NCBI GenBank assembly: GCA_949879795.1
Contig: CATLBR010000007.1
Location: forward strand, 1-64,000
Direction of reading: 5' to 3'
Origin: an uncultured Hungatella sp.
GTDB taxonomy: Bacteria > Bacillota > Clostridia > Lachnospirales > Lachnospiraceae
DNA length: 64,000 bases
A model generated the notes under the pieces. It was not told where the DNA came from. It saw only the letters and a list, made by a program, of their open reading frames with translations, and ran no database searches. Shown here in pieces: positions 1 to 64,000 of this stretch; the first letter of the stretch is position 1; each line of letters starts with the position of its first letter. The position numbers and the translations under genes are program-made.

Positions 1-69
1 GTCAACTGTTTTTTTACTTTTTTTGGATTCTTTTTTGAACCCCGCCTCTTGTCTCAAGCGGCGTGTTTT

Positions 70-98
70 ATACTAGCAGACATCCTTAGGTTTGTCAA
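70..98 (-). promoter_or_regulatory. Strong rrn-like promoter firing out of the window
   Basis: On the minus strand TTGACA (93-98) and TAGTAT (70-75) are 17 bases apart, with an extended TGC before the -10 element and an A-rich stretch upstream. Downstream, at the left edge, another A-rich stretch ends in GTTGAC (bases 1-6 in plus numbering), which looks like the -35 element of a second, tandem promoter. Tandem promoters with A-tract UP elements are typical of ribosomal RNA operons in Firmicutes. The driven gene lies outside the window, so its identity is inferred. Confidence 0.7.
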
Positions 99-242
99 CC
101 TCTTTTTTGCTTTTTTTACAATATTTTTCACACAGCATGCCAGCAGTTCAGATACCCTTTAAACCATTACGGCATACGGCTGCTGGAATCACCATGTGAT
201 GACCGTTTGCCTGTAACTGTTACATGTCTCCTGCGGTCAGCG

Positions 243-1817
243 TCATGAGCATACAGATTGCTTTTTTGACGGTATTTCCAGGAAAGCGCCGTCCAGCACA
301 AACCAGAATTCTACCCCATCTTCCACGTTGCGCACGCCGCATTCTTTATTGTGGGAGTCCATGACAGCCTTGACGATGGACAGGCCGATGCCGCTGCCCC
401 CGTAAGCTCTTGTCCTCGCCTTGTCTACTTTATAAAATTTAGTCCATATATTTGGAAGATCCTCCTGGGGAATAGGCGCGCCTGTATTTTTTACCGTCAC
501 CCGGACAGTCTTCTCCAGTTCCTCCACCGTGATCCTGATTCGGTTTTCTCCCGCCAGATGGTTCAGAGCATTGCTGATATAGTTGGTCACCACTTCTTCT
601 ATTTTAAACTCGTCTGCCCACACATATACCGGATGACTGCAGGCAAATTCCACAACCGCGTTCTTTTGTTCTATGAGTATTCTGGTAGCGGATAAAACTC
701 CCTGTATCAGTTCCGTCAGGTCAAAACGCTCCATGGAGACGTGATCATTTCCCGACTCCAGGGCATTGAGAGTCAAAAGCTGCCGCACCATCTTGTTCAT
801 CTTGTTGGCCTCGTCCATGATCACCTCACAGTAATAATCCCTGCTCTCTTTCTCCTCAGCCAGGCCTTCCGTCAAACCCTCGGCGTACCCCTGAATCAGC
901 GCAATGGGAGTTTTCAGTTCATGGGACACATTGGCAATGAACTCCTGCCTCATCTTGTCGATCTCAATTTTTTCCTGTATATCTTTTTGCAGTTCAATGT
1001 TGGCTGATTTCAGTTCTCCGATAGTCTCCTTCAACTTGTCAGACAAAGAATTCATGCTGTTGCCCAGAACACCCACTTCGTCCCTGGCATTCCCGTGATA
1101 TTTGGCGTCAAAATCCAAGCGGGACATTCTCTCGGAAATATCCGCCAACTGAAGAATGGGGGATGTGACCATTTTCATGGCAATGTACATGATCACACTT
1201 CCCAGCACCATAGCCGCCGCGCCTACATACACAAGAAACCGGTTGGACAGCTGAACGCTCTCTCTGATGCTGTCCAGAGGGATTGACATGATGAAAATAG
1301 TCCTGTCATCTGAATAATATCCCCAGCTTTCCAGATAAAAAGATTTCGACCTGGGATCAAAGCTCTTCTGTATGGTATAGTTTTCATTTTCTATCATAAT
1401 CTCTGTCTTCGGATTGTTACGGCCCAGCATGTACTGAAATACCCGGTCCATCATGAAATGAATGTCTCTGTTGGAGGCTACCAGCGGCATGTTGGTGAAA
1501 CTGTCAATGATCAGCAGACTGATGTTGTACTGATCACTCAGACCGCGAAGAAGTTCAATGGTCCGCACTTGTTTCTCATCATCGCCGTCAACTCCATCCA
1601 TGAAATCATCGCTTATATATTCGTCCTGACTCAGTTTTTCCATGACCAGCGTGTTCATCTCCGAGTACGCCAGTTCCAGAGCATTTACTTTTTGATTGAT
1701 GTAATAGCCCTCCAGCATCCAGTTGTTCACCGCCCAGATACCCAGAAGGATCGCGGCCATGAGGCCGATAAAAATCACACTAAAGCGAAAGCGTATGCTT
1801 TTCGAAAATCTTTTCAT
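243..1817 (-). CDS. HAMP-domain sensor histidine kinase
   Basis: Membrane sensor kinase of 524 aa that should phosphorylate the response regulator encoded 18 bases upstream. Two membrane segments (about residues 11-31 and 194-214) flank an extracytoplasmic sensor of roughly 160 residues. A HAMP linker follows, then the dimerisation/H-box NVSHELKTP with the phospho-acceptor His near residue 299, an N-box with NYISNAL, and the ATP-binding G-box GGSGIGLSIVK. All catalytic boxes look intact. The sensor part has no fold I recognise, so the signal is unknown. It is co-transcribed as the second gene of the two-component operon, which is the usual order. An envelope-stress or cell-wall signal is only a guess. 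Confidence 0.93.
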   Translation of the reverse strand: MKRFSKSIRFRFSVIFIGLMAAILLGIWAVNNWMLEGYYINQKVNALELAYSEMNTLVMEKLSQDEYISDDFMDGVDGDDEKQVRTIELLRGLSDQYNISLLIIDSFTNMPLVASNRDIHFMMDRVFQYMLGRNNPKTEIMIENENYTIQKSFDPRSKSFYLESWGYYSDDRTIFIMSIPLDSIRESVQLSNRFLVYVGAAAMVLGSVIMYIAMKMVTSPILQLADISERMSRLDFDAKYHGNARDEVGVLGNSMNSLSDKLKETIGELKSANIELQKDIQEKIEIDKMRQEFIANVSHELKTPIALIQGYAEGLTEGLAEEKESRDYYCEVIMDEANKMNKMVRQLLTLNALESGNDHVSMERFDLTELIQGVLSATRILIEQKNAVVEFACSHPVYVWADEFKIEEVVTNYISNALNHLAGENRIRITVEELEKTVRVTVKNTGAPIPQEDLPNIWTKFYKVDKARTRAYGGSGIGLSIVKAVMDSHNKECGVRNVEDGVEFWFVLDGAFLEIPSKKQSVCS

Positions 1818-1835
1818 AACCGTCTTCCACCCCTG

Positions 1836-2513
1836 CTATCCTGCCACGTCGAATTTGTAGCCCATACCCCAGATAGTCTTTATATAATCTCCTTTTTCAC
1901 CCAGTTTGCTCCGCAGTTTCTTTACATGGGTATCTATGGTTCTGGCATCCCCAAAATAGTCGTAGTTCCACACATTGTTCAAAATCTTCTCCCTGGACAG
2001 AGCTATCCCCTGATTCTCCACAAAGTAGGTAAGCAGTTCAAATTCCTTGAAACTCAGATCCACAGGCTTCCCGTCTATAGTCACCTGATGGGCTGCCTTG
2101 TTGATATCGATTCCCCCTACACGGATGACATCGCTGGCTGCCGCATTGCTTCTCCTCAGAATGGCTTCCACCCTGGCCACCAGAATCTTGGGACTGAAGG
2201 GCTTGGAAATGTACTCGTCCACTCCCAGGTCAAATCCCTGGAGTTCATCTCTCTCTTCTCCTCTGGCGGTAAGCATGATAATGGGAACCTGAGAATACTG
2301 ACGGACGGATTTGCACACCTCCCATCCGTCCATCCTGGGCATCATCACATCCAGAATAATGAGCGCTATATCTTTCTGGGAAAAAAAGATATCCACTGCC
2401 TCCTCCCCGTCTCCCGCCTCTATGACTTGAAATCCTTTTATTGTCAGGAAATCTTTTACCAGTTTTCTCATCCTGGCCTCGTCGTCCACCACCAGCACTT
2501 TCAGATTATCCAC
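1836..2513 (-). CDS. OmpR/PhoB-family response regulator
   Basis: Two-domain DNA-binding response regulator of 225 aa. The receiver domain has the acidic pair D10-D11, phospho-acceptor Asp55 in LDVMMPRMDGW, and the conserved Thr (MLTARGEERDE) and Lys (ISKPFSP). The C-terminal winged helix is of the OmpR type, with recognition-helix sequence DARTIDTHVKKLRSKLG and the wing KTIWGMGYKF. It is the first gene of the operon and the cognate kinase follows. Its ATG has a good ribosome-binding site (AGAAGGAGG). Direct-repeat half-sites just upstream of its promoter suggest autoregulation. Confidence 0.95.
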   Translation of the reverse strand: MDNLKVLVVDDEARMRKLVKDFLTIKGFQVIEAGDGEEAVDIFFSQKDIALIILDVMMPRMDGWEVCKSVRQYSQVPIIMLTARGEERDELQGFDLGVDEYISKPFSPKILVARVEAILRRSNAAASDVIRVGGIDINKAAHQVTIDGKPVDLSFKEFELLTYFVENQGIALSREKILNNVWNYDYFGDARTIDTHVKKLRSKLGEKGDYIKTIWGMGYKFDVAG

Positions 2514-2565
2514 GGCAAAATCCTCCTTCTTCTATGTTATGAAAGCTGTCTCTATAATTAACGCC

Positions 2566-2615
2566 ATTTTAGCAGATTTCTATCCGCATTTCCACATGTT
2601 CACAGAGATTTCACA
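2566..2615 (-). promoter_or_regulatory. Promoter and direct-repeat boxes of the two-component operon
   Basis: Minus-strand TGGAAA (2589-2594), 17 bases, then TAAAAT (2566-2571) with an extended TGC. Immediately upstream are two TGTGAA half-sites 11 bp apart (plus positions 2599-2604 and 2610-2615), and a further TTCACA occurs at 2668-2673. Tandem half-sites one helical turn apart are the normal target of OmpR-type regulators, so feedback control by the adjacent regulator is a reasonable inference. Confidence 0.6.
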
Positions 2616-2687
2616 CACAGACGGCAGTTTCCCACCGACTGTCCGCCGCAAATAACTGTTTAAATCTTTCACACAGCTTCCACATGC

Positions 2688-2727
2688 AAAGGGCAGGTGT
2701 GACTCCCGCGAGCCACACCTGCCCTTT
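2688..2727 (-). terminator. Hairpin after the LPXTG surface-protein gene
   Basis: A perfect 14-bp stem (2688-2701 with 2714-2727) and a 12-base loop, 40 bases past the stop of the surface-protein gene. The uridine tract after the stem on the minus strand is weak (UUUG), so it may be an inefficient terminator or a 3'-end stabiliser. Confidence 0.65.
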
Positions 2728-2766
2728 GTTGAGGACTGCCTGTTTCCTCACAGCCCATTAATCTTT

Positions 2767-5700
2767 TTAGTCAGTTTCTCGTTTCTTTCGCAGCAGTCCG
2801 TCAATAGCCACAAGCATACCGGATATCAGGAACAGAACTCCTGCTGACGACCCTGTCCTTCCTGTCTTGGGAAGGCCGGCGAGCGGTACTTCCTCATCCA
2901 AAATCACAACCTCTTCCGGATTATCCCCAGTCTCCCCCTTGGGCAGATCTGCCAGAGGAACTAAGGGAGTATCAATCGTCACCGGAGGCTCATCCCTTCT
3001 CGACGGGGTGCCACCGCCTCCTCCTGGTCTACGCGGCGGAGGTGCTGTAGTGGTTTCTGTGGTCGACTCTGTCGTGCTTTCTGTGGTCGTTTCCGTTGTG
3101 CTTTCTGTAGTGGATTCCGTTGTAGACTCTGTGGTCGTCTCTGTCGTCGTCTCTGTTGTGCTTCCAGTAGTCGACTCTGTCGTTGTCTCTGTTGTGCTCT
3201 CTGTGGTCGTCTCTGTTGTACTTTCTGTGGTCGTTTCCGTTGTGCTCTCTGTAGTCGACTCTGTGGTCGTTTCTGTTGTACTCTCTGTAGTCGACTCTGT
3301 GGTCGTTTCTGTTGTACTCTCTGTAGTCGACTCTGTCGTCGTTTCTGTTGTGCTCTCTGTGGTAGATGTTGTAGACTCTGTTGTGCTTTCTGTAGTCGAC
3401 TCAGTTGTCGTCTCCGTCGTTGTTTCGGTGGTGGTCTCTACATGCGGCTTGTTGATAATACATATTTCATATATATCTTCTTCAGCCTTTTTCACCATTG
3501 CCCCAACTTCGCCTTCCCAGCCCTCCACAGATTCTTCTTCTACGGTATATTCCGCTTCCGGAAGATCTTTGAACTCGTAGCTCCAGCCAGTAGCGTTGTT
3601 TAACTCTACAGTTTCAAGTTTAGTATCTGTAGTTTTGTTTACCAAAGTCACCTTGATGAATTTCGGATGGTTTTCGGTATTGGTAATGTCAGCTCCATCT
3701 TTATCCAGCCATGTTTTCACGACCCTGACATCAATGGTTTTTACCTGCTGCTTGTTGGTGACTGATATCTCATAGATACCTGTCTCCTCATTTTTTGTCA
3801 TATCGCCGACTTCGCCGTCCCAGCCGTCAATTGCCTCCTCCTCTACTGTATAGTCGGCTTCCGGAAGACTTTCGAACTCATACTTCCAGCCGTTATTACT
3901 GTTTAATTCTACAGTTTCAAGTTTGGCATTTGTATCTTTGTTAATTAAAGTTACCTTGATAAAATCTGGAAGGTTTTCATTGGCGATAATATTAGTTCCA
4001 TTTTCATCCAGCCATGTCTTTATGACCTTGACATCCATTGTTTTGACCTGCGGCTTGTTGATAACAGATATTTCATAGATACCTGTCTCTTTATTTTCTA
4101 TCATATTGCCGACTTCGCCAAACCAACCCTCCACTGTCTCTTCTGTTACTGTATATTCGGCCTTCGGAAGGTCTTTGAACTCATGCTCCCAGCCATTATC
4201 GCTGTTTAATTCTATGGTTTCAAGTTCGGTATCGGTATCTTTATTCACCAAAGTTACTTTTATTGATTTTGGATGATCTTCTTGAGGAATGTCGGCTCCG
4301 TTCTCATCAATCCACTTCTTTACTACTTTGACATTGATATCTTCGTCTTCTCCCATGATTAAGGAACCGTTAAAAGCGATACCGCCGCCTTCCTCTTCAG
4401 CTGAATTACCTCTAATAAACAACTTATAATAACTGTCTGTTTCGTAGGTACCGTCTGTTTTACTGCGAACTCCAATACCATACTTATTGTCATACCAATT
4501 TTGTATATAGCTGTTGATATCAGGAATCACACCGTCGCCGGTCTCTACATCAATCAACTTTTGCGGATGCTGATACCAGTCTACTTTTTTTCCGTCATGA
4601 AGTCTGTTGGGTAAATGAGGTGCTATATAACATGGCTGTGTAGTAAAATCACTTCCCCACTTAACTGCGCTGTTATCAGTTATAACTCCTCCTCGTGTCG
4701 CATAGATATACCCTTTTCCATATGGGCAACTCCAGATCCCGCCTCCGTCTTTGCCAGCGCTATTTCCGGCGATCATTACCTGTTTCAAAGCTAACTCACT
4801 TTCCCGGGAAACATAAATGCCTCCGCCTGTATAGGCCTCATTTTCAGAAATTATTCCGGAAATAAGCTGAACTTTATTATTGCTGCTCTTGTAATCTTCT
4901 CCGATGCAGATACCGCCGCCCTTACCATTGCCCGTCTGCCCCCAGGGCCACATTCCTCCTCTATCTTTACACGCAATATTCTTGCTTATTTCACCACCAT
5001 TCATAATAAAACTGCAAGAACTTCCTACAAAAATACCTCCGCCATAACTAACCGGATAATAATAATTGCCTACTTTATTTTCACTAATTTTTCCACTATT
5101 TAAAACAACTTCTCCTTCCATGATACAAATTCCACCGCCATATGCGTCTCCTTTTTGTTCACCAGAATGAGCAGTATTATTAATGATCTCTCCGTCATTA
5201 ATGACAAGATTTCCGCTTTTTACATAAACCCCTCCGCCATATGCAGCATCCCTGTTTCCATCGCCTTGACTTATTACGGTATTATTGCTGATTTCTCCGC
5301 CGTTTATCGTAACCTCACCATTATTCTCTATCGTTAATCCGCCGCCTCTGTGGGCTGTAAAACCAGAAATCACACTGCCCTCTTCCATGATGAGACTGCC
5401 GCTGCAGATGATTGGGGTAACTGTGCTGGTACTCTCAACAGTGCTGGTACCCTTTAAAACAATCTCTCTTAAAGTAAGTTTTCCGCCAGCTTCAATCTTA
5501 AATATTGTAGAAATATTATCTCCGTTTTTAGCTCTGCTGATCTCCGCCCCATTCTCCGCCGTGATTGTCACTTCCTTATCAATCTCGATGGTCTCTTTCA
5601 GGCTCTCACTCTTCATCAGAACAATCTCATCGCCGGATTGTGCCTCCTCGACGGCTTCTTCCAAGGAAGAATAACCTTTTGCGCCGATCCTTGCATTCCC

Positions 5701-7575
5701 CTCTACACTCCTCACAGTCATAAACGTAGGCGCATACAGGGAAAAATGCTCCGCCTCAAACTCAATCTCCTCAACACTCTCTTCTCCTGCCACGTTCACG
5801 GAATCGGAGACTGTCTCAACGGAAACCACATCTTCTTCCCCGATCTCTGCCTGAGGAATGTCCTCACTGGCAGTCTCCACATACATGACCTCTACCATAT
5901 CCGCGCCCCGGCTGTACTCCTCGATCATGGGGCCGGAGAAAGTCACCTGTACGGAACTGTTCCATGCCGCATTATCCAGTTTCTCACCGTCTGCGTCCAA
6001 AAGATCGATATTGTAAGTCAGAGAAGCCACAACTTCCTTCATTTCGCCGGACTGTACAGCGCCTTCCTCTACCTTTTCCTTGATCACATCGTCAAGTCCT
6101 GTCACGACGTCTGCCACTGCGGTAACTCCCTCGGGGAGAACGCCTTCTTTCGCAGAAATGCGGATAACAGTTCCGTCAGACATCAAAAGCTCTGTCTCAA
6201 ATGCGGGAAATCCCTGAACATCTTCCAGAACTTTCAGTTCTCTCAGAGTAGTAGTATAAGCCTTTGCGGTACTGCAGTTTCCTATTCCTACCAGATCTGC
6301 CGTACTCTGTTTCTTTGTAGTGCCGTTGGAAGAGGTTGCTCTGTCCTCCGCGCTGTCGGTTCCTGTTTCCAGACTGGCCGCCACTCTGAAGACATCACGG
6401 CGGGAAACGGAAACCATAAGCCCGTCAGCTGCCTCTGTCTCGGCTTCCGTCTCATCCAAAACCGAACTTTCGGTCTCTTCTGCTATATCGGAAACCTCTT
6501 CTTTGCTTTCATCTGTCTGATCTTCTTCAATTTCATCGTCGGCCCCGGTCTCTTCCTCAGCCGTAGTCTCATCGCCGACTTTGATCTGCTCTTCTTCCTC
6601 GGTTTCGCCGTCGGTCTCTGCCTGTTCCTCTGTCTCGTGACCGCTGTCTGCCTCCGCCCGGTCCTCACCTTCTGTTTCGTCATCGGCCTCTGACTGATCC
6701 TCGGCCTCAGTTTCGCTGTCTGCTTCCTCCTGACTTTCCGCTTCGGTTTCATCGTCGGTCTCTGACTGATCTTCAGCCTCAGTTTCGCTGCCTTCCTCCT
6801 GCTGTTCCTCTTCCGCAGTTTCCTCATCGGCCTCCTGCTGCTCTTCATCCGCAGTTTCGCTGCCTTCCTCCTGCTGCTCCTCTGCCGCGGTTTCGTCGCC
6901 GTTCTGGCTGCCATGACTCTCTAAAGTCTCTGCCCCTGTCTCCTGAGCATCACCTGTTTCCTGCTTCGTCAGATCCTTATTCTGATCCTCTCCTGCTGTG
7001 GTCGGTTCCTGTGCCTTTGCCTGGGCAGCTGTCCGAGAAGACTCCTTGTGGTCTGCCTCCCCGAACGCCTCATCATATGCCTTTACGGAAACTTTTCCCG
7101 TCCTCTTGACTTTCTGTTCCCCGCCTACGTTTCTCAGTACATTGGTGGTAAACCTGAGAGTCTCTTCCCCGTTGTTGATGTAGAGAAAGATAACCTCCTC
7201 ATCACCGGTCAGTTCATAAGTATCGTCGGCGTCTTCCGGCAGCCGGACGAAAAATCTCACATCTCCGTCCGGGGTCCCGCCGTCCAGAGACGGATAGACC
7301 TCATACACTTTACCTGTATCCAAAAATATACTCTCAAATTTGTCCACTGCGCCGTCGGTAAAATCCAGATCATCCTCTGTCACCGGCAAACTGTTTTCTA
7401 TGGCTTCCCGAACCGAATCTACCAGATCAGAACCCTGAATTTCGAATTCAACCGTTTCTGTCTGGGCCGCCCAAACAGCGCTCAGATCACCGCTGACATT
7501 GGTAAAGACCATAGCTGCTGCCAACAGTGCAGGTAAAAGATTCCTTTTTATGGAAAAACCGCGCTTCTTTTTCAT
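2767..7575 (-). CDS. LPXTG-anchored repeat surface protein (beta-helix and CnaB domains)
   Basis: Cell-wall protein of 1,602 aa. Parts in order: signal peptide (about 1-37), Glu/Thr-rich low-complexity stretch (about 190-385), a beta-helix-like region of short repeats such as NNTAHSG and GGGIYV (about 630-1070), three Cna-B-type domains (about 1078-1372, each opening with a VKVVKKW-like strand), a Thr/Ser/Glu stalk (about 1375-1512), then the sortase signal LPKTG near 1566, a membrane segment and a basic tail. The ATG at 7575 was chosen because AAGGAAAG lies just before it; the ATG 12 codons upstream has no such site. Likely an adhesin or matrix-binding protein standing off the wall on its stalk. 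The ligand is unknown. Confidence 0.9.
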   Translation of the reverse strand: MKKKRGFSIKRNLLPALLAAAMVFTNVSGDLSAVWAAQTETVEFEIQGSDLVDSVREAIENSLPVTEDDLDFTDGAVDKFESIFLDTGKVYEVYPSLDGGTPDGDVRFFVRLPEDADDTYELTGDEEVIFLYINNGEETLRFTTNVLRNVGGEQKVKRTGKVSVKAYDEAFGEADHKESSRTAAQAKAQEPTTAGEDQNKDLTKQETGDAQETGAETLESHGSQNGDETAAEEQQEEGSETADEEQQEADEETAEEEQQEEGSETEAEDQSETDDETEAESQEEADSETEAEDQSEADDETEGEDRAEADSGHETEEQAETDGETEEEEQIKVGDETTAEEETGADDEIEEDQTDESKEEVSDIAEETESSVLDETEAETEAADGLMVSVSRRDVFRVAASLETGTDSAEDRATSSNGTTKKQSTADLVGIGNCSTAKAYTTTLRELKVLEDVQGFPAFETELLMSDGTVIRISAKEGVLPEGVTAVADVVTGLDDVIKEKVEEGAVQSGEMKEVVASLTYNIDLLDADGEKLDNAAWNSSVQVTFSGPMIEEYSRGADMVEVMYVETASEDIPQAEIGEEDVVSVETVSDSVNVAGEESVEEIEFEAEHFSLYAPTFMTVRSVEGNARIGAKGYSSLEEAVEEAQSGDEIVLMKSESLKETIEIDKEVTITAENGAEISRAKNGDNISTIFKIEAGGKLTLREIVLKGTSTVESTSTVTPIICSGSLIMEEGSVISGFTAHRGGGLTIENNGEVTINGGEISNNTVISQGDGNRDAAYGGGVYVKSGNLVINDGEIINNTAHSGEQKGDAYGGGICIMEGEVVLNSGKISENKVGNYYYPVSYGGGIFVGSSCSFIMNGGEISKNIACKDRGGMWPWGQTGNGKGGGICIGEDYKSSNNKVQLISGIISENEAYTGGGIYVSRESELALKQVMIAGNSAGKDGGGIWSCPYGKGYIYATRGGVITDNSAVKWGSDFTTQPCYIAPHLPNRLHDGKKVDWYQHPQKLIDVETGDGVIPDINSYIQNWYDNKYGIGVRSKTDGTYETDSYYKLFIRGNSAEEEGGGIAFNGSLIMGEDEDINVKVVKKWIDENGADIPQEDHPKSIKVTLVNKDTDTELETIELNSDNGWEHEFKDLPKAEYTVTEETVEGWFGEVGNMIENKETGIYEISVINKPQVKTMDVKVIKTWLDENGTNIIANENLPDFIKVTLINKDTNAKLETVELNSNNGWKYEFESLPEADYTVEEEAIDGWDGEVGDMTKNEETGIYEISVTNKQQVKTIDVRVVKTWLDKDGADITNTENHPKFIKVTLVNKTTDTKLETVELNNATGWSYEFKDLPEAEYTVEEESVEGWEGEVGAMVKKAEEDIYEICIINKPHVETTTETTTETTTESTTESTTESTTSTTESTTETTTESTTESTTETTTESTTESTTETTTESTTESTTETTTESTTETTTESTTETTTESTTGSTTETTTETTTESTTESTTESTTETTTESTTESTTETTTAPPPRRPGGGGGTPSRRDEPPVTIDTPLVPLADLPKGETGDNPEEVVILDEEVPLAGLPKTGRTGSSAGVLFLISGMLVAIDGLLRKKRETD
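3050..3440 (-). repeat. Thr/Ser/Glu-coding minisatellite in the stalk
   Basis: Tandem DNA repeat coding for runs of TTEST and TTET blocks. Some copies are near-identical over a 36-bp (12-codon) period, for example around 3249-3320, while others differ only at third codon positions. The near identity implies recent expansion, so copy number probably varies between strains. Because the unit is rich in GT and TC, the plus strand also stays open, but that reading is a by-product. Confidence 0.85.
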
Positions 7576-7638
7576 AATCCACTTTCCTTTCTTAAACATA
7601 TGGCTGCGCAAACAGCCGACTTCCCCTTATCTGAATCA

Positions 7639-7667
7639 AGTATAGCAGGGCAGTCGTTATGTCATAT
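7639..7667 (-). promoter_or_regulatory. Possible promoter of the LPXTG protein gene
   Basis: Minus-strand TATACT (7639-7644) with an extended TGC, about 65 bases before the chosen start. The best -35 match, ATGACA, is only 15 bases away, so the promoter would rely on the extended -10 element. It partly overlaps the end of the upstream YfhO gene. Confidence 0.4.
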
Positions 7668-10340
7668 GTTATTTTTCCCCGTCCTTTTTAGCCTTTTTTC
7701 CAATTTTTGCAAATCAGGCTTTCTTGTCACGGCACACAAGCTGATGACCAGAGATATGACAGAAAGTGTCAGGCCTGCTTTCATGCCCGGCAGATGATAT
7801 TCCAGACAGACCGTAGATCTGCCCGGTTTAAGCCTTATACCCACAACTCCCCCATCTCCCAAGGGAACCAGCTCACAGGACTCACCGTCCACCGTCGCCT
7901 TCCACCCTTTTTCCCATGGAACCGAGGTCCAGAGTATTCCTCCGTCCCTGCTCTCCACCTCCCCTTCCAAAAAAGTGTCCCCCCATCTGGTGATCTTCCA
8001 CGGTTCCCCGGACAAAATCTCATATAGTTCCTGGTAGGCCTGATCGTCATATTTTGCTGCATAGATCCTGGCCTCTCCCGTCTCGGCGAATTTCATTTCA
8101 TATTCCGACCGATTGTTAAAGGGAAGAGTAACCTGTAACCTTTTTCCCGCCGGTATCTGCCGCAGGTCGAACAGACTCTTTCCCACAGACAACTCCCTGT
8201 CCTGCCTCTGGCCCTCCCATTCATAGATGAGGCGCTTTGCCTGGCCCGCCTGAACCCAGAGGAAGTAGTGACCCTCCTCCTGAACGGATAATTCTCCGTA
8301 TAATTTGGGAATCTGTTCCAGGTTATAGGGATCGTCCACCTGATATCGAAAATAATTGTCTTCCGACTCTGTGATCTCCATATGCTCCGCCTCAATATTT
8401 TCCAGGGGAACCAGAGTAAACAGTTCCTTCTCGAGTCCTGCCCTGCGCCCGAACTCATTCTGCACTTGGAAAGGGCAGGCCTGATCCGTATTCCACTGCT
8501 CCATCTCGTAAGGAACTACAAATCCGGGACCGAGAGCCCGGGGATTCTCATAGATCTCCATGTTGTCTATGGTATCTGCATAAATATAATAGGGATTTTT
8601 CATACCTCCGTTCCCGTCATCCGTCTTCTCCACTACATAAGAAATGTCAAAAATTCCGTCCAGAAGAGGCGTGGGATCGTAATACCGGTAGGAGTTTGAA
8701 CCTCCTGAAAATCCCAGGCGGCCCATGAGCCGGGACATCCCCCCCGGAGCCATGGAGGAAAACTGACTCAGTCCGTGGTAGTGAAACAAGGCTCCGTCAT
8801 TGACGGTCAAAAAACGCCGGAATTCCATACGATAAAAATCTCCCCGCTCTTTTTCATCCAGATACTGCCGAACTTTGTCCGCTGTTCCCTGATTCTTGAC
8901 ATAATTTTCATAAGAAGTCTTTCTCGTCAGGCCATTGTAACCGGAATAAAAGCACTCCCCTGTTATCAGACACAGAAGAAGCAGAAAGCCTGCCTTGTTC
9001 AAGCCGTTTCCACCCTCTCGCCTATGCCCTCTCCCGTCCCGGAGTATCCCTATCAAAACCAGACTATAGATCGACAGCAGAGCCATATTTAAGATTATCT
9101 CCTTCTCCGAATAGAGGCTCACTAAATCTTTTATGGCGGGTACCACCACATACTCCGATGCCAGGAGAACTGCCCCCCAAACTAAAGCTGCCGCCAGAAC
9201 CATATATTCTGTCAGCTGCTCCCTCTGTCTCCACATATCGTATCCCAAAGTAAGTATCAGAAAAACGTAGATAAACATAAAACGGTGAGGCAGGTTCGCC
9301 GGAAAATGCATGCCGTGGATCACAAAATCCAGGGGCCGGAACACACAGCAGCATAGGAGAAACAGGAGAGCTCCGCCATACACCGCTTTTTTCCTCTTTT
9401 GTATCCCGGGATTTAGAAAGAAACACATGGACAGGATCAGTACCAGGATTCCACAGCCGATGTTAGGCGTCTTGTCATTGCCCGTCAGCACCTGAGGCGC
9501 TGCTCCCAGAAGATGGCTTTCCCCCATCTGCCAGAAATTCTGATATATTTCAAAGCCGGAAAGCTCCGCTGTCCCTGCCGCCGTCTGGGACAGTGCTATG
9601 GCCGCCGGAACGATAAGAAAGCCACTTAGCCCCGCAGCCAGAACCGACAATCCCGCATATCGAAATCCCTTTTTCAGCCATTGTCTCATCTGCTCCCTGC
9701 GAAACATACATCCTGTCTCTGTCAGGACATAGAGAACCGAACCCACACATACTAGAAATGCCATATAAAAGTTAAACAGGATCCCACAGGACAGGGCCGC
9801 CAGATAGAGTCTTCCGTCATCTTTCCTCAGCAGCCGGTCAATCCCGGCCGCCACCAGCGGAAATAAGGCCAGATCGTCCAGCCACATCACATTCCAGCAG
9901 TAGGCGGTCATAAAACCGCTGCAGGCGTAGAGGCTTCCCCACAGAACCGCGACAGCGCTCTCCTCCTCAAAATGCTGTTCCAGATAGAATGTAAAACACC
10001 CTGCCGACAGAGACAGTTTCCCTACAATCAGAAACAGCATGAAATCCGCAATCCTCTTCTCAGGAACAAGCAGACACAGAAAGCTTAAAGGGCTGGCAGT
10101 GTAATAGGCCAGCTGGGGAAAAAAGGCCTTACCCAGCCCGCCCTCCCAGCTGTAGATCAAGCTCTTTCCCTCCATAAGACGGCTTCTCAGTTCTTCCTGA
10201 AAGGGAGTATACTGATGAAACAAGTCCACCTGAAGGATGGTGTATTCACCAAAAGGATGGAATTTTTTCACAATTGCCAGAATCACAAAGATTCCCAAGA
10301 CCAAACAGAACGCGCGGACAGGATTTCTGAGCTTTTTCAT
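7662..10340 (-). CDS. YfhO-family polytopic membrane protein
   Basis: Integral membrane protein of 892 aa related to YfhO (PF09586), a family resembling lipid-linked GT-C glycosyltransferases. About a dozen membrane segments fill residues 1-500 and a large extracytoplasmic region follows, with one further helix before the basic C-terminus. N-terminal motifs typical of the family are visible: DLFHQYTPF and the stretch around YYTASPLSFL. Family members are linked to glycosylation of wall teichoic or lipoteichoic polymers, but the substrate here is unknown. The ATG at 10340 is preceded by AGGGGGG and overlaps the regulator stop by 4 bases (ATGA), so the two genes are translationally coupled. Longer open frames upstream of it are ignored for that reason. 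Confidence 0.87.
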   Translation of the reverse strand: MKKLRNPVRAFCLVLGIFVILAIVKKFHPFGEYTILQVDLFHQYTPFQEELRSRLMEGKSLIYSWEGGLGKAFFPQLAYYTASPLSFLCLLVPEKRIADFMLFLIVGKLSLSAGCFTFYLEQHFEEESAVAVLWGSLYACSGFMTAYCWNVMWLDDLALFPLVAAGIDRLLRKDDGRLYLAALSCGILFNFYMAFLVCVGSVLYVLTETGCMFRREQMRQWLKKGFRYAGLSVLAAGLSGFLIVPAAIALSQTAAGTAELSGFEIYQNFWQMGESHLLGAAPQVLTGNDKTPNIGCGILVLILSMCFFLNPGIQKRKKAVYGGALLFLLCCCVFRPLDFVIHGMHFPANLPHRFMFIYVFLILTLGYDMWRQREQLTEYMVLAAALVWGAVLLASEYVVVPAIKDLVSLYSEKEIILNMALLSIYSLVLIGILRDGRGHRREGGNGLNKAGFLLLLCLITGECFYSGYNGLTRKTSYENYVKNQGTADKVRQYLDEKERGDFYRMEFRRFLTVNDGALFHYHGLSQFSSMAPGGMSRLMGRLGFSGGSNSYRYYDPTPLLDGIFDISYVVEKTDDGNGGMKNPYYIYADTIDNMEIYENPRALGPGFVVPYEMEQWNTDQACPFQVQNEFGRRAGLEKELFTLVPLENIEAEHMEITESEDNYFRYQVDDPYNLEQIPKLYGELSVQEEGHYFLWVQAGQAKRLIYEWEGQRQDRELSVGKSLFDLRQIPAGKRLQVTLPFNNRSEYEMKFAETGEARIYAAKYDDQAYQELYEILSGEPWKITRWGDTFLEGEVESRDGGILWTSVPWEKGWKATVDGESCELVPLGDGGVVGIRLKPGRSTVCLEYHLPGMKAGLTLSVISLVISLCAVTRKPDLQKLEKRLKRTGKNNI

Positions 10341-11611
10341 ATATTCCCCCCTGTCTGTTCCTCGGTCATATCCTGCCGGTACTCTGTGATAGCCGAGAGA
10401 GGAGGTACATCCTTTATAGAAGAGACATAAAAGCTGATCATATAGTTGGGAGAAGTGTTGACCTGCCGAAACTTCTGGTCGATCCTCCCCGTGACAATCG
10501 AGCATTCTTCTCTGGTGATCCCGTTGAGCAGCAGCAGATACTGGGACAGGCTGTAGCTTGTCATCATGTCGGAGCTTCTGGCTGACTGCATAATCGCCTC
10601 CTTCAGCTGGCCCGATATTTTCTCCAGCTTGTTTTTATTTTCAATAATTTGTCCGTCGGAAGTGGTCACTGTACACAATATGAGAAAAGACAGACATCGG
10701 TTCCTCTGCATCAGTCTGCCGGATATCCGGTAAGCGTCGATAAAACTTGGAAAACTGCAGTAGTATGCTCTGCCCGGCACAACCCGGTCATCCAGCATCT
10801 CCCGGATATTTCCGATAGTCTCCAGAGATTTCTTGGGGTTCTTGTTGATGTCCCGAAAAATACCCGTAAATTCCCGCGACGGCTGTCTCCCCAAAGTATC
10901 CACCATGACTTTTATGGCCTCTTCATAGACGCGATAAGCCAGCGCAGGTTCCTGCATGGAGAGAAAAGCCCTGATCTGAAGCAGATACCATTTTTCATCC
11001 GGCATCACAGACAGCAGGCAGGTACAGACAGGCACAATCTCTTTCTGCCTTCCCTGATCTTCCAGAAGCCTGTAGAGAACATCCATACACTCCCCCAGCT
11101 TTTCCCGGTATTTGAGTTCTTCCTGAATCACCCATGTCTCATTTTCAAACAGCGGCAGAAATCTTCCTCTATAAAGGCTTACTGCCCCCAGCAGAGCCTG
11201 CGTCTTCTCTTCTGCCATTGTGTCTTCCATACCAAGACCTCTCTCCGCCTGGGCTGCGAACAGCTCAGCGTCGATCTCCAGAGGACACAGCTCATCGTTC
11301 CACCCATAAGTTCCCTTGTGGCTCAAAATGCAGTCGCCCTCCGGCAACCCCAATTTTTTCAAGATCTTTCGCAGTCGAAAAATCACGGCCCGCAGATTAT
11401 TGCATGCCGTCTCTTCATGGTCCTCTCCGTACAACATATCCAGAAGCCGGGAACGGTCTATCATCTCCCCATGATGATAGAGCAGACATGCAAGAAGGTG
11501 AAGCAGTTTGACAGAACGGTTGCGGAGCATGGGCGATGTAAATATCTCATCGATTTCCTGTCGTTCATCCATGCAGACGCAAAAAGGTACTCCAAGCATA
11601 TATACATACAT
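10337..11611 (-). CDS. SARP/BTAD transcriptional regulator with degenerate GGDEF-like C-terminus
   Basis: Putative regulator of 424 aa. Residues up to about 100 form an OmpR-like winged helix of the SARP type (RLLDMLYGEDHEETACNNL, AVIFRLRKILKKLG). A bacterial transcriptional activation domain of helical repeats follows (about 105-265). The last 150 residues look to me like a nucleotide-cyclase/GGDEF fold: the RSSDMMTSYSLSQYLLLL segment sits where a diguanylate cyclase has RxxD...GGDEF, but the signature is absent, so no catalysis is expected. This part is inference from pattern only. Start chosen at 11611, behind GGGGGGAAAG. Coupled to the YfhO gene by ATGA, suggesting it serves that operon. 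Confidence 0.82.
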   Translation of the reverse strand: MYVYMLGVPFCVCMDERQEIDEIFTSPMLRNRSVKLLHLLACLLYHHGEMIDRSRLLDMLYGEDHEETACNNLRAVIFRLRKILKKLGLPEGDCILSHKGTYGWNDELCPLEIDAELFAAQAERGLGMEDTMAEEKTQALLGAVSLYRGRFLPLFENETWVIQEELKYREKLGECMDVLYRLLEDQGRQKEIVPVCTCLLSVMPDEKWYLLQIRAFLSMQEPALAYRVYEEAIKVMVDTLGRQPSREFTGIFRDINKNPKKSLETIGNIREMLDDRVVPGRAYYCSFPSFIDAYRISGRLMQRNRCLSFLILCTVTTSDGQIIENKNKLEKISGQLKEAIMQSARSSDMMTSYSLSQYLLLLNGITREECSIVTGRIDQKFRQVNTSPNYMISFYVSSIKDVPPLSAITEYRQDMTEEQTGGNI

Positions 11612-11691
11612 GGTCTTTCCCCCCACTTTATAGCGTGCTGCCATGACCTTCAAAGTCTTGGTCCACAGCAGGCATCACAACGATAAATAAC

Positions 11692-11709
11692 CAAAATGTA
11701 TACATTTTG
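11692..11709. promoter_or_regulatory. Perfect 18-bp palindrome (operator candidate 1)
   Basis: CAAAATGTATACATTTTG is a perfect inverted repeat, about 80 bp upstream of the SARP gene start. A second copy matching 16 of 18 bases lies at 11829-11846. Such symmetric AT-rich sites are typical operators for dimeric repressors. Confidence 0.65.
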
Positions 11710-11763
11710 ATAACTTCATTCATCCGCCGGCCTTTTGTGGGTATCCCCAATAGAAATCGCTTA

Positions 11764-11792
11764 TTGACTTGTAATTTTGTGGATTTTATGCT
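11764..11792 (+). promoter_or_regulatory. Plus-strand promoter between the two palindromes
   Basis: TTGACT (11764-11769), 17 bases, then TATGCT (11787-11792). The transcript would start near 11799 and run through the second palindrome and a possible 40-codon reading frame to the hairpin at 11909-11932. It points away from the SARP gene. Confidence 0.55.
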
Positions 11793-11811
11793 AAGATTAT
11801 GCTGTTTTGAA

Positions 11812-11934
11812 ATGTCAGAAAATATTGCCAAAAAGTATACATTCTGGCTTTGTTCCACCTATCCGCACACTGAAATTATAGATAAAGAATGTCTGTTATA
11901 CCACAAAAAATGGGGCTTATTTCAGCCCCATTAG
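11812..11934 (+). CDS. Possible 40-aa peptide of unknown function
   Basis: Short frame beginning MSENIAKKYTFWLCSTYP, just downstream of a plausible plus-strand promoter and ending inside the hairpin that also terminates the aspS operon. I do not recognise it. There is no good ribosome-binding site before the ATG, and the second palindrome lies inside it (coding KKYTFW), which both argue against it being a real gene. It is listed because the promoter, frame and hairpin line up as a compact unit. Confidence 0.25.
   Translation: MSENIAKKYTFWLCSTYPHTEIIDKECLLYHKKWGLFQPH
11829..11846. promoter_or_regulatory. Near-palindrome (operator candidate 2)
   Basis: CAAAAAGTATACATTCTG matches the perfect palindrome at 11692-11709 in 16 of 18 positions. 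The centres are 137 bp apart, close to 13 turns of B-DNA, so two bound dimers would face the same side. That spacing would allow DNA looping over the promoter between them. Confidence 0.55.
11909..11932 (-). terminator. Terminator of the hisS-aspS operon
   Basis: A 9-bp stem (AATGGGGCT, 11909-11917, with 11924-11932) and a 6-base loop, followed on the minus strand by a run of U. It lies about 30 bases past the tiny frame that overlaps the aspS stop. Confidence 0.85.
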
Positions 11935-11960
11935 TTCTATATATCCATGCCTGTCAGCCT

Positions 11961-12035
11961 TCAGCCCGGCACGCTTCTCAGATACTCGGCCATCTCCTGC
12001 GCCTGGCTGTTCTCGTTGATCAGCGCGATTTTCAT
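11961..12035 (-). pseudogene. 24-codon remnant overlapping the aspS stop
   Basis: A 24-codon frame starts in the ATGA overlap with the aspS stop codon and begins MKIALINENSQA. From memory, that is how RpiB/LacAB-type sugar-phosphate isomerase homologues in Lachnospiraceae begin (full proteins are about 200 aa). After those residues the sequence changes to QEMAEYLRSVPG and stops. The simplest reading is an internal deletion that fused the first codons to the last ones. The precise ATGA coupling suggests the intact gene was once part of this operon. It may still be translated as a short peptide. Confidence 0.45.
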
Positions 12036-13828
12036 TTTCCCTCTTCTTCCCCGGAAACCTCAATTCCCAGTTCCTCGAGCTGCTTTGCATCTACTGGCGC
12101 AGGAGCCTCTGTCATCAGACAGGAAGCGTCCTTCACCTTTGGAAACGCGATAACGTCCCGGATGCTGTCGGCACCCACCATCAGCATGGCCACGCGGTCC
12201 ATGCCGTAGGCCAGACCTGCGTGAGGCGGAACACCGAACTTAAACGCATCTAACAGGAAACCAAACTGTTCTCTGGCCTGCTCCGGGGTGAATCCCAGAA
12301 CCTCAAACATCTTAGCCTGGATATCCGCCTGGTGAATACGGACAGAACCGCCTCCCAGCTCCGTGCCGTTGAGCACGATATCGTAGGCTTTCGCCCGCAC
12401 CGCTCCCGGGTCTTCGTCGATCTTGGACCAGTCTTCCTCCATGGGCATTGTAAACGGGTGGTGCATGGCCACAAAGCGCCCCTGCTCCTCCGAGTACTCA
12501 AGAAGCGGGAATTCTGTGACCCACAGAAACTTAAAGTCGTCCTTCTTCAGCAGTTCCTGCTGCCTCGCCAGCTCCAGACGCAGATTTCCCAGAACATCCC
12601 AGACCACCTTGTCCTTGTCAGCCGCGAACAAAAGCAAATCTCCCTGCTGTCCATCCATGGCCTCTACCAGGCCATGCAGTTCCTCCTCGGTCATAAATTT
12701 GGCGAAAGAAGACTTGAAAGAGCCGTCGGGCTGGACAGCCAGATACGCAAGGCCCTTGGCGCCGAAGCCTTTGGCAAATTCCACCAGGGCATCGATCTTC
12801 TTTCTCGGCATGGCTCCCTGTCCTCTGGCATTGATTCCCCGAACGCTGCCCCCCTGTGCAAGGGCATTTTTAAACACAGCGAATTCACAGTCTTTTACCG
12901 TCTCGGACACATTTTTAAGTTCCATTCCGAACCGCAGATCCGGCTTGTCAGAGCCGAAACGGTCCATGGCCTCCTGCCAGGTCATTCTGGGAATAGGGAG
13001 GGGAATCTCGATATCCAGGAGCTCCTTAAACAGCTTGTGGATCAGGCGTTCGTTGACATCGATCACATCGTCCACATCCACAAAAGACAGCTCCATGTCG
13101 ATCTGGGTGAATTCCGGCTGCCGGTCTGCCCTCAGATCCTCGTCTCTGTAGCACCTTGCCAGCTGGAAATACCGGTCATATCCGGAGCACATCAATAGCT
13201 GCTTAAACAGCTGGGGAGACTGAGGCAGCGCGTAGAAGGAGCCGGGATGCACCCGGCTGGGCACCAGATAATCTCTCGCCCCCTCCGGAGTGCTCTTGAT
13301 CAGCGTGGGCGTCTCGATCTCCAGGAATCCCTCTTCGGCCAAAAACTGCCTGGTAAGCACCGCGATCCTGCTGCGGAACATCATATTCCTCTGGATATCC
13401 GGCCTTCTCAAATCCAGGAAACGATATTTGAGGCGAAGCTCCTCTTTAGTCTTGGAGTTCTCCTCGATAGGAAACGGCGGTGTCTCCGACTCCGACAGAA
13501 TCCGCAGAGATTCCGCCCGGACCTCAATGGCTCCCGTGGCCAGATTCTCGTTGACTCCGCCGGAGCGGGCCTCCACCCTTCCTGTGACGGCGATGACGAA
13601 CTCGCTTCTCAGTTTCTCGGCCTTGGCAAAGCTCTCGCTTCCGCAATCGCTCTCCTCGAAAATAATCTGCAGGATACCGCTCCTGTCCCGCAGATCCACA
13701 AAAATAATTCCGCCCTTGTTTCTGCTCTTCTGTACCCAACCCATGACGGTGACATTCTCACCCGCATTGGCCGTGCCCAGCTCCGTACATCTGTGGGACC
13801 GCTTAAGTCCCATCATTGACTCTGCCAT
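12032..13828 (-). CDS. aspS: Aspartate--tRNA ligase
   Basis: Class II aminoacyl-tRNA synthetase, 598 aa, the length of the bacterial-type enzyme. It has an N-terminal OB-fold anticodon-binding domain (VTVMGWVQKSRNKGGIIFVDLRDRSG), the catalytic core with motif 2 (FQLARCYRDEDLRADRQPEFTQID), the bacterial GAD insertion (about 290-420), and motif 3 (GLAYGMDRVAMLM). Charges tRNA-Asp, and possibly tRNA-Asn if the organism lacks AsnRS. Second gene after hisS with a 28-base gap; the start is backed by AAGGAGGAG. The hisS-aspS pairing is the standard arrangement in Firmicutes. Confidence 0.98.
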   Translation of the reverse strand: MAESMMGLKRSHRCTELGTANAGENVTVMGWVQKSRNKGGIIFVDLRDRSGILQIIFEESDCGSESFAKAEKLRSEFVIAVTGRVEARSGGVNENLATGAIEVRAESLRILSESETPPFPIEENSKTKEELRLKYRFLDLRRPDIQRNMMFRSRIAVLTRQFLAEEGFLEIETPTLIKSTPEGARDYLVPSRVHPGSFYALPQSPQLFKQLLMCSGYDRYFQLARCYRDEDLRADRQPEFTQIDMELSFVDVDDVIDVNERLIHKLFKELLDIEIPLPIPRMTWQEAMDRFGSDKPDLRFGMELKNVSETVKDCEFAVFKNALAQGGSVRGINARGQGAMPRKKIDALVEFAKGFGAKGLAYLAVQPDGSFKSSFAKFMTEEELHGLVEAMDGQQGDLLLFAADKDKVVWDVLGNLRLELARQQELLKKDDFKFLWVTEFPLLEYSEEQGRFVAMHHPFTMPMEEDWSKIDEDPGAVRAKAYDIVLNGTELGGGSVRIHQADIQAKMFEVLGFTPEQAREQFGFLLDAFKFGVPPHAGLAYGMDRVAMLMVGADSIRDVIAFPKVKDASCLMTEAPAPVDAKQLEELGIEVSGEEEGK

Positions 13829-13856
13829 ATTCTCCTCCTTATTTCCGTGCCCTGTC

Positions 13857-15119
13857 TCACTTCAGGGCTTCCCTGTAAAATTCCCTGATCTCCGTGTAGC
13901 CGTCTTTTGCCAGCTGCTCCTTCTGGAATTTCTTGTTCTTGTTCATCTGGGCCACCAACACCTGGGTCCCCGATGCCCGCTCTTTCATGGCCTCATTGAT
14001 CACCTGTCCCAGACGGCTGCTGTCAAGCCCCTTCTCAAAGAGATAGGCCACCTTCTGCGCCTCTGAAGGAACCTTAAAGTTCTGATCCAGCAAAATAGTG
14101 ACAATCCTCTCAAAGCCGATGGAGAATCCGCAGGCCGGGGTCTCCATACCCGTAAATTTGCCGATCATCTTGTCATAGCGTCCGCCGCCGGCCACGGAAC
14201 CGCCGAAGCCCTCCATAGCCACCTCAAAAATAGTACCTGTATAGTAGGACATCCCCCTCACAAGAGTGGGGTCAAATTCGATCTTAAACTCCGCCACAGC
14301 CACATCTTTTACCGTGTCCATAATGTGGGCCAGACCTTCGGTGACGGACAGAGGCATCACATCTTTCAAAGCCTCTCCCAGGCTGCGGACACCCGGGGCA
14401 TCCTTCGTCACGGAAGCGAACAGTCCCAGATACTTGTCCACCTGCTCCCGGGTGTAACCTGCCTCTAAAAGTTCCTCCTTCACCCCCGCTTCACCGATCT
14501 TGTCCATCTTGTCCAGAATGATAAACACCTGATCACAGGACTCCTCCGGAAATCCGCAGAAGGCGGCCATACCTTTTAGAATTCCTCTGTCGTTGATCCT
14601 CACCGTAAAGGAATTGTCCGGGCATATCTTTCCCAGGGCCGTTGTGGTAGCCAGGATCAGCTCAATCTCCGCCAGGGATGTGGCATCCCCCAGAATGTCG
14701 ATATCACACTGGACAAACTGGCGGAAACGCCCTTTCTGGGGACGGTCCGCCCTCCACACGCTGCCCATCTGGAGAGCCTTGAAAGGCGCAGGGAGCTGGG
14801 CCGCGTTGTTGGCGTAGTATCTGGCCAGCGGCAGCGTCAAGTCATAGCGCAGTCCCCCGTCCACCAGATCCGCCTCCGTCTTGGCCGTCTCCACGTTCAA
14901 TTTCTCGCCCCTCTTCAGTATCTTAAATATGAGTTTTTCATTATCCCCGCCCTGCTTGCTGGTGAGATTCTCAATGTGCTCCACACAGGGAGTCTCGATC
15001 TGGGAGAAACCGAAGGCCCGGTAGGTCTCCTGGATCTGGCTCATCACATAATTGCGGATCTGCATCTCCGCGGGCAGAACATCTTTCATGCCGGTTACCG
15101 GCTTTTTCTTCAATGCCAT
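13857..15119 (-). CDS. hisS: Histidine--tRNA ligase
   Basis: Class II synthetase of 420 aa that charges tRNA-His. Motif 1 is around FGFSQIETPCVEH, motif 2 around QMGSVWRADRPQKGRFRQFVQCDID, the histidine-specific stretch is LVRGMSYYTGTIFEV, and motif 3 is CGFSIGFERI. A C-terminal anticodon-binding domain follows, ending in YREALK. The ATG at 15119 was chosen because GGAGAG sits 5 bases before it; an ATG six codons upstream has no ribosome-binding site. It heads the hisS-aspS operon, with a consensus-like promoter about 90 bases upstream. Confidence 0.97.
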   Translation of the reverse strand: MALKKKPVTGMKDVLPAEMQIRNYVMSQIQETYRAFGFSQIETPCVEHIENLTSKQGGDNEKLIFKILKRGEKLNVETAKTEADLVDGGLRYDLTLPLARYYANNAAQLPAPFKALQMGSVWRADRPQKGRFRQFVQCDIDILGDATSLAEIELILATTTALGKICPDNSFTVRINDRGILKGMAAFCGFPEESCDQVFIILDKMDKIGEAGVKEELLEAGYTREQVDKYLGLFASVTKDAPGVRSLGEALKDVMPLSVTEGLAHIMDTVKDVAVAEFKIEFDPTLVRGMSYYTGTIFEVAMEGFGGSVAGGGRYDKMIGKFTGMETPACGFSIGFERIVTILLDQNFKVPSEAQKVAYLFEKGLDSSRLGQVINEAMKERASGTQVLVAQMNKNKKFQKEQLAKDGYTEIREFYREALK

Positions 15120-15208
15120 GTCTACTCTCCGTTTCATGAGGATTAATGCCTGATTAGCGCCGCCCCCGCCCTTAAACCGGCGGGACGGCTGCCTGTTTTG
15201 TGTAAATG

Positions 15209-15237
15209 ATTATACTATTGTCTTCCGAAAATGGCAA
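15209..15237 (-). promoter_or_regulatory. hisS-aspS promoter
   Basis: Minus-strand TTGCCA (15232-15237), 17 bases, then TATAAT (15209-15214). The leader is under 90 bases and contains one GC-rich hairpin near 15152-15191. No T-box antiterminator motif is seen. Confidence 0.85.
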
Positions 15238-15239
15238 GT

Positions 15240-16334
15240 CTATCCTGACAGGTGGTTCTCCCCCGACGGTTCCCCGGACAGCAATACCCGTTCAATACAG
15301 CAGTAAGACAAAAAGGAAACAGCCAGCACGAGAAGTAAGTACGCAATAAAAGAAATACGTGTATCCAGCCGCCAAATGCCCATGACATCCTCCCAGACAC
15401 GTATAAGGGGAATATGCCACAGAGAAATCGACAGGCAGCACTGACCGGTCAGCTGGAGCGCAGGGACAGACAAAATACGGGCAAACACCCTGCAGGACAG
15501 GGCCATCACCACCAGCCCGGCGCATATCAGCGAAATCCACCAGCTGAAATCCCCGGGAAGGTCATGCAATCCAAACAGGAGCATCCATGTCACTCCAGCA
15601 AACACGGTCATACAGCTTACCAGACATTCTGTGGTCTGAATCCTTTTTAGTGATTCTGTTCCCCGGGCATGAACCATATTTCTCATCTCTCCAATGGCCG
15701 CACCCAAGAAGAAATTCATGTAACCTTCCCCGCAGACACGGAACATAAACGGGATATTCCAATTGAAACTCTCCAAAGCAGCGCCTCCCACAATAAAAAA
15801 ACAGCACAGCGGGAAGTAAGCGGCAGGGAATTTCGCCGAGATTCGTCCGACACCAGAATAGATAATATAGCAAAGCATCAGGACGCAGATAAACCACGAG
15901 GGAAAATTATACGGCATATCTCCCCCGTAAAACCATCCCGTTGATACCATCAAAAATGTGGCGGCAGTTCTTTTCCATGAGAAGACAGCGTAACCTGACA
16001 CAAGAATCGCAAGGTTTGAAAGAAAATAAGTGGGGTATAATCGCTGGAATCGTTTCAGTATAAACTGTCTTATCTGTCCCCAGGAGGCCAGACGGTCTTT
16101 ATACCGCATAGAGATCAAAAGACCGCTGATGATAAAGAATATATAATTCCCAAAATATCCGCCATATTCAAACACTGGAGAAAGCACCCTGGAAAACGGG
16201 GCGTCAAACACTGTATTTACATGATAAATGACAATCCCCATGCCGGCAGCTGCACACAGCCCGTCAAGAGCTGTCAGTCGATGGTTTTTCATCTCCCCGG
16301 TCCCCCCCCTGACAATCCAGATTAATCTTTTCAC
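15240..16334 (-). CDS. Acyltransferase family 3 membrane protein
   Basis: Integral membrane O-acyltransferase of the acyltransferase-3 group (PF01757), about 364 aa with ten or so hydrophobic segments. The family opening is recognisable: LTALDGLCAAAGMGIVIYHV supplies the conserved His, and FFIISGLLISMRYKDR and FILKRFQRLYPTYFLS the RLYP-type loop. Such enzymes acetylate or otherwise acylate peptidoglycan, teichoic acids or exopolysaccharide; the substrate is not evident. I chose the GTG at 16334 behind GGAGGG. An ATG at 16292 (MKNHRLT...) fits the usual family N-terminus and is a real alternative. It follows the GH31 gene closely and may share its transcript. Confidence 0.85.
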   Translation of the reverse strand: MKRLIWIVRGGTGEMKNHRLTALDGLCAAAGMGIVIYHVNTVFDAPFSRVLSPVFEYGGYFGNYIFFIISGLLISMRYKDRLASWGQIRQFILKRFQRLYPTYFLSNLAILVSGYAVFSWKRTAATFLMVSTGWFYGGDMPYNFPSWFICVLMLCYIIYSGVGRISAKFPAAYFPLCCFFIVGGAALESFNWNIPFMFRVCGEGYMNFFLGAAIGEMRNMVHARGTESLKRIQTTECLVSCMTVFAGVTWMLLFGLHDLPGDFSWWISLICAGLVVMALSCRVFARILSVPALQLTGQCCLSISLWHIPLIRVWEDVMGIWRLDTRISFIAYLLLVLAVSFLSYCCIERVLLSGEPSGENHLSG

Positions 16335-16351
16335 TGTAATCCCTCCCGCCG

Positions 16352-18853
16352 TCACATCCCAATCATATCAAACTCTTCAAAGGAGATAACCACCTCATAA
16401 TCCTTTTTGGGATTGGGATATTTTATCTGGACGGACTTGAGAGTCTGGCTGTAATACCACCCCTCCTCAGCCGCCTCAAATTTTTTCCGGTACAGAAAAT
16501 GAGGAAGTTCCCTCCCGTCCGCCGTCACCCAAAACGGCGCCTTTTCCCTGTGTATGGCATCGATATGCATCTGTTCTACGGCCGTCTCATAAGTCCCCTC
16601 ATTTCTGAAAGCAAGCACGGTGCGCATCCCTGCCTTAACCTGAATCTGTGTTTTCAGGTATATGCCCCTCTCGTAATCCAAGGTGACACCGTCATCCTCA
16701 TACAGAGTAAACCGGCTGTCGCGGTCCGGAGCGCACAGAAGCCGTATCCCCTTAACCTGTTCTGTGGCCAGGTTATTCATCTGGTTCAGCGCCATGGGAA
16801 TCACGGCGCCGCCCCGCACAAACATAGGAATACTTCCCATGTCCACGGGAACCTCTATGGTCTGCCCTCCTTCGAAACCTTCCCTTGTCTGGAAATCGTA
16901 GAAAATCTCATTCTCGGGAAGGTACACACGCCGTGTCTTCGCGCCTTTCTCCACCACATTGGCCACCAGAAGGGAATCTCCTACCATAAAGTCCACTCCC
17001 TCTTCATAACATCGCGGGTCATGCTGAAACACACTGCACATAGGCTCCATGATCGGAAGTCCTGTCTCATGGGCCCGCTCCATCAGGGAGTACAGATAGG
17101 GAATCAGCCGGTAGCGCAGTTTTACGGCATCCCGGATGTAACCCGTATAATTCCCGTACATCCACGGCTCTGTCACCGTATTGTCCGTATTCACAGAGTG
17201 CACGGAGAACCTGGGCTGGAATATACCGTTCTGCACCCAGCGCACCATCAGCTCTGCCTCCGGCGAGGGGCCGTAAAAACCGCCGATGTCGCAGCCCTGG
17301 TTTGCCACCCCCGAAAGACCCATTCCCAGAATCGTAGCGATATTGTACCTAAGAGACTCCCAGCATGTGAGATTGTCCCCTGCCCAGGTCTGGGCATACC
17401 TCTGGATCCCCGCGTGGCCGGAGCGGCACACGATAAAGGGACGGACATTGCCGAATGTCTCCTCTATAGCCTCTGCTGTCACATGGCACATAAGATTGGA
17501 CATGGCCGCCTTCACCCGACCCACAGTTATACCTCTGCCCTCAAAATCGCACCTGCAGTCTTTATCCACCAGGCTGTCGTACTCACAGTTGTCATTCCAC
17601 ACAGAAGTAGTCCCCATTTTCAGGACATGCTCTTTGAGCATCTCCTTCCACACGTCCCTGGCTTTCGGGTTGGTAAAGTCCACAAAAGCCCCTGGGCCGC
17701 CCCACCAGGTTCCCACTCCCGGCTCGTCCCTCTCGCTGTCCCTCACAAAGATTCCCCTGGCCTTCATCTTCTCAAAATCAGGGTGGACAAGGAGAATCCC
17801 CGGTTTTACGTTGGGAGAAACCGTGACCCCCCTCTTCTTCATCTGGCGGAAAAACCATTCGGGATCCTTAAATCGCTTTCCGTTCCACGTAAATACACAT
17901 CTCTTTAACCCTTGTTTTGTCTCCTGTGAGGTATAGCCGGACGAAAGCTGGAAGCCGTCCACAGGGATGTCCTCTTCTTTTGTGGTATCGATAAAATCTA
18001 TGATGGCCTGGTCACAGTCTTCCTCCAGTTCCGGGTAGTACATAGAAGACCCCAGATATCCCAAAGCGGTCCTGGGCAGCATAGCCGACTTGCCTGTCAG
18101 ATCCGTATATCGCTCCACCACCTGCCGGACAGAGGGCCCCGAGATAAAAAACAGATCAATATCCCCCGCATCCGTTCGATACCTGCTGTGCATTTTCCAA
18201 TAATTGCTCTTCTCACGCCCCATGTCAAAATCACATTCTGCCGTGTTGTGATAAAAATACCCTGCCGCCTTTCTGCTCTCCCTGTTCACCTTGATATAAA
18301 AGGGGATATGCTTGTACAGGGAATCCGTCTTCTCCGGGTCATAGCCCATAGCGTCCTTAGGACTCATACACATATACTTCTGCGCCTTATTTAAATCTCC
18401 GGTTTTCTCCCCGAACCCGTAAAAGCAGTCCTCCTGGGAAATCTCGCTGGTGTGGATTCGCCGATGGTTGGAGTCCTCCTGGTATGCCAGATCCGGAATG
18501 TCCCGGTGAAGCGCACCCCCTTCCCCGTCATAGATCCCGATACAAAATGGCTCCTTCTCCACCTCTACCTTCAGATATTTCCCCTGAAGAACAGCTTTGT
18601 CCCCCAGGTCCGTGAGAACGGCCTGTGCAGGCTCCACCCTTTTCCTGTACTGTCCCATGAGACAGTCCGTCCTGTCTTCCCACGCGGTCGTCACCAGGCT
18701 GTAAGAGGCCTCCTCAAAATCCCCGTCAAACCCTGCCCGGATTCTGACCACATGGTCGGTGACAAACCACACACGCAGTTCCACACAATTTGTCGCAACA
18801 GAAAAATATCCGTTCCTCTCACAGATATCCAGGGCCTTCCTGCATATTTTCAT
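16352..18853 (-). CDS. Glycoside hydrolase family 31 (alpha-glucosidase/xylosidase type)
   Basis: Retaining alpha-glycosidase of 833 aa. The (beta/alpha)8 core carries the nucleophile motif SVWNDNCEYDS (Asp near 418) and the acid/base motif WAGDNLTCW (Asp near 492), with GVANQGCDIGGFYG between strands. There is no signal peptide, so it acts on imported oligosaccharides in the cytoplasm. The exact substrate (maltosides, isomaltosides or xylosides) cannot be told from the sequence. Start at 18853 was chosen because GGAGGG lies 7 bases before it, whereas the ATG two codons upstream would be too close to that site. It lies 15 bases after the lipoprotein gene. Confidence 0.92.
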   Translation of the reverse strand: MKICRKALDICERNGYFSVATNCVELRVWFVTDHVVRIRAGFDGDFEEASYSLVTTAWEDRTDCLMGQYRKRVEPAQAVLTDLGDKAVLQGKYLKVEVEKEPFCIGIYDGEGGALHRDIPDLAYQEDSNHRRIHTSEISQEDCFYGFGEKTGDLNKAQKYMCMSPKDAMGYDPEKTDSLYKHIPFYIKVNRESRKAAGYFYHNTAECDFDMGREKSNYWKMHSRYRTDAGDIDLFFISGPSVRQVVERYTDLTGKSAMLPRTALGYLGSSMYYPELEEDCDQAIIDFIDTTKEEDIPVDGFQLSSGYTSQETKQGLKRCVFTWNGKRFKDPEWFFRQMKKRGVTVSPNVKPGILLVHPDFEKMKARGIFVRDSERDEPGVGTWWGGPGAFVDFTNPKARDVWKEMLKEHVLKMGTTSVWNDNCEYDSLVDKDCRCDFEGRGITVGRVKAAMSNLMCHVTAEAIEETFGNVRPFIVCRSGHAGIQRYAQTWAGDNLTCWESLRYNIATILGMGLSGVANQGCDIGGFYGPSPEAELMVRWVQNGIFQPRFSVHSVNTDNTVTEPWMYGNYTGYIRDAVKLRYRLIPYLYSLMERAHETGLPIMEPMCSVFQHDPRCYEEGVDFMVGDSLLVANVVEKGAKTRRVYLPENEIFYDFQTREGFEGGQTIEVPVDMGSIPMFVRGGAVIPMALNQMNNLATEQVKGIRLLCAPDRDSRFTLYEDDGVTLDYERGIYLKTQIQVKAGMRTVLAFRNEGTYETAVEQMHIDAIHREKAPFWVTADGRELPHFLYRKKFEAAEEGWYYSQTLKSVQIKYPNPKKDYEVVISFEEFDMIGM

Positions 18854-18868
18854 AGACATACCCTCCAT

Positions 18869-20002
18869 TTATTCCTTAAAAACCGCAAAATCAAAGGTGC
18901 TCCCGGATATACCATGATATGTGACGATCACATACTTTTTATCTCTCGTCAAACGGGTGTAATCCTTATACTGCCACCATTTACCATCATAGACATGCTG
19001 AATATAGACAGCCGCGTTTCTCCCGTATTGATCCGCAGGTATGTAAACCGCAACCTCTCCCGGACGGTTCTTCTCCACGGAATAGACTTGGGACACCTGC
19101 TCCCCTTTGAAATCCCCCAGTTCCAGCCACACTCTCTCACCCCTTGAAATCCGGAGATCTCTGCCCTCTTCCCTGTCCACACAGCTGAAAATCATTCCGT
19201 CAAAATCCTGGAGCTCAAAGCGGCAAAATCGTTCCCCCTCCTCATAAAAAGCCGCGTAGGAGCAAATATACAATCCGTCGTTCCAAATGTCAAAATCAAG
19301 AAGGCCGCCTCCCCCATAAGTGTGTTCATACCCCTTATGATAATCCTCCTGGCTTCTGTAGGAGATCACCACGGCCTGGAATCCGTAATCCGCCGCGTAT
19401 TTTTCGAAAAATTCCGCCGCCTGGGGCCGACTCTCCCTCATATCCGTCAGATCCCTGTCTCCGCAGTCGTCGATCCTGGCACTTACAGAATAGGCCTTCA
19501 ACAGCCGCTCAAAATCTCCGGAATTGTAGCGTTCGCTGATAAAACCATTCTGATGACAGTGAGGGAACCGATCATCCTCCTGATTCTCCCTGTATTCCAG
19601 GTACACATCATATATCTCATACCCCAGCAGAGCCTCAAAATATTCTCTGGCCTCTTTTACTATGAGCTGGTTCTGAAAATCATCCCGCCCCTGCCGGGTA
19701 GTTTCCTCCCCGCTTATGTGAACATGAAATATACTTTCCTCATGACGCATAACGGCCAGCACATACCCGTTGGCCCAGGGACGCCGCTCCCCGTCGTCTC
19801 GCTCCATACACAATTGAATGTCCTCTGTCTCCGGCGTAAAACCATATTTCTCCTCCACATAAGCAACTGCGTTCTCCCCGCCCAGCTTTTTGATCGCTTC
19901 CATGCGCTCCTTTTCTTCTCTTGGATAGCCGCATCCCCACAGGAAGAACAGCATGACAAACATCATCGCCAGGCCTCTCCGCCTCCACAAAGTCCGTGCC
20001 AT
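18869..20002 (-). CDS. Putative lipoprotein of unknown function
   Basis: Protein of 377 aa with a basic N-terminus, a hydrophobic stretch and a lipobox ending in LWGC (Cys near 24), so it should be exported and lipid-anchored, processed by LspA. I recognise no domain. The mature part is acidic and rich in aromatic residues, with pairs such as YDVYLEYREN and a C-terminal YHGISGSTFDFAVF. It heads a transcript with the GH31 and acyltransferase genes, 15 bases apart, and has its own promoter at 20060-20088. A role in sugar capture at the membrane would fit the neighbour but is not shown. Confidence 0.75.
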   Translation of the reverse strand: MARTLWRRRGLAMMFVMLFFLWGCGYPREEKERMEAIKKLGGENAVAYVEEKYGFTPETEDIQLCMERDDGERRPWANGYVLAVMRHEESIFHVHISGEETTRQGRDDFQNQLIVKEAREYFEALLGYEIYDVYLEYRENQEDDRFPHCHQNGFISERYNSGDFERLLKAYSVSARIDDCGDRDLTDMRESRPQAAEFFEKYAADYGFQAVVISYRSQEDYHKGYEHTYGGGGLLDFDIWNDGLYICSYAAFYEEGERFCRFELQDFDGMIFSCVDREEGRDLRISRGERVWLELGDFKGEQVSQVYSVEKNRPGEVAVYIPADQYGRNAAVYIQHVYDGKWWQYKDYTRLTRDKKYVIVTYHGISGSTFDFAVFKE

Positions 20003-20059
20003 ATGCCCTCCCTGTCCTCATACAACACCATATCCCAGCCCTGCCGGTTTCTTCACAAA

Positions 20060-20088
20060 ATTTTATCATGGTACACATTAAATAGCAA
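20060..20088 (-). promoter_or_regulatory. Promoter of the lipoprotein-GH31 transcript
   Basis: Minus-strand TTGCTA (20083-20088), 17 bases, then TAAAAT (20060-20065). The start codon is about 58 bases downstream. It faces away from the plus-strand choline-binding gene. Confidence 0.65.
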
Positions 20089-20216
20089 GTCGGCATTTTC
20101 TGATACGTAAGAAAATCTCAATTAATTTTAAAAATTTTTTATATTTCTAATATTTTCCTGATCTGATATACTATATTATAGACAGCTTTTCAGTACCCAA
20201 AGGAGTGACCAAAACC

Positions 20217-21092
20217 ATGACCAAATCTCTAAGTTTATTCCTGGCGTGCCTCGGCACGGCCGCCCTTCTCTCTGCAGGCTCTGCCGCCGATACCATGGCT
20301 TCTGGCCGCCTGGATCCGGTGCGCATCTGGGGGCCGGTGACTAAAACCGAGGCAGGCGATGAAGATATCAAATTTTTCTTTATGAACAATCAGTCCGGCC
20401 AATCTCATGCCGGCGAGCTGCAGGTGATCGTATCCAATGTGTATACCCGCATCCTGGATGCCACCACCGGACTGCCTTTTCCTTACGACAATATGAAGCC
20501 CGGAGATACCGCCTACGTGTATATCGGACCTGCCTTGTCCGCCAGCCTGAATCCCATGGCCAACGCTTCCCTGGTGCTGTGCAACGTTCCCGCTGGATAC
20601 AAGGTTCCCGACTACCTCACCGTAGAAAGCCTGTCCTGGAACAGCGCCAAAACCGAGGCTGTCCTGACCGCCACCAACGGTTCTGTATATACCGTTCCGT
20701 CCAACTGCGAGACCACTCCTTACCTGAGCAAAAATATTGTCACCATCGACGACCTGACGCCGGGAACTTCCTGCCTTTTGTGGTCCGACGATCACGATCA
20801 GGCTTCCAGAATCATCAATTTTTCCAACCCGGGTATTCCTGTAGAAGAACTTCCCATGGAACCCGGATGGCAGAAGCTCAACAACAACTGGTATTATTAT
20901 GACAGTAACCGGACCATGGTTCACGGGTGGGTTATGATTGACGGGAAGAAGTACTACATGGACCCTGAAAGCGGTATTATGCACACCGGTTTTCTCACTC
21001 TGGAGGGCTCCACATACTATTTTCAGGAAGACGGAACCCTGCTGACCTCCTCCAGGCTTTTTACCCCTGACGAAAACGGGGTTCTCCACTAA
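20217..21092 (+). CDS. Secreted choline-binding-repeat protein
   Basis: Secreted protein of 291 aa. It starts with a signal peptide (LSLFLACLGTAALLSAGSAADT). A middle domain (about 30-215) has no match I know. The last 75 residues hold cell-wall-binding repeats of the choline-binding type: GWQKLNNNWYYYDS, GWVMIDGKKYYMDP, GFLTLEGSTYYFQED. Those Trp/Tyr repeats should attach it non-covalently to the envelope. The ATG at 20217 is preceded by AAAGGAG; a GTG four codons earlier overlaps that site and was rejected. It is the first of two plus-strand genes in an otherwise minus-strand region. Confidence 0.85.
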   Translation: MTKSLSLFLACLGTAALLSAGSAADTMASGRLDPVRIWGPVTKTEAGDEDIKFFFMNNQSGQSHAGELQVIVSNVYTRILDATTGLPFPYDNMKPGDTAYVYIGPALSASLNPMANASLVLCNVPAGYKVPDYLTVESLSWNSAKTEAVLTATNGSVYTVPSNCETTPYLSKNIVTIDDLTPGTSCLLWSDDHDQASRIINFSNPGIPVEELPMEPGWQKLNNNWYYYDSNRTMVHGWVMIDGKKYYMDPESGIMHTGFLTLEGSTYYFQEDGTLLTSSRLFTPDENGVLH

Positions 21093-21168
21093 ATTTTAAA
21101 AAATTTATGTTACAATTCCCCATGTTCTGCGTTTTTAATATATTACACCTGACAAAGGAGGAACGAAC

Positions 21169-21642
21169 ATGTGGGAAATATCCGTCTTTTACTGCAGTAA
21201 CTGCGGCTACTATGCCTTCCATCAGCCATCCGATGTTCAGGTTTGTCAAAAGTGCTCTAATCCTATGACATTGCTGAACATGCACTATCAGGATTTTATG
21301 AATTTGAACTATTCCCAGAGAGACCTGGTTATCATTCAGCATATGCTCCAGGCCTCTCCTACCCTGTCTGCCGCCATTGCCGCTCCCCGTAGATTGTACT
21401 ATAAACGGGAGCTGGTAGGCGCCATAACCCAGCAGGTTTTGGAACTGGAACAGGAGATTCACGAACTCAATGAAACCATCGAATGGATGCATTCGATCAT
21501 ATGGGAAGATTTTTACACGAAACACCAGCTGGAAGAGGAGATCAGGCAGCTGAAAGACACCCTGAAGGCAAAAGACAGAATTATCCGGAGCATTCATGAA
21601 AAACCCAATCGCTCACGCCAAAAACACAGGCGAAGAAAGTGA
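21169..21642 (+). CDS. Zinc-ribbon plus coiled-coil protein, unknown function
   Basis: Cytoplasmic protein of 157 aa with an excellent ribosome-binding site (AAAGGAGG). The first 30 residues form a four-cysteine zinc ribbon (CSNCG ... CQKCS, Cys 9, 12, 26, 29). Residues about 90-145 are a strongly charged coiled coil (QVLELEQEIHELNETIEW and EEEIRQLKDTLKAKDR), and the tail is basic. This suggests a dimer that binds nucleic acid or another protein. I do not recognise a named family. It lies 76 bases after the choline-binding gene and shares a convergent terminator with the DUF1015 gene. Confidence 0.8.
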   Translation: MWEISVFYCSNCGYYAFHQPSDVQVCQKCSNPMTLLNMHYQDFMNLNYSQRDLVIIQHMLQASPTLSAAIAAPRRLYYKRELVGAITQQVLELEQEIHELNETIEWMHSIIWEDFYTKHQLEEEIRQLKDTLKAKDRIIRSIHEKPNRSRQKHRRRK

Positions 21643-21659
21643 GGCCGGCGACAACACAA

Positions 21660-21717
21660 AAGGGTGAGGCTTATCCCTCCCGCCCCGTTGCAGACGGCGA
21701 AAGCAAGCCTCACCCTT
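21660..21717. terminator. Convergent terminator, zinc-ribbon gene and DUF1015 gene
   Basis: A perfect 13-bp stem (AAGGGTGAGGCTT, 21660-21672, with 21705-21717) and a 32-base loop sits between two converging genes. Neither side has a long U tract. Confidence 0.65.
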
Positions 21718-21729
21718 ACCGTAAAGATT

Positions 21730-22977
21730 CTACAGCCTGTGAATAAAGATACCGCTGCGCAGCTTTGGTTCAAACCAGGTGGATTTGGGCGGCATCAGTC
21801 TCCCCTCGTCCGCCACTGCAAACAGTTCCTGTATGGAGGTAGGATACATGGAAAAAGCCACTGTCATATCTTCCTCCACTCTTCTCTCCAGTTCACCCAG
21901 ACCCCGGATTCCCCCGATAAAGTCAATTCTCTTATCCACTCTCGGATCATCGATTCCCAGCACCGGACCCAGAAGAAGATCCTGAAGCAGCGACACGTCC
22001 AGGCCTTTCACCGGGTCGTCCGTTACCGCCTCTGGTTTTACCTTCAGCATATACCACTCTCCGCCCACATACATGCCAAAGTTCCCCTTCTCCCCGGGGG
22101 TATAGGCCTTCTTTCCCATCTTGGCCACATCAAAATTTTCATGGATCGCGGTAAAGAATTTTTCCATGGACAGGCCGTTCAGATCTTTGACCACCCGGTT
22201 GTAGGGCATGATCATCAGCTGTTCTTCCGGAAACAGAACAGACAGAAAATAATTGTAAGACTCTTCCCCTGTGACAGCCTCACCGCCGCCGGCTTTTTCC
22301 TTTCTTTTTTTCAATCCCACTTTGACAGCCGAGGCTGCCCGGTGATGACCGTCCGCTATGTAGGTGCAGGGAATCTTCTCAAAGGCCGCCTCAATGGCTT
22401 TCACCATATCCTCGTTCCCGATGCGCCACACCTTATGCCTGATTCCGTCTTCGGTCTGAAAATCATAGAGAGTTTCTGTCTTTGTCACTTTCTCCATGAT
22501 TTCCGCCAGCTCCTCATTGCTGCGGTATGCCAGGAAAATCGGACCCGTGTGGGCTCCTGTGGCCTCCACATGGCGGATCCTGTCTTCTTCCTTCTCCTCG
22601 CGGGTGTTTTCATGCTTTTTGATAATCCCGTTTACATAGTCGTCCACGGAAGAGCAGGCCACCACCCCTGTCTGGCTCCGCCCTCCCATGGTCAGCTGGT
22701 ACAGGTAGTAGCAGGCTTCCCTGTCAGTCAGAAAAGTCCCGTCCTGAATCCGCCTGTCCAGCAGTTCCCTGGCCTTCTGGTATACTCTGTCGTCATAAGT
22801 ATCTACATCGTCCCCAAACTGAGTCTCCGCCCTGTCTATATTTAAAAAAGAGAGAGGATTGCCTGCCACCGCTCTGCATGCCTCCTCCCGATTGTACACG
22901 TCATAAGGCAGAGCCGCCACCTGGGCTGCCACCTTCTCATCAGGCCTTATACAAAAAAACGGCTTCACCACCGCCAT
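21730..22977 (-). CDS. DUF1015 family protein
   Basis: Cytoplasmic protein of 415 aa of family DUF1015 (PF06245), recognised by its opening (KPFFCIRPDEKVAAQVAALPYDVY) and the motif YIADGHHRAASA. The DGHHR signature resembles the ParB/SerK-type fold, in which related proteins phosphorylate free serine, and here the gene ends a serine-synthesis operon. A role in serine phosphorylation or its control is therefore an attractive inference, not a demonstrated one. Start supported by GGAGGAG. It lies 115 bases after serA, a longer gap than elsewhere in the operon. Confidence 0.88.
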   Translation of the reverse strand: MAVVKPFFCIRPDEKVAAQVAALPYDVYNREEACRAVAGNPLSFLNIDRAETQFGDDVDTYDDRVYQKARELLDRRIQDGTFLTDREACYYLYQLTMGGRSQTGVVACSSVDDYVNGIIKKHENTREEKEEDRIRHVEATGAHTGPIFLAYRSNEELAEIMEKVTKTETLYDFQTEDGIRHKVWRIGNEDMVKAIEAAFEKIPCTYIADGHHRAASAVKVGLKKRKEKAGGGEAVTGEESYNYFLSVLFPEEQLMIMPYNRVVKDLNGLSMEKFFTAIHENFDVAKMGKKAYTPGEKGNFGMYVGGEWYMLKVKPEAVTDDPVKGLDVSLLQDLLLGPVLGIDDPRVDKRIDFIGGIRGLGELERRVEEDMTVAFSMYPTSIQELFAVADEGRLMPPKSTWFEPKLRSGIFIHRL

Positions 22978-23092
22978 GGTCTCTCCTCCTTAGCCCAGGG
23001 AATTTTCAGGGAGCATCGGCGAACCCCCGCCCAAGAAGGGGGAGTCATGGTTCTGACATCCCCCTGAAGAAATCCCCTCTGTCATTGATTCT

Positions 23093-24256
23093 CTACTTTA
23101 CTACACGCACCCGACACACGCCCTTGATGGCCTCCAGCTTCTGGATGGTGATATCCTCCACTCTGGACTCCAGATCCAGCAGCGTGTAGGCGTATTTATC
23201 TCTGCTCTTGTTGGTCATATCGGAGATGTTGACTCCTGCCGCCGCCAGCGTTCCGGTGACCTGGCCGATCATGTTGGGGATGTTCTCGTGGAACACCGCC
23301 ACACGGCTGGCTCCCCGGCAGACACCCATATCGCAGTTGGGGAAATTGACGGAGTTTTTGATGGTTCCGTTTTCCAGGTAAGCCATAATCTCCTTGACCG
23401 CCATCCTGGCGCAGTTGTCCTCAGACTCTTCCGTGGAAGCACCCAGATGGGGAATGGCGATTGCTCCCTTCATGTTCACCGACTTGGGATTTGGAAAATC
23501 GGTGACATACCTGGCCACCTTCCCTCTCTCGAGAGCCGCCGCCATGGCGTCGTCGTCCACCAGCAGATCTCTGGCGAAGTTCAGCACCACCACACCGTCT
23601 TTCATCTTGTCGATCATATCGGCATTTATCATCTTTTTTGTGGCATCCATGAGAGGCACATGGACGCTGATGTAGTCGCACTCCTCATAGATGGTGTCGG
23701 CGGAGGTGATGTGCTTCACATCTCTGTTGAGTCCCCACGCCGCGTTTACAGAGATATAGGGGTCATAGCCGTAGACCTCCATGCCAAGGGCGGCCGCCGC
23801 GTTGGCGACCTCGGCTCCGATGGCTCCCAGGCCGATGACGCCCAGTTTCTTTCCCATGATCTCGCATCCTGCGAAGTCCTTCTTTCCCTTCTCCACCGTC
23901 TTGGCGATATTGGGGTCATCCTTGATACCCTGACACCAGTTGATGCCGCCCACCACGTCTCTTGAGGCCAGAAACAATCCTGCCAGCACCAGCTCCTTCA
24001 CCCCGTTGGCGTTGGCTCCCGGGGTGTTGAACACCACGATCCCCTCCCGTGCACACCGCTCAAGAGGAATATTGTTGACGCCTGCTCCCGCTCTGGCAAT
24101 AGTCAGAAGATTCTCCGGCAGCTCCATATCATGCATGGAGGCGCTGCGCACCAGAACGCCCTGGGCCTCATCTATGGAATCTGTCAATGTGTACTGATCT
24201 GTAAAAAGATCGGTTCCGCACTTGGAAATATTGTTGATGCAGTGAATCTTTCTCAT
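23093..24256 (-). CDS. serA: D-3-phosphoglycerate dehydrogenase
   Basis: First enzyme of serine synthesis, oxidising 3-phosphoglycerate to 3-phosphohydroxypyruvate with NAD+. 387 aa, the short form with one C-terminal ACT domain (about 318-387, RVAVFHENIPNMIGQVTGTL), the usual site of serine feedback. The Rossmann motif GVIGLGAIGAEVANAA and catalytic Arg (NFARDLL) and His (IPHLGAST) are visible. The catalytic Glu that canonical enzymes carry in an FPxEP stretch is not present: here it reads VTDFPNPKS. The start overlaps the serC stop by 4 bases (ATGA). Confidence 0.95.
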   Translation of the reverse strand: MRKIHCINNISKCGTDLFTDQYTLTDSIDEAQGVLVRSASMHDMELPENLLTIARAGAGVNNIPLERCAREGIVVFNTPGANANGVKELVLAGLFLASRDVVGGINWCQGIKDDPNIAKTVEKGKKDFAGCEIMGKKLGVIGLGAIGAEVANAAAALGMEVYGYDPYISVNAAWGLNRDVKHITSADTIYEECDYISVHVPLMDATKKMINADMIDKMKDGVVVLNFARDLLVDDDAMAAALERGKVARYVTDFPNPKSVNMKGAIAIPHLGASTEESEDNCARMAVKEIMAYLENGTIKNSVNFPNCDMGVCRGASRVAVFHENIPNMIGQVTGTLAAAGVNISDMTNKSRDKYAYTLLDLESRVEDITIQKLEAIKGVCRVRVVK

Positions 24257-25338
24257 GCCTTATGTGCCTCCTCAAACTCTTTCATAAACGCCACCAGCTT
24301 CTCCACCCCTTCTATGGGCATGGCGTTGTAGATGCTGGCTCTCATACCGCCTACGCTGCGGTGGCCTTTCAGGTTCACAAACCCTGCCGCCTCTGCTTCC
24401 TTGATGAACAGAGCGTCCAGTTCTTTGTCCCCTGTGACAAATGGCGCGTTCATGAGAGAGCGGTCTTTCTTCTCCACGGTTCCTTTGAACAGGCTGCTCT
24501 CATCCAGGAAATCATAGAGGATCTTGGCTTTTTTCTCGTTGTACTCCTTCATTGCGGCCAGGCCTCCCTTGGCCTTCAGCCACTTGAACACCTTGCCGCA
24601 GATATAGATGCCGTAGGCAGGCGGGGTGTTGTACAGGGATTTCGCGTCTGCGTGAGTCTTGTACTGACACATAGTAGGCGTCCCCGGAAGAACATCCTCC
24701 GTGATCAGGTCTTCCCTGATGATGACGATCACCACACCTGCCGGGCCGATATTCTTCTGTACACCGCCGTAGATGACACCGTATTTCGTCACATCCACCG
24801 GCTCGGACAGAAAACAGGAGGACACGTCCGCCACCAGGGTCTTTCCCTTGGTGTCGGGCAGCTCCCTGAACTTGGTTCCGTAGATCGTGTTGTTCTCGCA
24901 GATATACACATAGTCCGCTTCCGGATCTATGGGAAGGTCGGAACAATCCGGAATATAGCTGAAAGTCTTGTCTTCGCTGGAGGCTACGGCGTTGGCCCTG
25001 CCATACTTCTGAGCCTCCTTGAATGCCTTTTTGGCCCACTGACCCGTGATGATGTAGTCCGCCACCCCGTGTTTCATAAGGTTCTGAGGGATCATGGAGA
25101 ACTGAAGATGTGCTCCTCCCTGTAAAAACAGTACCTTGTAATTGTCCGGAATGCTCATGAGCTCGCGGATATCCGCCTCCGCCTCCTGAATAATGGTCTC
25201 AAATGCCTTGGAGCGGTGTGACATCTCCATCACCGACATCCCGGTCCCCTTGTAATCCAGCATCTCTGCCGCCGCTTCCTTTAAAACTTCCTCCGGCAAT
25301 ACAGCCGGTCCTGCCGAGAAATTATACACTCTGCTCAT
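24253..25338 (-). CDS. serC: Phosphoserine aminotransferase
   Basis: PLP-dependent class V aminotransferase of 361 aa that converts 3-phosphohydroxypyruvate and glutamate to phosphoserine, the second step of serine synthesis. The characteristic opening VYNFSAGPAVLPEEVL, the HRSKAFE loop and the PLP-lysine stretch GGVQKNIGPAG are all present. It may also serve pyridoxine synthesis, as in enteric bacteria, but no other gene for that pathway is nearby. It lies 37 bases after ilvB and is coupled to serA. The serB phosphatase is not in this window. Confidence 0.97.
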   Translation of the reverse strand: MSRVYNFSAGPAVLPEEVLKEAAAEMLDYKGTGMSVMEMSHRSKAFETIIQEAEADIRELMSIPDNYKVLFLQGGAHLQFSMIPQNLMKHGVADYIITGQWAKKAFKEAQKYGRANAVASSEDKTFSYIPDCSDLPIDPEADYVYICENNTIYGTKFRELPDTKGKTLVADVSSCFLSEPVDVTKYGVIYGGVQKNIGPAGVVIVIIREDLITEDVLPGTPTMCQYKTHADAKSLYNTPPAYGIYICGKVFKWLKAKGGLAAMKEYNEKKAKILYDFLDESSLFKGTVEKKDRSLMNAPFVTGDKELDALFIKEAEAAGFVNLKGHRSVGGMRASIYNAMPIEGVEKLVAFMKEFEEAHKA

Positions 25339-25375
25339 AACTCGTTCCCCACTCTCCTCTGAATTTTCAGTGCTT

Positions 25376-27055
25376 TTAAATTTTTAAATCTTTATCATCA
25401 AATGCGTCAGAAATAGCCGCACCTGGAGATACCATCGGAAATACTTTGTCGTCACAGTGAATCTGACAATCGATAACCACCGGGATATCAAGGGCCATGG
25501 CCTCCTCGATCACCGGTTTTAACTCCTCTTTTCTGGTCACCCTGTAGGCTTTTGCACCCATGGCCTCCGCCACTTTCACAAAATCCACATGATCATTCAA
25601 TATAGTATGTGAATACCGTTTCCCGTAGAACAGGGTCTGCCACTGGCGCACCATACCCAGAACATGGTTGTTGACAACCACCTGGATCACGGGAATATTG
25701 TACCTGGTGGCGGTAGCGATCTCATTCATGTTCATGCGGAAGCATCCGTCCCCCGCAATGTTGAACACTTTTTTGTCCTTTCTCCCCATCTTGGCTCCGA
25801 TAGCCGCCCCCAGGCCGTAGCCCATGGTTCCAAGACCTCCGGAAGTAAGGAGGGTGTGAGGGTTCTTGTACTTATAGTACTGGGCCGCCCACATCTGATG
25901 CTGTCCCACCTCGGTGACGATGACGGCGTCCCCCCCGGTGGCCTCGTAGATGGCCTCCACCACTGCCGGGCCTGTCAGCACCTCCTTATTATAGCTCAGG
26001 GGATACATGTCTTTCAGCCGCTCCACGTGGCCAACCCACTCGTCGTGGTTCTGGGGGTCCAGGCGGGCGTTCAGCTTTCTCAAAATCACTTTCAGATCCC
26101 CGATGACATGGGCATCCGTGCGCACGTTCTTGTTGATCTCCGCAGGGTCGATGTCCAGCTGGAGGATCCTGGCGTTTTTGGCGAATTTTGCCGTGTTGCC
26201 CGTGACACGGTCACTGAACCTTGCCCCCACCACAATCAGAAGATCGCACTCTGTGATTCCGAAATTGGAAGCCTTTGTGCCGTGCATACCCACCATACCT
26301 GTGTACAGCTCACCGGTTCCGTCATATGCTCCTTTGCCCATCAGGGTATCGCCTACAGGGGCGTGGACCCTCTTTGCAAACAGACGCACCTCATCTGCCG
26401 CGTCCGCCAGGTTGGCGCCGCCGCCTACCAGGATAAAGGGCTTCTCGGAATTTTTGATCATCATCAAAGCCAGCTCCAGATCCTCCTCCTCGATGGTCTC
26501 GGTCTGTCTGGCCACCTCCTCCGGAGCCTCATACTCGTAGTCGTAGGAATTGCCGGTTACATCCTTGGTGATATCCACCAGAACCGGACCGGGCCGGCCC
26601 GATTTGGCGATGACAAACGCCCTTCTCAGAACCTTTGCCAGTTTGGTAATATCTTTTACTATAAAATTGTACTTGGTGATAGGCATGGTTACGCCTGTGA
26701 TATCGATCTCCTGAAAACTGTCCCTTCCAAGAAGGCTGACGCCCACATTGCAGGTGATAGCCACCATGGGAATGGAATCCATGTACGCGGTCGCGATCCC
26801 CGTCACCAGGTTGGTTGCTCCGGGGCCTGATGTGGCCAGGCACACTCCCACCTTCCCTGTGGCCCGCGCGTAGCCGTCTGCCGCGTGGGCTGCCCCCTGT
26901 TCGTGGGAGGTGAGAATGTGGGTGATCTCGTCCTGATGCTTGTAGAGAGCATCATAGATATTCAGGATTGAGCCTCCCGGATACCCGAACACGGTGTCCA
27001 CACCCTGTTCCTTCAGACACTCTACCACTATTTCTGCTCCTGTCAAAATCTGCAT
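25376..27055 (-). CDS. ilvB: Acetolactate synthase, large catalytic subunit
   Basis: ThDP-dependent enzyme of 559 aa making acetolactate from pyruvate, the first common step of valine and leucine synthesis and, with 2-ketobutyrate, isoleucine. The catalytic Glu lies in SHEQGAAHAADGYARATG, the ThDP-Mg motif is GDGCFRMNMNEIATA...VVVNN, and the FAD region is in the middle third. The length is typical. No small regulatory subunit (ilvN) follows; serC is next. Spaced 20 bases from ilvD within the operon. Confidence 0.96.
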   Translation of the reverse strand: MQILTGAEIVVECLKEQGVDTVFGYPGGSILNIYDALYKHQDEITHILTSHEQGAAHAADGYARATGKVGVCLATSGPGATNLVTGIATAYMDSIPMVAITCNVGVSLLGRDSFQEIDITGVTMPITKYNFIVKDITKLAKVLRRAFVIAKSGRPGPVLVDITKDVTGNSYDYEYEAPEEVARQTETIEEEDLELALMMIKNSEKPFILVGGGANLADAADEVRLFAKRVHAPVGDTLMGKGAYDGTGELYTGMVGMHGTKASNFGITECDLLIVVGARFSDRVTGNTAKFAKNARILQLDIDPAEINKNVRTDAHVIGDLKVILRKLNARLDPQNHDEWVGHVERLKDMYPLSYNKEVLTGPAVVEAIYEATGGDAVIVTEVGQHQMWAAQYYKYKNPHTLLTSGGLGTMGYGLGAAIGAKMGRKDKKVFNIAGDGCFRMNMNEIATATRYNIPVIQVVVNNHVLGMVRQWQTLFYGKRYSHTILNDHVDFVKVAEAMGAKAYRVTRKEELKPVIEEAMALDIPVVIDCQIHCDDKVFPMVSPGAAISDAFDDKDLKI

Positions 27056-27075
27056 GGGTTCTTCTCTCCTTACTT

Positions 27076-28734
27076 CTAGTCTTCCAGAATTGCTCCTTTA
27101 TCTGCGCTGGTCACCAGTCTCCTGTAGCGTTTCAGGTATCCTGATACCTCTTTCGTCCTGGGAGTCCACGCCGCCCGGCGTCTGGCCAGCTCCTCGTCTG
27201 ATACTTTCATGTTGATGGTGTTGGCATTGATGTCTATGGAGATGATATCTCCTTCCTCCACCAGGCCGATGGGGCCGCCTGCAGCCGCCTCCGGGCTCAC
27301 ATGACCGATGGATGCTCCTCTGGACGCGCCGCTGAACCGCCCGTCGGTGATGAGAGCCACTGAAGCCCCCAGACCCATGCCTGCTATGGCGGAAGTGGGG
27401 TTGAGCATCTCCCTCATGCCCGGACCTCCCTTGGGGCCTTCGTACCGGATCACCACCACGTCTCCTGCCACGATCTTGCCGCCCTTGATAGCCGCAATGG
27501 CGTCCTCCTCGCAGTCAAACACTCTTGCCGGTCCCTCGTGCTTAAGCATCTCCGGAACCACCGCCGATCTCTTGACCACACAGGAGTCGGGAGCCAGATT
27601 GCCTCTCAGCACGGCGATACCGCCGGTCTGGGAATAGGGATTCTCCGCCGTGCGGATAACCTGAGGATTCTTGTTGACACAGCCCCTGATGTTCTCCCCC
27701 ACGGTCTTTCCCGTGACGGTCATGCAGTCCAGATTCAAAAGCCCTAATTTGGCAATCTCGTTCATAACTGCGTAGATTCCTCCTGCCTCGTTTAAATCCT
27801 CCATATATGTAGGACCTGCGGGAGCCAGATGACACAGATTGGGCGTCCTGGCGCTGATCTCGTTGGCGATATCCACGTTGATCTCCACACCCGCCTCGTG
27901 GGCGATAGCAGGCAGATGGAGCATGCTGTTGGTGCTGCACCCCAGAGCCATATCCATAGTCAGGGCGTTGCGGAAGCTGGCCTCCGTCATAATATCCCTG
28001 GGACAGATGTTCTTCTTCAACATGTCCATGACAGCCATGCCCGCATGCTTTGCCAGGCGGATTCTCTCTGAGTAAACCGCAGGGATGGTGCCGTTCCCCT
28101 GAAGTCCCATACCCAGAACTTCCGTGAGGCAGTTCATGCTGTTGGCCGTGTACATACCGGAACAGGACCCGCAGGTTGGACACACCTTGCACTCAAACTC
28201 CTCCACGTCTTCCGCAGTCATGGTGCCTGCCGCATAGGAGCCCACCGCCTCGAACATACTGGAAAGGCTCTTCTTCTCCCCCTTGACGCGGCCTGCCAGC
28301 ATAGGGCCTCCGCTGACAAATACCGTGGGAATATTGAGGCGGGCCGCCGCCATCAAAAGTCCCGGCACGTTCTTGTCGCAGTTAGGTACCATAACCAGGG
28401 CGTCAAACTGATGGGCGATAGCCATACACTCTGTGGAGTCGGCGATAAGGTCTCTGGTCACCAGAGAATATTTCATACCCTCATGCCCCATGGCGATGCC
28501 GTCGCACACCGCGATAGCTGGAAATACGATGGGGGTTCCCCCTGCCATGGCCACGCCCTGCTTAACCGCATCCACGATCTTATCCAGGTTCATATGTCCC
28601 GGAACGATCTCATTATAAGAGCTCACAATCCCCACAAGAGGTCTCGCCAGTTCTTCCTCCGTCAGTCCCAGCGCCCGGTAAAGGGAGCGGGCAGGCGCCT
28701 GCTGCATCCCTGATTTCGCGTTATCACTTCTCAT
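27076..28734 (-). CDS. ilvD: Dihydroxy-acid dehydratase
   Basis: Iron-sulfur enzyme of 552 aa dehydrating 2,3-dihydroxy-isovalerate and -methylvalerate to the keto acids that precede valine, leucine and isoleucine. Cluster and metal-site cysteines are seen in [10 protein letters not shown] and [18 protein letters not shown], with the family C-terminal motif [16 protein letters not shown]. Start MRSDNAKSG is preceded by a GGAGG-type site. It sits 17 bases after leuB. Oxygen-labile clusters in this family suit an anaerobe. Confidence 0.97.
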
Positions 28735-28751
28735 AATAATCTCCTCCTGTT

Positions 28752-29837
28752 CTACTTTACAGCTGCCGCAATCAGATCCCCCATCTGGGTGGTTCCCACC
28801 TTTGTACAGCTTTCCTGATATATGTCTCCTGTCCTGTAACCCCCGGCCAGCACTTCCTTCACTGCCGCCTCCACGGCCGCCGCTTCCTTGTCCAGGTCAA
28901 AGGAATACTTAAGCATCATGGCTGCGGATAGGATGGTGGCGATGGGGTTGGCCAGATTCTTTCCTGCGATATCCGGCGCGGAGCCGTGGCTGGGCTCGTA
29001 GAGTCCGAATTTGCTCTCATTGAGGCTGGCCGACGACAGCATCCCTATGGAGCCGGTGATCATACTGGCCTCGTCCGATAGAATATCTCCGAACATGTTC
29101 TCCGTCAGAATCACGTCAAACTGTCCCGGATTCATCACCAACTGCATGGCACAGTTGTCCACCAGCATGTGGCTCAGCTCCACCTCCGGGTAGTTTTGGG
29201 CCACTTCCTCCACCACCTTCCTCCAGAGTCTGGAAGAATCCAGCACATTGGCTTTGTCCACACTGATCACTTTCTTTCTTCTCTTCATGGCGATGTCAAA
29301 CGCCTTCACGGCTATGCGGCGGATCTCCTTCTCGTTGTAGGTGAGAGTATCCACAGCCGTCAGGACACCGTCCACCTCCCCTGTATGCCGCTCTCCAAAA
29401 TACAGGCCTCCCGTCAGTTCTCTCATAATCACCATGTCAAAACCGTCGCCGATGATCTCCTCTTTCAGGGGGCAGGCCTGGGCCAGCTCTCTGTACAGAT
29501 AGGCGGGACGGATGTTGGCAAACAGTCCCAGACCCTTGCGGATAGCCAGAAGTCCTGCCTCAGGCCTTAAGTTTGGAGCCACGTTATACCATCTGGAGTT
29601 GCCCACGTCTCCGCCTACAGCCCCCAAAAGCACGGCGTCGCTCTTCCTTGCCGTCTCCAGAGCCTCCTCTGTCAGCGGTACTCCATAGGCGTCAATCGAA
29701 CATCCGCCCATGAGAATCTCTTTGTACGCAAACGTGTGACCATACACCTGCCCCACTCTGTTCAGAACCTTGCATGCCTCCCTGACGATCTCCGGTCCGA
29801 TTCCGTCTCCCGGTATGGTAACAATCTTATATTCCAT
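28752..29837 (-). CDS. leuB: 3-isopropylmalate dehydrogenase
   Basis: NAD-dependent beta-decarboxylating dehydrogenase of 361 aa in leucine synthesis. Motifs: the start [16 protein letters not shown], the substrate-binding arginine region [11 protein letters not shown], metal-binding aspartates around SDEASMI and the NAD loop [14 protein letters not shown]. Start at 29837 was chosen to match the family; the frame stays open for 27 codons upstream, but a promoter overlaps that stretch. First gene of the leuB-ilvD-ilvB-serC-serA-DUF1015 operon. leuA, leuC and leuD are not in this window. Confidence 0.97.
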
Positions 29838-29913
29838 GCCTCTACTCTCCCTTTTTCCTCTTTTCTGCAAGAAATCCTGTCCTGTCCCTGCCAGAACGCA
29901 ATTGTTTCTCTCC

Positions 29914-29942
29914 ATCATATCTCATTTAGCCGCAGATTTCAA
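29914..29942 (-). promoter_or_regulatory. Promoter of the leuB-serA operon
   Basis: Minus-strand TTGAAA (29937-29942), 17 bases, then TATGAT (29914-29919). The leader to leuB is only about 70 bases, too short for a T-box. An AT-rich imperfect inverted repeat (around 29940-29966) covers the upstream side and could be a regulator site. Confidence 0.8.
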
Positions 29943-30005
29943 GAATTCATAAAAAATTCTCTTAAACTTATTTGGAATTTTTGGTATAACCTGGGGTCAT
30001 AGAAA

Positions 30006-30045
30006 GGGCCCGGAATAGCTGACCTTGGTCAGCCATTCCGGGCCC
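30006..30045 (-). terminator. Terminator of the M60/choline-binding operon
   Basis: A nearly perfect 19-bp stem with one mismatch (GGGCCCGGAAT arm at 30006-30016), followed on the minus strand by UUUCU. It separates the surface-protein operon from the leuB promoter. Confidence 0.8.
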
Positions 30046-30109
30046 CTGCCCTGGGGGTATGCCGCCCCGCTGTTTTCTGCCTGGTACCTCCGCCTCTTTT
30101 TCTGCGGTC

Positions 30110-31261
30110 TTATGGTTCTACTCTGGCACCCTGCTCATCTACCTGATATCCGTCCGGTGTGGTCTCTCCCGCATACATGGCGCCGTGAACCCTCTGGCCT
30201 GCCACGGAATCCTCCGTCTGGCCTGTCTCGGGGTTCAGAACCTTCACCGGTACAGGCTCCACAGGATTGAGATAGTACCATTTGTCGTTTACCAACTGCC
30301 ATCCAGTAGTCATGGCGCCGCTGGCATCCATGTAGAACCAGTTGTCTCCGCTGAGGAGCCAGCCTGTGTTCATCTTGCCGTTGTAGTCCCGGAGATGATA
30401 CCATATGCCGTTTAACTGAATCCATCCTGTCTTCATGGCACCTGTCTCTGTCAGGTAGTACCAGCATCCATCCTGTGCCTGGTACCAGCCTGTGTTCATG
30501 TTTCCGCTCTGATCCATGTGATACCACAGGCCCTTCACGTAGATCCATATATCTCTGGCGTAGGAGCCGGTTCCCAGCTTAAACTTCCACACGGTTCCCG
30601 TCCACTCCCAGCTTCCCGCCGTCTCGGAGGCAGTAGCCACAGGCTCCCGATAAGTGCCCATGGAACTGCTGCCGCCGCCTCCGCTGCCTCCGCCCCGGCT
30701 GGGCCTGCGCACAGGCGCAGGGTCAGGTTCGGCAGAACCGCCGGTTTCTCGGATCGTAAAGCTGTTATCGTTCTCCTGATCGCCCAGGTCTATATCTTTC
30801 TTCTGCCCGTCTCCTGCGATCTTCGCCTCCTTGGCATAGATCTTGACCTGCTTGGCTGATTCCACCATAACGGTTCCCAGTTTTTGCGGCTCCCCGCCCC
30901 TGAGGACCGTTCCGTTGCCGGCCATGAACACGGTGAGAACCATCTCCTGGGAATCATAGACAGCATCCTGCACAGTGATATCTTCATTCTTCTGGATCCC
31001 GCTGTCAAAGACAAAGCTGACTTCCAGTTCTTTGTCTTCTCCCTGGGGCTCTAACTGAAACGCCACCTGCAGAGCCGACACGCCTCCTGCTATGTCATTT
31101 CGCTTCAGAAGCTGAACCGTCACGCCGGCCTGGCCTTCCTTGTTGTCCTGATCCCAGGACACCAGGGGAGAGACTGCCGCCCAGGCGCACAGGCGGGGGA
31201 CTGCCACAGCCGCCGCCGTAAGGCAGACAGCCAAACCATATCTGATTCTTCTTATTGTCAT
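30110..31261 (-). CDS. Choline-binding protein with cohesin-like N-terminus
   Basis: Secreted protein of 383 aa. After the signal peptide (to about 29) residues 30-140 resemble a cohesin: a beta-rich domain with GVTVQLLKRNDIAGGVSAL and a regularly spaced VFDSG/VFMAGNG strand pattern. A Ser/Gly hinge follows (about 190-205), then five choline-binding repeats (such as GWYQAQDGCWYYLTE) for non-covalent wall attachment, and a short acidic tail. The start overlaps the M60 gene stop by 4 bases (ATGA), so both are made together. The combination suggests a wall-bound receptor for the dockerin of its neighbour. The cohesin call is from pattern only. Confidence 0.8.
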   Translation of the reverse strand: MTIRRIRYGLAVCLTAAAVAVPRLCAWAAVSPLVSWDQDNKEGQAGVTVQLLKRNDIAGGVSALQVAFQLEPQGEDKELEVSFVFDSGIQKNEDITVQDAVYDSQEMVLTVFMAGNGTVLRGGEPQKLGTVMVESAKQVKIYAKEAKIAGDGQKKDIDLGDQENDNSFTIRETGGSAEPDPAPVRRPSRGGGSGGGGSSSMGTYREPVATASETAGSWEWTGTVWKFKLGTGSYARDIWIYVKGLWYHMDQSGNMNTGWYQAQDGCWYYLTETGAMKTGWIQLNGIWYHLRDYNGKMNTGWLLSGDNWFYMDASGAMTTGWQLVNDKWYYLNPVEPVPVKVLNPETGQTEDSVAGQRVHGAMYAGETTPDGYQVDEQGARVEP

Positions 31262-34200
31262 TGAGCACTCCCTCCTGTTCCTTTGTTCAATTTGATCGCC
31301 GGCAGGGAAACCGGAACCTCCACGAACACGGTGGAGCTGACCAGACGCTCTCCCTCCTGTGTCTCGGCGTTGTCCACACGGTAGAGCTCCGCTCTCACCT
31401 TCTTGCCCTTCAGCTGATCCACGTATGACGGGTCAATGTAGTATACCCAGAAGCCGTCGCTGACCTCTCCCAGCATCCCGTTGCCCGGATCCGGGGCAAA
31501 GATCATCTCCTCAGCATTGATACTGCCATCCTCTGCGGTTCCTCCTACAATCTTGCCGTTCTCATCCCACAGCAGTACTGTGTTGAACGCCGGATTGCCT
31601 TTGTAGGTACCTGTGAATATGAGAGAGCCCTTGGGAATCCTGGCTTCTCCCTCCACGTAGTCCTCGCTGAGAATGCCGATGCCGCCGCTTCCTTCCAGAC
31701 AAACGTCATCCCCGGTCTGTCCCAGAAGAGACAGCTCGCTGACCGTCAGGCTCTTTCCTCCCTGTCCCGGAGCAGTCACCTTCACGCAGGACGCGTCATA
31801 GGTGTACAAATTCTTGCCGTCGGTAAAGTGGATAGTCCTCACATCTCCAGCCTGCTTGATGCCGTCGGCGTGGGTCTTGACCTCCGTCCACTCCTCTCCG
31901 GTCTCGCTGACATAGATCTTCATATCCCCTATGGCAGTTCCTTCGGCAGCAGTATATTTCAGGCCGGTGACCGTCTCCACGTCGTTGAGATGGATCACAA
32001 TCTCCGGAACCATATTCCCCTCGGTGCTGCCCGTGAAGCTGGTGGCCGGATCATTGTCAATCATCAGTTCCAGATCAGGCTGATTCGGGGTCTCCGGATC
32101 GTCATCATTGGCTCCTTCCAGAGCCTCGTTGGTCAGGTTCGTGGTGACCTCCCACAGACTGTTGTCCAGTGTTCCGTCGTGACGTACCTTCACGGTGCCG
32201 ATCTCCACCTTCTTGGTGGGGTTGAGCCACTTGTCGTAGCCGATGATCTCGTAGGTGAAGGTGTGGTTGTTGATGGTTCCTATGACATCTGTAAATGTGG
32301 CCTCCCCGCCGTCTGCCTGAGCGTATCCTGCGGGCCTTCTCTCCACACCGTCCTTGATCCTCTCGTAGCGGTAGATCTCATACATCCAGATATCTCCGCC
32401 GGCCTGGGGAGCCGACAGATGCAGAGTAACTTCATTGCTGCCGTCTGCATAGTCGATGGTTCCTGTCACCGTGGCCGCTCCTGCTATGTTCTGATACTCG
32501 CCCGCTTCTATCCGTTCCACCCGGTTCTCGTCGTTGGCGAACCAGATGCCTCTGGTCTCCTCCTCAAACTTGGCGGCGTAGGCTATGGTTCCCTCATCCG
32601 GTTCCATGCCCCAGTGTTCAAAGAACGCCAGCAAATTCTTCTGAGCCGACGCCATAGCCAGGCGCATCAGTTTGTTGTCCGTGTCCGCCCCACTGAGATC
32701 CAGGCCTTCCGGAGCCTTCCTGGCGTAGGAATCCACCCTGGCGAAGAACAGGTTCTCCAGCTGCTCCTCATTGGTGTCGTAGATCTTAAAATTGTAGCCG
32801 TTGTCGTAGGCCAGGTGCAGCTGCCAGTACATGGCCAGCTGTACGAATACATTGGAGGCCTTGCCCTTGGTTCCCGATGTCACCTTATCGAACACCTTGT
32901 CGTAGGTAAAGCGGACAGAGGTGTTGGTGTCCCGGGCCTGAGCCAGAAGGGAGAAATAGTTGTTGGTGATCTCCGCCACCGCGTAGGCTCCCTCATTGAT
33001 CTCGTGGCCGATCTCGTGGGCGATGCCCCAGCCGAAATACTGACCGCTGATCCACTTTCCGCTTTCGTCTCTCACCACCGGCTTTCCGCTCACCATACCG
33101 GAGAGCTGAGCCCACTCGATGCCGATATGCCTGCCGCCGGCGTACATAAATGCTCCCGCGAACATTCTCTGGTAACGGATATTGATGCGGCTCACAGGCA
33201 CCCGGTTGTGAGACGGAGCCGCCGGGTCCTCGCTGAGACCCTTGTGCTGGTAGTACAGATACATCATCTCGTCCATGGCTTTGAGAGACTGGGCCAGAAC
33301 CTGAGCCTTCTCCTCTCTGCTTCCGCCTCCAAGACCTGCCAGAACCCGATCTGTGGCCAGAGACAGCATGGTATATCTTGTGACAATGTCCGTGGCCTCA
33401 TAGACACAGTTCTTGGGATCCCAGTCATAATCCGTGTGGTTGTCCCTGTGAAGCTGTTCTGCCTTGCCGCTCATATCCTCCAGAGCGTCCACATAGGCCA
33501 GCAGTTTCTCTCTGCACTGCTCGTCTGCCATGGGATCGTCCATGGTTCTGAGAGACGCGTCGGACAGATCCAGAACCGGAATCCTGGTTCCGCCTACCAC
33601 TCTCACACCGTACTCCGCGGCTCCCGCTCCTCCGGTGTAGACCACATACAGCTGGCCGCCTCTCTCCAGATCCATATTGTCCACGCTGGTGATCTCGATC
33701 TCGTTGGGACCTGCCTTCAGCGCGCCTGCGGACTTGAACACCGCGTTGGAGCTGCCATGATACTGGGAGATCATCAGCTGCATACTGGTGCTGTCCCCCA
33801 CGTTCAGCCTGGGTCCTCCCACGTAGACGGTTATAGTGTCGCCCGCCCTCACGGTCACTCCCAGAGGCTGGTAGACATTAAGCCCGCCCCGGAAGGTGAT
33901 ATGGGAATCGGACCGCTCTGTGTCCTTGTTGTCCACAGCCAGGATATCGGCCGCACTGCTTCCTTCCTTCAGGATCCTCTCCGCATTCACAAGTTCTGCC
34001 TCCAGGATCTCGGACTTGGGATGCAGCTCGCCGCTGACCTCGTCCTTGGTCTCCAGACGCTTCCTGAGTGCGTCGATATCGCTCTGTGTCACGTCCTCCC
34101 TCAGGCTTACATGGTAATTGTCCGTGTACAGTCCAAAAATATCGCTCTCCAGAGAATCATAGTAGTAGAACTTGTATTCCGCAACGCTGATCCTGCGGGA

Positions 34201-36534
34201 GTAGCCGGTAGTCATGGCCAGCTGGACTCTCTTGGCCGTAAAGGGATGGTCCGCCTGAACCATGTAGTATGTCTTGCTGTTGCTCTCTTTCCTGTACAGT
34301 CTGGTCCCCACGGACTTTTTGTTGTTCTGTGCATCCCAGTAGTCGATCCGCACTCCTGCCAGGCCATATGCCTGAATCTCGTCGGGGATAAGAGCCACCG
34401 TGTCCATCTCGTACTCTTTATCCAGAGTCACTATGGGAGATTTGTTCTCACCCGGATAGTGGTATCCCGCATCCCAGTCTTCTCTCACCCAGCTGGTAGC
34501 GTAATCGCCGTCAACCACATCAAATTCATGTCCGTCGACGCCGCCGTAGGCCACGGACTCCACATGGGCCGTGTGGCTTCCCGTCACAGGGGTATTGATC
34601 AGCTTGTAGTTGGGCGTCACGGGAGGTTCGATGGAAACCGTAGTTCCCGTGTAATGAATAGACGCAGGACCTTCGCCCAGAGGATTGGTTCCTGTGAGGT
34701 AGATCTCGTACTTTGTCTTATCCTCCAGCCCCTGAAGCTCATATCTGTTCTCGATAATTCCCGGTATGGACAGGAAATTTCCGTTCACGTCATCTGCTTT
34801 CCGGTAGTACAGAGTGTAGCTGTCTGTGTCCTTCATCTCTTTCCACCCGATGATCAGACGCCTGTTTCCGCCTGTGATGGACAGATTCTCCGGCGCGGGA
34901 GGAAGACTTGTGGCTCTGGGGTGAGCCGTGGTTTCGCTGGACGGACTTCTCCAGGAGCCGTTGACACTGTAGACCTCCACCTTGTACTCTTTGCCGTTGA
35001 CCAGCTTCTCCTCACCTATGCTTGTGATTTGGATGGATGGGGCGGAGGTATCCATAGGCTTCCCTGTGATCTCTTCACTGCTCACCACCACTTGATAGCC
35101 GGTTACGTTGGGCTGCCTTTTCCAGCTCACTGTAAAGGAGGCATCTCCGTCCACCACCGTCAAAGGCTTGGGTCCTGTCATCTCGATGGCGGGAATCCTG
35201 TCTGCCATGTTGTTCAGGAACTCTACCTTTGATATCTCCACCAGATCCAGGGAACGGAGAGTTGCCGTGACCTTGATGATGATCTTCTTCACCGGCACCT
35301 GCCCTTTCAGATCGATGGCTATGGGAAGACCCTGAAGCATGCCATCGTCCTCAGCGGCCAGCCCCGTCTCCGAAGCATCCTGCACGGCGGCATCGAATAC
35401 CAGCATCCTGGCACTGTCCCCGTCGATCACCTTCCCGTCACGGATCCGGAATGTGCGGACGGAGCCGTTTTCAGCCGTAACCTCCACCTCTCCGTCGCGG
35501 ATGCTGCCGGCGGAGCCCATAACCGGTTCGATGACAAAACCTGCCATGGTCTTGGGAGCCACAAACTCGGTTCCCAGAACAACGGGTTTCTCATCGGTGA
35601 TATTTTCACTGGACTTCACAGTCAGAGCTCCCTCTCCTGACATCACTTCCTTCAGGCTCCCCGAGACGGCCTGGGCATTGCTCAGAGTAGCCTCGTGTAT
35701 GTCCTCCTGCCTTACCAGCACCGCTTTCACAGGCACTGCCTTCCTCTTCTCGATGCCGGTCTTGTAGTATCTGGTAAAGCAGGTCACATCCAGAAGATCC
35801 ACCTGGCCGTCGCCGTTGAGATCTGCTTTCAGGGAAACATTCTCATCTAAGCCAGCACCCTCCCCAGTCTTTCCAGACACCAGTTCCAGAAGTATCTCTT
35901 TGTCCTTATCGGTGATCTCGCCGTCTCCGTCTATGTCTCCCATGGCCAGAACTCCGATCTTTTGGGTCTGATCTTTCTGCCCCTCATAGTAAGATTCAGG
36001 CAAATCATCCATAAACCGAAGCACTGTCAGATCACTTTCAACAGTAACGCTCTGCTCATACGCCATATATGGACTTTTGTCCGTATCCGACGGGAACAGC
36101 AGAAGATCATATGTTCCGTTTGGAATATCCCGGATCACAAGCTGAGCCTGGGAAAACTCATGGTTCTTGACGGCCGGAAGAATCAATTTTTCCTCCACTG
36201 TCTTTCCGTTCTTTCCGTCGCCTGCCGGGTGGAGTTCCACTGTCCACTCCGTCTGCGCGGCCCGGGTCACGCCCTCCACCTGGAGCCTCAGCCATCCGGT
36301 TCCACTTTCTGTCTCTTCAGACACGGCGGAAGCTGAGTCACTGGTTTTTATCTCCTCCGGCCAGACCGTCTGATTCTCGCCGTTAGATGATGAGGCTGTC
36401 ATGTCATCGTTTTTTGTCAAAAGGCCGTCTTTGCCGCTTTGGGCAGCGAAGGCCGCCGCGCCGGAATTCATACTCTGGGCCGGACCGCCCAAAACCAGCA
36501 CCGCTGCCATAATGAGCGCTAACCTTTTTCTCAT
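31258..36534 (-). CDS. M60-family (enhancin-like) metallopeptidase with dockerin
   Basis: Large secreted zinc peptidase of 1,758 aa. Order: signal peptide (1-33), dockerin type I-like pair of calcium loops (about 198-262, DIDGDGEITDKDKE and DLNGDGQVDLLD), two fibronectin III domains (about 450-640), a discoidin/CBM32-like domain (about 650-795), the M60 region (about 880-1325) with the gluzincin motif HEIGHEINEGAYAVAE (first His near 1173), and a second CBM32-like domain (about 1468-1595). M60 enzymes cleave O-glycosylated mucin-type proteins. Start at 36534 chosen for 8-base spacing from AAGGAGG. Followed by the cohesin-like gene with ATGA coupling. Confidence 0.92.
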   Translation of the reverse strand: MRKRLALIMAAVLVLGGPAQSMNSGAAAFAAQSGKDGLLTKNDDMTASSSNGENQTVWPEEIKTSDSASAVSEETESGTGWLRLQVEGVTRAAQTEWTVELHPAGDGKNGKTVEEKLILPAVKNHEFSQAQLVIRDIPNGTYDLLLFPSDTDKSPYMAYEQSVTVESDLTVLRFMDDLPESYYEGQKDQTQKIGVLAMGDIDGDGEITDKDKEILLELVSGKTGEGAGLDENVSLKADLNGDGQVDLLDVTCFTRYYKTGIEKRKAVPVKAVLVRQEDIHEATLSNAQAVSGSLKEVMSGEGALTVKSSENITDEKPVVLGTEFVAPKTMAGFVIEPVMGSAGSIRDGEVEVTAENGSVRTFRIRDGKVIDGDSARMLVFDAAVQDASETGLAAEDDGMLQGLPIAIDLKGQVPVKKIIIKVTATLRSLDLVEISKVEFLNNMADRIPAIEMTGPKPLTVVDGDASFTVSWKRQPNVTGYQVVVSSEEITGKPMDTSAPSIQITSIGEEKLVNGKEYKVEVYSVNGSWRSPSSETTAHPRATSLPPAPENLSITGGNRRLIIGWKEMKDTDSYTLYYRKADDVNGNFLSIPGIIENRYELQGLEDKTKYEIYLTGTNPLGEGPASIHYTGTTVSIEPPVTPNYKLINTPVTGSHTAHVESVAYGGVDGHEFDVVDGDYATSWVREDWDAGYHYPGENKSPIVTLDKEYEMDTVALIPDEIQAYGLAGVRIDYWDAQNNKKSVGTRLYRKESNSKTYYMVQADHPFTAKRVQLAMTTGYSRRISVAEYKFYYYDSLESDIFGLYTDNYHVSLREDVTQSDIDALRKRLETKDEVSGELHPKSEILEAELVNAERILKEGSSAADILAVDNKDTERSDSHITFRGGLNVYQPLGVTVRAGDTITVYVGGPRLNVGDSTSMQLMISQYHGSSNAVFKSAGALKAGPNEIEITSVDNMDLERGGQLYVVYTGGAGAAEYGVRVVGGTRIPVLDLSDASLRTMDDPMADEQCREKLLAYVDALEDMSGKAEQLHRDNHTDYDWDPKNCVYEATDIVTRYTMLSLATDRVLAGLGGGSREEKAQVLAQSLKAMDEMMYLYYQHKGLSEDPAAPSHNRVPVSRINIRYQRMFAGAFMYAGGRHIGIEWAQLSGMVSGKPVVRDESGKWISGQYFGWGIAHEIGHEINEGAYAVAEITNNYFSLLAQARDTNTSVRFTYDKVFDKVTSGTKGKASNVFVQLAMYWQLHLAYDNGYNFKIYDTNEEQLENLFFARVDSYARKAPEGLDLSGADTDNKLMRLAMASAQKNLLAFFEHWGMEPDEGTIAYAAKFEEETRGIWFANDENRVERIEAGEYQNIAGAATVTGTIDYADGSNEVTLHLSAPQAGGDIWMYEIYRYERIKDGVERRPAGYAQADGGEATFTDVIGTINNHTFTYEIIGYDKWLNPTKKVEIGTVKVRHDGTLDNSLWEVTTNLTNEALEGANDDDPETPNQPDLELMIDNDPATSFTGSTEGNMVPEIVIHLNDVETVTGLKYTAAEGTAIGDMKIYVSETGEEWTEVKTHADGIKQAGDVRTIHFTDGKNLYTYDASCVKVTAPGQGGKSLTVSELSLLGQTGDDVCLEGSGGIGILSEDYVEGEARIPKGSLIFTGTYKGNPAFNTVLLWDENGKIVGGTAEDGSINAEEMIFAPDPGNGMLGEVSDGFWVYYIDPSYVDQLKGKKVRAELYRVDNAETQEGERLVSSTVFVEVPVSLPAIKLNKGTGGSAQ

Positions 36535-36566
36535 TACCACTTCCTCCTTAAATTATTTTTCACACT

Positions 36567-37931
36567 TTAAATCTTTACCTTTGTCCATGCTCCGGACCGG
36601 AACCTCCACCTGGTAAGGATAAACCGACACAGCTGGTCGCACACGATGCCCAGCCAGATACCTATCAGTCCCAATCCTGCCGTGTAGCACAGCCCGTAAG
36701 AGCTGATAGTCCTGACAAAAGTGACGCTGATGGTGGAGGCCACCGTGGTAAACAGCACGTCTCCTGCTCCTCTCAGACACCCCATATAGATTACCTGAGA
36801 TATCTGCAGCACCACGATAACCACTATGATTCTCATGATCTCCACGCCCATGGCAATAATATGAGCCTCCTGGAAATACAGGCTGAACAAGAGCCTGCCG
36901 CCCAGAAGATAACACACGGCCAATACCAGAGAGATAGCCGCTCCCATCTTCTGGCAGGTGGCCCCGTAGATCTTGGCCAGCTCCGGCTTCTCCTCCCCCA
37001 GACTCCGCCCGATAAGGGCCACGGCAGCCACCTGCATGCCGTCCCCGAAGGAGAAAGACAGGCTCATCACATTCATCCCAACCTGATGGGCCGCAAACGC
37101 GTCGGTGCCCAGCTTGGCCGTCATAACCGCCACGGCCATAAAGCCCACTCTCAAAAGAATCTGTTCCAGGAAAATGCTGGAACCCATCCGAAAGATGTTC
37201 CTCAGGCTGGACATCCGAAATCGGATCTTTCTGGCCATCATATAGGGAATACTCACAAAACTGTCTCCGGGGATGATGGAGGCGATGCTCATGCCGCAGG
37301 CCACCATGGTGCCGAACACCGTGGCCAGAGCAGCCCCCCGAATCCCCAGTGCCGGAAAGCCGCAGTTGCCCCCGATAAGCAGATAGTTGCCAATCATATT
37401 CAGCAAGTTGGCAGTCACGTTTGTCTTCATGGCGATCCTGGTGCTCCCTGCTCCTCTCTGGGCCGCATTGATCACCAGGGACACAATGTTGAATATCATC
37501 CCTCCCATAATAATCTGAAAGTAGACCACCGCCGCCTGGTGGGTATCCTCATTGGAGCCGCACAGGCGGATGATCGGGTCCGCGAAGGCCACACAGGCCA
37601 GGCTCACCACGATCCCCGCCAGGACCACAAACACCATAGCCGCCACCAGAACCTGGTTGGCTCCGTCCCGGTCCGCCTGCCCTTTTCGGCGGGCCACGAT
37701 AGCGGACACCGCCACATTGGCCGCCACGAACATAGCCAGACCGATAAACTTGGGCTGGGTGGTGAGTCCAACCGCCGCCACCGCGTAGGCCCCGATGGAG
37801 CTGACCATCAGAGAATCGATCATGCCGGCCAATGCCACGAAAAAAGATTCCAACACAGCAGGCCATGCCATCTGAAACGTCTCCCGCATGATTCCTCTGG
37901 TCTGACCTGCTGCTTTCGATTCCGTATCCAT
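36567..37931 (-). CDS. MATE-family multidrug/sodium exporter
   Basis: Polytopic membrane protein of 454 aa with twelve predicted helices in two similar halves (family PF01554). Signature stretches are WPAVLESFFVALAGMIDSLMVSSIG near the N-terminus and the repeat of this pattern at the start of the second half (FRMGSSIFLEQILLRVGFM). It should exchange Na+ or H+ for organic cations, but the substrate is unknown. Start at 37931 is behind GGAAGGG. The 32-base gap to the M60 gene allows read-through. Confidence 0.93.
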   Translation of the reverse strand: MDTESKAAGQTRGIMRETFQMAWPAVLESFFVALAGMIDSLMVSSIGAYAVAAVGLTTQPKFIGLAMFVAANVAVSAIVARRKGQADRDGANQVLVAAMVFVVLAGIVVSLACVAFADPIIRLCGSNEDTHQAAVVYFQIIMGGMIFNIVSLVINAAQRGAGSTRIAMKTNVTANLLNMIGNYLLIGGNCGFPALGIRGAALATVFGTMVACGMSIASIIPGDSFVSIPYMMARKIRFRMSSLRNIFRMGSSIFLEQILLRVGFMAVAVMTAKLGTDAFAAHQVGMNVMSLSFSFGDGMQVAAVALIGRSLGEEKPELAKIYGATCQKMGAAISLVLAVCYLLGGRLLFSLYFQEAHIIAMGVEIMRIIVVIVVLQISQVIYMGCLRGAGDVLFTTVASTISVTFVRTISSYGLCYTAGLGLIGIWLGIVCDQLCRFILTRWRFRSGAWTKVKI

Positions 37932-38023
37932 ATATCCCTTCCTTTCCTGTAATTTATCGTTGCCTGTAAACAGTAACAATTATCTGTCACCTTATGTAAA
38001 TCTCAGATAATCCTCCCCTCTCT

Positions 38024-38638
38024 TCAGCCGACCCCCGACAACACCTCCTTCAGTCTCTCCACATCCCCGTCCGCAAAACAGTACCCGTCCATCCCGCATT
38101 CCCTGGCGCCCTGAATGTTTGCAGGCAGGTCATCTATGAAAAAGCATTCTTCCGGCCTGAGCCGGAACCTCTGAAACAGGTGGCGGTACATCTCTTTCTG
38201 AGGCTTCATGCACTTTTCCTCCGCCGAGAACAGCACACCGTCAAAGAGCCTGATCCCCGGAATCACGTCCAGATAGCAGTCCAGCATCCGGAGGGAGGCG
38301 TTGGAGCACAGATAAAGCCCATAGCCGTTTCCCTTCAGCCAGGTCACCAGCTCCTCCATCCCCGGCACCGGCCACATACAGTACTCATGCCAGTGCTCCA
38401 GGCACATTCTGGCCGCCTCCCTGGCATGGCCCTCAGGGAGTCTGGCCTGCATCCTCCTCAGAGCTTCATCCTGGGAGATCAGTCCCATGTCCAGCAGAAG
38501 CCATTCCGGAGACACAAACACCGACGTGTTCACCGCCTCCATCTCCTCCTCATCTGCGGCGAACCGCCGGCTGGCCCGCCGGGAATCGTAAAATACCAGC
38601 ACGTTTCCCATGTCAAATACAAAGTTTTTGATCTTCAT
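38024..38638 (-). CDS. HAD-superfamily hydrolase
   Basis: Haloacid-dehalogenase-like phosphatase of 204 aa. It has the nucleophile motif FDMGNVLVFYD (the second Asp is replaced by Gly-Asn, as in the YihX/epoxide-hydrolase-N-like branch), a helical cap, CSNAS (motif II), the Lys in KPQKEMY (motif III) and FIDDLPANIQGA (motif IV). Substrates in this branch are small sugar phosphates, but the substrate here is not known. Start at 38638 behind GGAGG. It sits between yajC and the MATE gene, about 90 bases from the latter. Confidence 0.9.
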   Translation of the reverse strand: MKIKNFVFDMGNVLVFYDSRRASRRFAADEEEMEAVNTSVFVSPEWLLLDMGLISQDEALRRMQARLPEGHAREAARMCLEHWHEYCMWPVPGMEELVTWLKGNGYGLYLCSNASLRMLDCYLDVIPGIRLFDGVLFSAEEKCMKPQKEMYRHLFQRFRLRPEECFFIDDLPANIQGARECGMDGYCFADGDVERLKEVLSGVG

Positions 38639-38766
38639 ACCGTTCACACCTCCTGATTTCTCCTGCTTCGATTCCCCCCATGCCAAAAAACCGCCGTCGG
38701 TTCCCAAAACATACCTTCCGGCGCTCTGAGAACCAGCAGCGGGTTTTGGACGGATCATCCGTTCAC

Positions 38767-39057
38767 TTACTCCGGCTTCTCCACCTGCACAATAGCTGTC
38801 TTCTGCATGGGAATCCGACAGTTCTTGTTGTTGCCGAACTCCACGATCACCGTGTCGTCAGTCATGTCGATAACGACACCATAAAATCCGCTGGAAGTCA
38901 GAATTGTATCACCCACGGCGATACTGGCCAGCAGCTCTGCCATCCTCTTCTTCTCTTTATTCTGGGGACGGATAGCGATAAAGTACATAAGTCCGATCAA
39001 AAACGCGGCATACACTACCCAGAATCCTACTCCGCCCATAGCGCCTGCAGTTACCAT
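38767..39057 (-). CDS. yajC: Preprotein translocase subunit YajC
   Basis: Small membrane protein of 96 aa with one N-terminal helix (about 11-30) followed by a cytoplasmic part with FIAIRPQNKEKKRMAELLASIAVGD and the SGFYGVVIDMTDD fold. YajC associates with SecDF and assists Sec export. The start has AAGGAGG. It ends the secDF-tgt-yajC run, 29 bases after tgt, which is the classical Sec-associated order. Confidence 0.95.
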   Translation of the reverse strand: MVTAGAMGGVGFWVVYAAFLIGLMYFIAIRPQNKEKKRMAELLASIAVGDTILTSSGFYGVVIDMTDDTVIVEFGNNKNCRIPMQKTAIVQVEKPE

Positions 39058-39086
39058 AAAAAATCCTCCTTATCCGGTATTTCCGT

Positions 39087-40223
39087 TTAATTTTGTCCAC
39101 TCGTCATACTCTCCAGCTTCTGCTTCTTGTACTGGGCATAGCGGTGTTCTTCGATTGCGTTGCGAATCTCTTCCATCATTGTATTATAAAAATACAGATT
39201 ATGCAAGACACATAATCTCATCCCCAGCATCTCTTTCGCCTTCAGAAGATGACGAATGTAGGCTCTGCTGTAAGAACGGCAGGCGGGGCACCCGCAGCCC
39301 TCCTGGATAGGCAGGGGGTCCAGCTCGTATTTCTGATTAAACAGATTCAACTTCCCATAGTCGGTGTACACATGTCCATGACGGCCGTTTCTCGACGGAT
39401 AGACACAGTCAAAAAAGTCCACTCCCCTGTCCACGGATTCCAGAATATTGGCGGGAGTCCCCACCCCCATAAGGTAGGTGGGTTTATCCGCCGGCAGGCA
39501 GGGCACGGTCTCATGGAGAATCCGGTACATCTCCTCGTGTGTCTCCCCCACTGCCAGGCCTCCCAGGGCGTACCCGTCCAGTTTCATCGCCGATATCTCC
39601 TCGGCGTGGGCCACACGTATATCTTCAAATGTGCCTCCCTGGTTGATGCCGAACAGCAGCTGCTGTCGGTTGATGGTGGACGGCAGGGCATTGAGGCGCT
39701 CCATCTCGGCCTTGCACCGTCGAAGCCACCGGGTGGTCCGGTCCACGGAATTCTGCATATACTCTCTTGTGGCAGGATGAGGCGGACACTCGTCGAAAGC
39801 CATGGCGATGGTGGAACCTAAGTTGGACTGAATCTGCATACTCTCCTCAGGCCCCATGAAGATCTTTCTCCCGTCGATGTGAGAGTTAAAATACACTCCC
39901 TCCTCCTTGATTTTGCGCATCCCTGCCAAGGAGAACACCTGAAATCCTCCCGAGTCCGTCAGAATCGGCCGGTCCCAGTTCATAAACCGGTGAAGACCCC
40001 CAAACTCCCGGATTAACCGGTCTCCGGTACGCACATGGAGATGGTAGGTGTTGGAAAGTTCCACCTGGGTACCGATCATTCTCAGGTCATCGGTAGACAC
40101 GGCGCCCTTGATAGCCCCCACAGTGCCCACATTCATAAACACCGGGGTCTCTATGACTCCGTGAACCGTGACCATCCGAGCCCTCTTGGCCCGGCCGTCT
40201 CTGGCTATGATCTTATATTCCAT
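39087..40223 (-). CDS. tgt: tRNA-guanine(34) transglycosylase
   Basis: Enzyme of 378 aa exchanging guanine for the queuosine precursor preQ1 at position 34 of GUN-anticodon tRNAs. The substrate Asp is in LTDSGGFQVFSL, the second catalytic Asp region in GVDFFDCVYPSRNGRHG, GGLAVGE is present, and the zinc site is C-x-C-x2-C with His (CGCPACRSYSRAYIRH). Only 3 bases separate it from the secDF stop. tgt-yajC-sec clustering is common in bacteria. Confidence 0.97.
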   Translation of the reverse strand: MEYKIIARDGRAKRARMVTVHGVIETPVFMNVGTVGAIKGAVSTDDLRMIGTQVELSNTYHLHVRTGDRLIREFGGLHRFMNWDRPILTDSGGFQVFSLAGMRKIKEEGVYFNSHIDGRKIFMGPEESMQIQSNLGSTIAMAFDECPPHPATREYMQNSVDRTTRWLRRCKAEMERLNALPSTINRQQLLFGINQGGTFEDIRVAHAEEISAMKLDGYALGGLAVGETHEEMYRILHETVPCLPADKPTYLMGVGTPANILESVDRGVDFFDCVYPSRNGRHGHVYTDYGKLNLFNQKYELDPLPIQEGCGCPACRSYSRAYIRHLLKAKEMLGMRLCVLHNLYFYNTMMEEIRNAIEEHRYAQYKKQKLESMTSGQN

Positions 40224-40226
40224 ATC

Positions 40227-42356
40227 TTATGATTCTTCCTTAACAGTCTTTTTCTTCATGGTCAGCACATACCACAGGGCACCTGTGACGCAGATAGAAG
40301 AGTAACCTCCGAAGATGATGCCTGCCATGAGCGGCAGGGCAAACTCCCGGATAGACGAAACTCCCAGAAGGAACAGGGCAAATACCATGATAAACGTAGT
40401 CAGCGATGTGTTGATGCTTCTGGTGAAGGTCTCGGTGATACTGCGGTTTACCAACTCCGCCAGGGACTCTTTGTGGCTCTTTGTCTGCAGATTCTCCCTG
40501 ATGCGGTCGAAAATAACGATGGTAGCGTTGATGGAGTAACCCACGATGGTCAGCATGCAGGCAATAAAAGTGGAGCCGACGGACCACCTGGCCACCGCGT
40601 AGCAGGTGAGCACCACCAGCACGTCGTGAACCAAGGCCAGAACTGCGCTGGCCGCAAAGCGGATATCCTTAAACCGGAACCAGATGTAGATCAGCATGCA
40701 GATTGTAGCGATAAGCACCGCCAAAAAGGCATCCTTCTTCATCTCCTGGCTCACTGCCCCGGAGATGCTCTCCGCCGTGATCAGAGCCTCGTCCACACCG
40801 AATTGATCTACCATGGCCTGATTCAGCGCCTCTCTCTGATCCACGCTCAGCGCCTTGGTCTTGATGATCACCTCGTTTGTTCCCGCCACCTTCTGGGTCT
40901 GAACCTCCGGATCACCGGTCACCTGCTCGATCACCGGCACAACCCTGGAGGAGATATCCTCCAGACTCATGTCTTCATTGAATGTGATATTGGTGGAAGT
41001 TCCTCCCTTGAAGTCCAGGCCGTAATTCAGAGCGCCCTTTCCTGAAGCCGATCCCATGCCCATGAATACCCAACCCAGGACGATAGCCGCGATAGACGCC
41101 GCAAAAAATAATTTTTTCTTTCCCAGAAAATCAATAGCATTCCCTGCCTTCTTCACGCCGTAGTACTTTACATCCTGGAAGCCTATGCCGTACAGGGCGT
41201 ACAGGGCCCCTTTGGTCACAAACAGAGCCGTGAACATGGACAGGAGGATACCGATAGCCAGCGTGGAGGCAAAGCCCTTCACCGTTCCGGAGCCTCTCCA
41301 GAACAGCACCACCGCTGCGATGAGAGTGGTGATGTTGCCGTCCACGATGGCGGACAGAGCTTTCGCGAAACCGGTCTTGATGGCGGACCTTACGGTCTTG
41401 CCCACACCGATCTCCTCCTTGATGCGGGTAAAGATAATCACGTTGGCGTCAACTGCCATACCGATGGACAGGATGATACCCGCGATACCCGGCAGGGTCA
41501 GGGTCACCTCAAAGGCCGACAGCAGGATAAGCTCCAGGCCTACGTACAGGCACAGTGCCAGCACAGAAGCTACTCCCGGAATCCGGTAGGCAAAAATCAT
41601 AAACAGAGACACAACGGCGAACCCGATAAGGGCGGCCTTCAGGCTGGTGGCGATGGCCTCCTGCCCCAGCTTTGCTCCCACCACGTTGGAGCGCAGCTCT
41701 TCCAGCTCCAGAGACAGGGAACCGATGCGGATGGTGGCTGCCAGAGTGTCTGCCTCCTCGTAGGATCCCATGCCCTCGATGTAGCATTCTCCCCCTGTGA
41801 TCACCGAGTTGACCCGGGGATATGACTTGATCTCGTTGTCATAGATGATATAGATGATCTTTCCCAGATTCTCCTCTGTGGCCTTGGCAAAAATCTCGGC
41901 ACCCTCCGGGGTAAAAGTCAGATTCACCGTGTTCTCCCTGATGCCGTTCTTCTCAATGATGCCCGGCTTGGCGCTGGACACCTGATCTCCCGTGAGAATC
42001 ACGTTGCCCGCCTCGTCCATAAACATCAGGGAACCTGGCTTGCCCAGCTCCGTGAGAATGGCGTTGGCGTCATTCTCACCTGGAATGTCGATGTTGATCC
42101 TGTTTCCGCCTTCCTGATACACCTCGGCTTCAGTGCTGTAGCCTTCCACTCTCTGCTGCAGCTTGTAGACCGTATCGGACATCTCTTCTGCCGTAGGGTT
42201 GTCCTTAATCGCCTGGTAGGTGATGCTCACGCCTCCCTCCAGGTCCAGTCCCAGTTTAATGTCATCCATGGTGTCATAGCCGAAATATCCGAACACTCCG
42301 ATACACACCAGGATGGCAAGCAGGCCCAGGAAGCCTTTTCCTTTACTACTTTTCAT
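40227..42356 (-). CDS. secDF: Fused SecD-SecF protein-export subunit
   Basis: Single 709-aa protein joining SecD (about 1-395) and SecF (about 396-709), each with six helices and one large external loop. SecD motifs: LGLDLEGGVSITYQ and the TM4 segment with GIILSIGMAVDANVIIFTRIKEE. SecF motifs: GLDFKGGTSTNITF and VGYSINATIVIFDRIREN. SecDF uses the proton gradient to pull exported proteins and recycle the translocon. The fusion is usual in Firmicutes. Preceded by an odd inverted-repeat element and by the SCIFF system. Confidence 0.97.
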   Translation of the reverse strand: MKSSKGKGFLGLLAILVCIGVFGYFGYDTMDDIKLGLDLEGGVSITYQAIKDNPTAEEMSDTVYKLQQRVEGYSTEAEVYQEGGNRINIDIPGENDANAILTELGKPGSLMFMDEAGNVILTGDQVSSAKPGIIEKNGIRENTVNLTFTPEGAEIFAKATEENLGKIIYIIYDNEIKSYPRVNSVITGGECYIEGMGSYEEADTLAATIRIGSLSLELEELRSNVVGAKLGQEAIATSLKAALIGFAVVSLFMIFAYRIPGVASVLALCLYVGLELILLSAFEVTLTLPGIAGIILSIGMAVDANVIIFTRIKEEIGVGKTVRSAIKTGFAKALSAIVDGNITTLIAAVVLFWRGSGTVKGFASTLAIGILLSMFTALFVTKGALYALYGIGFQDVKYYGVKKAGNAIDFLGKKKLFFAASIAAIVLGWVFMGMGSASGKGALNYGLDFKGGTSTNITFNEDMSLEDISSRVVPVIEQVTGDPEVQTQKVAGTNEVIIKTKALSVDQREALNQAMVDQFGVDEALITAESISGAVSQEMKKDAFLAVLIATICMLIYIWFRFKDIRFAASAVLALVHDVLVVLTCYAVARWSVGSTFIACMLTIVGYSINATIVIFDRIRENLQTKSHKESLAELVNRSITETFTRSINTSLTTFIMVFALFLLGVSSIREFALPLMAGIIFGGYSSICVTGALWYVLTMKKKTVKEES

Positions 42357-42394
42357 GATGCTTTAGTCTCCTTTAATTTGTACTTTAAAAGCTC

Positions 42395-42411
42395 GCCGCC
42401 GATTAGGCGGC
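42395..42411 (-). repeat. Short hairpin before secDF
   Basis: Perfect 6-bp inverted repeat GCCGCC (42395-42400) with GGCGGC (42406-42411) and a 5-base loop, about 40 bases before the secDF start. Confidence 0.6.
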
Positions 42412-42430
42412 ATCGATTCAGGTATGCCAA

Positions 42431-42500
42431 ATGCGCCCGTCAGACTTTCATGTGCGGCGGTGCGTCCTCCTCCGGGCGCATGCAGGTTTACTCTGAAAGT
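42431..42500 (-). repeat. Crossing inverted repeats between scfB and secDF
   Basis: Two inverted repeats interlock. ATGCGCCCG (42431-42439) pairs with 42473-42481, and ACTTTCA (42444-42450) pairs with TGAAAGT (42494-42500). Because one arm of each lies inside the other's loop, the RNA could form a pseudoknot or two exclusive hairpins. The outer arm covers the last codons of scfB. Confidence 0.5.
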
Positions 42501-43879
42501 GCCGCTTTGATCATAATAGAACACTCAATCCTCTTCTTCTGCATCTCGCACCCGATATCATAGGCATCTGTGATGGAGCCGTGGAAGTTGTAGGAGTTGG
42601 CGGCACATCCGCCGCTGCAGTAGAACCGGGCAAAGCAGTTTCTGCACTTCTCCTTGGCATAGACGTTGCACAGTTTAAACTCATCTCTCACCTGAGTGTT
42701 GGTGATGCCCTCATCCACATTGCCCAGAAGAAATCCCTCCTGACCTACAAACTGGTGGCAGGGATACAGATCCCCCCATGGCGTCACCGCCAGGTACTCT
42801 GTGCCGGAGCCGCAGCCTGAGAGGCGCTTGGCCACACAGGGCCCCTGCTGCAGGTCGATCATAAAGTGGAAAAAGTTAAACCCTCTCCCCTCTCTCTTCC
42901 TTTTTATATATTCCACCGCCAGCTTGTCGTACTCCTCCAGGATCCGGGGAAGGTCCTCTTCCCTGATGGCGTAAGGCTCCTGTGGAGAAGCCACCACCGG
43001 CTCCATGGACATCTGCTTAAACCCCAGATCCGCGAAATGAATTATGTCCTGGGAAAAGTCCAGATTATTTCTGGTAAATGTCCCCCGCACATAGTAGTTT
43101 GTCTGCCCCCTGCTCTCGGCAAACTTCTGGAACTTGGGAACGATAAGGTCATAGCTGCCTGCCCCCCTGAGGAAAGGACGCATCCGGTCATTGACCTCCT
43201 TCCGACCGTCCAGACTGAGGACCACGTTGCTCATCTCCCGGTTGCAGAACTCCATAATCTCATCGTTGAGCAGAACCCCGTTGGTGGTCAGGGTAAACCG
43301 AAATCTTTTGCCGTGAAGTTCTTCCTGCGAGCGTCCGTACTCCACCAGCTGCTTTACCACCTCCCAGTTCATGAGAGGTTCCCCTCCGAAGAAGTCCACC
43401 TCCAGGTTTCGTCTGCTGCCGGAACTGGCGATGAGAAAGTCAAGGGCCTTCTTTCCCACTTCAAAGCTCATGAGAGCCCGCTTTCCCCGGTACTCCCCCT
43501 CCCCTGCGAAGCAGTAACGGCAGGCCAGATTACAGTCGTGGGCGATATGAAGGCACAACGCCTTCACCACTGTCTTTCTCTTTTTAAAATCTGCCACATA
43601 GTCACGGTAGACATCCCTGGCAAACAACTCCTCCCTGTCGATCAGCTCCTGGATGTCATTCAGAGCATCCTCAATATCCTGAGCCTCATAAGTCTCTCCC
43701 AGACAGCTTCTCACCTGACTTTTCAGCTCCTCAGACACAGGCTCCGGCTTTTCCATCTCCGGTATCTTTCTGTCCAGAAAGGCCACAGCGTCATACACCA
43801 CATCATCCACCACATGGACGGCACCGCTGTTCACATCCATGACAATATCATACCCATTATTTTTATACTGATGAATCAC
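42488..43879 (-). CDS. scfB: SCIFF peptide maturase (radical SAM/SPASM)
   Basis: Radical-SAM enzyme of 463 aa that forms Cys-to-alpha-carbon thioether bonds in the SCIFF peptide. An N-terminal peptide-binding region (1-95) precedes the cluster motif C116-x3-C120-x2-C123 (HDCNLACRYC). A SPASM domain with two more clusters is at the C-terminus: CGSG, YPCHQFVGQEGFLLGN, CRNCFARFYCSGGC and C at IGCEM. The signature around SMEPVVASP fits the family. It follows its substrate gene scfA by 129 bases, with a hairpin between them, and lies upstream of secDF, as in many Clostridia. Confidence 0.95.
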   Translation of the reverse strand: MIHQYKNNGYDIVMDVNSGAVHVVDDVVYDAVAFLDRKIPEMEKPEPVSEELKSQVRSCLGETYEAQDIEDALNDIQELIDREELFARDVYRDYVADFKKRKTVVKALCLHIAHDCNLACRYCFAGEGEYRGKRALMSFEVGKKALDFLIASSGSRRNLEVDFFGGEPLMNWEVVKQLVEYGRSQEELHGKRFRFTLTTNGVLLNDEIMEFCNREMSNVVLSLDGRKEVNDRMRPFLRGAGSYDLIVPKFQKFAESRGQTNYYVRGTFTRNNLDFSQDIIHFADLGFKQMSMEPVVASPQEPYAIREEDLPRILEEYDKLAVEYIKRKREGRGFNFFHFMIDLQQGPCVAKRLSGCGSGTEYLAVTPWGDLYPCHQFVGQEGFLLGNVDEGITNTQVRDEFKLCNVYAKEKCRNCFARFYCSGGCAANSYNFHGSITDAYDIGCEMQKKRIECSIMIKAALSE

Positions 43880-43941
43880 TGTTCCCTATCTCCTTCTATC
43901 CAGACGGGCATTTTTACGGACACACCAACTGTCACACAAAT

Positions 43942-43972
43942 TACCCCTACAATCTCAGCGACCGTAGGGGTA
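43942..43972 (-). terminator. Hairpin between scfA and scfB (attenuator candidate)
   Basis: Perfect 9-bp stem TACCCCTAC (43942-43950) with GTAGGGGTA (43964-43972), and only a short UUU after it on the minus strand. It would let more precursor than maturase mRNA accumulate, as is common in peptide-modification operons. Confidence 0.55.
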
Positions 43973-44008
43973 TAGATTACCTGCCTGTCTTCTGTAATAC
44001 CGGCTCGA

Positions 44009-44155
44009 TTAGCGCCCGCTGTTCTCACAGCTCTGGTTTCCCACTGTACAGGAAGTCTTGCACGCAGACTGACAGGAAGTCTGGCACTCCCCGCAGCCGC
44101 CCTTCTTCATGGTATCCTTTAAAATGTTATTGCTTAAAGTTTTTACTTTCTTCAT
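44009..44155 (-). CDS. scfA: SCIFF precursor peptide (six cysteines in forty-five)
   Basis: Ribosomally made peptide of 48 aa, the substrate of the neighbouring radical-SAM maturase. The leader opens MKKVKTLSNNILKDTMKK and the core has exactly six cysteines at 21, 24, 28, 32, 36 and 43 (CGECQTSCQSACKTSC then C43 near the end). Known members receive thioether links from Cys sulfur to neighbouring residues. The biological role of SCIFF is still unclear; its near-universal presence in Clostridia suggests a housekeeping function. GGAGG precedes the ATG, and a consensus promoter lies about 65 bases upstream. Confidence 0.95.
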   Translation of the reverse strand: MKKVKTLSNNILKDTMKKGGCGECQTSCQSACKTSCTVGNQSCENSGR

Positions 44156-44217
44156 GTTTATCCTCCATTTCCAGGGCATATATATACTTTCTGCCCTTTT
44201 TCCGTTGCGCTTTCCTG

Positions 44218-44246
44218 ATTATAGCATAAGTCCGACCTTCGTGCAA
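44218..44246 (-). promoter_or_regulatory. scfA promoter
   Basis: Minus-strand TTGCAC (44241-44246), 17 bases, then TATAAT (44218-44223) with an extended TGC. A strong, apparently constitutive promoter, overlapping the space just after the diguanylate cyclase stop. Confidence 0.85.
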
Positions 44247-44264
44247 GAACTTGTTGCGGTCCCG

Positions 44265-45629
44265 TCACTCTCCGTCGTAAAATCCACAGTCGCATCTGCC
44301 GTTTTCTTTTACTTTATACAGGGCCCTGTCCGCCTGACTGTACAGTTCCTCAGGAAATCCCTTGTCGGAAAATGCCACCCCCACGCTCAGGGACACACCC
44401 GGCAGACCATTCTCCTGCTTCTGAAGAATTTGATTGACCATGCTGATCTTATTGTAAATCAAGTTCTGCAGCCTCCTGGGACAGCTTGTCATGATGACGG
44501 CAAACTCATCTCCGCCGATTCTGGCCACATAGTCGCCGGAGCGGAAGCTGTCTGTCAGCTGCTTTGCCACCTTCTTGAGAATCTGATCCCCGATCTCATG
44601 GCCGTAACCGTCATTGACTGTCTTAAACTTATCTACATCGATGATCATAAACGCAATAGGTTCCGAAGAGGCCTTCAAAAGTTCTCTCATCTGCTCAAAC
44701 GCTCCCCTGTTGATCACCCCTGTCAGCGGGTCATGTTCCGCCTTGTGGCGCAGCAACACCTCGTTGGCCGCGTTGACCTCATATATATCGTTGTAAGTCA
44801 GAGCCAAGTATTTAAACTCGTAGGCGCCGGTGATCTTCAGCATCTTCTCCTCTTTGATACAGTCTATGTATATCTGCAGCGGCTTCACGATCAGCATGAT
44901 CACCAGAATAAAATTCAGGGCATTGAGGGCGAAGAGAACGACGATGCATATCCTCTGCTGAATCATAATCGTCTTGAGCGTGGCGACGCTCTCCGACTGC
45001 TTTCCCCTGGTCCACGCCGTGATGGAATTCAAGAAATAATCTGTGTTGCTCATGATCAGCTCTTTGGCATTCTGATATTCCAGATCGAACACCATGATTC
45101 TGGCTTCATCCACCATCTCCTGGGGGCCCAGCAGCCGATCCTCGTCCCGGAGAGCCACACTCCTCACTTCCTCGGGAAGCGAGGCCTCGTCGTACCCCTG
45201 GGAACAGGAGATCAGTTTCATAGCATATATCTCCGTCTCCGTCAGCTGGTTGGATTTATCAAGCGCCGTCTGGAGATACCTGTATGCCTCCTGGCCGGTC
45301 TTGTATTCCTGCAGTTCTTCCAGGGCTCTCTCCCTGCGCCTGTTTACATTCTTCTCTTCAAAATATGCCTCCATATATGACGGATCCATGGTGACCGCAT
45401 ACATGCGCACCTGCTCCGTGAGATAGTCGGATCCCTCCCGAACCAGAGTCGCGTCCTTCTCGCAGCTGATATAATTCTCTGTGGCATCGATCAGATTTTC
45501 ATACTTCAGGGAAACCTGAATCGTGGCGTAAACCAGAACCATATACAGGACGGCGGCCGCTATAATCATACTATAGTTCAATGTCTGTATCTTTATTCCC
45601 TTGACTCTCCTGCCCGTTTCCTTTTTCAT
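44265..45629 (-). CDS. Membrane-bound diguanylate cyclase
   Basis: Protein of 454 aa that should make cyclic di-GMP from two GTP. Two membrane segments (about 18-38 and 228-250) flank an extracytoplasmic, largely helical sensor of the four-helix type. The GGDEF domain (about 295-450) has DPLTGVINR, DVDKFKTVNDGYGH and the active motif RIGGDEFAVIM near 371. An inhibitory I-site RSGD sits five residues before it, so feedback by c-di-GMP is expected. No EAL or HD-GYP partner is in the window. Transcribed on the same strand ahead of scfA. Confidence 0.92.
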   Translation of the reverse strand: MKKETGRRVKGIKIQTLNYSMIIAAAVLYMVLVYATIQVSLKYENLIDATENYISCEKDATLVREGSDYLTEQVRMYAVTMDPSYMEAYFEEKNVNRRRERALEELQEYKTGQEAYRYLQTALDKSNQLTETEIYAMKLISCSQGYDEASLPEEVRSVALRDEDRLLGPQEMVDEARIMVFDLEYQNAKELIMSNTDYFLNSITAWTRGKQSESVATLKTIMIQQRICIVVLFALNALNFILVIMLIVKPLQIYIDCIKEEKMLKITGAYEFKYLALTYNDIYEVNAANEVLLRHKAEHDPLTGVINRGAFEQMRELLKASSEPIAFMIIDVDKFKTVNDGYGHEIGDQILKKVAKQLTDSFRSGDYVARIGGDEFAVIMTSCPRRLQNLIYNKISMVNQILQKQENGLPGVSLSVGVAFSDKGFPEELYSQADRALYKVKENGRCDCGFYDGE

Positions 45630-45717
45630 ACTGCCGCCTCCACGATCTTTATAATCTTGTACATATCCCTGTGTCTGTGCGAATATATTTACATCAAGAA
45701 AATTTCAAGGAGTTTTT

Positions 45718-46077
45718 ATGGAATCATCCACCCCCGGGGCCCTGCTTCATTCCCTGCTTTTTTCCTATATTTTTTCCGGTCTTCTGCTGGCAGCCACCTC
45801 ATTCGCGCTGTACAAATTCCACCTGAAAGAGAGTCAGGTGGCCATGGCCGTCAACGGGATCTATCTCCTGTCCTGCGCCCTTGCAGGCTTCCTCATGGGA
45901 AAACGTCTGCAAAAGCAGCGGTTTTTCTGTGGCCTTCTGGCCGGGCTGTCCTACTTCCTGGTGCTTTTGGCCGTGTCCTTCGTCATCCACCAGGGGATCA
46001 CCTCAGACACTCCCCGGCTCCTCACCACACTGGCCTTCTGTGTGGGAAGCGGAATCATCGGAGGAGTCGCAAGCTAA
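45718..46077 (+). CDS. TIGR04086-family membrane protein
   Basis: Small membrane protein of 119 aa with four hydrophobic segments filling nearly the whole chain (LLFSYIFSGLLLAATSFALY, YLLSCALAGFLMGKRLQKQ, FFCGLLAGLSYFLVLLAV, FCVGSGIIGGVAS). From memory it fits the TIGR04086 family (YrzE-like), often found near yajC and the SCIFF genes in Clostridia. Its function is unknown. AAGGAG precedes the ATG. Its stop overlaps the stop of the converging CNNM/CorC gene by four bases. Confidence 0.8.
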   Translation: MESSTPGALLHSLLFSYIFSGLLLAATSFALYKFHLKESQVAMAVNGIYLLSCALAGFLMGKRLQKQRFFCGLLAGLSYFLVLLAVSFVIHQGITSDTPRLLTTLAFCVGSGIIGGVAS

Positions 46078-47390
46078 AGAGCAGAGTCAACCACGTCAGA
46101 AGAGGGGGAGGGGTCAGCGCCGCTTTCCTTCTCCTGACTGTCCTCCGGCAAAATCATGAGGATTCGGTCAATCCTGTTTTTGTCCACACTCTCCACGATA
46201 AACCGGATTCCCCCATCGGTGACCTCCTCTCCTTCATCAGGCAGATGATCAAGCAGCCCGATGACCAGGCCGCCCACAGAATCGTAATCCTCCGACTCCA
46301 GGTTCAGACCCAAACGGTCGTTGAGATCATCCAGCTTCATGGCCCCTGCCACCGAGTACTCTCCCGGTCCTTTGCACTGAACACTCTTTATCTCGTCCTG
46401 ATCGTACTCGTCCCGTATCTCCCCCACGATCTCTTCCAGCATATCCTCCAGAGTCACCAGGCCTGCTGTGGCTCCATACTCGTCCAGAACGATCACAAGA
46501 TTGCTGAAGGTTTTCTGCATCTCCACCATCAGTTCTGCCGTCTTCTTGTACTCGTAAGTGTACATGGGCTGTCTCAAGTAGTCCCGGATATTGAACTCTT
46601 TATGGTTCTCAATGAGAAGCAGATCCTTCACATTGATGATTCCGATCACATTGTCCGTGGTCTCCTCGTACACCGGAATTCGGGTATACTGCTCTTTTCT
46701 GAAAATATCCAGCAGTTCATCATAAGTCGCGTCTACATTTACAAATACCATATCGATTCGGGGAACCATGATGTCTTTTGCCAGAGAATCCCCAAAATCA
46801 AATACATTGGTAATCATCTTTTTCTCTTTTGTCTCGATAACCCCCTCCTCGTGGCTCACTTCCACGATGGTGCGCAGCTCATCCTCCGTGATCATCTCCT
46901 GCTTTTTGTTGGGGTCCACCTTCATCAGCATCAAAACTCCCAGAGACAGCTTGTTGACCACCACGATCACCGGGGTCAGAATCCACATCAGGGCATAGAT
47001 AACCCCCGCACTCCTCAGTGCCATGGACTCCGCGGATATGGTGGACAGTGTCTTGGGCGTGATCTCTCCGAACACCAAAATAAGCAGTGTCAGCAAACCG
47101 GTGGCCAGACCTACCGCCTTGTTTCCGAAGATCTTTATGGTCAATGTAGTCATCAGGGAAGAAGCCGTCAGATTGACGATATTGTTGCCAATGAGAATCG
47201 CACTTAACATCTTACCCTGCTGTTCGATGACCTTCGACAGGGTAACTGCCCTTTCAACACCAGACTCGGCGAGAGTCCTGACACGGATCTTATTCACAGT
47301 GGTAAGCGCGGTTTCCGACGATGAGAAGAATGCCGACAATGCCAATAAGATAATTAACGTAAGCAACTGTATGACGTCACTTGAATCCAA
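46074..47390 (-). CDS. CNNM/CorC-family transporter (hemolysin-like)
   Basis: Membrane protein of 438 aa. The N-terminal DUF21/CNNM transmembrane domain (about 1-190) contains SAFFSSSETALTTVNK and FGEITPKTLS. It is followed by a pair of CBS domains (about 200-325, MVPRIDMVFVN, TRIPVYEE) and a C-terminal CorC/HlyC domain (about 340-420). Relatives export Mg2+ or other divalent cations. The start codon is TTG, 9 bases after AAGGAG. A consensus promoter lies just upstream. Confidence 0.93.
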   Translation of the reverse strand: MDSSDVIQLLTLIILLALSAFFSSSETALTTVNKIRVRTLAESGVERAVTLSKVIEQQGKMLSAILIGNNIVNLTASSLMTTLTIKIFGNKAVGLATGLLTLLILVFGEITPKTLSTISAESMALRSAGVIYALMWILTPVIVVVNKLSLGVLMLMKVDPNKKQEMITEDELRTIVEVSHEEGVIETKEKKMITNVFDFGDSLAKDIMVPRIDMVFVNVDATYDELLDIFRKEQYTRIPVYEETTDNVIGIINVKDLLLIENHKEFNIRDYLRQPMYTYEYKKTAELMVEMQKTFSNLVIVLDEYGATAGLVTLEDMLEEIVGEIRDEYDQDEIKSVQCKGPGEYSVAGAMKLDDLNDRLGLNLESEDYDSVGGLVIGLLDHLPDEGEEVTDGGIRFIVESVDKNRIDRILMILPEDSQEKESGADPSPSSDVVDSAL

Positions 47391-47427
47391 AAAATATCAC
47401 TCCTTGTTTTTCCATATTTTAGGTGAT

Positions 47428-47456
47428 ATTGTACATGATAATCCGCTTTTTGTCAA
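47428..47456 (-). promoter_or_regulatory. Promoter of the CNNM/CorC gene
   Basis: Minus-strand TTGACA (47451-47456), 17 bases, then TACAAT (47428-47433), about 38 bases before the TTG start. Confidence 0.85.
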
Positions 47457-47497
47457 ATACCACCTGGCGCGTTGCAGGAGGGAGGCTAAAAGGCCGT

Positions 47498-47525
47498 CCT
47501 GCCGGGGTATGAATACCCCGGCAGG
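47498..47525 (-). terminator. lspA terminator hairpin
   Basis: Perfect 13-bp stem (47498-47510 with 47513-47525) around a 2-base loop, about 40 bases after the lspA stop. A UUUU run comes 7 bases after the stem on the minus strand. Confidence 0.7.
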
Positions 47526-47562
47526 CACATCTTCGCCGCTCTCCGCCTTCTAAGGAGACACC

Positions 47563-48030
47563 TTACCTCTCCCTGACGGTCTCGATCAGTTCAGCCGTGA
47601 ACATAACCGCCGCTCCGAGAAAGACAGCTATATCTCCCAGGTTGAACACGATCTTTTTCAGCTTTTCCACCCGGACGCTGAAGTAGTCCACCACATAACC
47701 ACGCTTCATCCGATCATAGAGATTGCTCAGACCTCCGCCCAGCACAAGGGCGGCGCCCACCTTCTCCAACCTGTGTCCTTTTCTGGGAAAAAGCCACAGA
47801 AAAATCCCCGTCACCGCCGAGAGCACAGCCAGCGGAATAAGCCTCACCAGCTCCGGCCTGTCCTTCAGCATTCCCATGGGAAGGCCCTGATTGCGGCTTT
47901 GATGCAGGGTTATAAAGCCTTTCGTACAGTCCAGCTCCTTTGGAAAATCTTTTGGGTCAGCTTCTTCTATGGTGGATTTGACAGCCAGATCCGCCAGGAG
48001 GATGATAACAATCAACAATATCAGTGCCAT
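47563..48030 (-). CDS. lspA: Lipoprotein signal peptidase
   Basis: Aspartic membrane peptidase of 155 aa that cleaves prolipoprotein signal peptides just before the lipid-modified Cys. Four membrane segments. The catalytic aspartates lie in GGLSNLYDRMKRGYVVDYF and FNLGDIAVF, with another conserved Asp in helix 1 (LLADLAVKS). It is somewhat divergent from enteric LspA but keeps the key motifs. Start backed by AAGGAG. It would process the lipoprotein encoded at 18869-20002. Confidence 0.9.
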   Translation of the reverse strand: MALILLIVIILLADLAVKSTIEEADPKDFPKELDCTKGFITLHQSRNQGLPMGMLKDRPELVRLIPLAVLSAVTGIFLWLFPRKGHRLEKVGAALVLGGGLSNLYDRMKRGYVVDYFSVRVEKLKKIVFNLGDIAVFLGAAVMFTAELIETVRER

Positions 48031-48053
48031 AGTTTTGTCTCCTTTTTTTATTC

Positions 48054-48082
48054 ATTGTACTATGATTATCTTTTTCCGTCCA
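48054..48082 (-). promoter_or_regulatory. lspA promoter
   Basis: Minus-strand TGGACG (48077-48082), 17 bases, then TACAAT (48054-48059). It shares a 109-bp divergent space with the subtilase gene, which has a plus-strand TATAAT at 48107-48112 but no clear -35 element. Confidence 0.65.
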
Positions 48083-48139
48083 GTGGGTTATCATTCATTT
48101 TCTGCATATAATAAAGAAAAGATTGCTGGAACCTGAGTT

Positions 48140-49888
48140 ATGAGCAAATGCACTGCTAATGTGGCCGGCCAGGAGTATGCCGATTTTGTCTACCGGCACA
48201 GCTCGGCCACCCTGGACGAACTGTCCCGGATTCTGGATACAGACTGTATCAGCTTTGTAAATGAATCTTATGTTGTCTACTATGTTCCTCTTAATGAAGC
48301 CATGCCTTTAAACATTCCCAACCACTCCTATGAGTCGATTCCAACCCTGTTCGGCCTCATGGATACCACCAGCATGGAAGCCTCCGGCGTCCTGTCCACC
48401 TTCCGTCAGCCTACTCTCGGCTCCAACGGCGAGGGTGTCCTTGTCGGTCTCATCGACACCGGAATCGATTACCAGAACCCACTGTTCCGCCGCCCCAACG
48501 GCACTACCCGCATCCTGGGACTGTGGGACCAGACGGCAGAGGACGGCGGGTTTGAGCTGCCCGGCAACCGGCCCTTTCTCTTTCCCTTTCTTTTCGGAAA
48601 AGAATATCTGGAAGAAGATATCAACCGCGCTCTCTTTCATCAGGACCCTCTGTCCATAGTACCTTCCGTGGACACCAACGGTCACGGAACCTTCTTGGCA
48701 GGAATAGCGGCAGGGGGCGTTTCCCTGTCTTCTGACTTTATCGGAGCGGCTCCTCAATGCAGCTTAGGGATAGTGAAACTGAAACCTGCCAAGCAATATC
48801 TGAGAGATTACTATATGATACCCGACGGGGCTGACGCCTACCAGAGCAGCGACATTATGCTGGCCGTCACCTATCTCACACTTCTGGCCCGGCGCCACCG
48901 CATGCCCCTGGTGATCTGCCTGGGCCTGGGAAGCAACTGCGGAGGACACACCGGCGCTTCCCCGGTAGGCGAAGTTCTCAACGGCCTCCGCTCTTACCTG
49001 GGAGTGGCAGCCGTCTGTTCTGCAGGCAACGAAGTGGGCCTCCGCCACCACTGCCTGGGGCGCGTCAGCACTCCTCCCGGAGGATCCAGAGATTTTGATG
49101 AGATCGAGCTGAGGGTGGGAGACGACGAAAAAGGATTTATGATTGAGCTGTGGGCCGACTCCCCGGAAATCTACACCGTAGGCTTTGTATCGCCCACCGG
49201 AGAAATAATACAGAGAATTCCGCTGTCCCTTGGCAGCGAGACCGTCGTAAATTTTTCCCTGGAGTCCACCAGTATCGTCGTGTCCTATGCCACCGCCCTG
49301 GGAACCCAGAGCAGTTTTCTGGCTTCCCTTCGATTCATCGATCCCATTCCGGGAATATGGCGGATACGTGTCTATCCCGTGATCGTGTTCTCCGGTGTCT
49401 ACCACATGTGGCTTCCTATACAGGGATTCATCTCACCTGACACCTACTTTCTTCAGGCCGACCCTTACACCACGATTGTATCTCCAGGCAACACCGACTT
49501 TCCCATCACGGTCAGCACCTACAATCATATGGACAGCAGCCTCTTCATCCATTCCAGCCGCGGTTATACCAGAGACGGGCGCGTCAAACCTGATCTGGCT
49601 GCTCCCGGTGTGGATGTATACGGTCCCGGCATATCCTCTGTCCCCGGAGAATATCCCATGGTGCGGATGACCGGTTCCTCTGTGGCCGCCGCCCATGTGG
49701 CAGGGGCCGCCGCAAACATTTACTCCAGGCAATATCCCGCCGGTTCATACCCCAATATCGGAGGTGATCTGGTAAAAGCCTCCCTGATCCGAGGAGCTGC
49801 CAGAAATCCCAACTACACATACCCCAACCAGGAATGGGGCTACGGCACACTGGATCTCTACAATTCGTTTCTCTCTCTCCGCCAATAG
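48140..49888 (+). CDS. Csp-like subtilisin-family serine protease (S8)
   Basis: Subtilase of 582 aa without a signal peptide. The triad is Asp106 (GLIDTGIDY), His182 (NGHGTFLAG) and Ser514 (TGSSVAAAHVAG). The serine motif departs from the usual GTSMAAPHVAG. A jelly-roll-like insertion between His and Ser (about 300-450) is typical of Clostridial CspA/B/C proteases, which act in spore germination. The first 80 residues resemble a prodomain. All three catalytic residues are present, so activity is expected. The ribosome-binding site is weak. Germination protease is an inference; a general cytoplasmic or spore-coat protease is possible. Confidence 0.88.
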   Translation: MSKCTANVAGQEYADFVYRHSSATLDELSRILDTDCISFVNESYVVYYVPLNEAMPLNIPNHSYESIPTLFGLMDTTSMEASGVLSTFRQPTLGSNGEGVLVGLIDTGIDYQNPLFRRPNGTTRILGLWDQTAEDGGFELPGNRPFLFPFLFGKEYLEEDINRALFHQDPLSIVPSVDTNGHGTFLAGIAAGGVSLSSDFIGAAPQCSLGIVKLKPAKQYLRDYYMIPDGADAYQSSDIMLAVTYLTLLARRHRMPLVICLGLGSNCGGHTGASPVGEVLNGLRSYLGVAAVCSAGNEVGLRHHCLGRVSTPPGGSRDFDEIELRVGDDEKGFMIELWADSPEIYTVGFVSPTGEIIQRIPLSLGSETVVNFSLESTSIVVSYATALGTQSSFLASLRFIDPIPGIWRIRVYPVIVFSGVYHMWLPIQGFISPDTYFLQADPYTTIVSPGNTDFPITVSTYNHMDSSLFIHSSRGYTRDGRVKPDLAAPGVDVYGPGISSVPGEYPMVRMTGSSVAAAHVAGAAANIYSRQYPAGSYPNIGGDLVKASLIRGAARNPNYTYPNQEWGYGTLDLYNSFLSLRQ

Positions 49889-49901
49889 ACAACACAACTC
49901 C

Positions 49902-49938
49902 AAAAACGGCTGGGTGCCATCAGCACCGCAGCCGTTTT
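49902..49938. terminator. Bidirectional terminator, subtilase and DUF134-NifX genes
   Basis: A 10-bp stem AAAACGGCTG (49903-49912) with CAGCCGTTTT (49929-49938) and further pairing (TGC/GCA) inside. A and T runs at its base let it serve the plus-strand subtilase and the minus-strand DUF134-NifX gene alike. Confidence 0.85.
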
Positions 49939-49967
49939 CAATGCCTGTTGCTATATGAACATACAAA

Positions 49968-50765
49968 CTACATGGTTCCTCCTGAACACCGGTTTCCTCC
50001 GCACCCGTGTCCCGCTTCCCCACAGCCGTGCCCATCCCCGTGGTGATGCCCTTCCCCATGGTGATCGCAGCGGACATCCGGGTCAAAAACCAGGTTCCCA
50101 GCAAGCAGAGCCTCCACCGCTTCATCTGCACTGCCGGAGACTCCTCCATAAAGCCGGATCCCTGCTTCCGCCAGCGCAACCTGCGCGCCTGCCCCGATCC
50201 CTCCACAGATCAATGTATCCACCTTCAGTCCCAGAAGCAATCCCGCCAGGGCCCCGTGGCCGCTGCCTTCCGTGCTCACGATCTGAGCGCCTGTCACCTT
50301 TCCATCCTCGATGTCATAAATCTTAAACTGCTCCGTATGCCCAAAATGCGGGAATACGTTTCCGTTTTCATAGGTAACCCCAATCTTCATAATTCCGTCT
50401 TCCTTTCTTTTCCCTGCAGTCTCTGCCGCATATTCTGTCCTGATGCATTTTTTGCCGCGACAGCTCCGCGCTGCGCCGTCGCAAAGCACATAATTTCCGC
50501 CGGAAATACACAGTGTTTTTCCATTGACAATACAGTCCGCGATCTTTGTCCGGGCCCTCTCATACATTTCCGTCACCGTGGTGCGGGAAATCCCCATCTG
50601 CCTGGCACACTGTTCATGAGTCCTCTTCTCGTAATCGATGAGACGGACCGCCTCAAATTCATCCACTGTCAGCAGAATCTGCTCTTGGCTCCCCCCTTTG
50701 CAGGGAGCAAAGCTGTCGTATTGGGGCTCAAAACAGATTCTCCTGCATCGGACCGGTCTTGCCAT
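49968..50765 (-). CDS. DUF134 and NifX-like fusion protein
   Basis: Two-part protein of 265 aa. Residues 1-95 are a DUF134 domain (PF02001), a helix-turn-helix-like fold with ARQMGISRTTVTEMYERARTKIAD, preceded by the cysteine-containing opening MARPVRCRRI. Residues about 125-230 are a NifB/NifX-type iron-molybdenum-cofactor-binding domain (KIGVTYENGNVFPHFGHTEQF). The tail is extremely His/Cys/Gly-rich and probably binds metal. Start at 50765 behind GGAGG. No nitrogenase genes are nearby, so a metal or iron-sulfur regulator is more likely than nitrogen fixation. Confidence 0.9.
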   Translation of the reverse strand: MARPVRCRRICFEPQYDSFAPCKGGSQEQILLTVDEFEAVRLIDYEKRTHEQCARQMGISRTTVTEMYERARTKIADCIVNGKTLCISGGNYVLCDGAARSCRGKKCIRTEYAAETAGKRKEDGIMKIGVTYENGNVFPHFGHTEQFKIYDIEDGKVTGAQIVSTEGSGHGALAGLLLGLKVDTLICGGIGAGAQVALAEAGIRLYGGVSGSADEAVEALLAGNLVFDPDVRCDHHGEGHHHGDGHGCGEAGHGCGGNRCSGGTM

Positions 50766-50799
50766 ACATCCACCTCCATTTCCGACATATGACGATAAT

Positions 50800-50828
50800 A
50801 TAATACCACGAAAGTTTAGAGAATGCAA
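50800..50828 (-). promoter_or_regulatory. Promoter of the DUF134-NifX gene
   Basis: Minus-strand TTGCAT (50823-50828), 17 bases, then TATTAT (50800-50805) with an extended TGG. Confidence 0.75.
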
Positions 50829-50842
50829 GTCCGTCTCCCGCT

Positions 50843-51301
50843 CTACCACAATGAATGTCCCAAAACATAAGTTCTGATATTCCTGATAAATCCTGCCACA
50901 TAGGAGGCGAGTATAATTCCAAGGGCAATGGCTCCTGCCTCCATCAGTACCTGCTTGGACGAACTTCCAAATTCCGCATATTTTCCCTGAACCAGATATG
51001 ACATGGTATAATACAGATCGCCTCCGGGAATCTCCGGAATCAGCATGGGCACCAGCATCATAATCACCGGTGTTTTCAAAACGCGGGCCAATACCTCACT
51101 GAACACCGCCACAAGGAGACTTGCCGCAAAAAGTCCCGTAAATATACTGTATCCGTTGACGGTACACAGAAGATACACTCCCCAGCCTGCCCCGCTTCCC
51201 AGGGAGATCCACAGAAGTTTGCGGTCAAAAACACCGAACAGTATGGCAAAGCCTACAGATCCCAGAATCCCCATGGCTGTCTGGACTACATAAAATCTCA
51301 T
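50843..51301 (-). CDS. Threonine/serine exporter family protein, small subunit
   Basis: Membrane protein of 152 aa with four or five hydrophobic segments, matching the ThrE_2 (DUF3815) half of split threonine/serine exporters. Motifs: TPVIMMLVPMLIPEIPGGDLYYTMSY. The two halves together would correspond to single-chain ThrE. Its start overlaps the stop of the large subunit gene by 4 bases (ATGA). Confidence 0.88.
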   Translation of the reverse strand: MRFYVVQTAMGILGSVGFAILFGVFDRKLLWISLGSGAGWGVYLLCTVNGYSIFTGLFAASLLVAVFSEVLARVLKTPVIMMLVPMLIPEIPGGDLYYTMSYLVQGKYAEFGSSSKQVLMEAGAIALGIILASYVAGFIRNIRTYVLGHSLW

Positions 51302-52077
51302 CCTCCACCTCCCGCAAGCAAAACTACCGCAAATCCCATGGCCACCGAGACCGCTTTCAGAAGCGCCTCGCTCATATTCAAAAGCCCGCTGATAGTATCG
51401 CCGCCGATCATGTCCCGAAGAGAGTTGGTCAGCTGAATTCCCGGAATCACCAGCATGATATTGCCGATCATGATCTTGTCAGGGTGAGTCCCGATACCGG
51501 CTTTTACCAGCAGCGATACTGCCACTGCCGTCACGGCGCTGCAGACCATGGTCTGGAGAATTCCGTTCAATTTCAAAAGCTCGCTCCCTTTAAGCGTCTC
51601 AAACAAAATCATACCCGAGATGGCGGCAGCCAAACCGTCCAGCCAGTTTCCCCCAAAGAATACGGAGAGGGATGAGGAAATCAGCATGTACATCCCCAGC
51701 TTCAGTCTGTCGGGAATCTTTTTCATATTTTGAATATCCCTGATCTCACAGCGGATCGCCTCCAGAGCCATAGGATTTTCGCATATTTTCCTGGACAGCC
51801 CATTTACCAGCTCCACCCTTCTCAAATCCGTATCCCTCTCTTTGATCCTTCTGGTCTGGGTGATGGTCCTTCCGTCAGGAAGCATGGCGCTGGCCACGAT
51901 ACTGGATGTGATGGTAAACACATCAGAGCGGACAAATCCGCAGGCTCTGCACAGACGGGAGATGGTATCCTCCACCCTGCCCACCTCCGCCCCGTGGGCG
52001 AGAAGAAGTTCACCAATATCCATAATCGCAGACATATAACAGCTGCTCTCGTAATCCTGATTATTCTCAGTGCTCAT
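51298..52077 (-). CDS. Threonine/serine exporter family protein, large subunit
   Basis: ThrE_1 (DUF1212) half of 259 aa. A soluble N-terminal part with LLLAHGAEVGRVEDTISRLCRACG and FTITSSIVASAMLPDG is typical, followed by five hydrophobic segments and the GNIMLVIPGIQLTNSLRDMIGGDTISG loop. It should export threonine or serine by proton-driven efflux together with the small subunit. The gene begins 7 bases after the clpX stop, so it is probably co-translated with it. Serine export would complement the serine-synthesis operon elsewhere in the window, but no direct link is shown. Confidence 0.9.
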   Translation of the reverse strand: MSTENNQDYESSCYMSAIMDIGELLLAHGAEVGRVEDTISRLCRACGFVRSDVFTITSSIVASAMLPDGRTITQTRRIKERDTDLRRVELVNGLSRKICENPMALEAIRCEIRDIQNMKKIPDRLKLGMYMLISSSLSVFFGGNWLDGLAAAISGMILFETLKGSELLKLNGILQTMVCSAVTAVAVSLLVKAGIGTHPDKIMIGNIMLVIPGIQLTNSLRDMIGGDTISGLLNMSEALLKAVSVAMGFAVVLLAGGGG

Positions 52078-52084
52078 AAATCAC

Positions 52085-53470
52085 TTACCCCCGCATCTCG
52101 ATCCGGGGGCCGCCGCTCTTTTCCAGATACTCCCTGGTGATGACCACGGTCCCTATACCCGGATCCTTCGGAACCTCAAACATGATATCCAGCATAAATT
52201 CTTCCATAATGGCCCGCAGAGCCCTGGCCCCTGTGTCCCGCTTCATGGCCTGGTCCGCGATCCATTCCAGAGCCTCCTCCTCAAACACCAGCTTCACCTC
52301 GTCCATGGCCAGAAGTTTGATGTACTGCTTTGCAATGGCATTTTTAGGCTGCCTGAGTATATCCACCAGCATAGACTTGGTAAGTTTCTGGAAGGTGACT
52401 ACCACCGGCAGCCTTCCCAGGAATTCCGGAATCATGCCGAACGTGCGCAGGTCCTTGTTGACTGCATATCTCAGGATATCGGGATCGTCGTCGTATCGGT
52501 CCTTGAGCTCCGCCTTGAAACCTATGGACGAGGTCTTGTTGAGACGCTCCTTTATAATGTTTTCCAGATCCGGAAACGCGCCTCCGCAGATGAAGAGAAT
52601 ATTGTCCGTGTTCACTGTGGCCATAGGCGTCAGGGCATTCTTCTGGTTGGATCCCACAGGAACTTCCACCAGGCTGCCCTCCAAAAGTTTCAGCAGTTCC
52701 TGCTGCACCGACTCGCCGCTCACATCCCTGGCGTTGGAATTGTTCTTCTTGGCGATCTTGTCGATCTCGTCGATGAAGACGATCCCCCTCTCCGCCTTGG
52801 CCACGTCGTTGTCCGCCTCCGACAGAAGTTTGGAAATCACGCTCTCGATATCGTCCCCGATATAACCTGCCTCCGTCAGAGCTGTGGCATCCGCAATGGC
52901 CAGAGGCACATCCAGAAGGCGGGCCAGGGTCTTTACCAGGTATGTCTTGCCGCTCCCTGTGGGGCCGATCATGAGAAGATTGGATTTTTCAATCTGGACA
53001 TCATCATCATCCGTCTCCTGCCTGCTCTTGGAAAAGACCCTCTTATAGTGGTTGTACACGGCCACGGAGATGGCCTTCTTGGCCTTCTCCTGACCGATGA
53101 CATACTCGTCGAGGCTGCTTTTGATCTTGTGGGGAGCAGGGATATCCTTGATATCAAAGGACGGCTGCTTCTCCTCCTTTGCCTTCTTCCGGATTCGTTT
53201 CTTCTCGGGAATGACCGTATCCGGTATCTTGATATTGGCCAGATCCGAAAGGTTTAAGTTCATGAAAGGCATATTGGAAATCTTGGAAAAATCCAGCCCG
53301 CCCTTTGTCACAGCGTCAAATGATTTCTGCATACAGTCGTGGCAGAGACACATATTGCCGGGCATCTGTATCATGGGGCCGGCCTTGCTCTCCGGCCTGC
53401 GGCAGATGTAGCATATCTTCTCGTACTCATCCTCGGTATGCTGGTTCTGATTCGAATCTTTTTCTTCCAA
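52085..53470 (-). CDS. clpX: ClpX-type AAA+ unfoldase
   Basis: ATP-dependent unfoldase of 461 aa. An N-terminal four-cysteine zinc domain (CYIC ... CLCHDC), Walker A (GPTGSGKT), Walker B (GIVFIDEIDKIAK), the ClpP-docking loop with SIGFKAE, sensor 1 and a C-terminal ClpB-D2-like domain are all present. It should deliver substrates to ClpP. Unlike the usual tig-clpP-clpX order, no clpP is near and the downstream partners are amino-acid exporters, so this may be a second ClpX. Start codon TTG, 9 bases after AAGGAG. Confidence 0.92.
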   Translation of the reverse strand: MEEKDSNQNQHTEDEYEKICYICRRPESKAGPMIQMPGNMCLCHDCMQKSFDAVTKGGLDFSKISNMPFMNLNLSDLANIKIPDTVIPEKKRIRKKAKEEKQPSFDIKDIPAPHKIKSSLDEYVIGQEKAKKAISVAVYNHYKRVFSKSRQETDDDDVQIEKSNLLMIGPTGSGKTYLVKTLARLLDVPLAIADATALTEAGYIGDDIESVISKLLSEADNDVAKAERGIVFIDEIDKIAKKNNSNARDVSGESVQQELLKLLEGSLVEVPVGSNQKNALTPMATVNTDNILFICGGAFPDLENIIKERLNKTSSIGFKAELKDRYDDDPDILRYAVNKDLRTFGMIPEFLGRLPVVVTFQKLTKSMLVDILRQPKNAIAKQYIKLLAMDEVKLVFEEEALEWIADQAMKRDTGARALRAIMEEFMLDIMFEVPKDPGIGTVVITREYLEKSGGPRIEMRG

Positions 53471-53541
53471 AACAGGTTCTCCTTCTAAATATCTCTTGTA
53501 CTGGTTACACTCCCCTGAGGCAGAGGAGCCGTTCCCTTCTG

Positions 53542-53570
53542 ATTATAATAAATTTCAGGCCCCGGTACAA
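53542..53570 (-). promoter_or_regulatory. clpX promoter embedded in the htrA terminator
   Basis: Minus-strand TTGTAC (53565-53570), 17 bases, then TATAAT (53542-53547). The -35 element lies in the terminator loop and the spacer in its distal arm. Confidence 0.7.
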
Positions 53571-53588
53571 GAACCGAGGCCTGAAATT
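53551..53588 (-). terminator. htrA terminator
   Basis: An 11-bp outer stem AATTTCAGGCC (53551-53561) with GGCCTGAAATT (53578-53588) plus inner pairs, followed on the minus strand by an A/U-rich run. It lies 18 bases after the htrA stop. Confidence 0.85.
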
Positions 53589-53606
53589 CAGAAAATTTTT
53601 AAAGTT

Positions 53607-55493
<1,887 letters not shown>

Positions 55494-55544
55494 ATGATTA
55501 TCCCCTTTCTCTTTATATCCATATTTGCTCTTGTTTATGAGCAT

Positions 55545-55576
55545 ACTATATCAACGGATTGTGACCAAAATGTGAC
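55545..55576 (-). promoter_or_regulatory. htrA promoter with 11-bp-spaced direct repeats
   Basis: Minus-strand TATAGT (55545-55550). No recognisable -35 element; instead TGTGAC occurs at 55560-55565 and 55571-55576 on the plus strand, 11 bp apart, across the -35 position. This layout is typical of promoters activated by OmpR-type regulators, as for CssR and htrA in Bacillus. Confidence 0.5.
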
Positions 55577-55651
55577 GGAACTATAATAAAATTATGAAGC
55601 CATAAAGTCTCATTCAGGCATGCGGCCTACCTGGTCGCCCGCCGGAATAAA

Positions 55652-55699
55652 AATACAGGGAAAGCCCGGGCTCACACAAGCCTCAGTCTCCCCTGTATT
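55652..55699 (-). terminator. Terminator of the LCP gene
   Basis: Outer 9-bp stem AATACAGGG (55652-55660) with CCCTGTATT (55691-55699), an inner GGCTTG..GAGCC hairpin, and a run of U on the minus strand just after it. Confidence 0.85.
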
Positions 55700-55711
55700 A
55701 CAAAAATTCTT

Positions 55712-58093
55712 CTATAAACCAGGCCCCGATTCGCCTCCCGGTCCGCCTCCGTTGTCCGGCTGGCCGGAAGACTGCTCTGCCGGCGGCTGCGGATTGGATG
55801 TCTGGCCGCCGGAAGGCTGGCTGCCTGACCCCTGAGGGCCGGCTGTCTCTCCTTGAGTCTGACTGCCGGAGGGCGGCTGGACCGAGCCGGGACCGCCTGT
55901 CTGTCCGCCGTTTTCTCCTGTTCCCGGATTCCCGGAACCACCTGGCGAGACCCCTCCTGATGAAGTGGCACCTGTGGACGAACTTCCTGATGACGTAGTG
56001 TCCGTGGGGGAACTTCCTCCTGGTCCCATATTTCCTGTGCCGCCCGGTCCCTCATTACCGCCGGGAGTCTGGCCGCTCATATCTCCCCCTGACGGCTGAG
56101 TTGTTCCCGGCTGGGATTCCGAACCCGGAACAGTACCCGTACCGGGATTGTGGCTGGCAGAACTTTCTGACGGAACCCCGGGCCTTCCCGAATTCTGTCC
56201 GCCTGTTCCTCCCGGCCCTATAGAAGTCCCCGGCCCCACAGGTCCGGTTCCCGTCTGATTATTGTCTCCCGGATACAGGGGATCCTCCTCGGGCCAGTCG
56301 TCGATAGGAGCATCTATAAGATTTCCGTCCTCGTCCGTCTCGTTGGGATACAGAATCATGTTTCCGTTTTCATCTGTCATCGGCTCCCTGCTTTCTTCAG
56401 ACTCTTCCGCCTCGCTGGTCTCCTCCGTCTCCTGGGCCTCTGTAGTTCTGGGAGCCGTAGTCTCCTCCGGAACATAGCTGTCGGTAGCCAGAGCGCTCCC
56501 CTTGGACGGTTTTCCCTCCCGGTGCATACCGCTGTCGGCAGCAATCTTGCTGCTGATCTGCTTTACCTGCTCCGTGGGGCTGTAGCTCTCGTCTCCGAAC
56601 AAAAATGTGTGAAGCTGGCTCACATTGGACTCCAGGGTCTGGGGAATGACACAATCTCCTTTTCCCGGCATGTTAGCGTTACCCTTGGCAAAAGGAAATC
56701 CCGCCGTCTCGCCGATATGGTACTTGCCAATACTCAGCGCCAGACCTGTCAGATCCGAGAAATCCAGGTTAGTGCTTATACTTGGCAGTGTGGTCACCAG
56801 AATGTTATTAAGAGTGGCATAGTCCGCTTTCTTTGCCTTGGCAAAGGCCAGCTCAATGATCTTCCTCTGTCTCTCCGTTCTGGCATAGTCCGTGTCCATA
56901 AGCCTCAGACGCCCATAGGCCACAGCCTGCACCCCGTCCAGATGATGAAGGCCCGGAGCAGGAAGCTGATGAGAACCGATGTTGGTGGCTTTCACCGTCT
57001 CTGTAATAAACGCATTGATAAACCGGAACTCGGACCGGGTGATCTCCACATCCACACCGCCCAGAATATTGATTCCTTCTGCTACCGCCTTCCAGCTGAA
57101 GGTGACATAATCCGTGATATTCAGATCCAGGTTCTTGTTCAGCGCTTTCAAAGCCTGCTCCGGACCTCCGTTGGAGTAGGCTGCGTTGATCTTTCTGTAT
57201 GAGTTGCTGTCATTGATGTTTAAGTAAGTGTCCCTGTACACCGAGACCAGCTTGATCTCTCCCGTATCCTGGTTGATGCAGCAGATCATATTTACATCCG
57301 CCTGATTTCCCGCACCCACACTGGTGCTTCTGCTGTCCACTCCAAATACGGCAATCATCCAGTAACCTTTCATCTTGGTCAGGTCTTCCACCGAAAGTTC
57401 ACTGTTTTTCACATCGTCTTTGTTGAAATCTTCTCTCTGTATCAGATTCAGACGGCGGGCAAAATAGCCATAGGTGAATATAACGGTCAGCGCCAGGCAT
57501 TCGGCGATGATCATGGCGATAAGCCGTCTTTTCCGCTTCTTCCTCTTTGCCTTCTGGATCTTGGCCTGGGCAAGTACTTCCCTGGGACTTTCACCCATCC
57601 CCCTGATCCCTGCCGCCTTTTTGTTCCTTCCGGTCTCCCCGGAACTTTCTCTCACATTCAGCTCGCGGGCGGACGCTTCCTCTCTTCCTCCGCCGGAACG
57701 GCCTTCCTGCTGATATTCCCCGGAATTTCTTCTCGTCTCTCCGGTCAGCCGGCCGTTTTCCTGCGTTCTTCCCGCCTGACGCTCAGCCATACCTGTTTCC
57801 CGGGGCATACGCCCTGTCCCTGCCGCTCTCTCTGATTGACGACCAGCCATATCGGCTTCCTGAGGTATTCCCCCCGTTCTCGGCGGTCTTCCCGGCTGCC
57901 GCCCGCCCATACCGCTTTCCTGGGGTATACGCCCCGTTCCCGACGGCCTCACAGGCCTTCTCCCCCGCTCGTCTTCCTGCCTGCTGTTTCCAGCAGGAGT
58001 CCTCTCCGGTCTGCGCCCCGGTTCTCTCTGAAAACCATTTCTCTGATTGCTGCCGGGCCTCTGCCCAAACTCATCATTATGCTCATAATTCAT
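55712..58093 (-). CDS. LytR-CpsA-Psr (LCP) family cell-wall ligase
   Basis: Membrane protein of 793 aa. A disordered, Arg-rich cytoplasmic N-terminus (1-188), one helix (about 190-212), then the LCP domain (about 240-500) with FGVDSRS, DVNMICCINQDTGEIKLVSVYRDTYLNI and YGRLRLMDTDYARTERQRK. A Thr/Glu-rich and then Gly/Pro/Ser-rich extracellular tail of about 250 residues follows, which is longer than usual. LCP enzymes transfer undecaprenyl-linked glycopolymers to peptidoglycan. Start at 58093 was chosen for GATGAGGT spacing. Lies 32 bases after the glycosylphosphotransferase gene, so it probably attaches that pathway's product. Confidence 0.93.
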   Translation of the reverse strand: MNYEHNDEFGQRPGSNQRNGFQREPGRRPERTPAGNSRQEDERGRRPVRPSGTGRIPQESGMGGRQPGRPPRTGGIPQEADMAGRQSERAAGTGRMPRETGMAERQAGRTQENGRLTGETRRNSGEYQQEGRSGGGREEASARELNVRESSGETGRNKKAAGIRGMGESPREVLAQAKIQKAKRKKRKRRLIAMIIAECLALTVIFTYGYFARRLNLIQREDFNKDDVKNSELSVEDLTKMKGYWMIAVFGVDSRSTSVGAGNQADVNMICCINQDTGEIKLVSVYRDTYLNINDSNSYRKINAAYSNGGPEQALKALNKNLDLNITDYVTFSWKAVAEGINILGGVDVEITRSEFRFINAFITETVKATNIGSHQLPAPGLHHLDGVQAVAYGRLRLMDTDYARTERQRKIIELAFAKAKKADYATLNNILVTTLPSISTNLDFSDLTGLALSIGKYHIGETAGFPFAKGNANMPGKGDCVIPQTLESNVSQLHTFLFGDESYSPTEQVKQISSKIAADSGMHREGKPSKGSALATDSYVPEETTAPRTTEAQETEETSEAEESEESREPMTDENGNMILYPNETDEDGNLIDAPIDDWPEEDPLYPGDNNQTGTGPVGPGTSIGPGGTGGQNSGRPGVPSESSASHNPGTGTVPGSESQPGTTQPSGGDMSGQTPGGNEGPGGTGNMGPGGSSPTDTTSSGSSSTGATSSGGVSPGGSGNPGTGENGGQTGGPGSVQPPSGSQTQGETAGPQGSGSQPSGGQTSNPQPPAEQSSGQPDNGGGPGGESGPGL

Positions 58094-58125
58094 AGATGTA
58101 ACCTCATCTTCACCATGTCCTCCCA

Positions 58126-59544
58126 TCAGTAGGCATTCTTATTGATAAAACCCCTGAAGAATGTGAGAAGCAGGATTCTGAAATCCAAGCCCATCGTCCA
58201 GTTCTCAATATAGTACAGGTCATGTTCTATTCTCTTTGCTATGGAAGTATCTCCCCGGTACCCGTTGACCTGGGCCCACCCGGTCATCCCCGGTCGTACC
58301 TGATGCTTGATCATATACCTGGGAATCTCCTCCTTAAACTTCTCCACAAAAAACGGCCTCTCCGGCCTGGGCCCCACCAGACTCATATCTCCCCTGAGCA
58401 CATTTAGAAACTGGGGCATCTCGTCGATGCTGGTCTTGCGGATAAAACGACCCACAGGCGTCACTCTGGAATCGCCCGGGGTGGTCCACCGGCTTTTTTC
58501 CGCAGACGGCGGCTGCACCTCCATGGAACGGAACTTGTACATCTTAAAAGTCCGGTTGTGGAGCCCCACCCGCTCCTGACAGTAGATCAGCGGCCCCGGA
58601 GACGTAAGTTTAATAAGGATAGCCGCCAACAGCATGACGGGAGAAAACACCACAAGTCCGACTATAGAACCCGCGATATCCACCGCCCTCTTCATCACCT
58701 TGTTGGCAGTCTCGTTGAGAGGCACATGCCGGATGTTGATCACCGGCAGCCCCATAAGATCTTCCATATAAGGTTTTGTGGGAATCACATTGTTGTAATC
58801 CGGTATAAATTTGGTGTGAACTCCCGACTTTTCACAGGAAGCCACAATACATTCCAGCTTCGCGTACTCCCCGATGCCCAGAGTGATGGCGATCTCGTCC
58901 AGAGTGTTCAGCGCCAGAATAGAATCCAGCTGGGCGATGGTCCCGACCACCTTAACCCCCTTGTACTCCCGTCCCACAAAGGCAAAATCGTCCAGGATAC
59001 CATAGACCCTGTACCCCCACTCCGGATTGTACCTGACCCGGTCGATAAACCCTTCCGCCGCCCTGCTGTAACCGATGAGCAGTATGTGCTTCTGATTATA
59101 CCCTTTGCCCCGCATGGACCGGAGAATCTGGCGAATCACATTCCTCTCCACCGTCTCCGCCACAAGATTAATCGCAAAGAAATAAAACACCATCCTCGTG
59201 GAATACTGCTGAAAATAAGGATTCTTTTTCAGCAGCAAAAGCAGCATGGAGATAATGAGAAGGCCTGTGAGATTAGCCTTGCAAATATTCGCGAATTCAT
59301 ATCTGCGCTGCTGCACCCTCTTAGGCGTATACATATGAAAGAATGCATATAAAACCAGGTACAGCGGCACAAGAACAACGAGGACAGAAAAATAAAACTC
59401 GGGTGACAGAAGCTTTTTCTCAGGACTGAACATCTGATTGCCCAAAAACAGCACCAGCCACCCGCAGGTATACGACAAGATCACCACCAGCGCGTCCAGC
59501 ACAACATGGAGAGTGTTCAGCTTTTTCTGGTTAGCTTTTATCAT
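58126..59544 (-). CDS. Polyprenyl-phosphate glycosylphosphotransferase (WbaP-like)
   Basis: Membrane enzyme of 472 aa that begins polysaccharide chains by moving a sugar-1-phosphate to undecaprenyl phosphate. Four helices (within 1-130), a nucleotide-binding-like domain (about 140-260), a fifth helix and the catalytic domain: KFRSM, SIDEMPQFLNVLRGDMSLVGPRP and QVRPGMTGWAQVNGYRG. The sugar (glucose, galactose or another) cannot be read off. AAGGTG precedes the ATG. It is downstream of the structured intergenic RNA candidate and upstream of the LCP gene. Confidence 0.95.
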   Translation of the reverse strand: MIKANQKKLNTLHVVLDALVVILSYTCGWLVLFLGNQMFSPEKKLLSPEFYFSVLVVLVPLYLVLYAFFHMYTPKRVQQRRYEFANICKANLTGLLIISMLLLLLKKNPYFQQYSTRMVFYFFAINLVAETVERNVIRQILRSMRGKGYNQKHILLIGYSRAAEGFIDRVRYNPEWGYRVYGILDDFAFVGREYKGVKVVGTIAQLDSILALNTLDEIAITLGIGEYAKLECIVASCEKSGVHTKFIPDYNNVIPTKPYMEDLMGLPVINIRHVPLNETANKVMKRAVDIAGSIVGLVVFSPVMLLAAILIKLTSPGPLIYCQERVGLHNRTFKMYKFRSMEVQPPSAEKSRWTTPGDSRVTPVGRFIRKTSIDEMPQFLNVLRGDMSLVGPRPERPFFVEKFKEEIPRYMIKHQVRPGMTGWAQVNGYRGDTSIAKRIEHDLYYIENWTMGLDFRILLLTFFRGFINKNAY

Positions 59545-59585
59545 GAATTTTCACCTTAGTATTAATGTGCTGCCATATTTCATCT

Positions 59586-59591
59586 ATTATA
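59586..59591 (-). promoter_or_regulatory. -10 element before the glycosylphosphotransferase gene
   Basis: Minus-strand TATAAT at 59586-59591, about 42 bases before the ATG, with a TG directly before it but no good -35 element. It may be a second, weaker promoter behind the structured leader. Confidence 0.4.
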
Positions 59592-59650
59592 CATGAAAAT
59601 ACCAGACCAGACATTAAAATTCTCTTAAGAAAATATATGTTTTCATTTTG

Positions 59651-59919
59651 GGGGGAGCGGTGACAGGTCCGCCTGGGAGTGTTCCTGTTCCCGTCCGAGG
59701 CATTTATCCCGCCAACCGAAACGCTTTTCCCCACTCCCCCGGATCCCCTCCCGAAAGGCCCCCGCTTTCCCGTGGCTTTCCTCCGAGCCTGCCAGAATAG
59801 TAGTCCAGGAGAGACTTGTATTCCCAATGAGGGGCATTTGACCCGCCGGTCCTTAGTTCGCGTCTTTTGCGAGCTTAGTACCGCTGCAGGGTAGTCGAAA
59901 ACACGCCCCTCTTAAAGCA
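59651..59919 (-). ncRNA. Candidate structured leader RNA or ncRNA
   Basis: About 270 bases of hairpin-rich, non-coding sequence follow a strong promoter. The 5' part folds as one long helix: GAGGGGC (59905-59911) with GCCCCTC (59829-59835), then nested GAC..CCC/GGGTC, CGGT/ACCG and TCGC/GCGA (59858-59872), with a near-symmetric ACTAAG/ACTAAGG internal loop. Next is a hairpin GAATA/TATTC plus AGTC/GACT (59795-59823), then GGGAGTG/CACTCCC (59675-59738) closing a 50-base loop. The 3' end is not defined, and I see no clean terminator. It is either the long leader of the glycosylphosphotransferase operon or a separate small RNA. I cannot assign it to a named family. Confidence 0.55.
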
Positions 59920-59925
59920 GAATAT

Positions 59926-59954
59926 AGTATAGCTCAGCTTCCGGGAATATTCAA
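59926..59954 (-). promoter_or_regulatory. Promoter of the structured RNA candidate
   Basis: Minus-strand TTGAAT (59949-59954), 17 bases, then TATACT (59926-59931). Transcription should start near 59919, just before the first long helix. The -35 element abuts the stop codon of the upstream glycosyltransferase gene. Confidence 0.75.
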
Positions 59955-59955
59955 C

Positions 59956-60963
59956 CTAAAATTTTCTTAATGCCTTGTTGGCCTGGCGCCTGGAGAATTC
60001 GCAGATGTAGATGAGTGTTCCCCATATAAGCTCCCACTGAATGGCCAGATAATTGCCCAGGTTCTCCTTTCGGTAAACTACTTTCTGACATGTCCCGGCG
60101 GTGGAGAACCCTTCCCTAAGGCCTTCCGTGTACGCCTTGTCAAATCCCAGCTTCTTGAAAAATCCGTATTTCACCCCGATGCCCAGTGCCAGAGGCAGCC
60201 CATTGACCAAAAGCTGAGGCCAGGGCATGTTTTTGTAATTCACATAAATGTTGTTCCGAGCCGCCAGCTTCACCTTGAAATCGTTGTACTTTGAGCCGCT
60301 GGTGGCGCTCCCCAGGTGGTACACCACCGCAGTTGGACAATACAGATTGTGATACCCGAAAATCTTGGCCCGGTAGCACACATCGATGTCCTCCAGATAG
60401 GCGAAATGCTTCTCGTCAAAATAGCCGATGGTCTCAAACACCTTCCTACGGTAGATGGCCGCCCCTGCGCAGGCAGAGAACACTTCCTTTGGACGGCAGT
60501 ACCTTTTCACACTCTGTCCCACGCCCCTCTGGTAAGCCCATCCAAGCAGCGAGTACATGTCCCCTGCGCTGTCCATCAGCTCCCTGTTGTGGAACTGAAC
60601 CATCTTGGCGCTCACCGCGAAAATCTTCTCCGAGCGGCTGATGGACCGTATCAGCTCCCCCACAAACTCCTGCTCTGCCTGGGTATCGTTGTTGAGCAGA
60701 ATCACATAGGGAGTTTTTGAAGCCCGGATCCCCCGGTTGACGGCTCCGGAAAATCCGGTGTTGGTCTCCAGAAAGATCCCGGGAATGCCCTGCTCTTTTA
60801 TCCACCCCACGCTGCCGTCCGTGGAGCCGTTGTCCACGATCAGTATATCAAAATCTCTGCATTTCTGTCTCTTTAAGGCCTCTATACATGGCTTCAAAAA
60901 AGAAAGACCGTTGTAGTTGGGTATCACTACCGTCGCCTTACGCCGTCTGTCTTCCGTCATCAT
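59956..60963 (-). CDS. Family 2 glycosyltransferase (rhamnosyltransferase-like)
   Basis: GT-A-fold glycosyltransferase of 335 aa. Nucleotide-sugar motifs VVIPNYNGLSFLKPCI, VDNGSTDGSV and the DxD-equivalent LLNNDTQ are clear, followed by the acceptor-side stretch HFAYLEDIDVCYRAKIFGY. This pattern is that of WbbL/RfbF-type rhamnosyltransferases. The C-terminal 100 residues carry a hydrophobic, membrane-associated part. It is the last of three linked transferase genes, its start overlapping the preceding stop by 4 bases (ATGA). The sugar is not established. Confidence 0.92.
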   Translation of the reverse strand: MMTEDRRRKATVVIPNYNGLSFLKPCIEALKRQKCRDFDILIVDNGSTDGSVGWIKEQGIPGIFLETNTGFSGAVNRGIRASKTPYVILLNNDTQAEQEFVGELIRSISRSEKIFAVSAKMVQFHNRELMDSAGDMYSLLGWAYQRGVGQSVKRYCRPKEVFSACAGAAIYRRKVFETIGYFDEKHFAYLEDIDVCYRAKIFGYHNLYCPTAVVYHLGSATSGSKYNDFKVKLAARNNIYVNYKNMPWPQLLVNGLPLALGIGVKYGFFKKLGFDKAYTEGLREGFSTAGTCQKVVYRKENLGNYLAIQWELIWGTLIYICEFSRRQANKALRKF

Positions 60964-63185
60964 GGCTTCTTCTCCTCCTGTCTCATCAGTTCCACTATGG
61001 CAGGGTCCAGCTTGTACGGTTCCCCAATCCCCTCTTTTTTCAAATCTCTCAGAGCAAAATTTGATTTGCGCAGCGTGAGATTAGGGTTGTAATAAGGGTC
61101 GCCGTCCCTCAGGATATCCGGCCACTTCCTCCCGAATTTGGCCACCTCCCGGTTGAATCTGGCCACCTTCTCCGGCGTGTCCTCAAGCCCTCTTGATTTC
61201 GACTCATAGTGGTACAGGAGAGCGTAGGGAGCATAGACCACCAGCTTTCCCAGACTGCGCACCTTCATACAGTAGTCTATATCGTTGAAAGCCACAGCCA
61301 GATCCTCGCTGAAGCCCCCCACCGCGTCAAACACCGTCCTCTTGCTCATCATGCAGGCAGCCGTCACCGCACTGTAATCCTGGGCGCACATAGCCCGGTG
61401 GAAATAGCTGTTCTCCGCCTTGTGAAGACCTATGAAGGTGTGGCCTGCTATGCCCCCGAAGCCAACCACCACCCCTGCATGCTGGATGGTGTCGTCCTGG
61501 TACAGAAGCCTGGCTCCCACGGCGCCCACATCTTCCCGCTGGCAGAAGCCCAGCATCTCCTCAACAAAGTTCTCCGCGATCAACTCCGTGTCATTATTTA
61601 AAAACAGAAGATATTCTCCCTTCCCATGCATCACGCCGAAGTTGTTGATGGCCGAGTAGTTAAATTCTCTGGTCCATGTGACCACCCGCACCTGGGGAAA
61701 TTCTTTCTGAACAGCTTTATAATAGTCGAAGGTCTCCTTCTTCGTGCTGTTGTTCTCCACCACCACAAACTCCAGATTCTTGTATGTTCCCCTGGTGATC
61801 ATAGTCCTGACGCACAGATCCAGATCCTGGTGATGATCTTTGTTGGGGATGATCACCGACACCAGAGGGTCTCCCTGAATCTTGAAAACGGTGTGGTAAA
61901 TGCCGTAATCCACCCCTTTTTCCACCCTCACAGCTTCGATTCCCACACGGCGGTAATGTTCCATGATGGCCCTCGCCCCCGCCTCAAAGGCGTAGAGCTT
62001 GCTCTCGGGATTGCTGGCCGTGGAGTCCTGATGACATCGCCAGTGGTACAGAACTTTGGGGATATGATAGATCCCCTCCGCCGCCTCGGTGCACCGGAAG
62101 ATAAAGTCGTAATCCTGCGCTCCGTCGTACTCCTTCCTCAGCCCTCCCACCTTTTTCACCAACTCCCGCTTCACCACAAACTGGTGACAGATATAGTTGA
62201 CGCTGGTGAGAAGATCCGGATTAAAGTCCGGCTTAAAATGAGGGTCAAACAGGGCTCCCCCGTCCATGTCCATCTTGTCCTCGTCAGAATAGATCACATC
62301 GCACTCCGGATGCTCCATTATAGCCCTGGCACACTCGTAGAGGGCGTTCTCCGTCATGGCGTCGTCATGGTCGGCCAGAACGATATAGTCCCCCCCGGCC
62401 ATGGCTATCGCCTCGTTGGTGTTCACCGAGATGCCTCCGTTGTATCCCAGTTTTTTATACCGGAACCGGGAGTCTTTTGCCATGTATCGCTTCACAATCC
62501 TTGACACGTCCTCCCCCTCAGGGCTTCCGTCCACCATACACAGCTCCCAGTTTCCGTAAGTCTGATCCCTGACCGAGTCGAGCATCTCCCTTAGATAGCG
62601 CTCCGGGGTCCGGTAGAGAGGCATGACAATAGAAAACATGGGGCCCTGTGCCCAGGTTTCCTGCTTCTGACGCTCCAATTCCTGGTGGTCCGGCCTGGTG
62701 AGGGAATACCACTCTCCGTAGTCATAGTCATTGTCGATGCCCTGGAGCTTGTGGAGGGACTTCACAAACAGTGCCCGCAGACCGTTCTCTTTCCAGAAAT
62801 CAAGGGCCACATGAACTGTCTCCATGTTCATCAGATCTTTTATTTTCTGAAGACGTTTGTGGGCCACGCTGGACCGCTTCTCGATAAGTTTTTCATTGTA
62901 TCTGACCCGGACCGTTCTGCCGTCGCACCGGATCACCAGATAGTAGTCGCTGCCCCGCCTGTAGGGAAACTGAATGTCAAATCCAAAGTCTCTGTCATAC
63001 ACCTTTCCATAGTAAATCTGGCTCACATCGTCCCGCCTGGTGGACACGTACTTAAATTTCACAGGTTTATGGCGGCCGTTCTCCACCCGAAACTCCGGCT
63101 GTGATTTTGGCGTCTTCCCTATGACCCACCCGTTGAGCTGTATAGAATTCTCCCGGACCCGCACCACATCAATATTATGCTTCAT
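60960..63185 (-). CDS. Two-domain family 2 glycosyltransferase
   Basis: Protein of 741 aa with a beta-rich N-terminal domain (1-140) of unknown role and two successive GT-A domains. The first (about 185-430) has FSIVMPLYRTPERYLREML, ADHDDAM as its DxD and YDFIFRC. The second (about 450-690) has SVIIPNKDHHQDLDLCV, LFLNNDTELI and FNDIDYCMKVRSLG. Tandem domains suggest that it adds two sugars or makes an alternating chain. I chose the ATG at 63185, which overlaps the preceding gene by 11 bases; an ATG eight codons upstream is possible. Confidence 0.92.
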   Translation of the reverse strand: MKHNIDVVRVRENSIQLNGWVIGKTPKSQPEFRVENGRHKPVKFKYVSTRRDDVSQIYYGKVYDRDFGFDIQFPYRRGSDYYLVIRCDGRTVRVRYNEKLIEKRSSVAHKRLQKIKDLMNMETVHVALDFWKENGLRALFVKSLHKLQGIDNDYDYGEWYSLTRPDHQELERQKQETWAQGPMFSIVMPLYRTPERYLREMLDSVRDQTYGNWELCMVDGSPEGEDVSRIVKRYMAKDSRFRYKKLGYNGGISVNTNEAIAMAGGDYIVLADHDDAMTENALYECARAIMEHPECDVIYSDEDKMDMDGGALFDPHFKPDFNPDLLTSVNYICHQFVVKRELVKKVGGLRKEYDGAQDYDFIFRCTEAAEGIYHIPKVLYHWRCHQDSTASNPESKLYAFEAGARAIMEHYRRVGIEAVRVEKGVDYGIYHTVFKIQGDPLVSVIIPNKDHHQDLDLCVRTMITRGTYKNLEFVVVENNSTKKETFDYYKAVQKEFPQVRVVTWTREFNYSAINNFGVMHGKGEYLLFLNNDTELIAENFVEEMLGFCQREDVGAVGARLLYQDDTIQHAGVVVGFGGIAGHTFIGLHKAENSYFHRAMCAQDYSAVTAACMMSKRTVFDAVGGFSEDLAVAFNDIDYCMKVRSLGKLVVYAPYALLYHYESKSRGLEDTPEKVARFNREVAKFGRKWPDILRDGDPYYNPNLTLRKSNFALRDLKKEGIGEPYKLDPAIVELMRQEEKKP

Positions 63186-63999
63186 CGCCCTGCTCCTCTT
63201 CCTGATCAAAATTGATCCTCTCTTCCTCTATGACCAGTGGGCGGTTCATAACTCTGGAGTTTATGGCCAGAATGTACTCTCCCACCATCCCGATAAAGAA
63301 TATCTGAACCGAGCCTAAAAAACACATGCCGATGAGAAGAGGAGCCATGCCGGCTGCGAAACGGTCCCAGTACATCAGCTTCATCGCCAGGTACACCACC
63401 GCCACCACCATGCTGACACAACAGCAGATACTTCCGAACACCGTGGCCAGCCTGAGACCTGCCTTGGTGTAGGAGGTGACGCTTAGCATAGCCGCGTCAT
63501 ACAGCCTGTAAAAATTGTTGCTGGTCTTTCCCGCCCGCCGCAGAGGCTGCTCGTAGGGGATCTCTTTCCTGCAAAACCCCAGCTCCGCCACAATTCCCCG
63601 CAGAAACGGGGTCGGATCATCCAGGTCCCGCAGCACCTGGATAAATCTTTTGTCGTACAGGCCGAACCCTGTAAACTGTTCGATCTGCTCCACGTCCGAC
63701 AGCTTTTTGATCATCTTGTAGTAGCAGCCCCGAAGCCAGTACATCACCGGGTTCTCTTTGCTGGACTTTTTGATGCCTATAACGATCTTGTATCCGTTCT
63801 CCCACTCCTCCACATACCTGGGGATCATCTCTACCGGGTCCTGGAAATCAGCAGCCATGAGCACCGTGCAGTCCCCGGTGCTCTGGAGCATGGCATAGTA
63901 GGGGGAGTTGAACTGCCCGAAATTCTTGGCGTTGAAAATCCCTTTGATTCCCCGGTCTCCTGCCGCCAGCCTGCGGATGATATCTCTGGTACTGTCTTT
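63175..63999 (-). CDS. GtrB/DPM1-like glycosyltransferase (partial)
   Basis: The right window edge cuts off the N-terminus; 274 residues are visible. The frame runs on through the edge from LKDSTRD-like sequence without a start. It contains QSTGDCTVLMAADFQDP (the DxD region is ADFQDP), and ends with two membrane helices (about the last 90 residues, GSICCCVSMVVAVVYLAMKL and LLIGMCFLGSVQIFFIGMVG). This architecture belongs to polyprenyl-phosphate sugar synthases such as GtrB, which charge undecaprenyl phosphate with a sugar. First visible gene of the three-transferase run. Confidence 0.9.
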   Translation of the reverse strand, partial: KDSTRDIIRRLAAGDRGIKGIFNAKNFGQFNSPYYAMLQSTGDCTVLMAADFQDPVEMIPRYVEEWENGYKIVIGIKKSSKENPVMYWLRGCYYKMIKKLSDVEQIEQFTGFGLYDKRFIQVLRDLDDPTPFLRGIVAELGFCRKEIPYEQPLRRAGKTSNNFYRLYDAAMLSVTSYTKAGLRLATVFGSICCCVSMVVAVVYLAMKLMYWDRFAAGMAPLLIGMCFLGSVQIFFIGMVGEYILAINSRVMNRPLVIEEERINFDQEEEQGDEA

Positions 64000-64000
64000 G

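Follow-up and report, generated by a model that had tools for sequence, protein, structure and literature searches.

What is the long hairpin that lies behind a promoter in the large gap between two glycan genes of the window (the whole stretch of 64,000 nucleotides analysed here)? A sequence-only reading had proposed an antitermination leader, a riboswitch or a free non-coding RNA. We find that conserved leader RNA, riboswitch and free ncRNA readings are not supported and that the hairpin, with a probability of about 0.88, arose by insertion of a non-autonomous transposable element of the foldback (MITE-like) kind and has since decayed.

The locus and its promoter

The features of the locus are as follows.

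58126-59544, minus strand: downstream neighbour, bacterial sugar transferase (Pfam PF02397)
59586-59591, minus strand: TATAAT between element and sugar transferase gene, in all 14 relatives compared; candidate promoter
59620-59701, plus strand: putative remnant of a second half in inverted orientation, covering its outer end and 5' arm; from local alignment to a G003 element
59622-59630, minus strand: TCTTAAGAG, copy 2 of a candidate target duplication, agreeing with copy 1 at 7 of 9 bases, possibly by chance
59631-59908, no strand assigned: probable inserted element of about 278 bp, decayed, with ends uncertain by about 10 bases; absent in six relatives having the promoter and the downstream motif
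59802-59924, minus strand: match to covariance model R1, head and inner arms, of which the first bases may be flank; 56.9 bits, E = 6.4e-17
59829-59835, minus strand: GCCCCTC, 3' strand of helix P2, pairs with 59905-59911
59844-59856, minus strand: CTAAGGACCGGCG, 3' strand of the head, common to copies in other genera
59874-59887, minus strand: GCAGCGGTACTAAG, 5' strand of the head, common to copies in other genera
59905-59911, minus strand: GAGGGGC, pairs with 59829-59835 and overlaps the candidate element boundary; family helix P2 covaries
59909-59917, minus strand: CTTTAAGAG, copy 1 of a candidate target duplication, agreeing with copy 2 at 7 of 9 bases, possibly by chance
59926-59954, minus strand: promoter TTGAAT-17-TATACT, outside and probably older than the inserted element; kept exactly in 7 of 14 relatives
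59956-60963, minus strand: upstream neighbour, family 2 glycosyltransferase (Pfam)

The gap between the two glycan genes is present as claimed, with both neighbours on the minus strand, and so is the near-consensus promoter, which matches 9 of 12 consensus bases at 59954-59926. Among the sites of 14 relatives, both hexamers and the 17-base spacing were unchanged in seven (G003, G006, G010, G011, G016, G022 and G024), in which the spacer bases have diverged at constant length. In the other seven (G001, G007, G012, G014, G019, G020 and G021) the promoter was missing and the genes lay closer together. Because the promoter is kept in half of these relatives, the window hairpin is probably transcribed as part of a 5' leader. 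The TATAAT at 59591-59586 was also found in relatives that lack the upstream promoter. Placed before the sugar transferase gene, it is perhaps the main promoter.

Fold of the window copy

The helix formed by GAGGGGC and GCCCCTC is present, with 59911-59905 opposite 59835-59829. ACTAAG does stand on both sides of the internal loop described within it, but this 'loop' is mostly paired, CUAAG opposite CUAAG giving four pairs around one A·A mismatch. Two further helices had been drawn downstream and were not borne out: the stretch 59925-59545 folds no more than modestly better than its shuffles (z = -1.78), 4 of 100 of which equal it. No family had been recognised from the letters of the window, and Rfam 15 likewise returned none, either for the window at the gathering threshold, with the covariance models of tmRNA, raiA and EAR included, or for 59400-60100 at E up to 5. 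The structure of 59924-59802 nevertheless exceeds chance, since it scores 56.9 bits against the model of a covarying family.

Part of the stretch downstream of the main helix resembles a remnant of a second, inverted half. Read on the plus strand, 59620-59701 aligned locally with a G003 element at a score of 45 (maximum 31 in 60 shuffles); among the ten elements tried, L002, L006 and L019 also scored slightly above their own shuffle maximum, and L003 exceeded its own by 1.5. On the strength of the alignment with the G003 element, we read the window locus as a decayed inverted pair, in which the head with its 3' arm lies on the minus strand and the putative remnant of the second half on the plus strand. 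The head of the window copy is intact and one outer arm is largely gone; terminal inverted repeats are not clear in this copy.

Six relatives keep the promoter without the element

In G003, G022, G010, G011, G016 and G024, the promoter and the downstream motif are present, the spacer is short and the element is missing. A single TTAAGA motif lies between promoter and gene in relatives such as G003, the promoter of G003 leading directly into TATACTATACCCAATCTTAAGATAATTTTAATG. In the window, the element stands between TATACTATATTCTGCTTTAAGAG and TTTTCTTAAGAGAATTTTAATG, and about 278 bp (59908-59631) are enclosed by two TTAAGAG motifs, with 7 of 9 bases equal. Because relatives keep the promoter without the element, the element probably inserted behind an older promoter; the comparison suggests that it probably landed between this promoter and the sugar transferase gene. 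No R1 match was found in the window loci of nine relatives, and in G001, G012, G019, G020 and G021 the space between the genes is too short for a unit. In G006, the place of the element is taken by a different repeat (about 175 bp). This repeat matches three places in the G011 locus L291 at 76-85% identity, around a Y1 transposase gene, and that locus looks like a RAYT-type arrangement.

A second way of drawing the insert, with the promoter inside it and a 14-bp direct repeat (59615-59628 and 59957-59970) as the target duplication, was ruled out: G006 and six others share the promoter. That drawing had been suggested by G001, G019, G020 and G007, in which the two neighbour genes abut.

Filled and empty sites were found at other loci as well. 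Between era and recO, about 270 bp fill the space in G003, while 20-26 bp separate the aligned ends in G022, G006, G014 and G007; gaps in other genomes range from 37 bp to 3 kb. Between leuB and ilvD, the space is filled in G007, while the gap measures 2 bp in G000 and 9 bp in G006. Beside the era-recO element lies a second repeat of about 75 bp (L027:1620-1694), with matches of 74-87% identity in G000, G003, G004, G007, G008, G016 and G022.

Copies and distribution of the family

BLAST with 59891-59782 gave five further matches in the window genome (80-93% identity), bringing its total to six copies. Among 61 genomes, comprising this one and its relatives, six had matches (G022 15, G003 10, own genome 6, G036 3, G007 2 and G033 1). 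The exact head pattern was found in at least 118 stretches of named contigs, and most of the 80 matches listed carry the label Lachnospiraceae or that of genera within it. It was not found in viral contigs; searches with one Eisenbergiella element against plasmids and with one G000 element against phages gave no match. Under strict filters, with at most 17 candidates scored per genome, R1 matched 85 of 200 family genomes, or 84 of 199 genera, at E up to 1e-6, and in 299 genomes of the phylum (11 candidates scored each) it gave four matches, all in Lachnospiraceae. When 150 candidates were scored, copy numbers were at least 140 in E. tayi (G547), at least 131 in G145, 46 in G202, 31 in CE91-St56 (G546), 17 in G022, 16 in G224, 9 in G003 and 6 in the own genome.

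The median element length was 181.5 bp over 102 copies, most being about 120 to 325 bp long, and the longest arms measure about 120 bp. Convergent pairs of units, about 150 to 600 bp apart, and tandem arrays are also found; the G145 loci L306, L307 and L308 hold head-to-tail arrays spaced 187, 164 and 139 bp. Copies are mostly intergenic, 69 of 82 having no overlap with an ORF of 90 aa or more. The flanking genes of 82 copies elsewhere lay in mixed orientation (++ 26, -- 30, +- 17, -+ 9), and the right-hand gene was on the element's strand in 35 of the 82, so that copies do not keep a fixed position upstream of a gene. No neighbour gene recurred when 1,026 ORFs of 137 loci were clustered: the broadest group, which its start sequence marks as ABC-transporter ATPases, reached 11 loci, at distances that differed. 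Among 19 loci from genomes with few copies, 6 were touched by one cluster of unassigned ORFs.

Ends and target duplications

Elements of Eisenbergiella carry the terminal inverted repeat GGGTGYAGATAAAAA at both ends. With at most two mismatches, this repeat occurs 166 times in CE91-St56 and 108 times in E. tayi, the reversed sequence that served as a control occurring 38 and 44 times. After the repeats had been noticed at a few copies, 31 end-bounded elements of less than 500 bp were chosen among the matches listed, which hold at least four further close end pairs outside this set; 13 of the 31 are 238 bp long. A 9-bp target duplication with at most one mismatch was found exactly at the ends of 15 (perfect in 8), compared to a mean of 0.5 and a maximum of 3 when the ends were paired at random, and widths of 8 and 10 bp were found in 2 and 1. 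The other 16 have no duplication within one mismatch at the exact ends. Four headless palindromes of 60-91 bp (L348-L351, CE91-St56) share the ends of the 238-bp elements and have no head, and in two of them 8 of 9 bases are duplicated.

In G022 and G003, five elements of 288-522 bp, three of which contain two units, are bounded at both ends by repeats resembling ATGCTTTTTCGTTCAGG; their target duplications are weak or lacking. For 89 copies with ends defined by their arms, the duplication test gave a mean of 5.70 versus 5.34, with 5.67 the highest of 100 shuffles, which is a small excess. Target duplications are thus clear in Eisenbergiella only, and the candidate in the window agrees at 7 of 9 bases. 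No transposase gene was recognised between the ends in eight G022 and G003 stretches, whose ORFs were judged by eye, nor, from ORF starts, in a 3.8-kb CE91-St56 stretch between two end repeats.

These ends bear on two other ways in which the palindromes could spread. The units might be oversized REP/BIME-like palindromes mobilised by an HUH (Y1) transposase of the RAYT kind, in keeping with their inverted pairs and tandem arrays, their mostly intergenic position and a hairpin foot that, read by eye, is often CCGTC...GACTAC in the window's genus, similar to REP tags. However, units are several times longer than REPs of 20-40 bp, and Y1_Tnp (PF01797) was found in 10 of 26 genus genomes (including G015 and, with stops, G007) and gave no match in G000, G003 and G022 (completeness 65, 97 and 88%), which have the highest copy numbers in the genus. 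HUH chemistry also does not fit end repeats with 9-bp duplications, and we consider such a mobilisation very improbable. A single-strand recombination site of the attC type, handled by a tyrosine recombinase, would likewise have a folded head with mismatches and long arms, and the tandem arrays in G145 would suit it; the 9-bp duplications point to other chemistry and no neighbour gene recurred in the 137 loci, making this the least credible of the explanations that we weighed.

Covariation and pairing of the arms

Do the arms pair as RNA or as DNA? From 113 pattern copies with flanks, 92 remained after near-duplicates were removed, 69 fell in common spacing classes and 60 were aligned. On a hand-drawn structure of 39 pairs, and with spacing classes whose choice favours agreement with it, 83.2% of cells were paired (65.4% when shuffled), 454 cells were changed on both sides (shuffled 167) and the covariation score was 0.441 (0.155 when shuffled, at most 0.167 for slid versions of the structure). 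The number of pairs with a change on both sides was not above that of shuffles (29 versus 27.1, reached in 46 of 500). Head positions were preset by the search pattern and their invariance in the alignment is by construction; freely varying pairs still covary, as columns 44/84 do (C-G 34, U-A 26). Before curation, the alignment of 92 copies yielded almost no structure in RNAalifold (-5.9 kcal/mol). Against Rfam, eight loci with other copies had no more than four sub-gathering hits (MIR7533, mir-44 and ssnA twice), which we judged to be chance. A bacterial palindrome at L067:4804-5062 was matched by MIR7533 with E 3e-20, below the gathering score.

We then counted the kinds of pairs along both arms in 100 elements, with an alignment that relied solely on Watson-Crick matches and with related copies weighted equally. 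G·T was found 129 times and A·C 146 times (p = 0.33), beside 4,687 Watson-Crick pairs and 480 mismatches of other kinds. In contrast, ten tRNAs from the same loci, used as a control, had 206 Watson-Crick pairs, 21 G·T and no A·C. In the family alignment, P1-P3 had 21 G·T versus 33 A·C, and P4 with the head 4 versus 2. The preference for G·U over A·C that marks the helices of functional RNA was hence not found in the element arms. Since G·T is no commoner than A·C, unlike in tRNAs, the complementarity of the arms seems to be kept at the DNA level. The compensatory base changes on which the sequence-only reading had let its RNA stand or fall are abundant, but they fit a DNA hairpin better.

A cis-acting leader RNA for the sugar-transferase transcript from the promoter at 59954-59926, be it an antiterminator, a riboswitch or an element since co-opted as one, would account for the promoter kept in 7 of 14 relatives, for the helix and for the covariation of the family. 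The conserved promoter is what stood of that proposal. Yet relatives have the same promoter without the hairpin behind it, copies elsewhere lie in mixed orientation, the arms have no wobble preference, and neither a recurrent neighbour gene nor an Rfam match was found; such a leader is very unlikely, though it comes first among the four alternatives that we set against the insertion. A family of multicopy, trans-acting small RNA genes would explain the conserved head and the compensatory changes, but not the lack of G·U preference, arms of up to about 120 bp or copies that are insertions, and we regard it as exceedingly unlikely.

The head and the arms

Seventeen elements of CE91-St56 were compared part by part, with these differences per site: arms 0.115 and 0.105, ends 0.050 and 0.053, head strands 0.016 and 0.047, P3 0.021 and 0.011, P4 0.047 and mini-hairpin 0.085. 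Between lineages, the head can still be recognised when outer arms and ends no longer can, in copies that were found by their heads. This contrast of head and arms is the unusual part of the element. Variants of this region were also seen: the 255-bp elements L333 and L342 have 17 extra bases just ahead of the mini-hairpin of the head, and L003, L020 and L029, from the window's genus, have about 40 extra bases between mini-hairpin and head, forming a common inner hairpin.

Our leading guess is that the head is retained through protein recognition of folded DNA. More tentatively, and rather unlikely as a whole, the head could be a conserved DNA structure that a Lachnospiraceae protein reads folded, as a single strand or a cruciform, and the true heritable unit, with changing arms and ends that exploit a resident transposase. 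If so, what defines this mobile element would be a folded DNA head and not the ends, and over evolution the head would have recombined into, or grown, different arms and end repeats.

Discussion

The decayed foldback insertion that we favour can be pictured as follows. The intact unit is a long imperfect palindrome with a structured head at its centre, on whose end repeats a transposase, probably of the cut-and-paste (DDE) type, would act in trans. The head is probably not the binding site of this transposase, because headless forms of 60 to 91 bp keep the ends and two of the four have 8 of 9 bases duplicated. Complementarity of the arms is probably maintained at the DNA level, either because a single-strand hairpin or a cruciform is under selection or because repair involves template switching. 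The window element would have landed between the conserved promoter and the sugar transferase gene, where it is probably transcribed as a passive leader, and would since have been worn down, with one outer arm and the greater part of its second half gone.

The repeat family occurs in about two fifths of the sampled genera (84 of 199) of Lachnospiraceae, a major gut family, and a search of open-licence PubMed Central literature found no description of it. Because it passes a covariation test and fails a wobble test, it would mislead RNA-discovery pipelines. It is also a clean case in which to study the survival of long DNA palindromes and the upkeep of their complementarity, and hairpins that land between a promoter and a polysaccharide gene could rewire operons.

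Among known systems, structured RNA families (Rfam 15) share the strong covariation, and the element differs from them in that the window has no match and G·U is not preferred. REP/BIME sequences with RAYT, as described in the available parts of PMC3733652 and PMC8266576, are similar in being palindromes between genes, with inverted pairs, clusters and alternative complementary stem bases. In contrast to REP/BIME as presented in those parts of PMC3733652, the element is several times longer and has 9-bp target duplications, and three copy-rich genomes of the genus are without a Y1 transposase. The same parts give the REP tags as GTAG/CGTC, describe GT pairs as frequent in REPs, which is not so in the element here; that paper has no occurrence of Clostridi or Firmicutes.

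The closest likeness is to MITEs. The family is short, lacks coding capacity and is multicopy (up to at least 140 copies), and in Eisenbergiella it has both terminal inverted repeats and a target-site duplication. Bacterial MITEs such as QMITE2, as far as the available sections of the review PMC10969869 describe them, are likewise short, non-coding, multicopy and intergenic, with a long stem-loop, terminal inverted repeats and direct repeats of 7-9 bp; Lachnospir, Clostridi and Firmicutes have 0 occurrences in that review. Unlike the MITEs described there, the element has a central head that is common across genera while outer arms and end repeats are lineage-specific, and its arms stay complementary through compensated changes.
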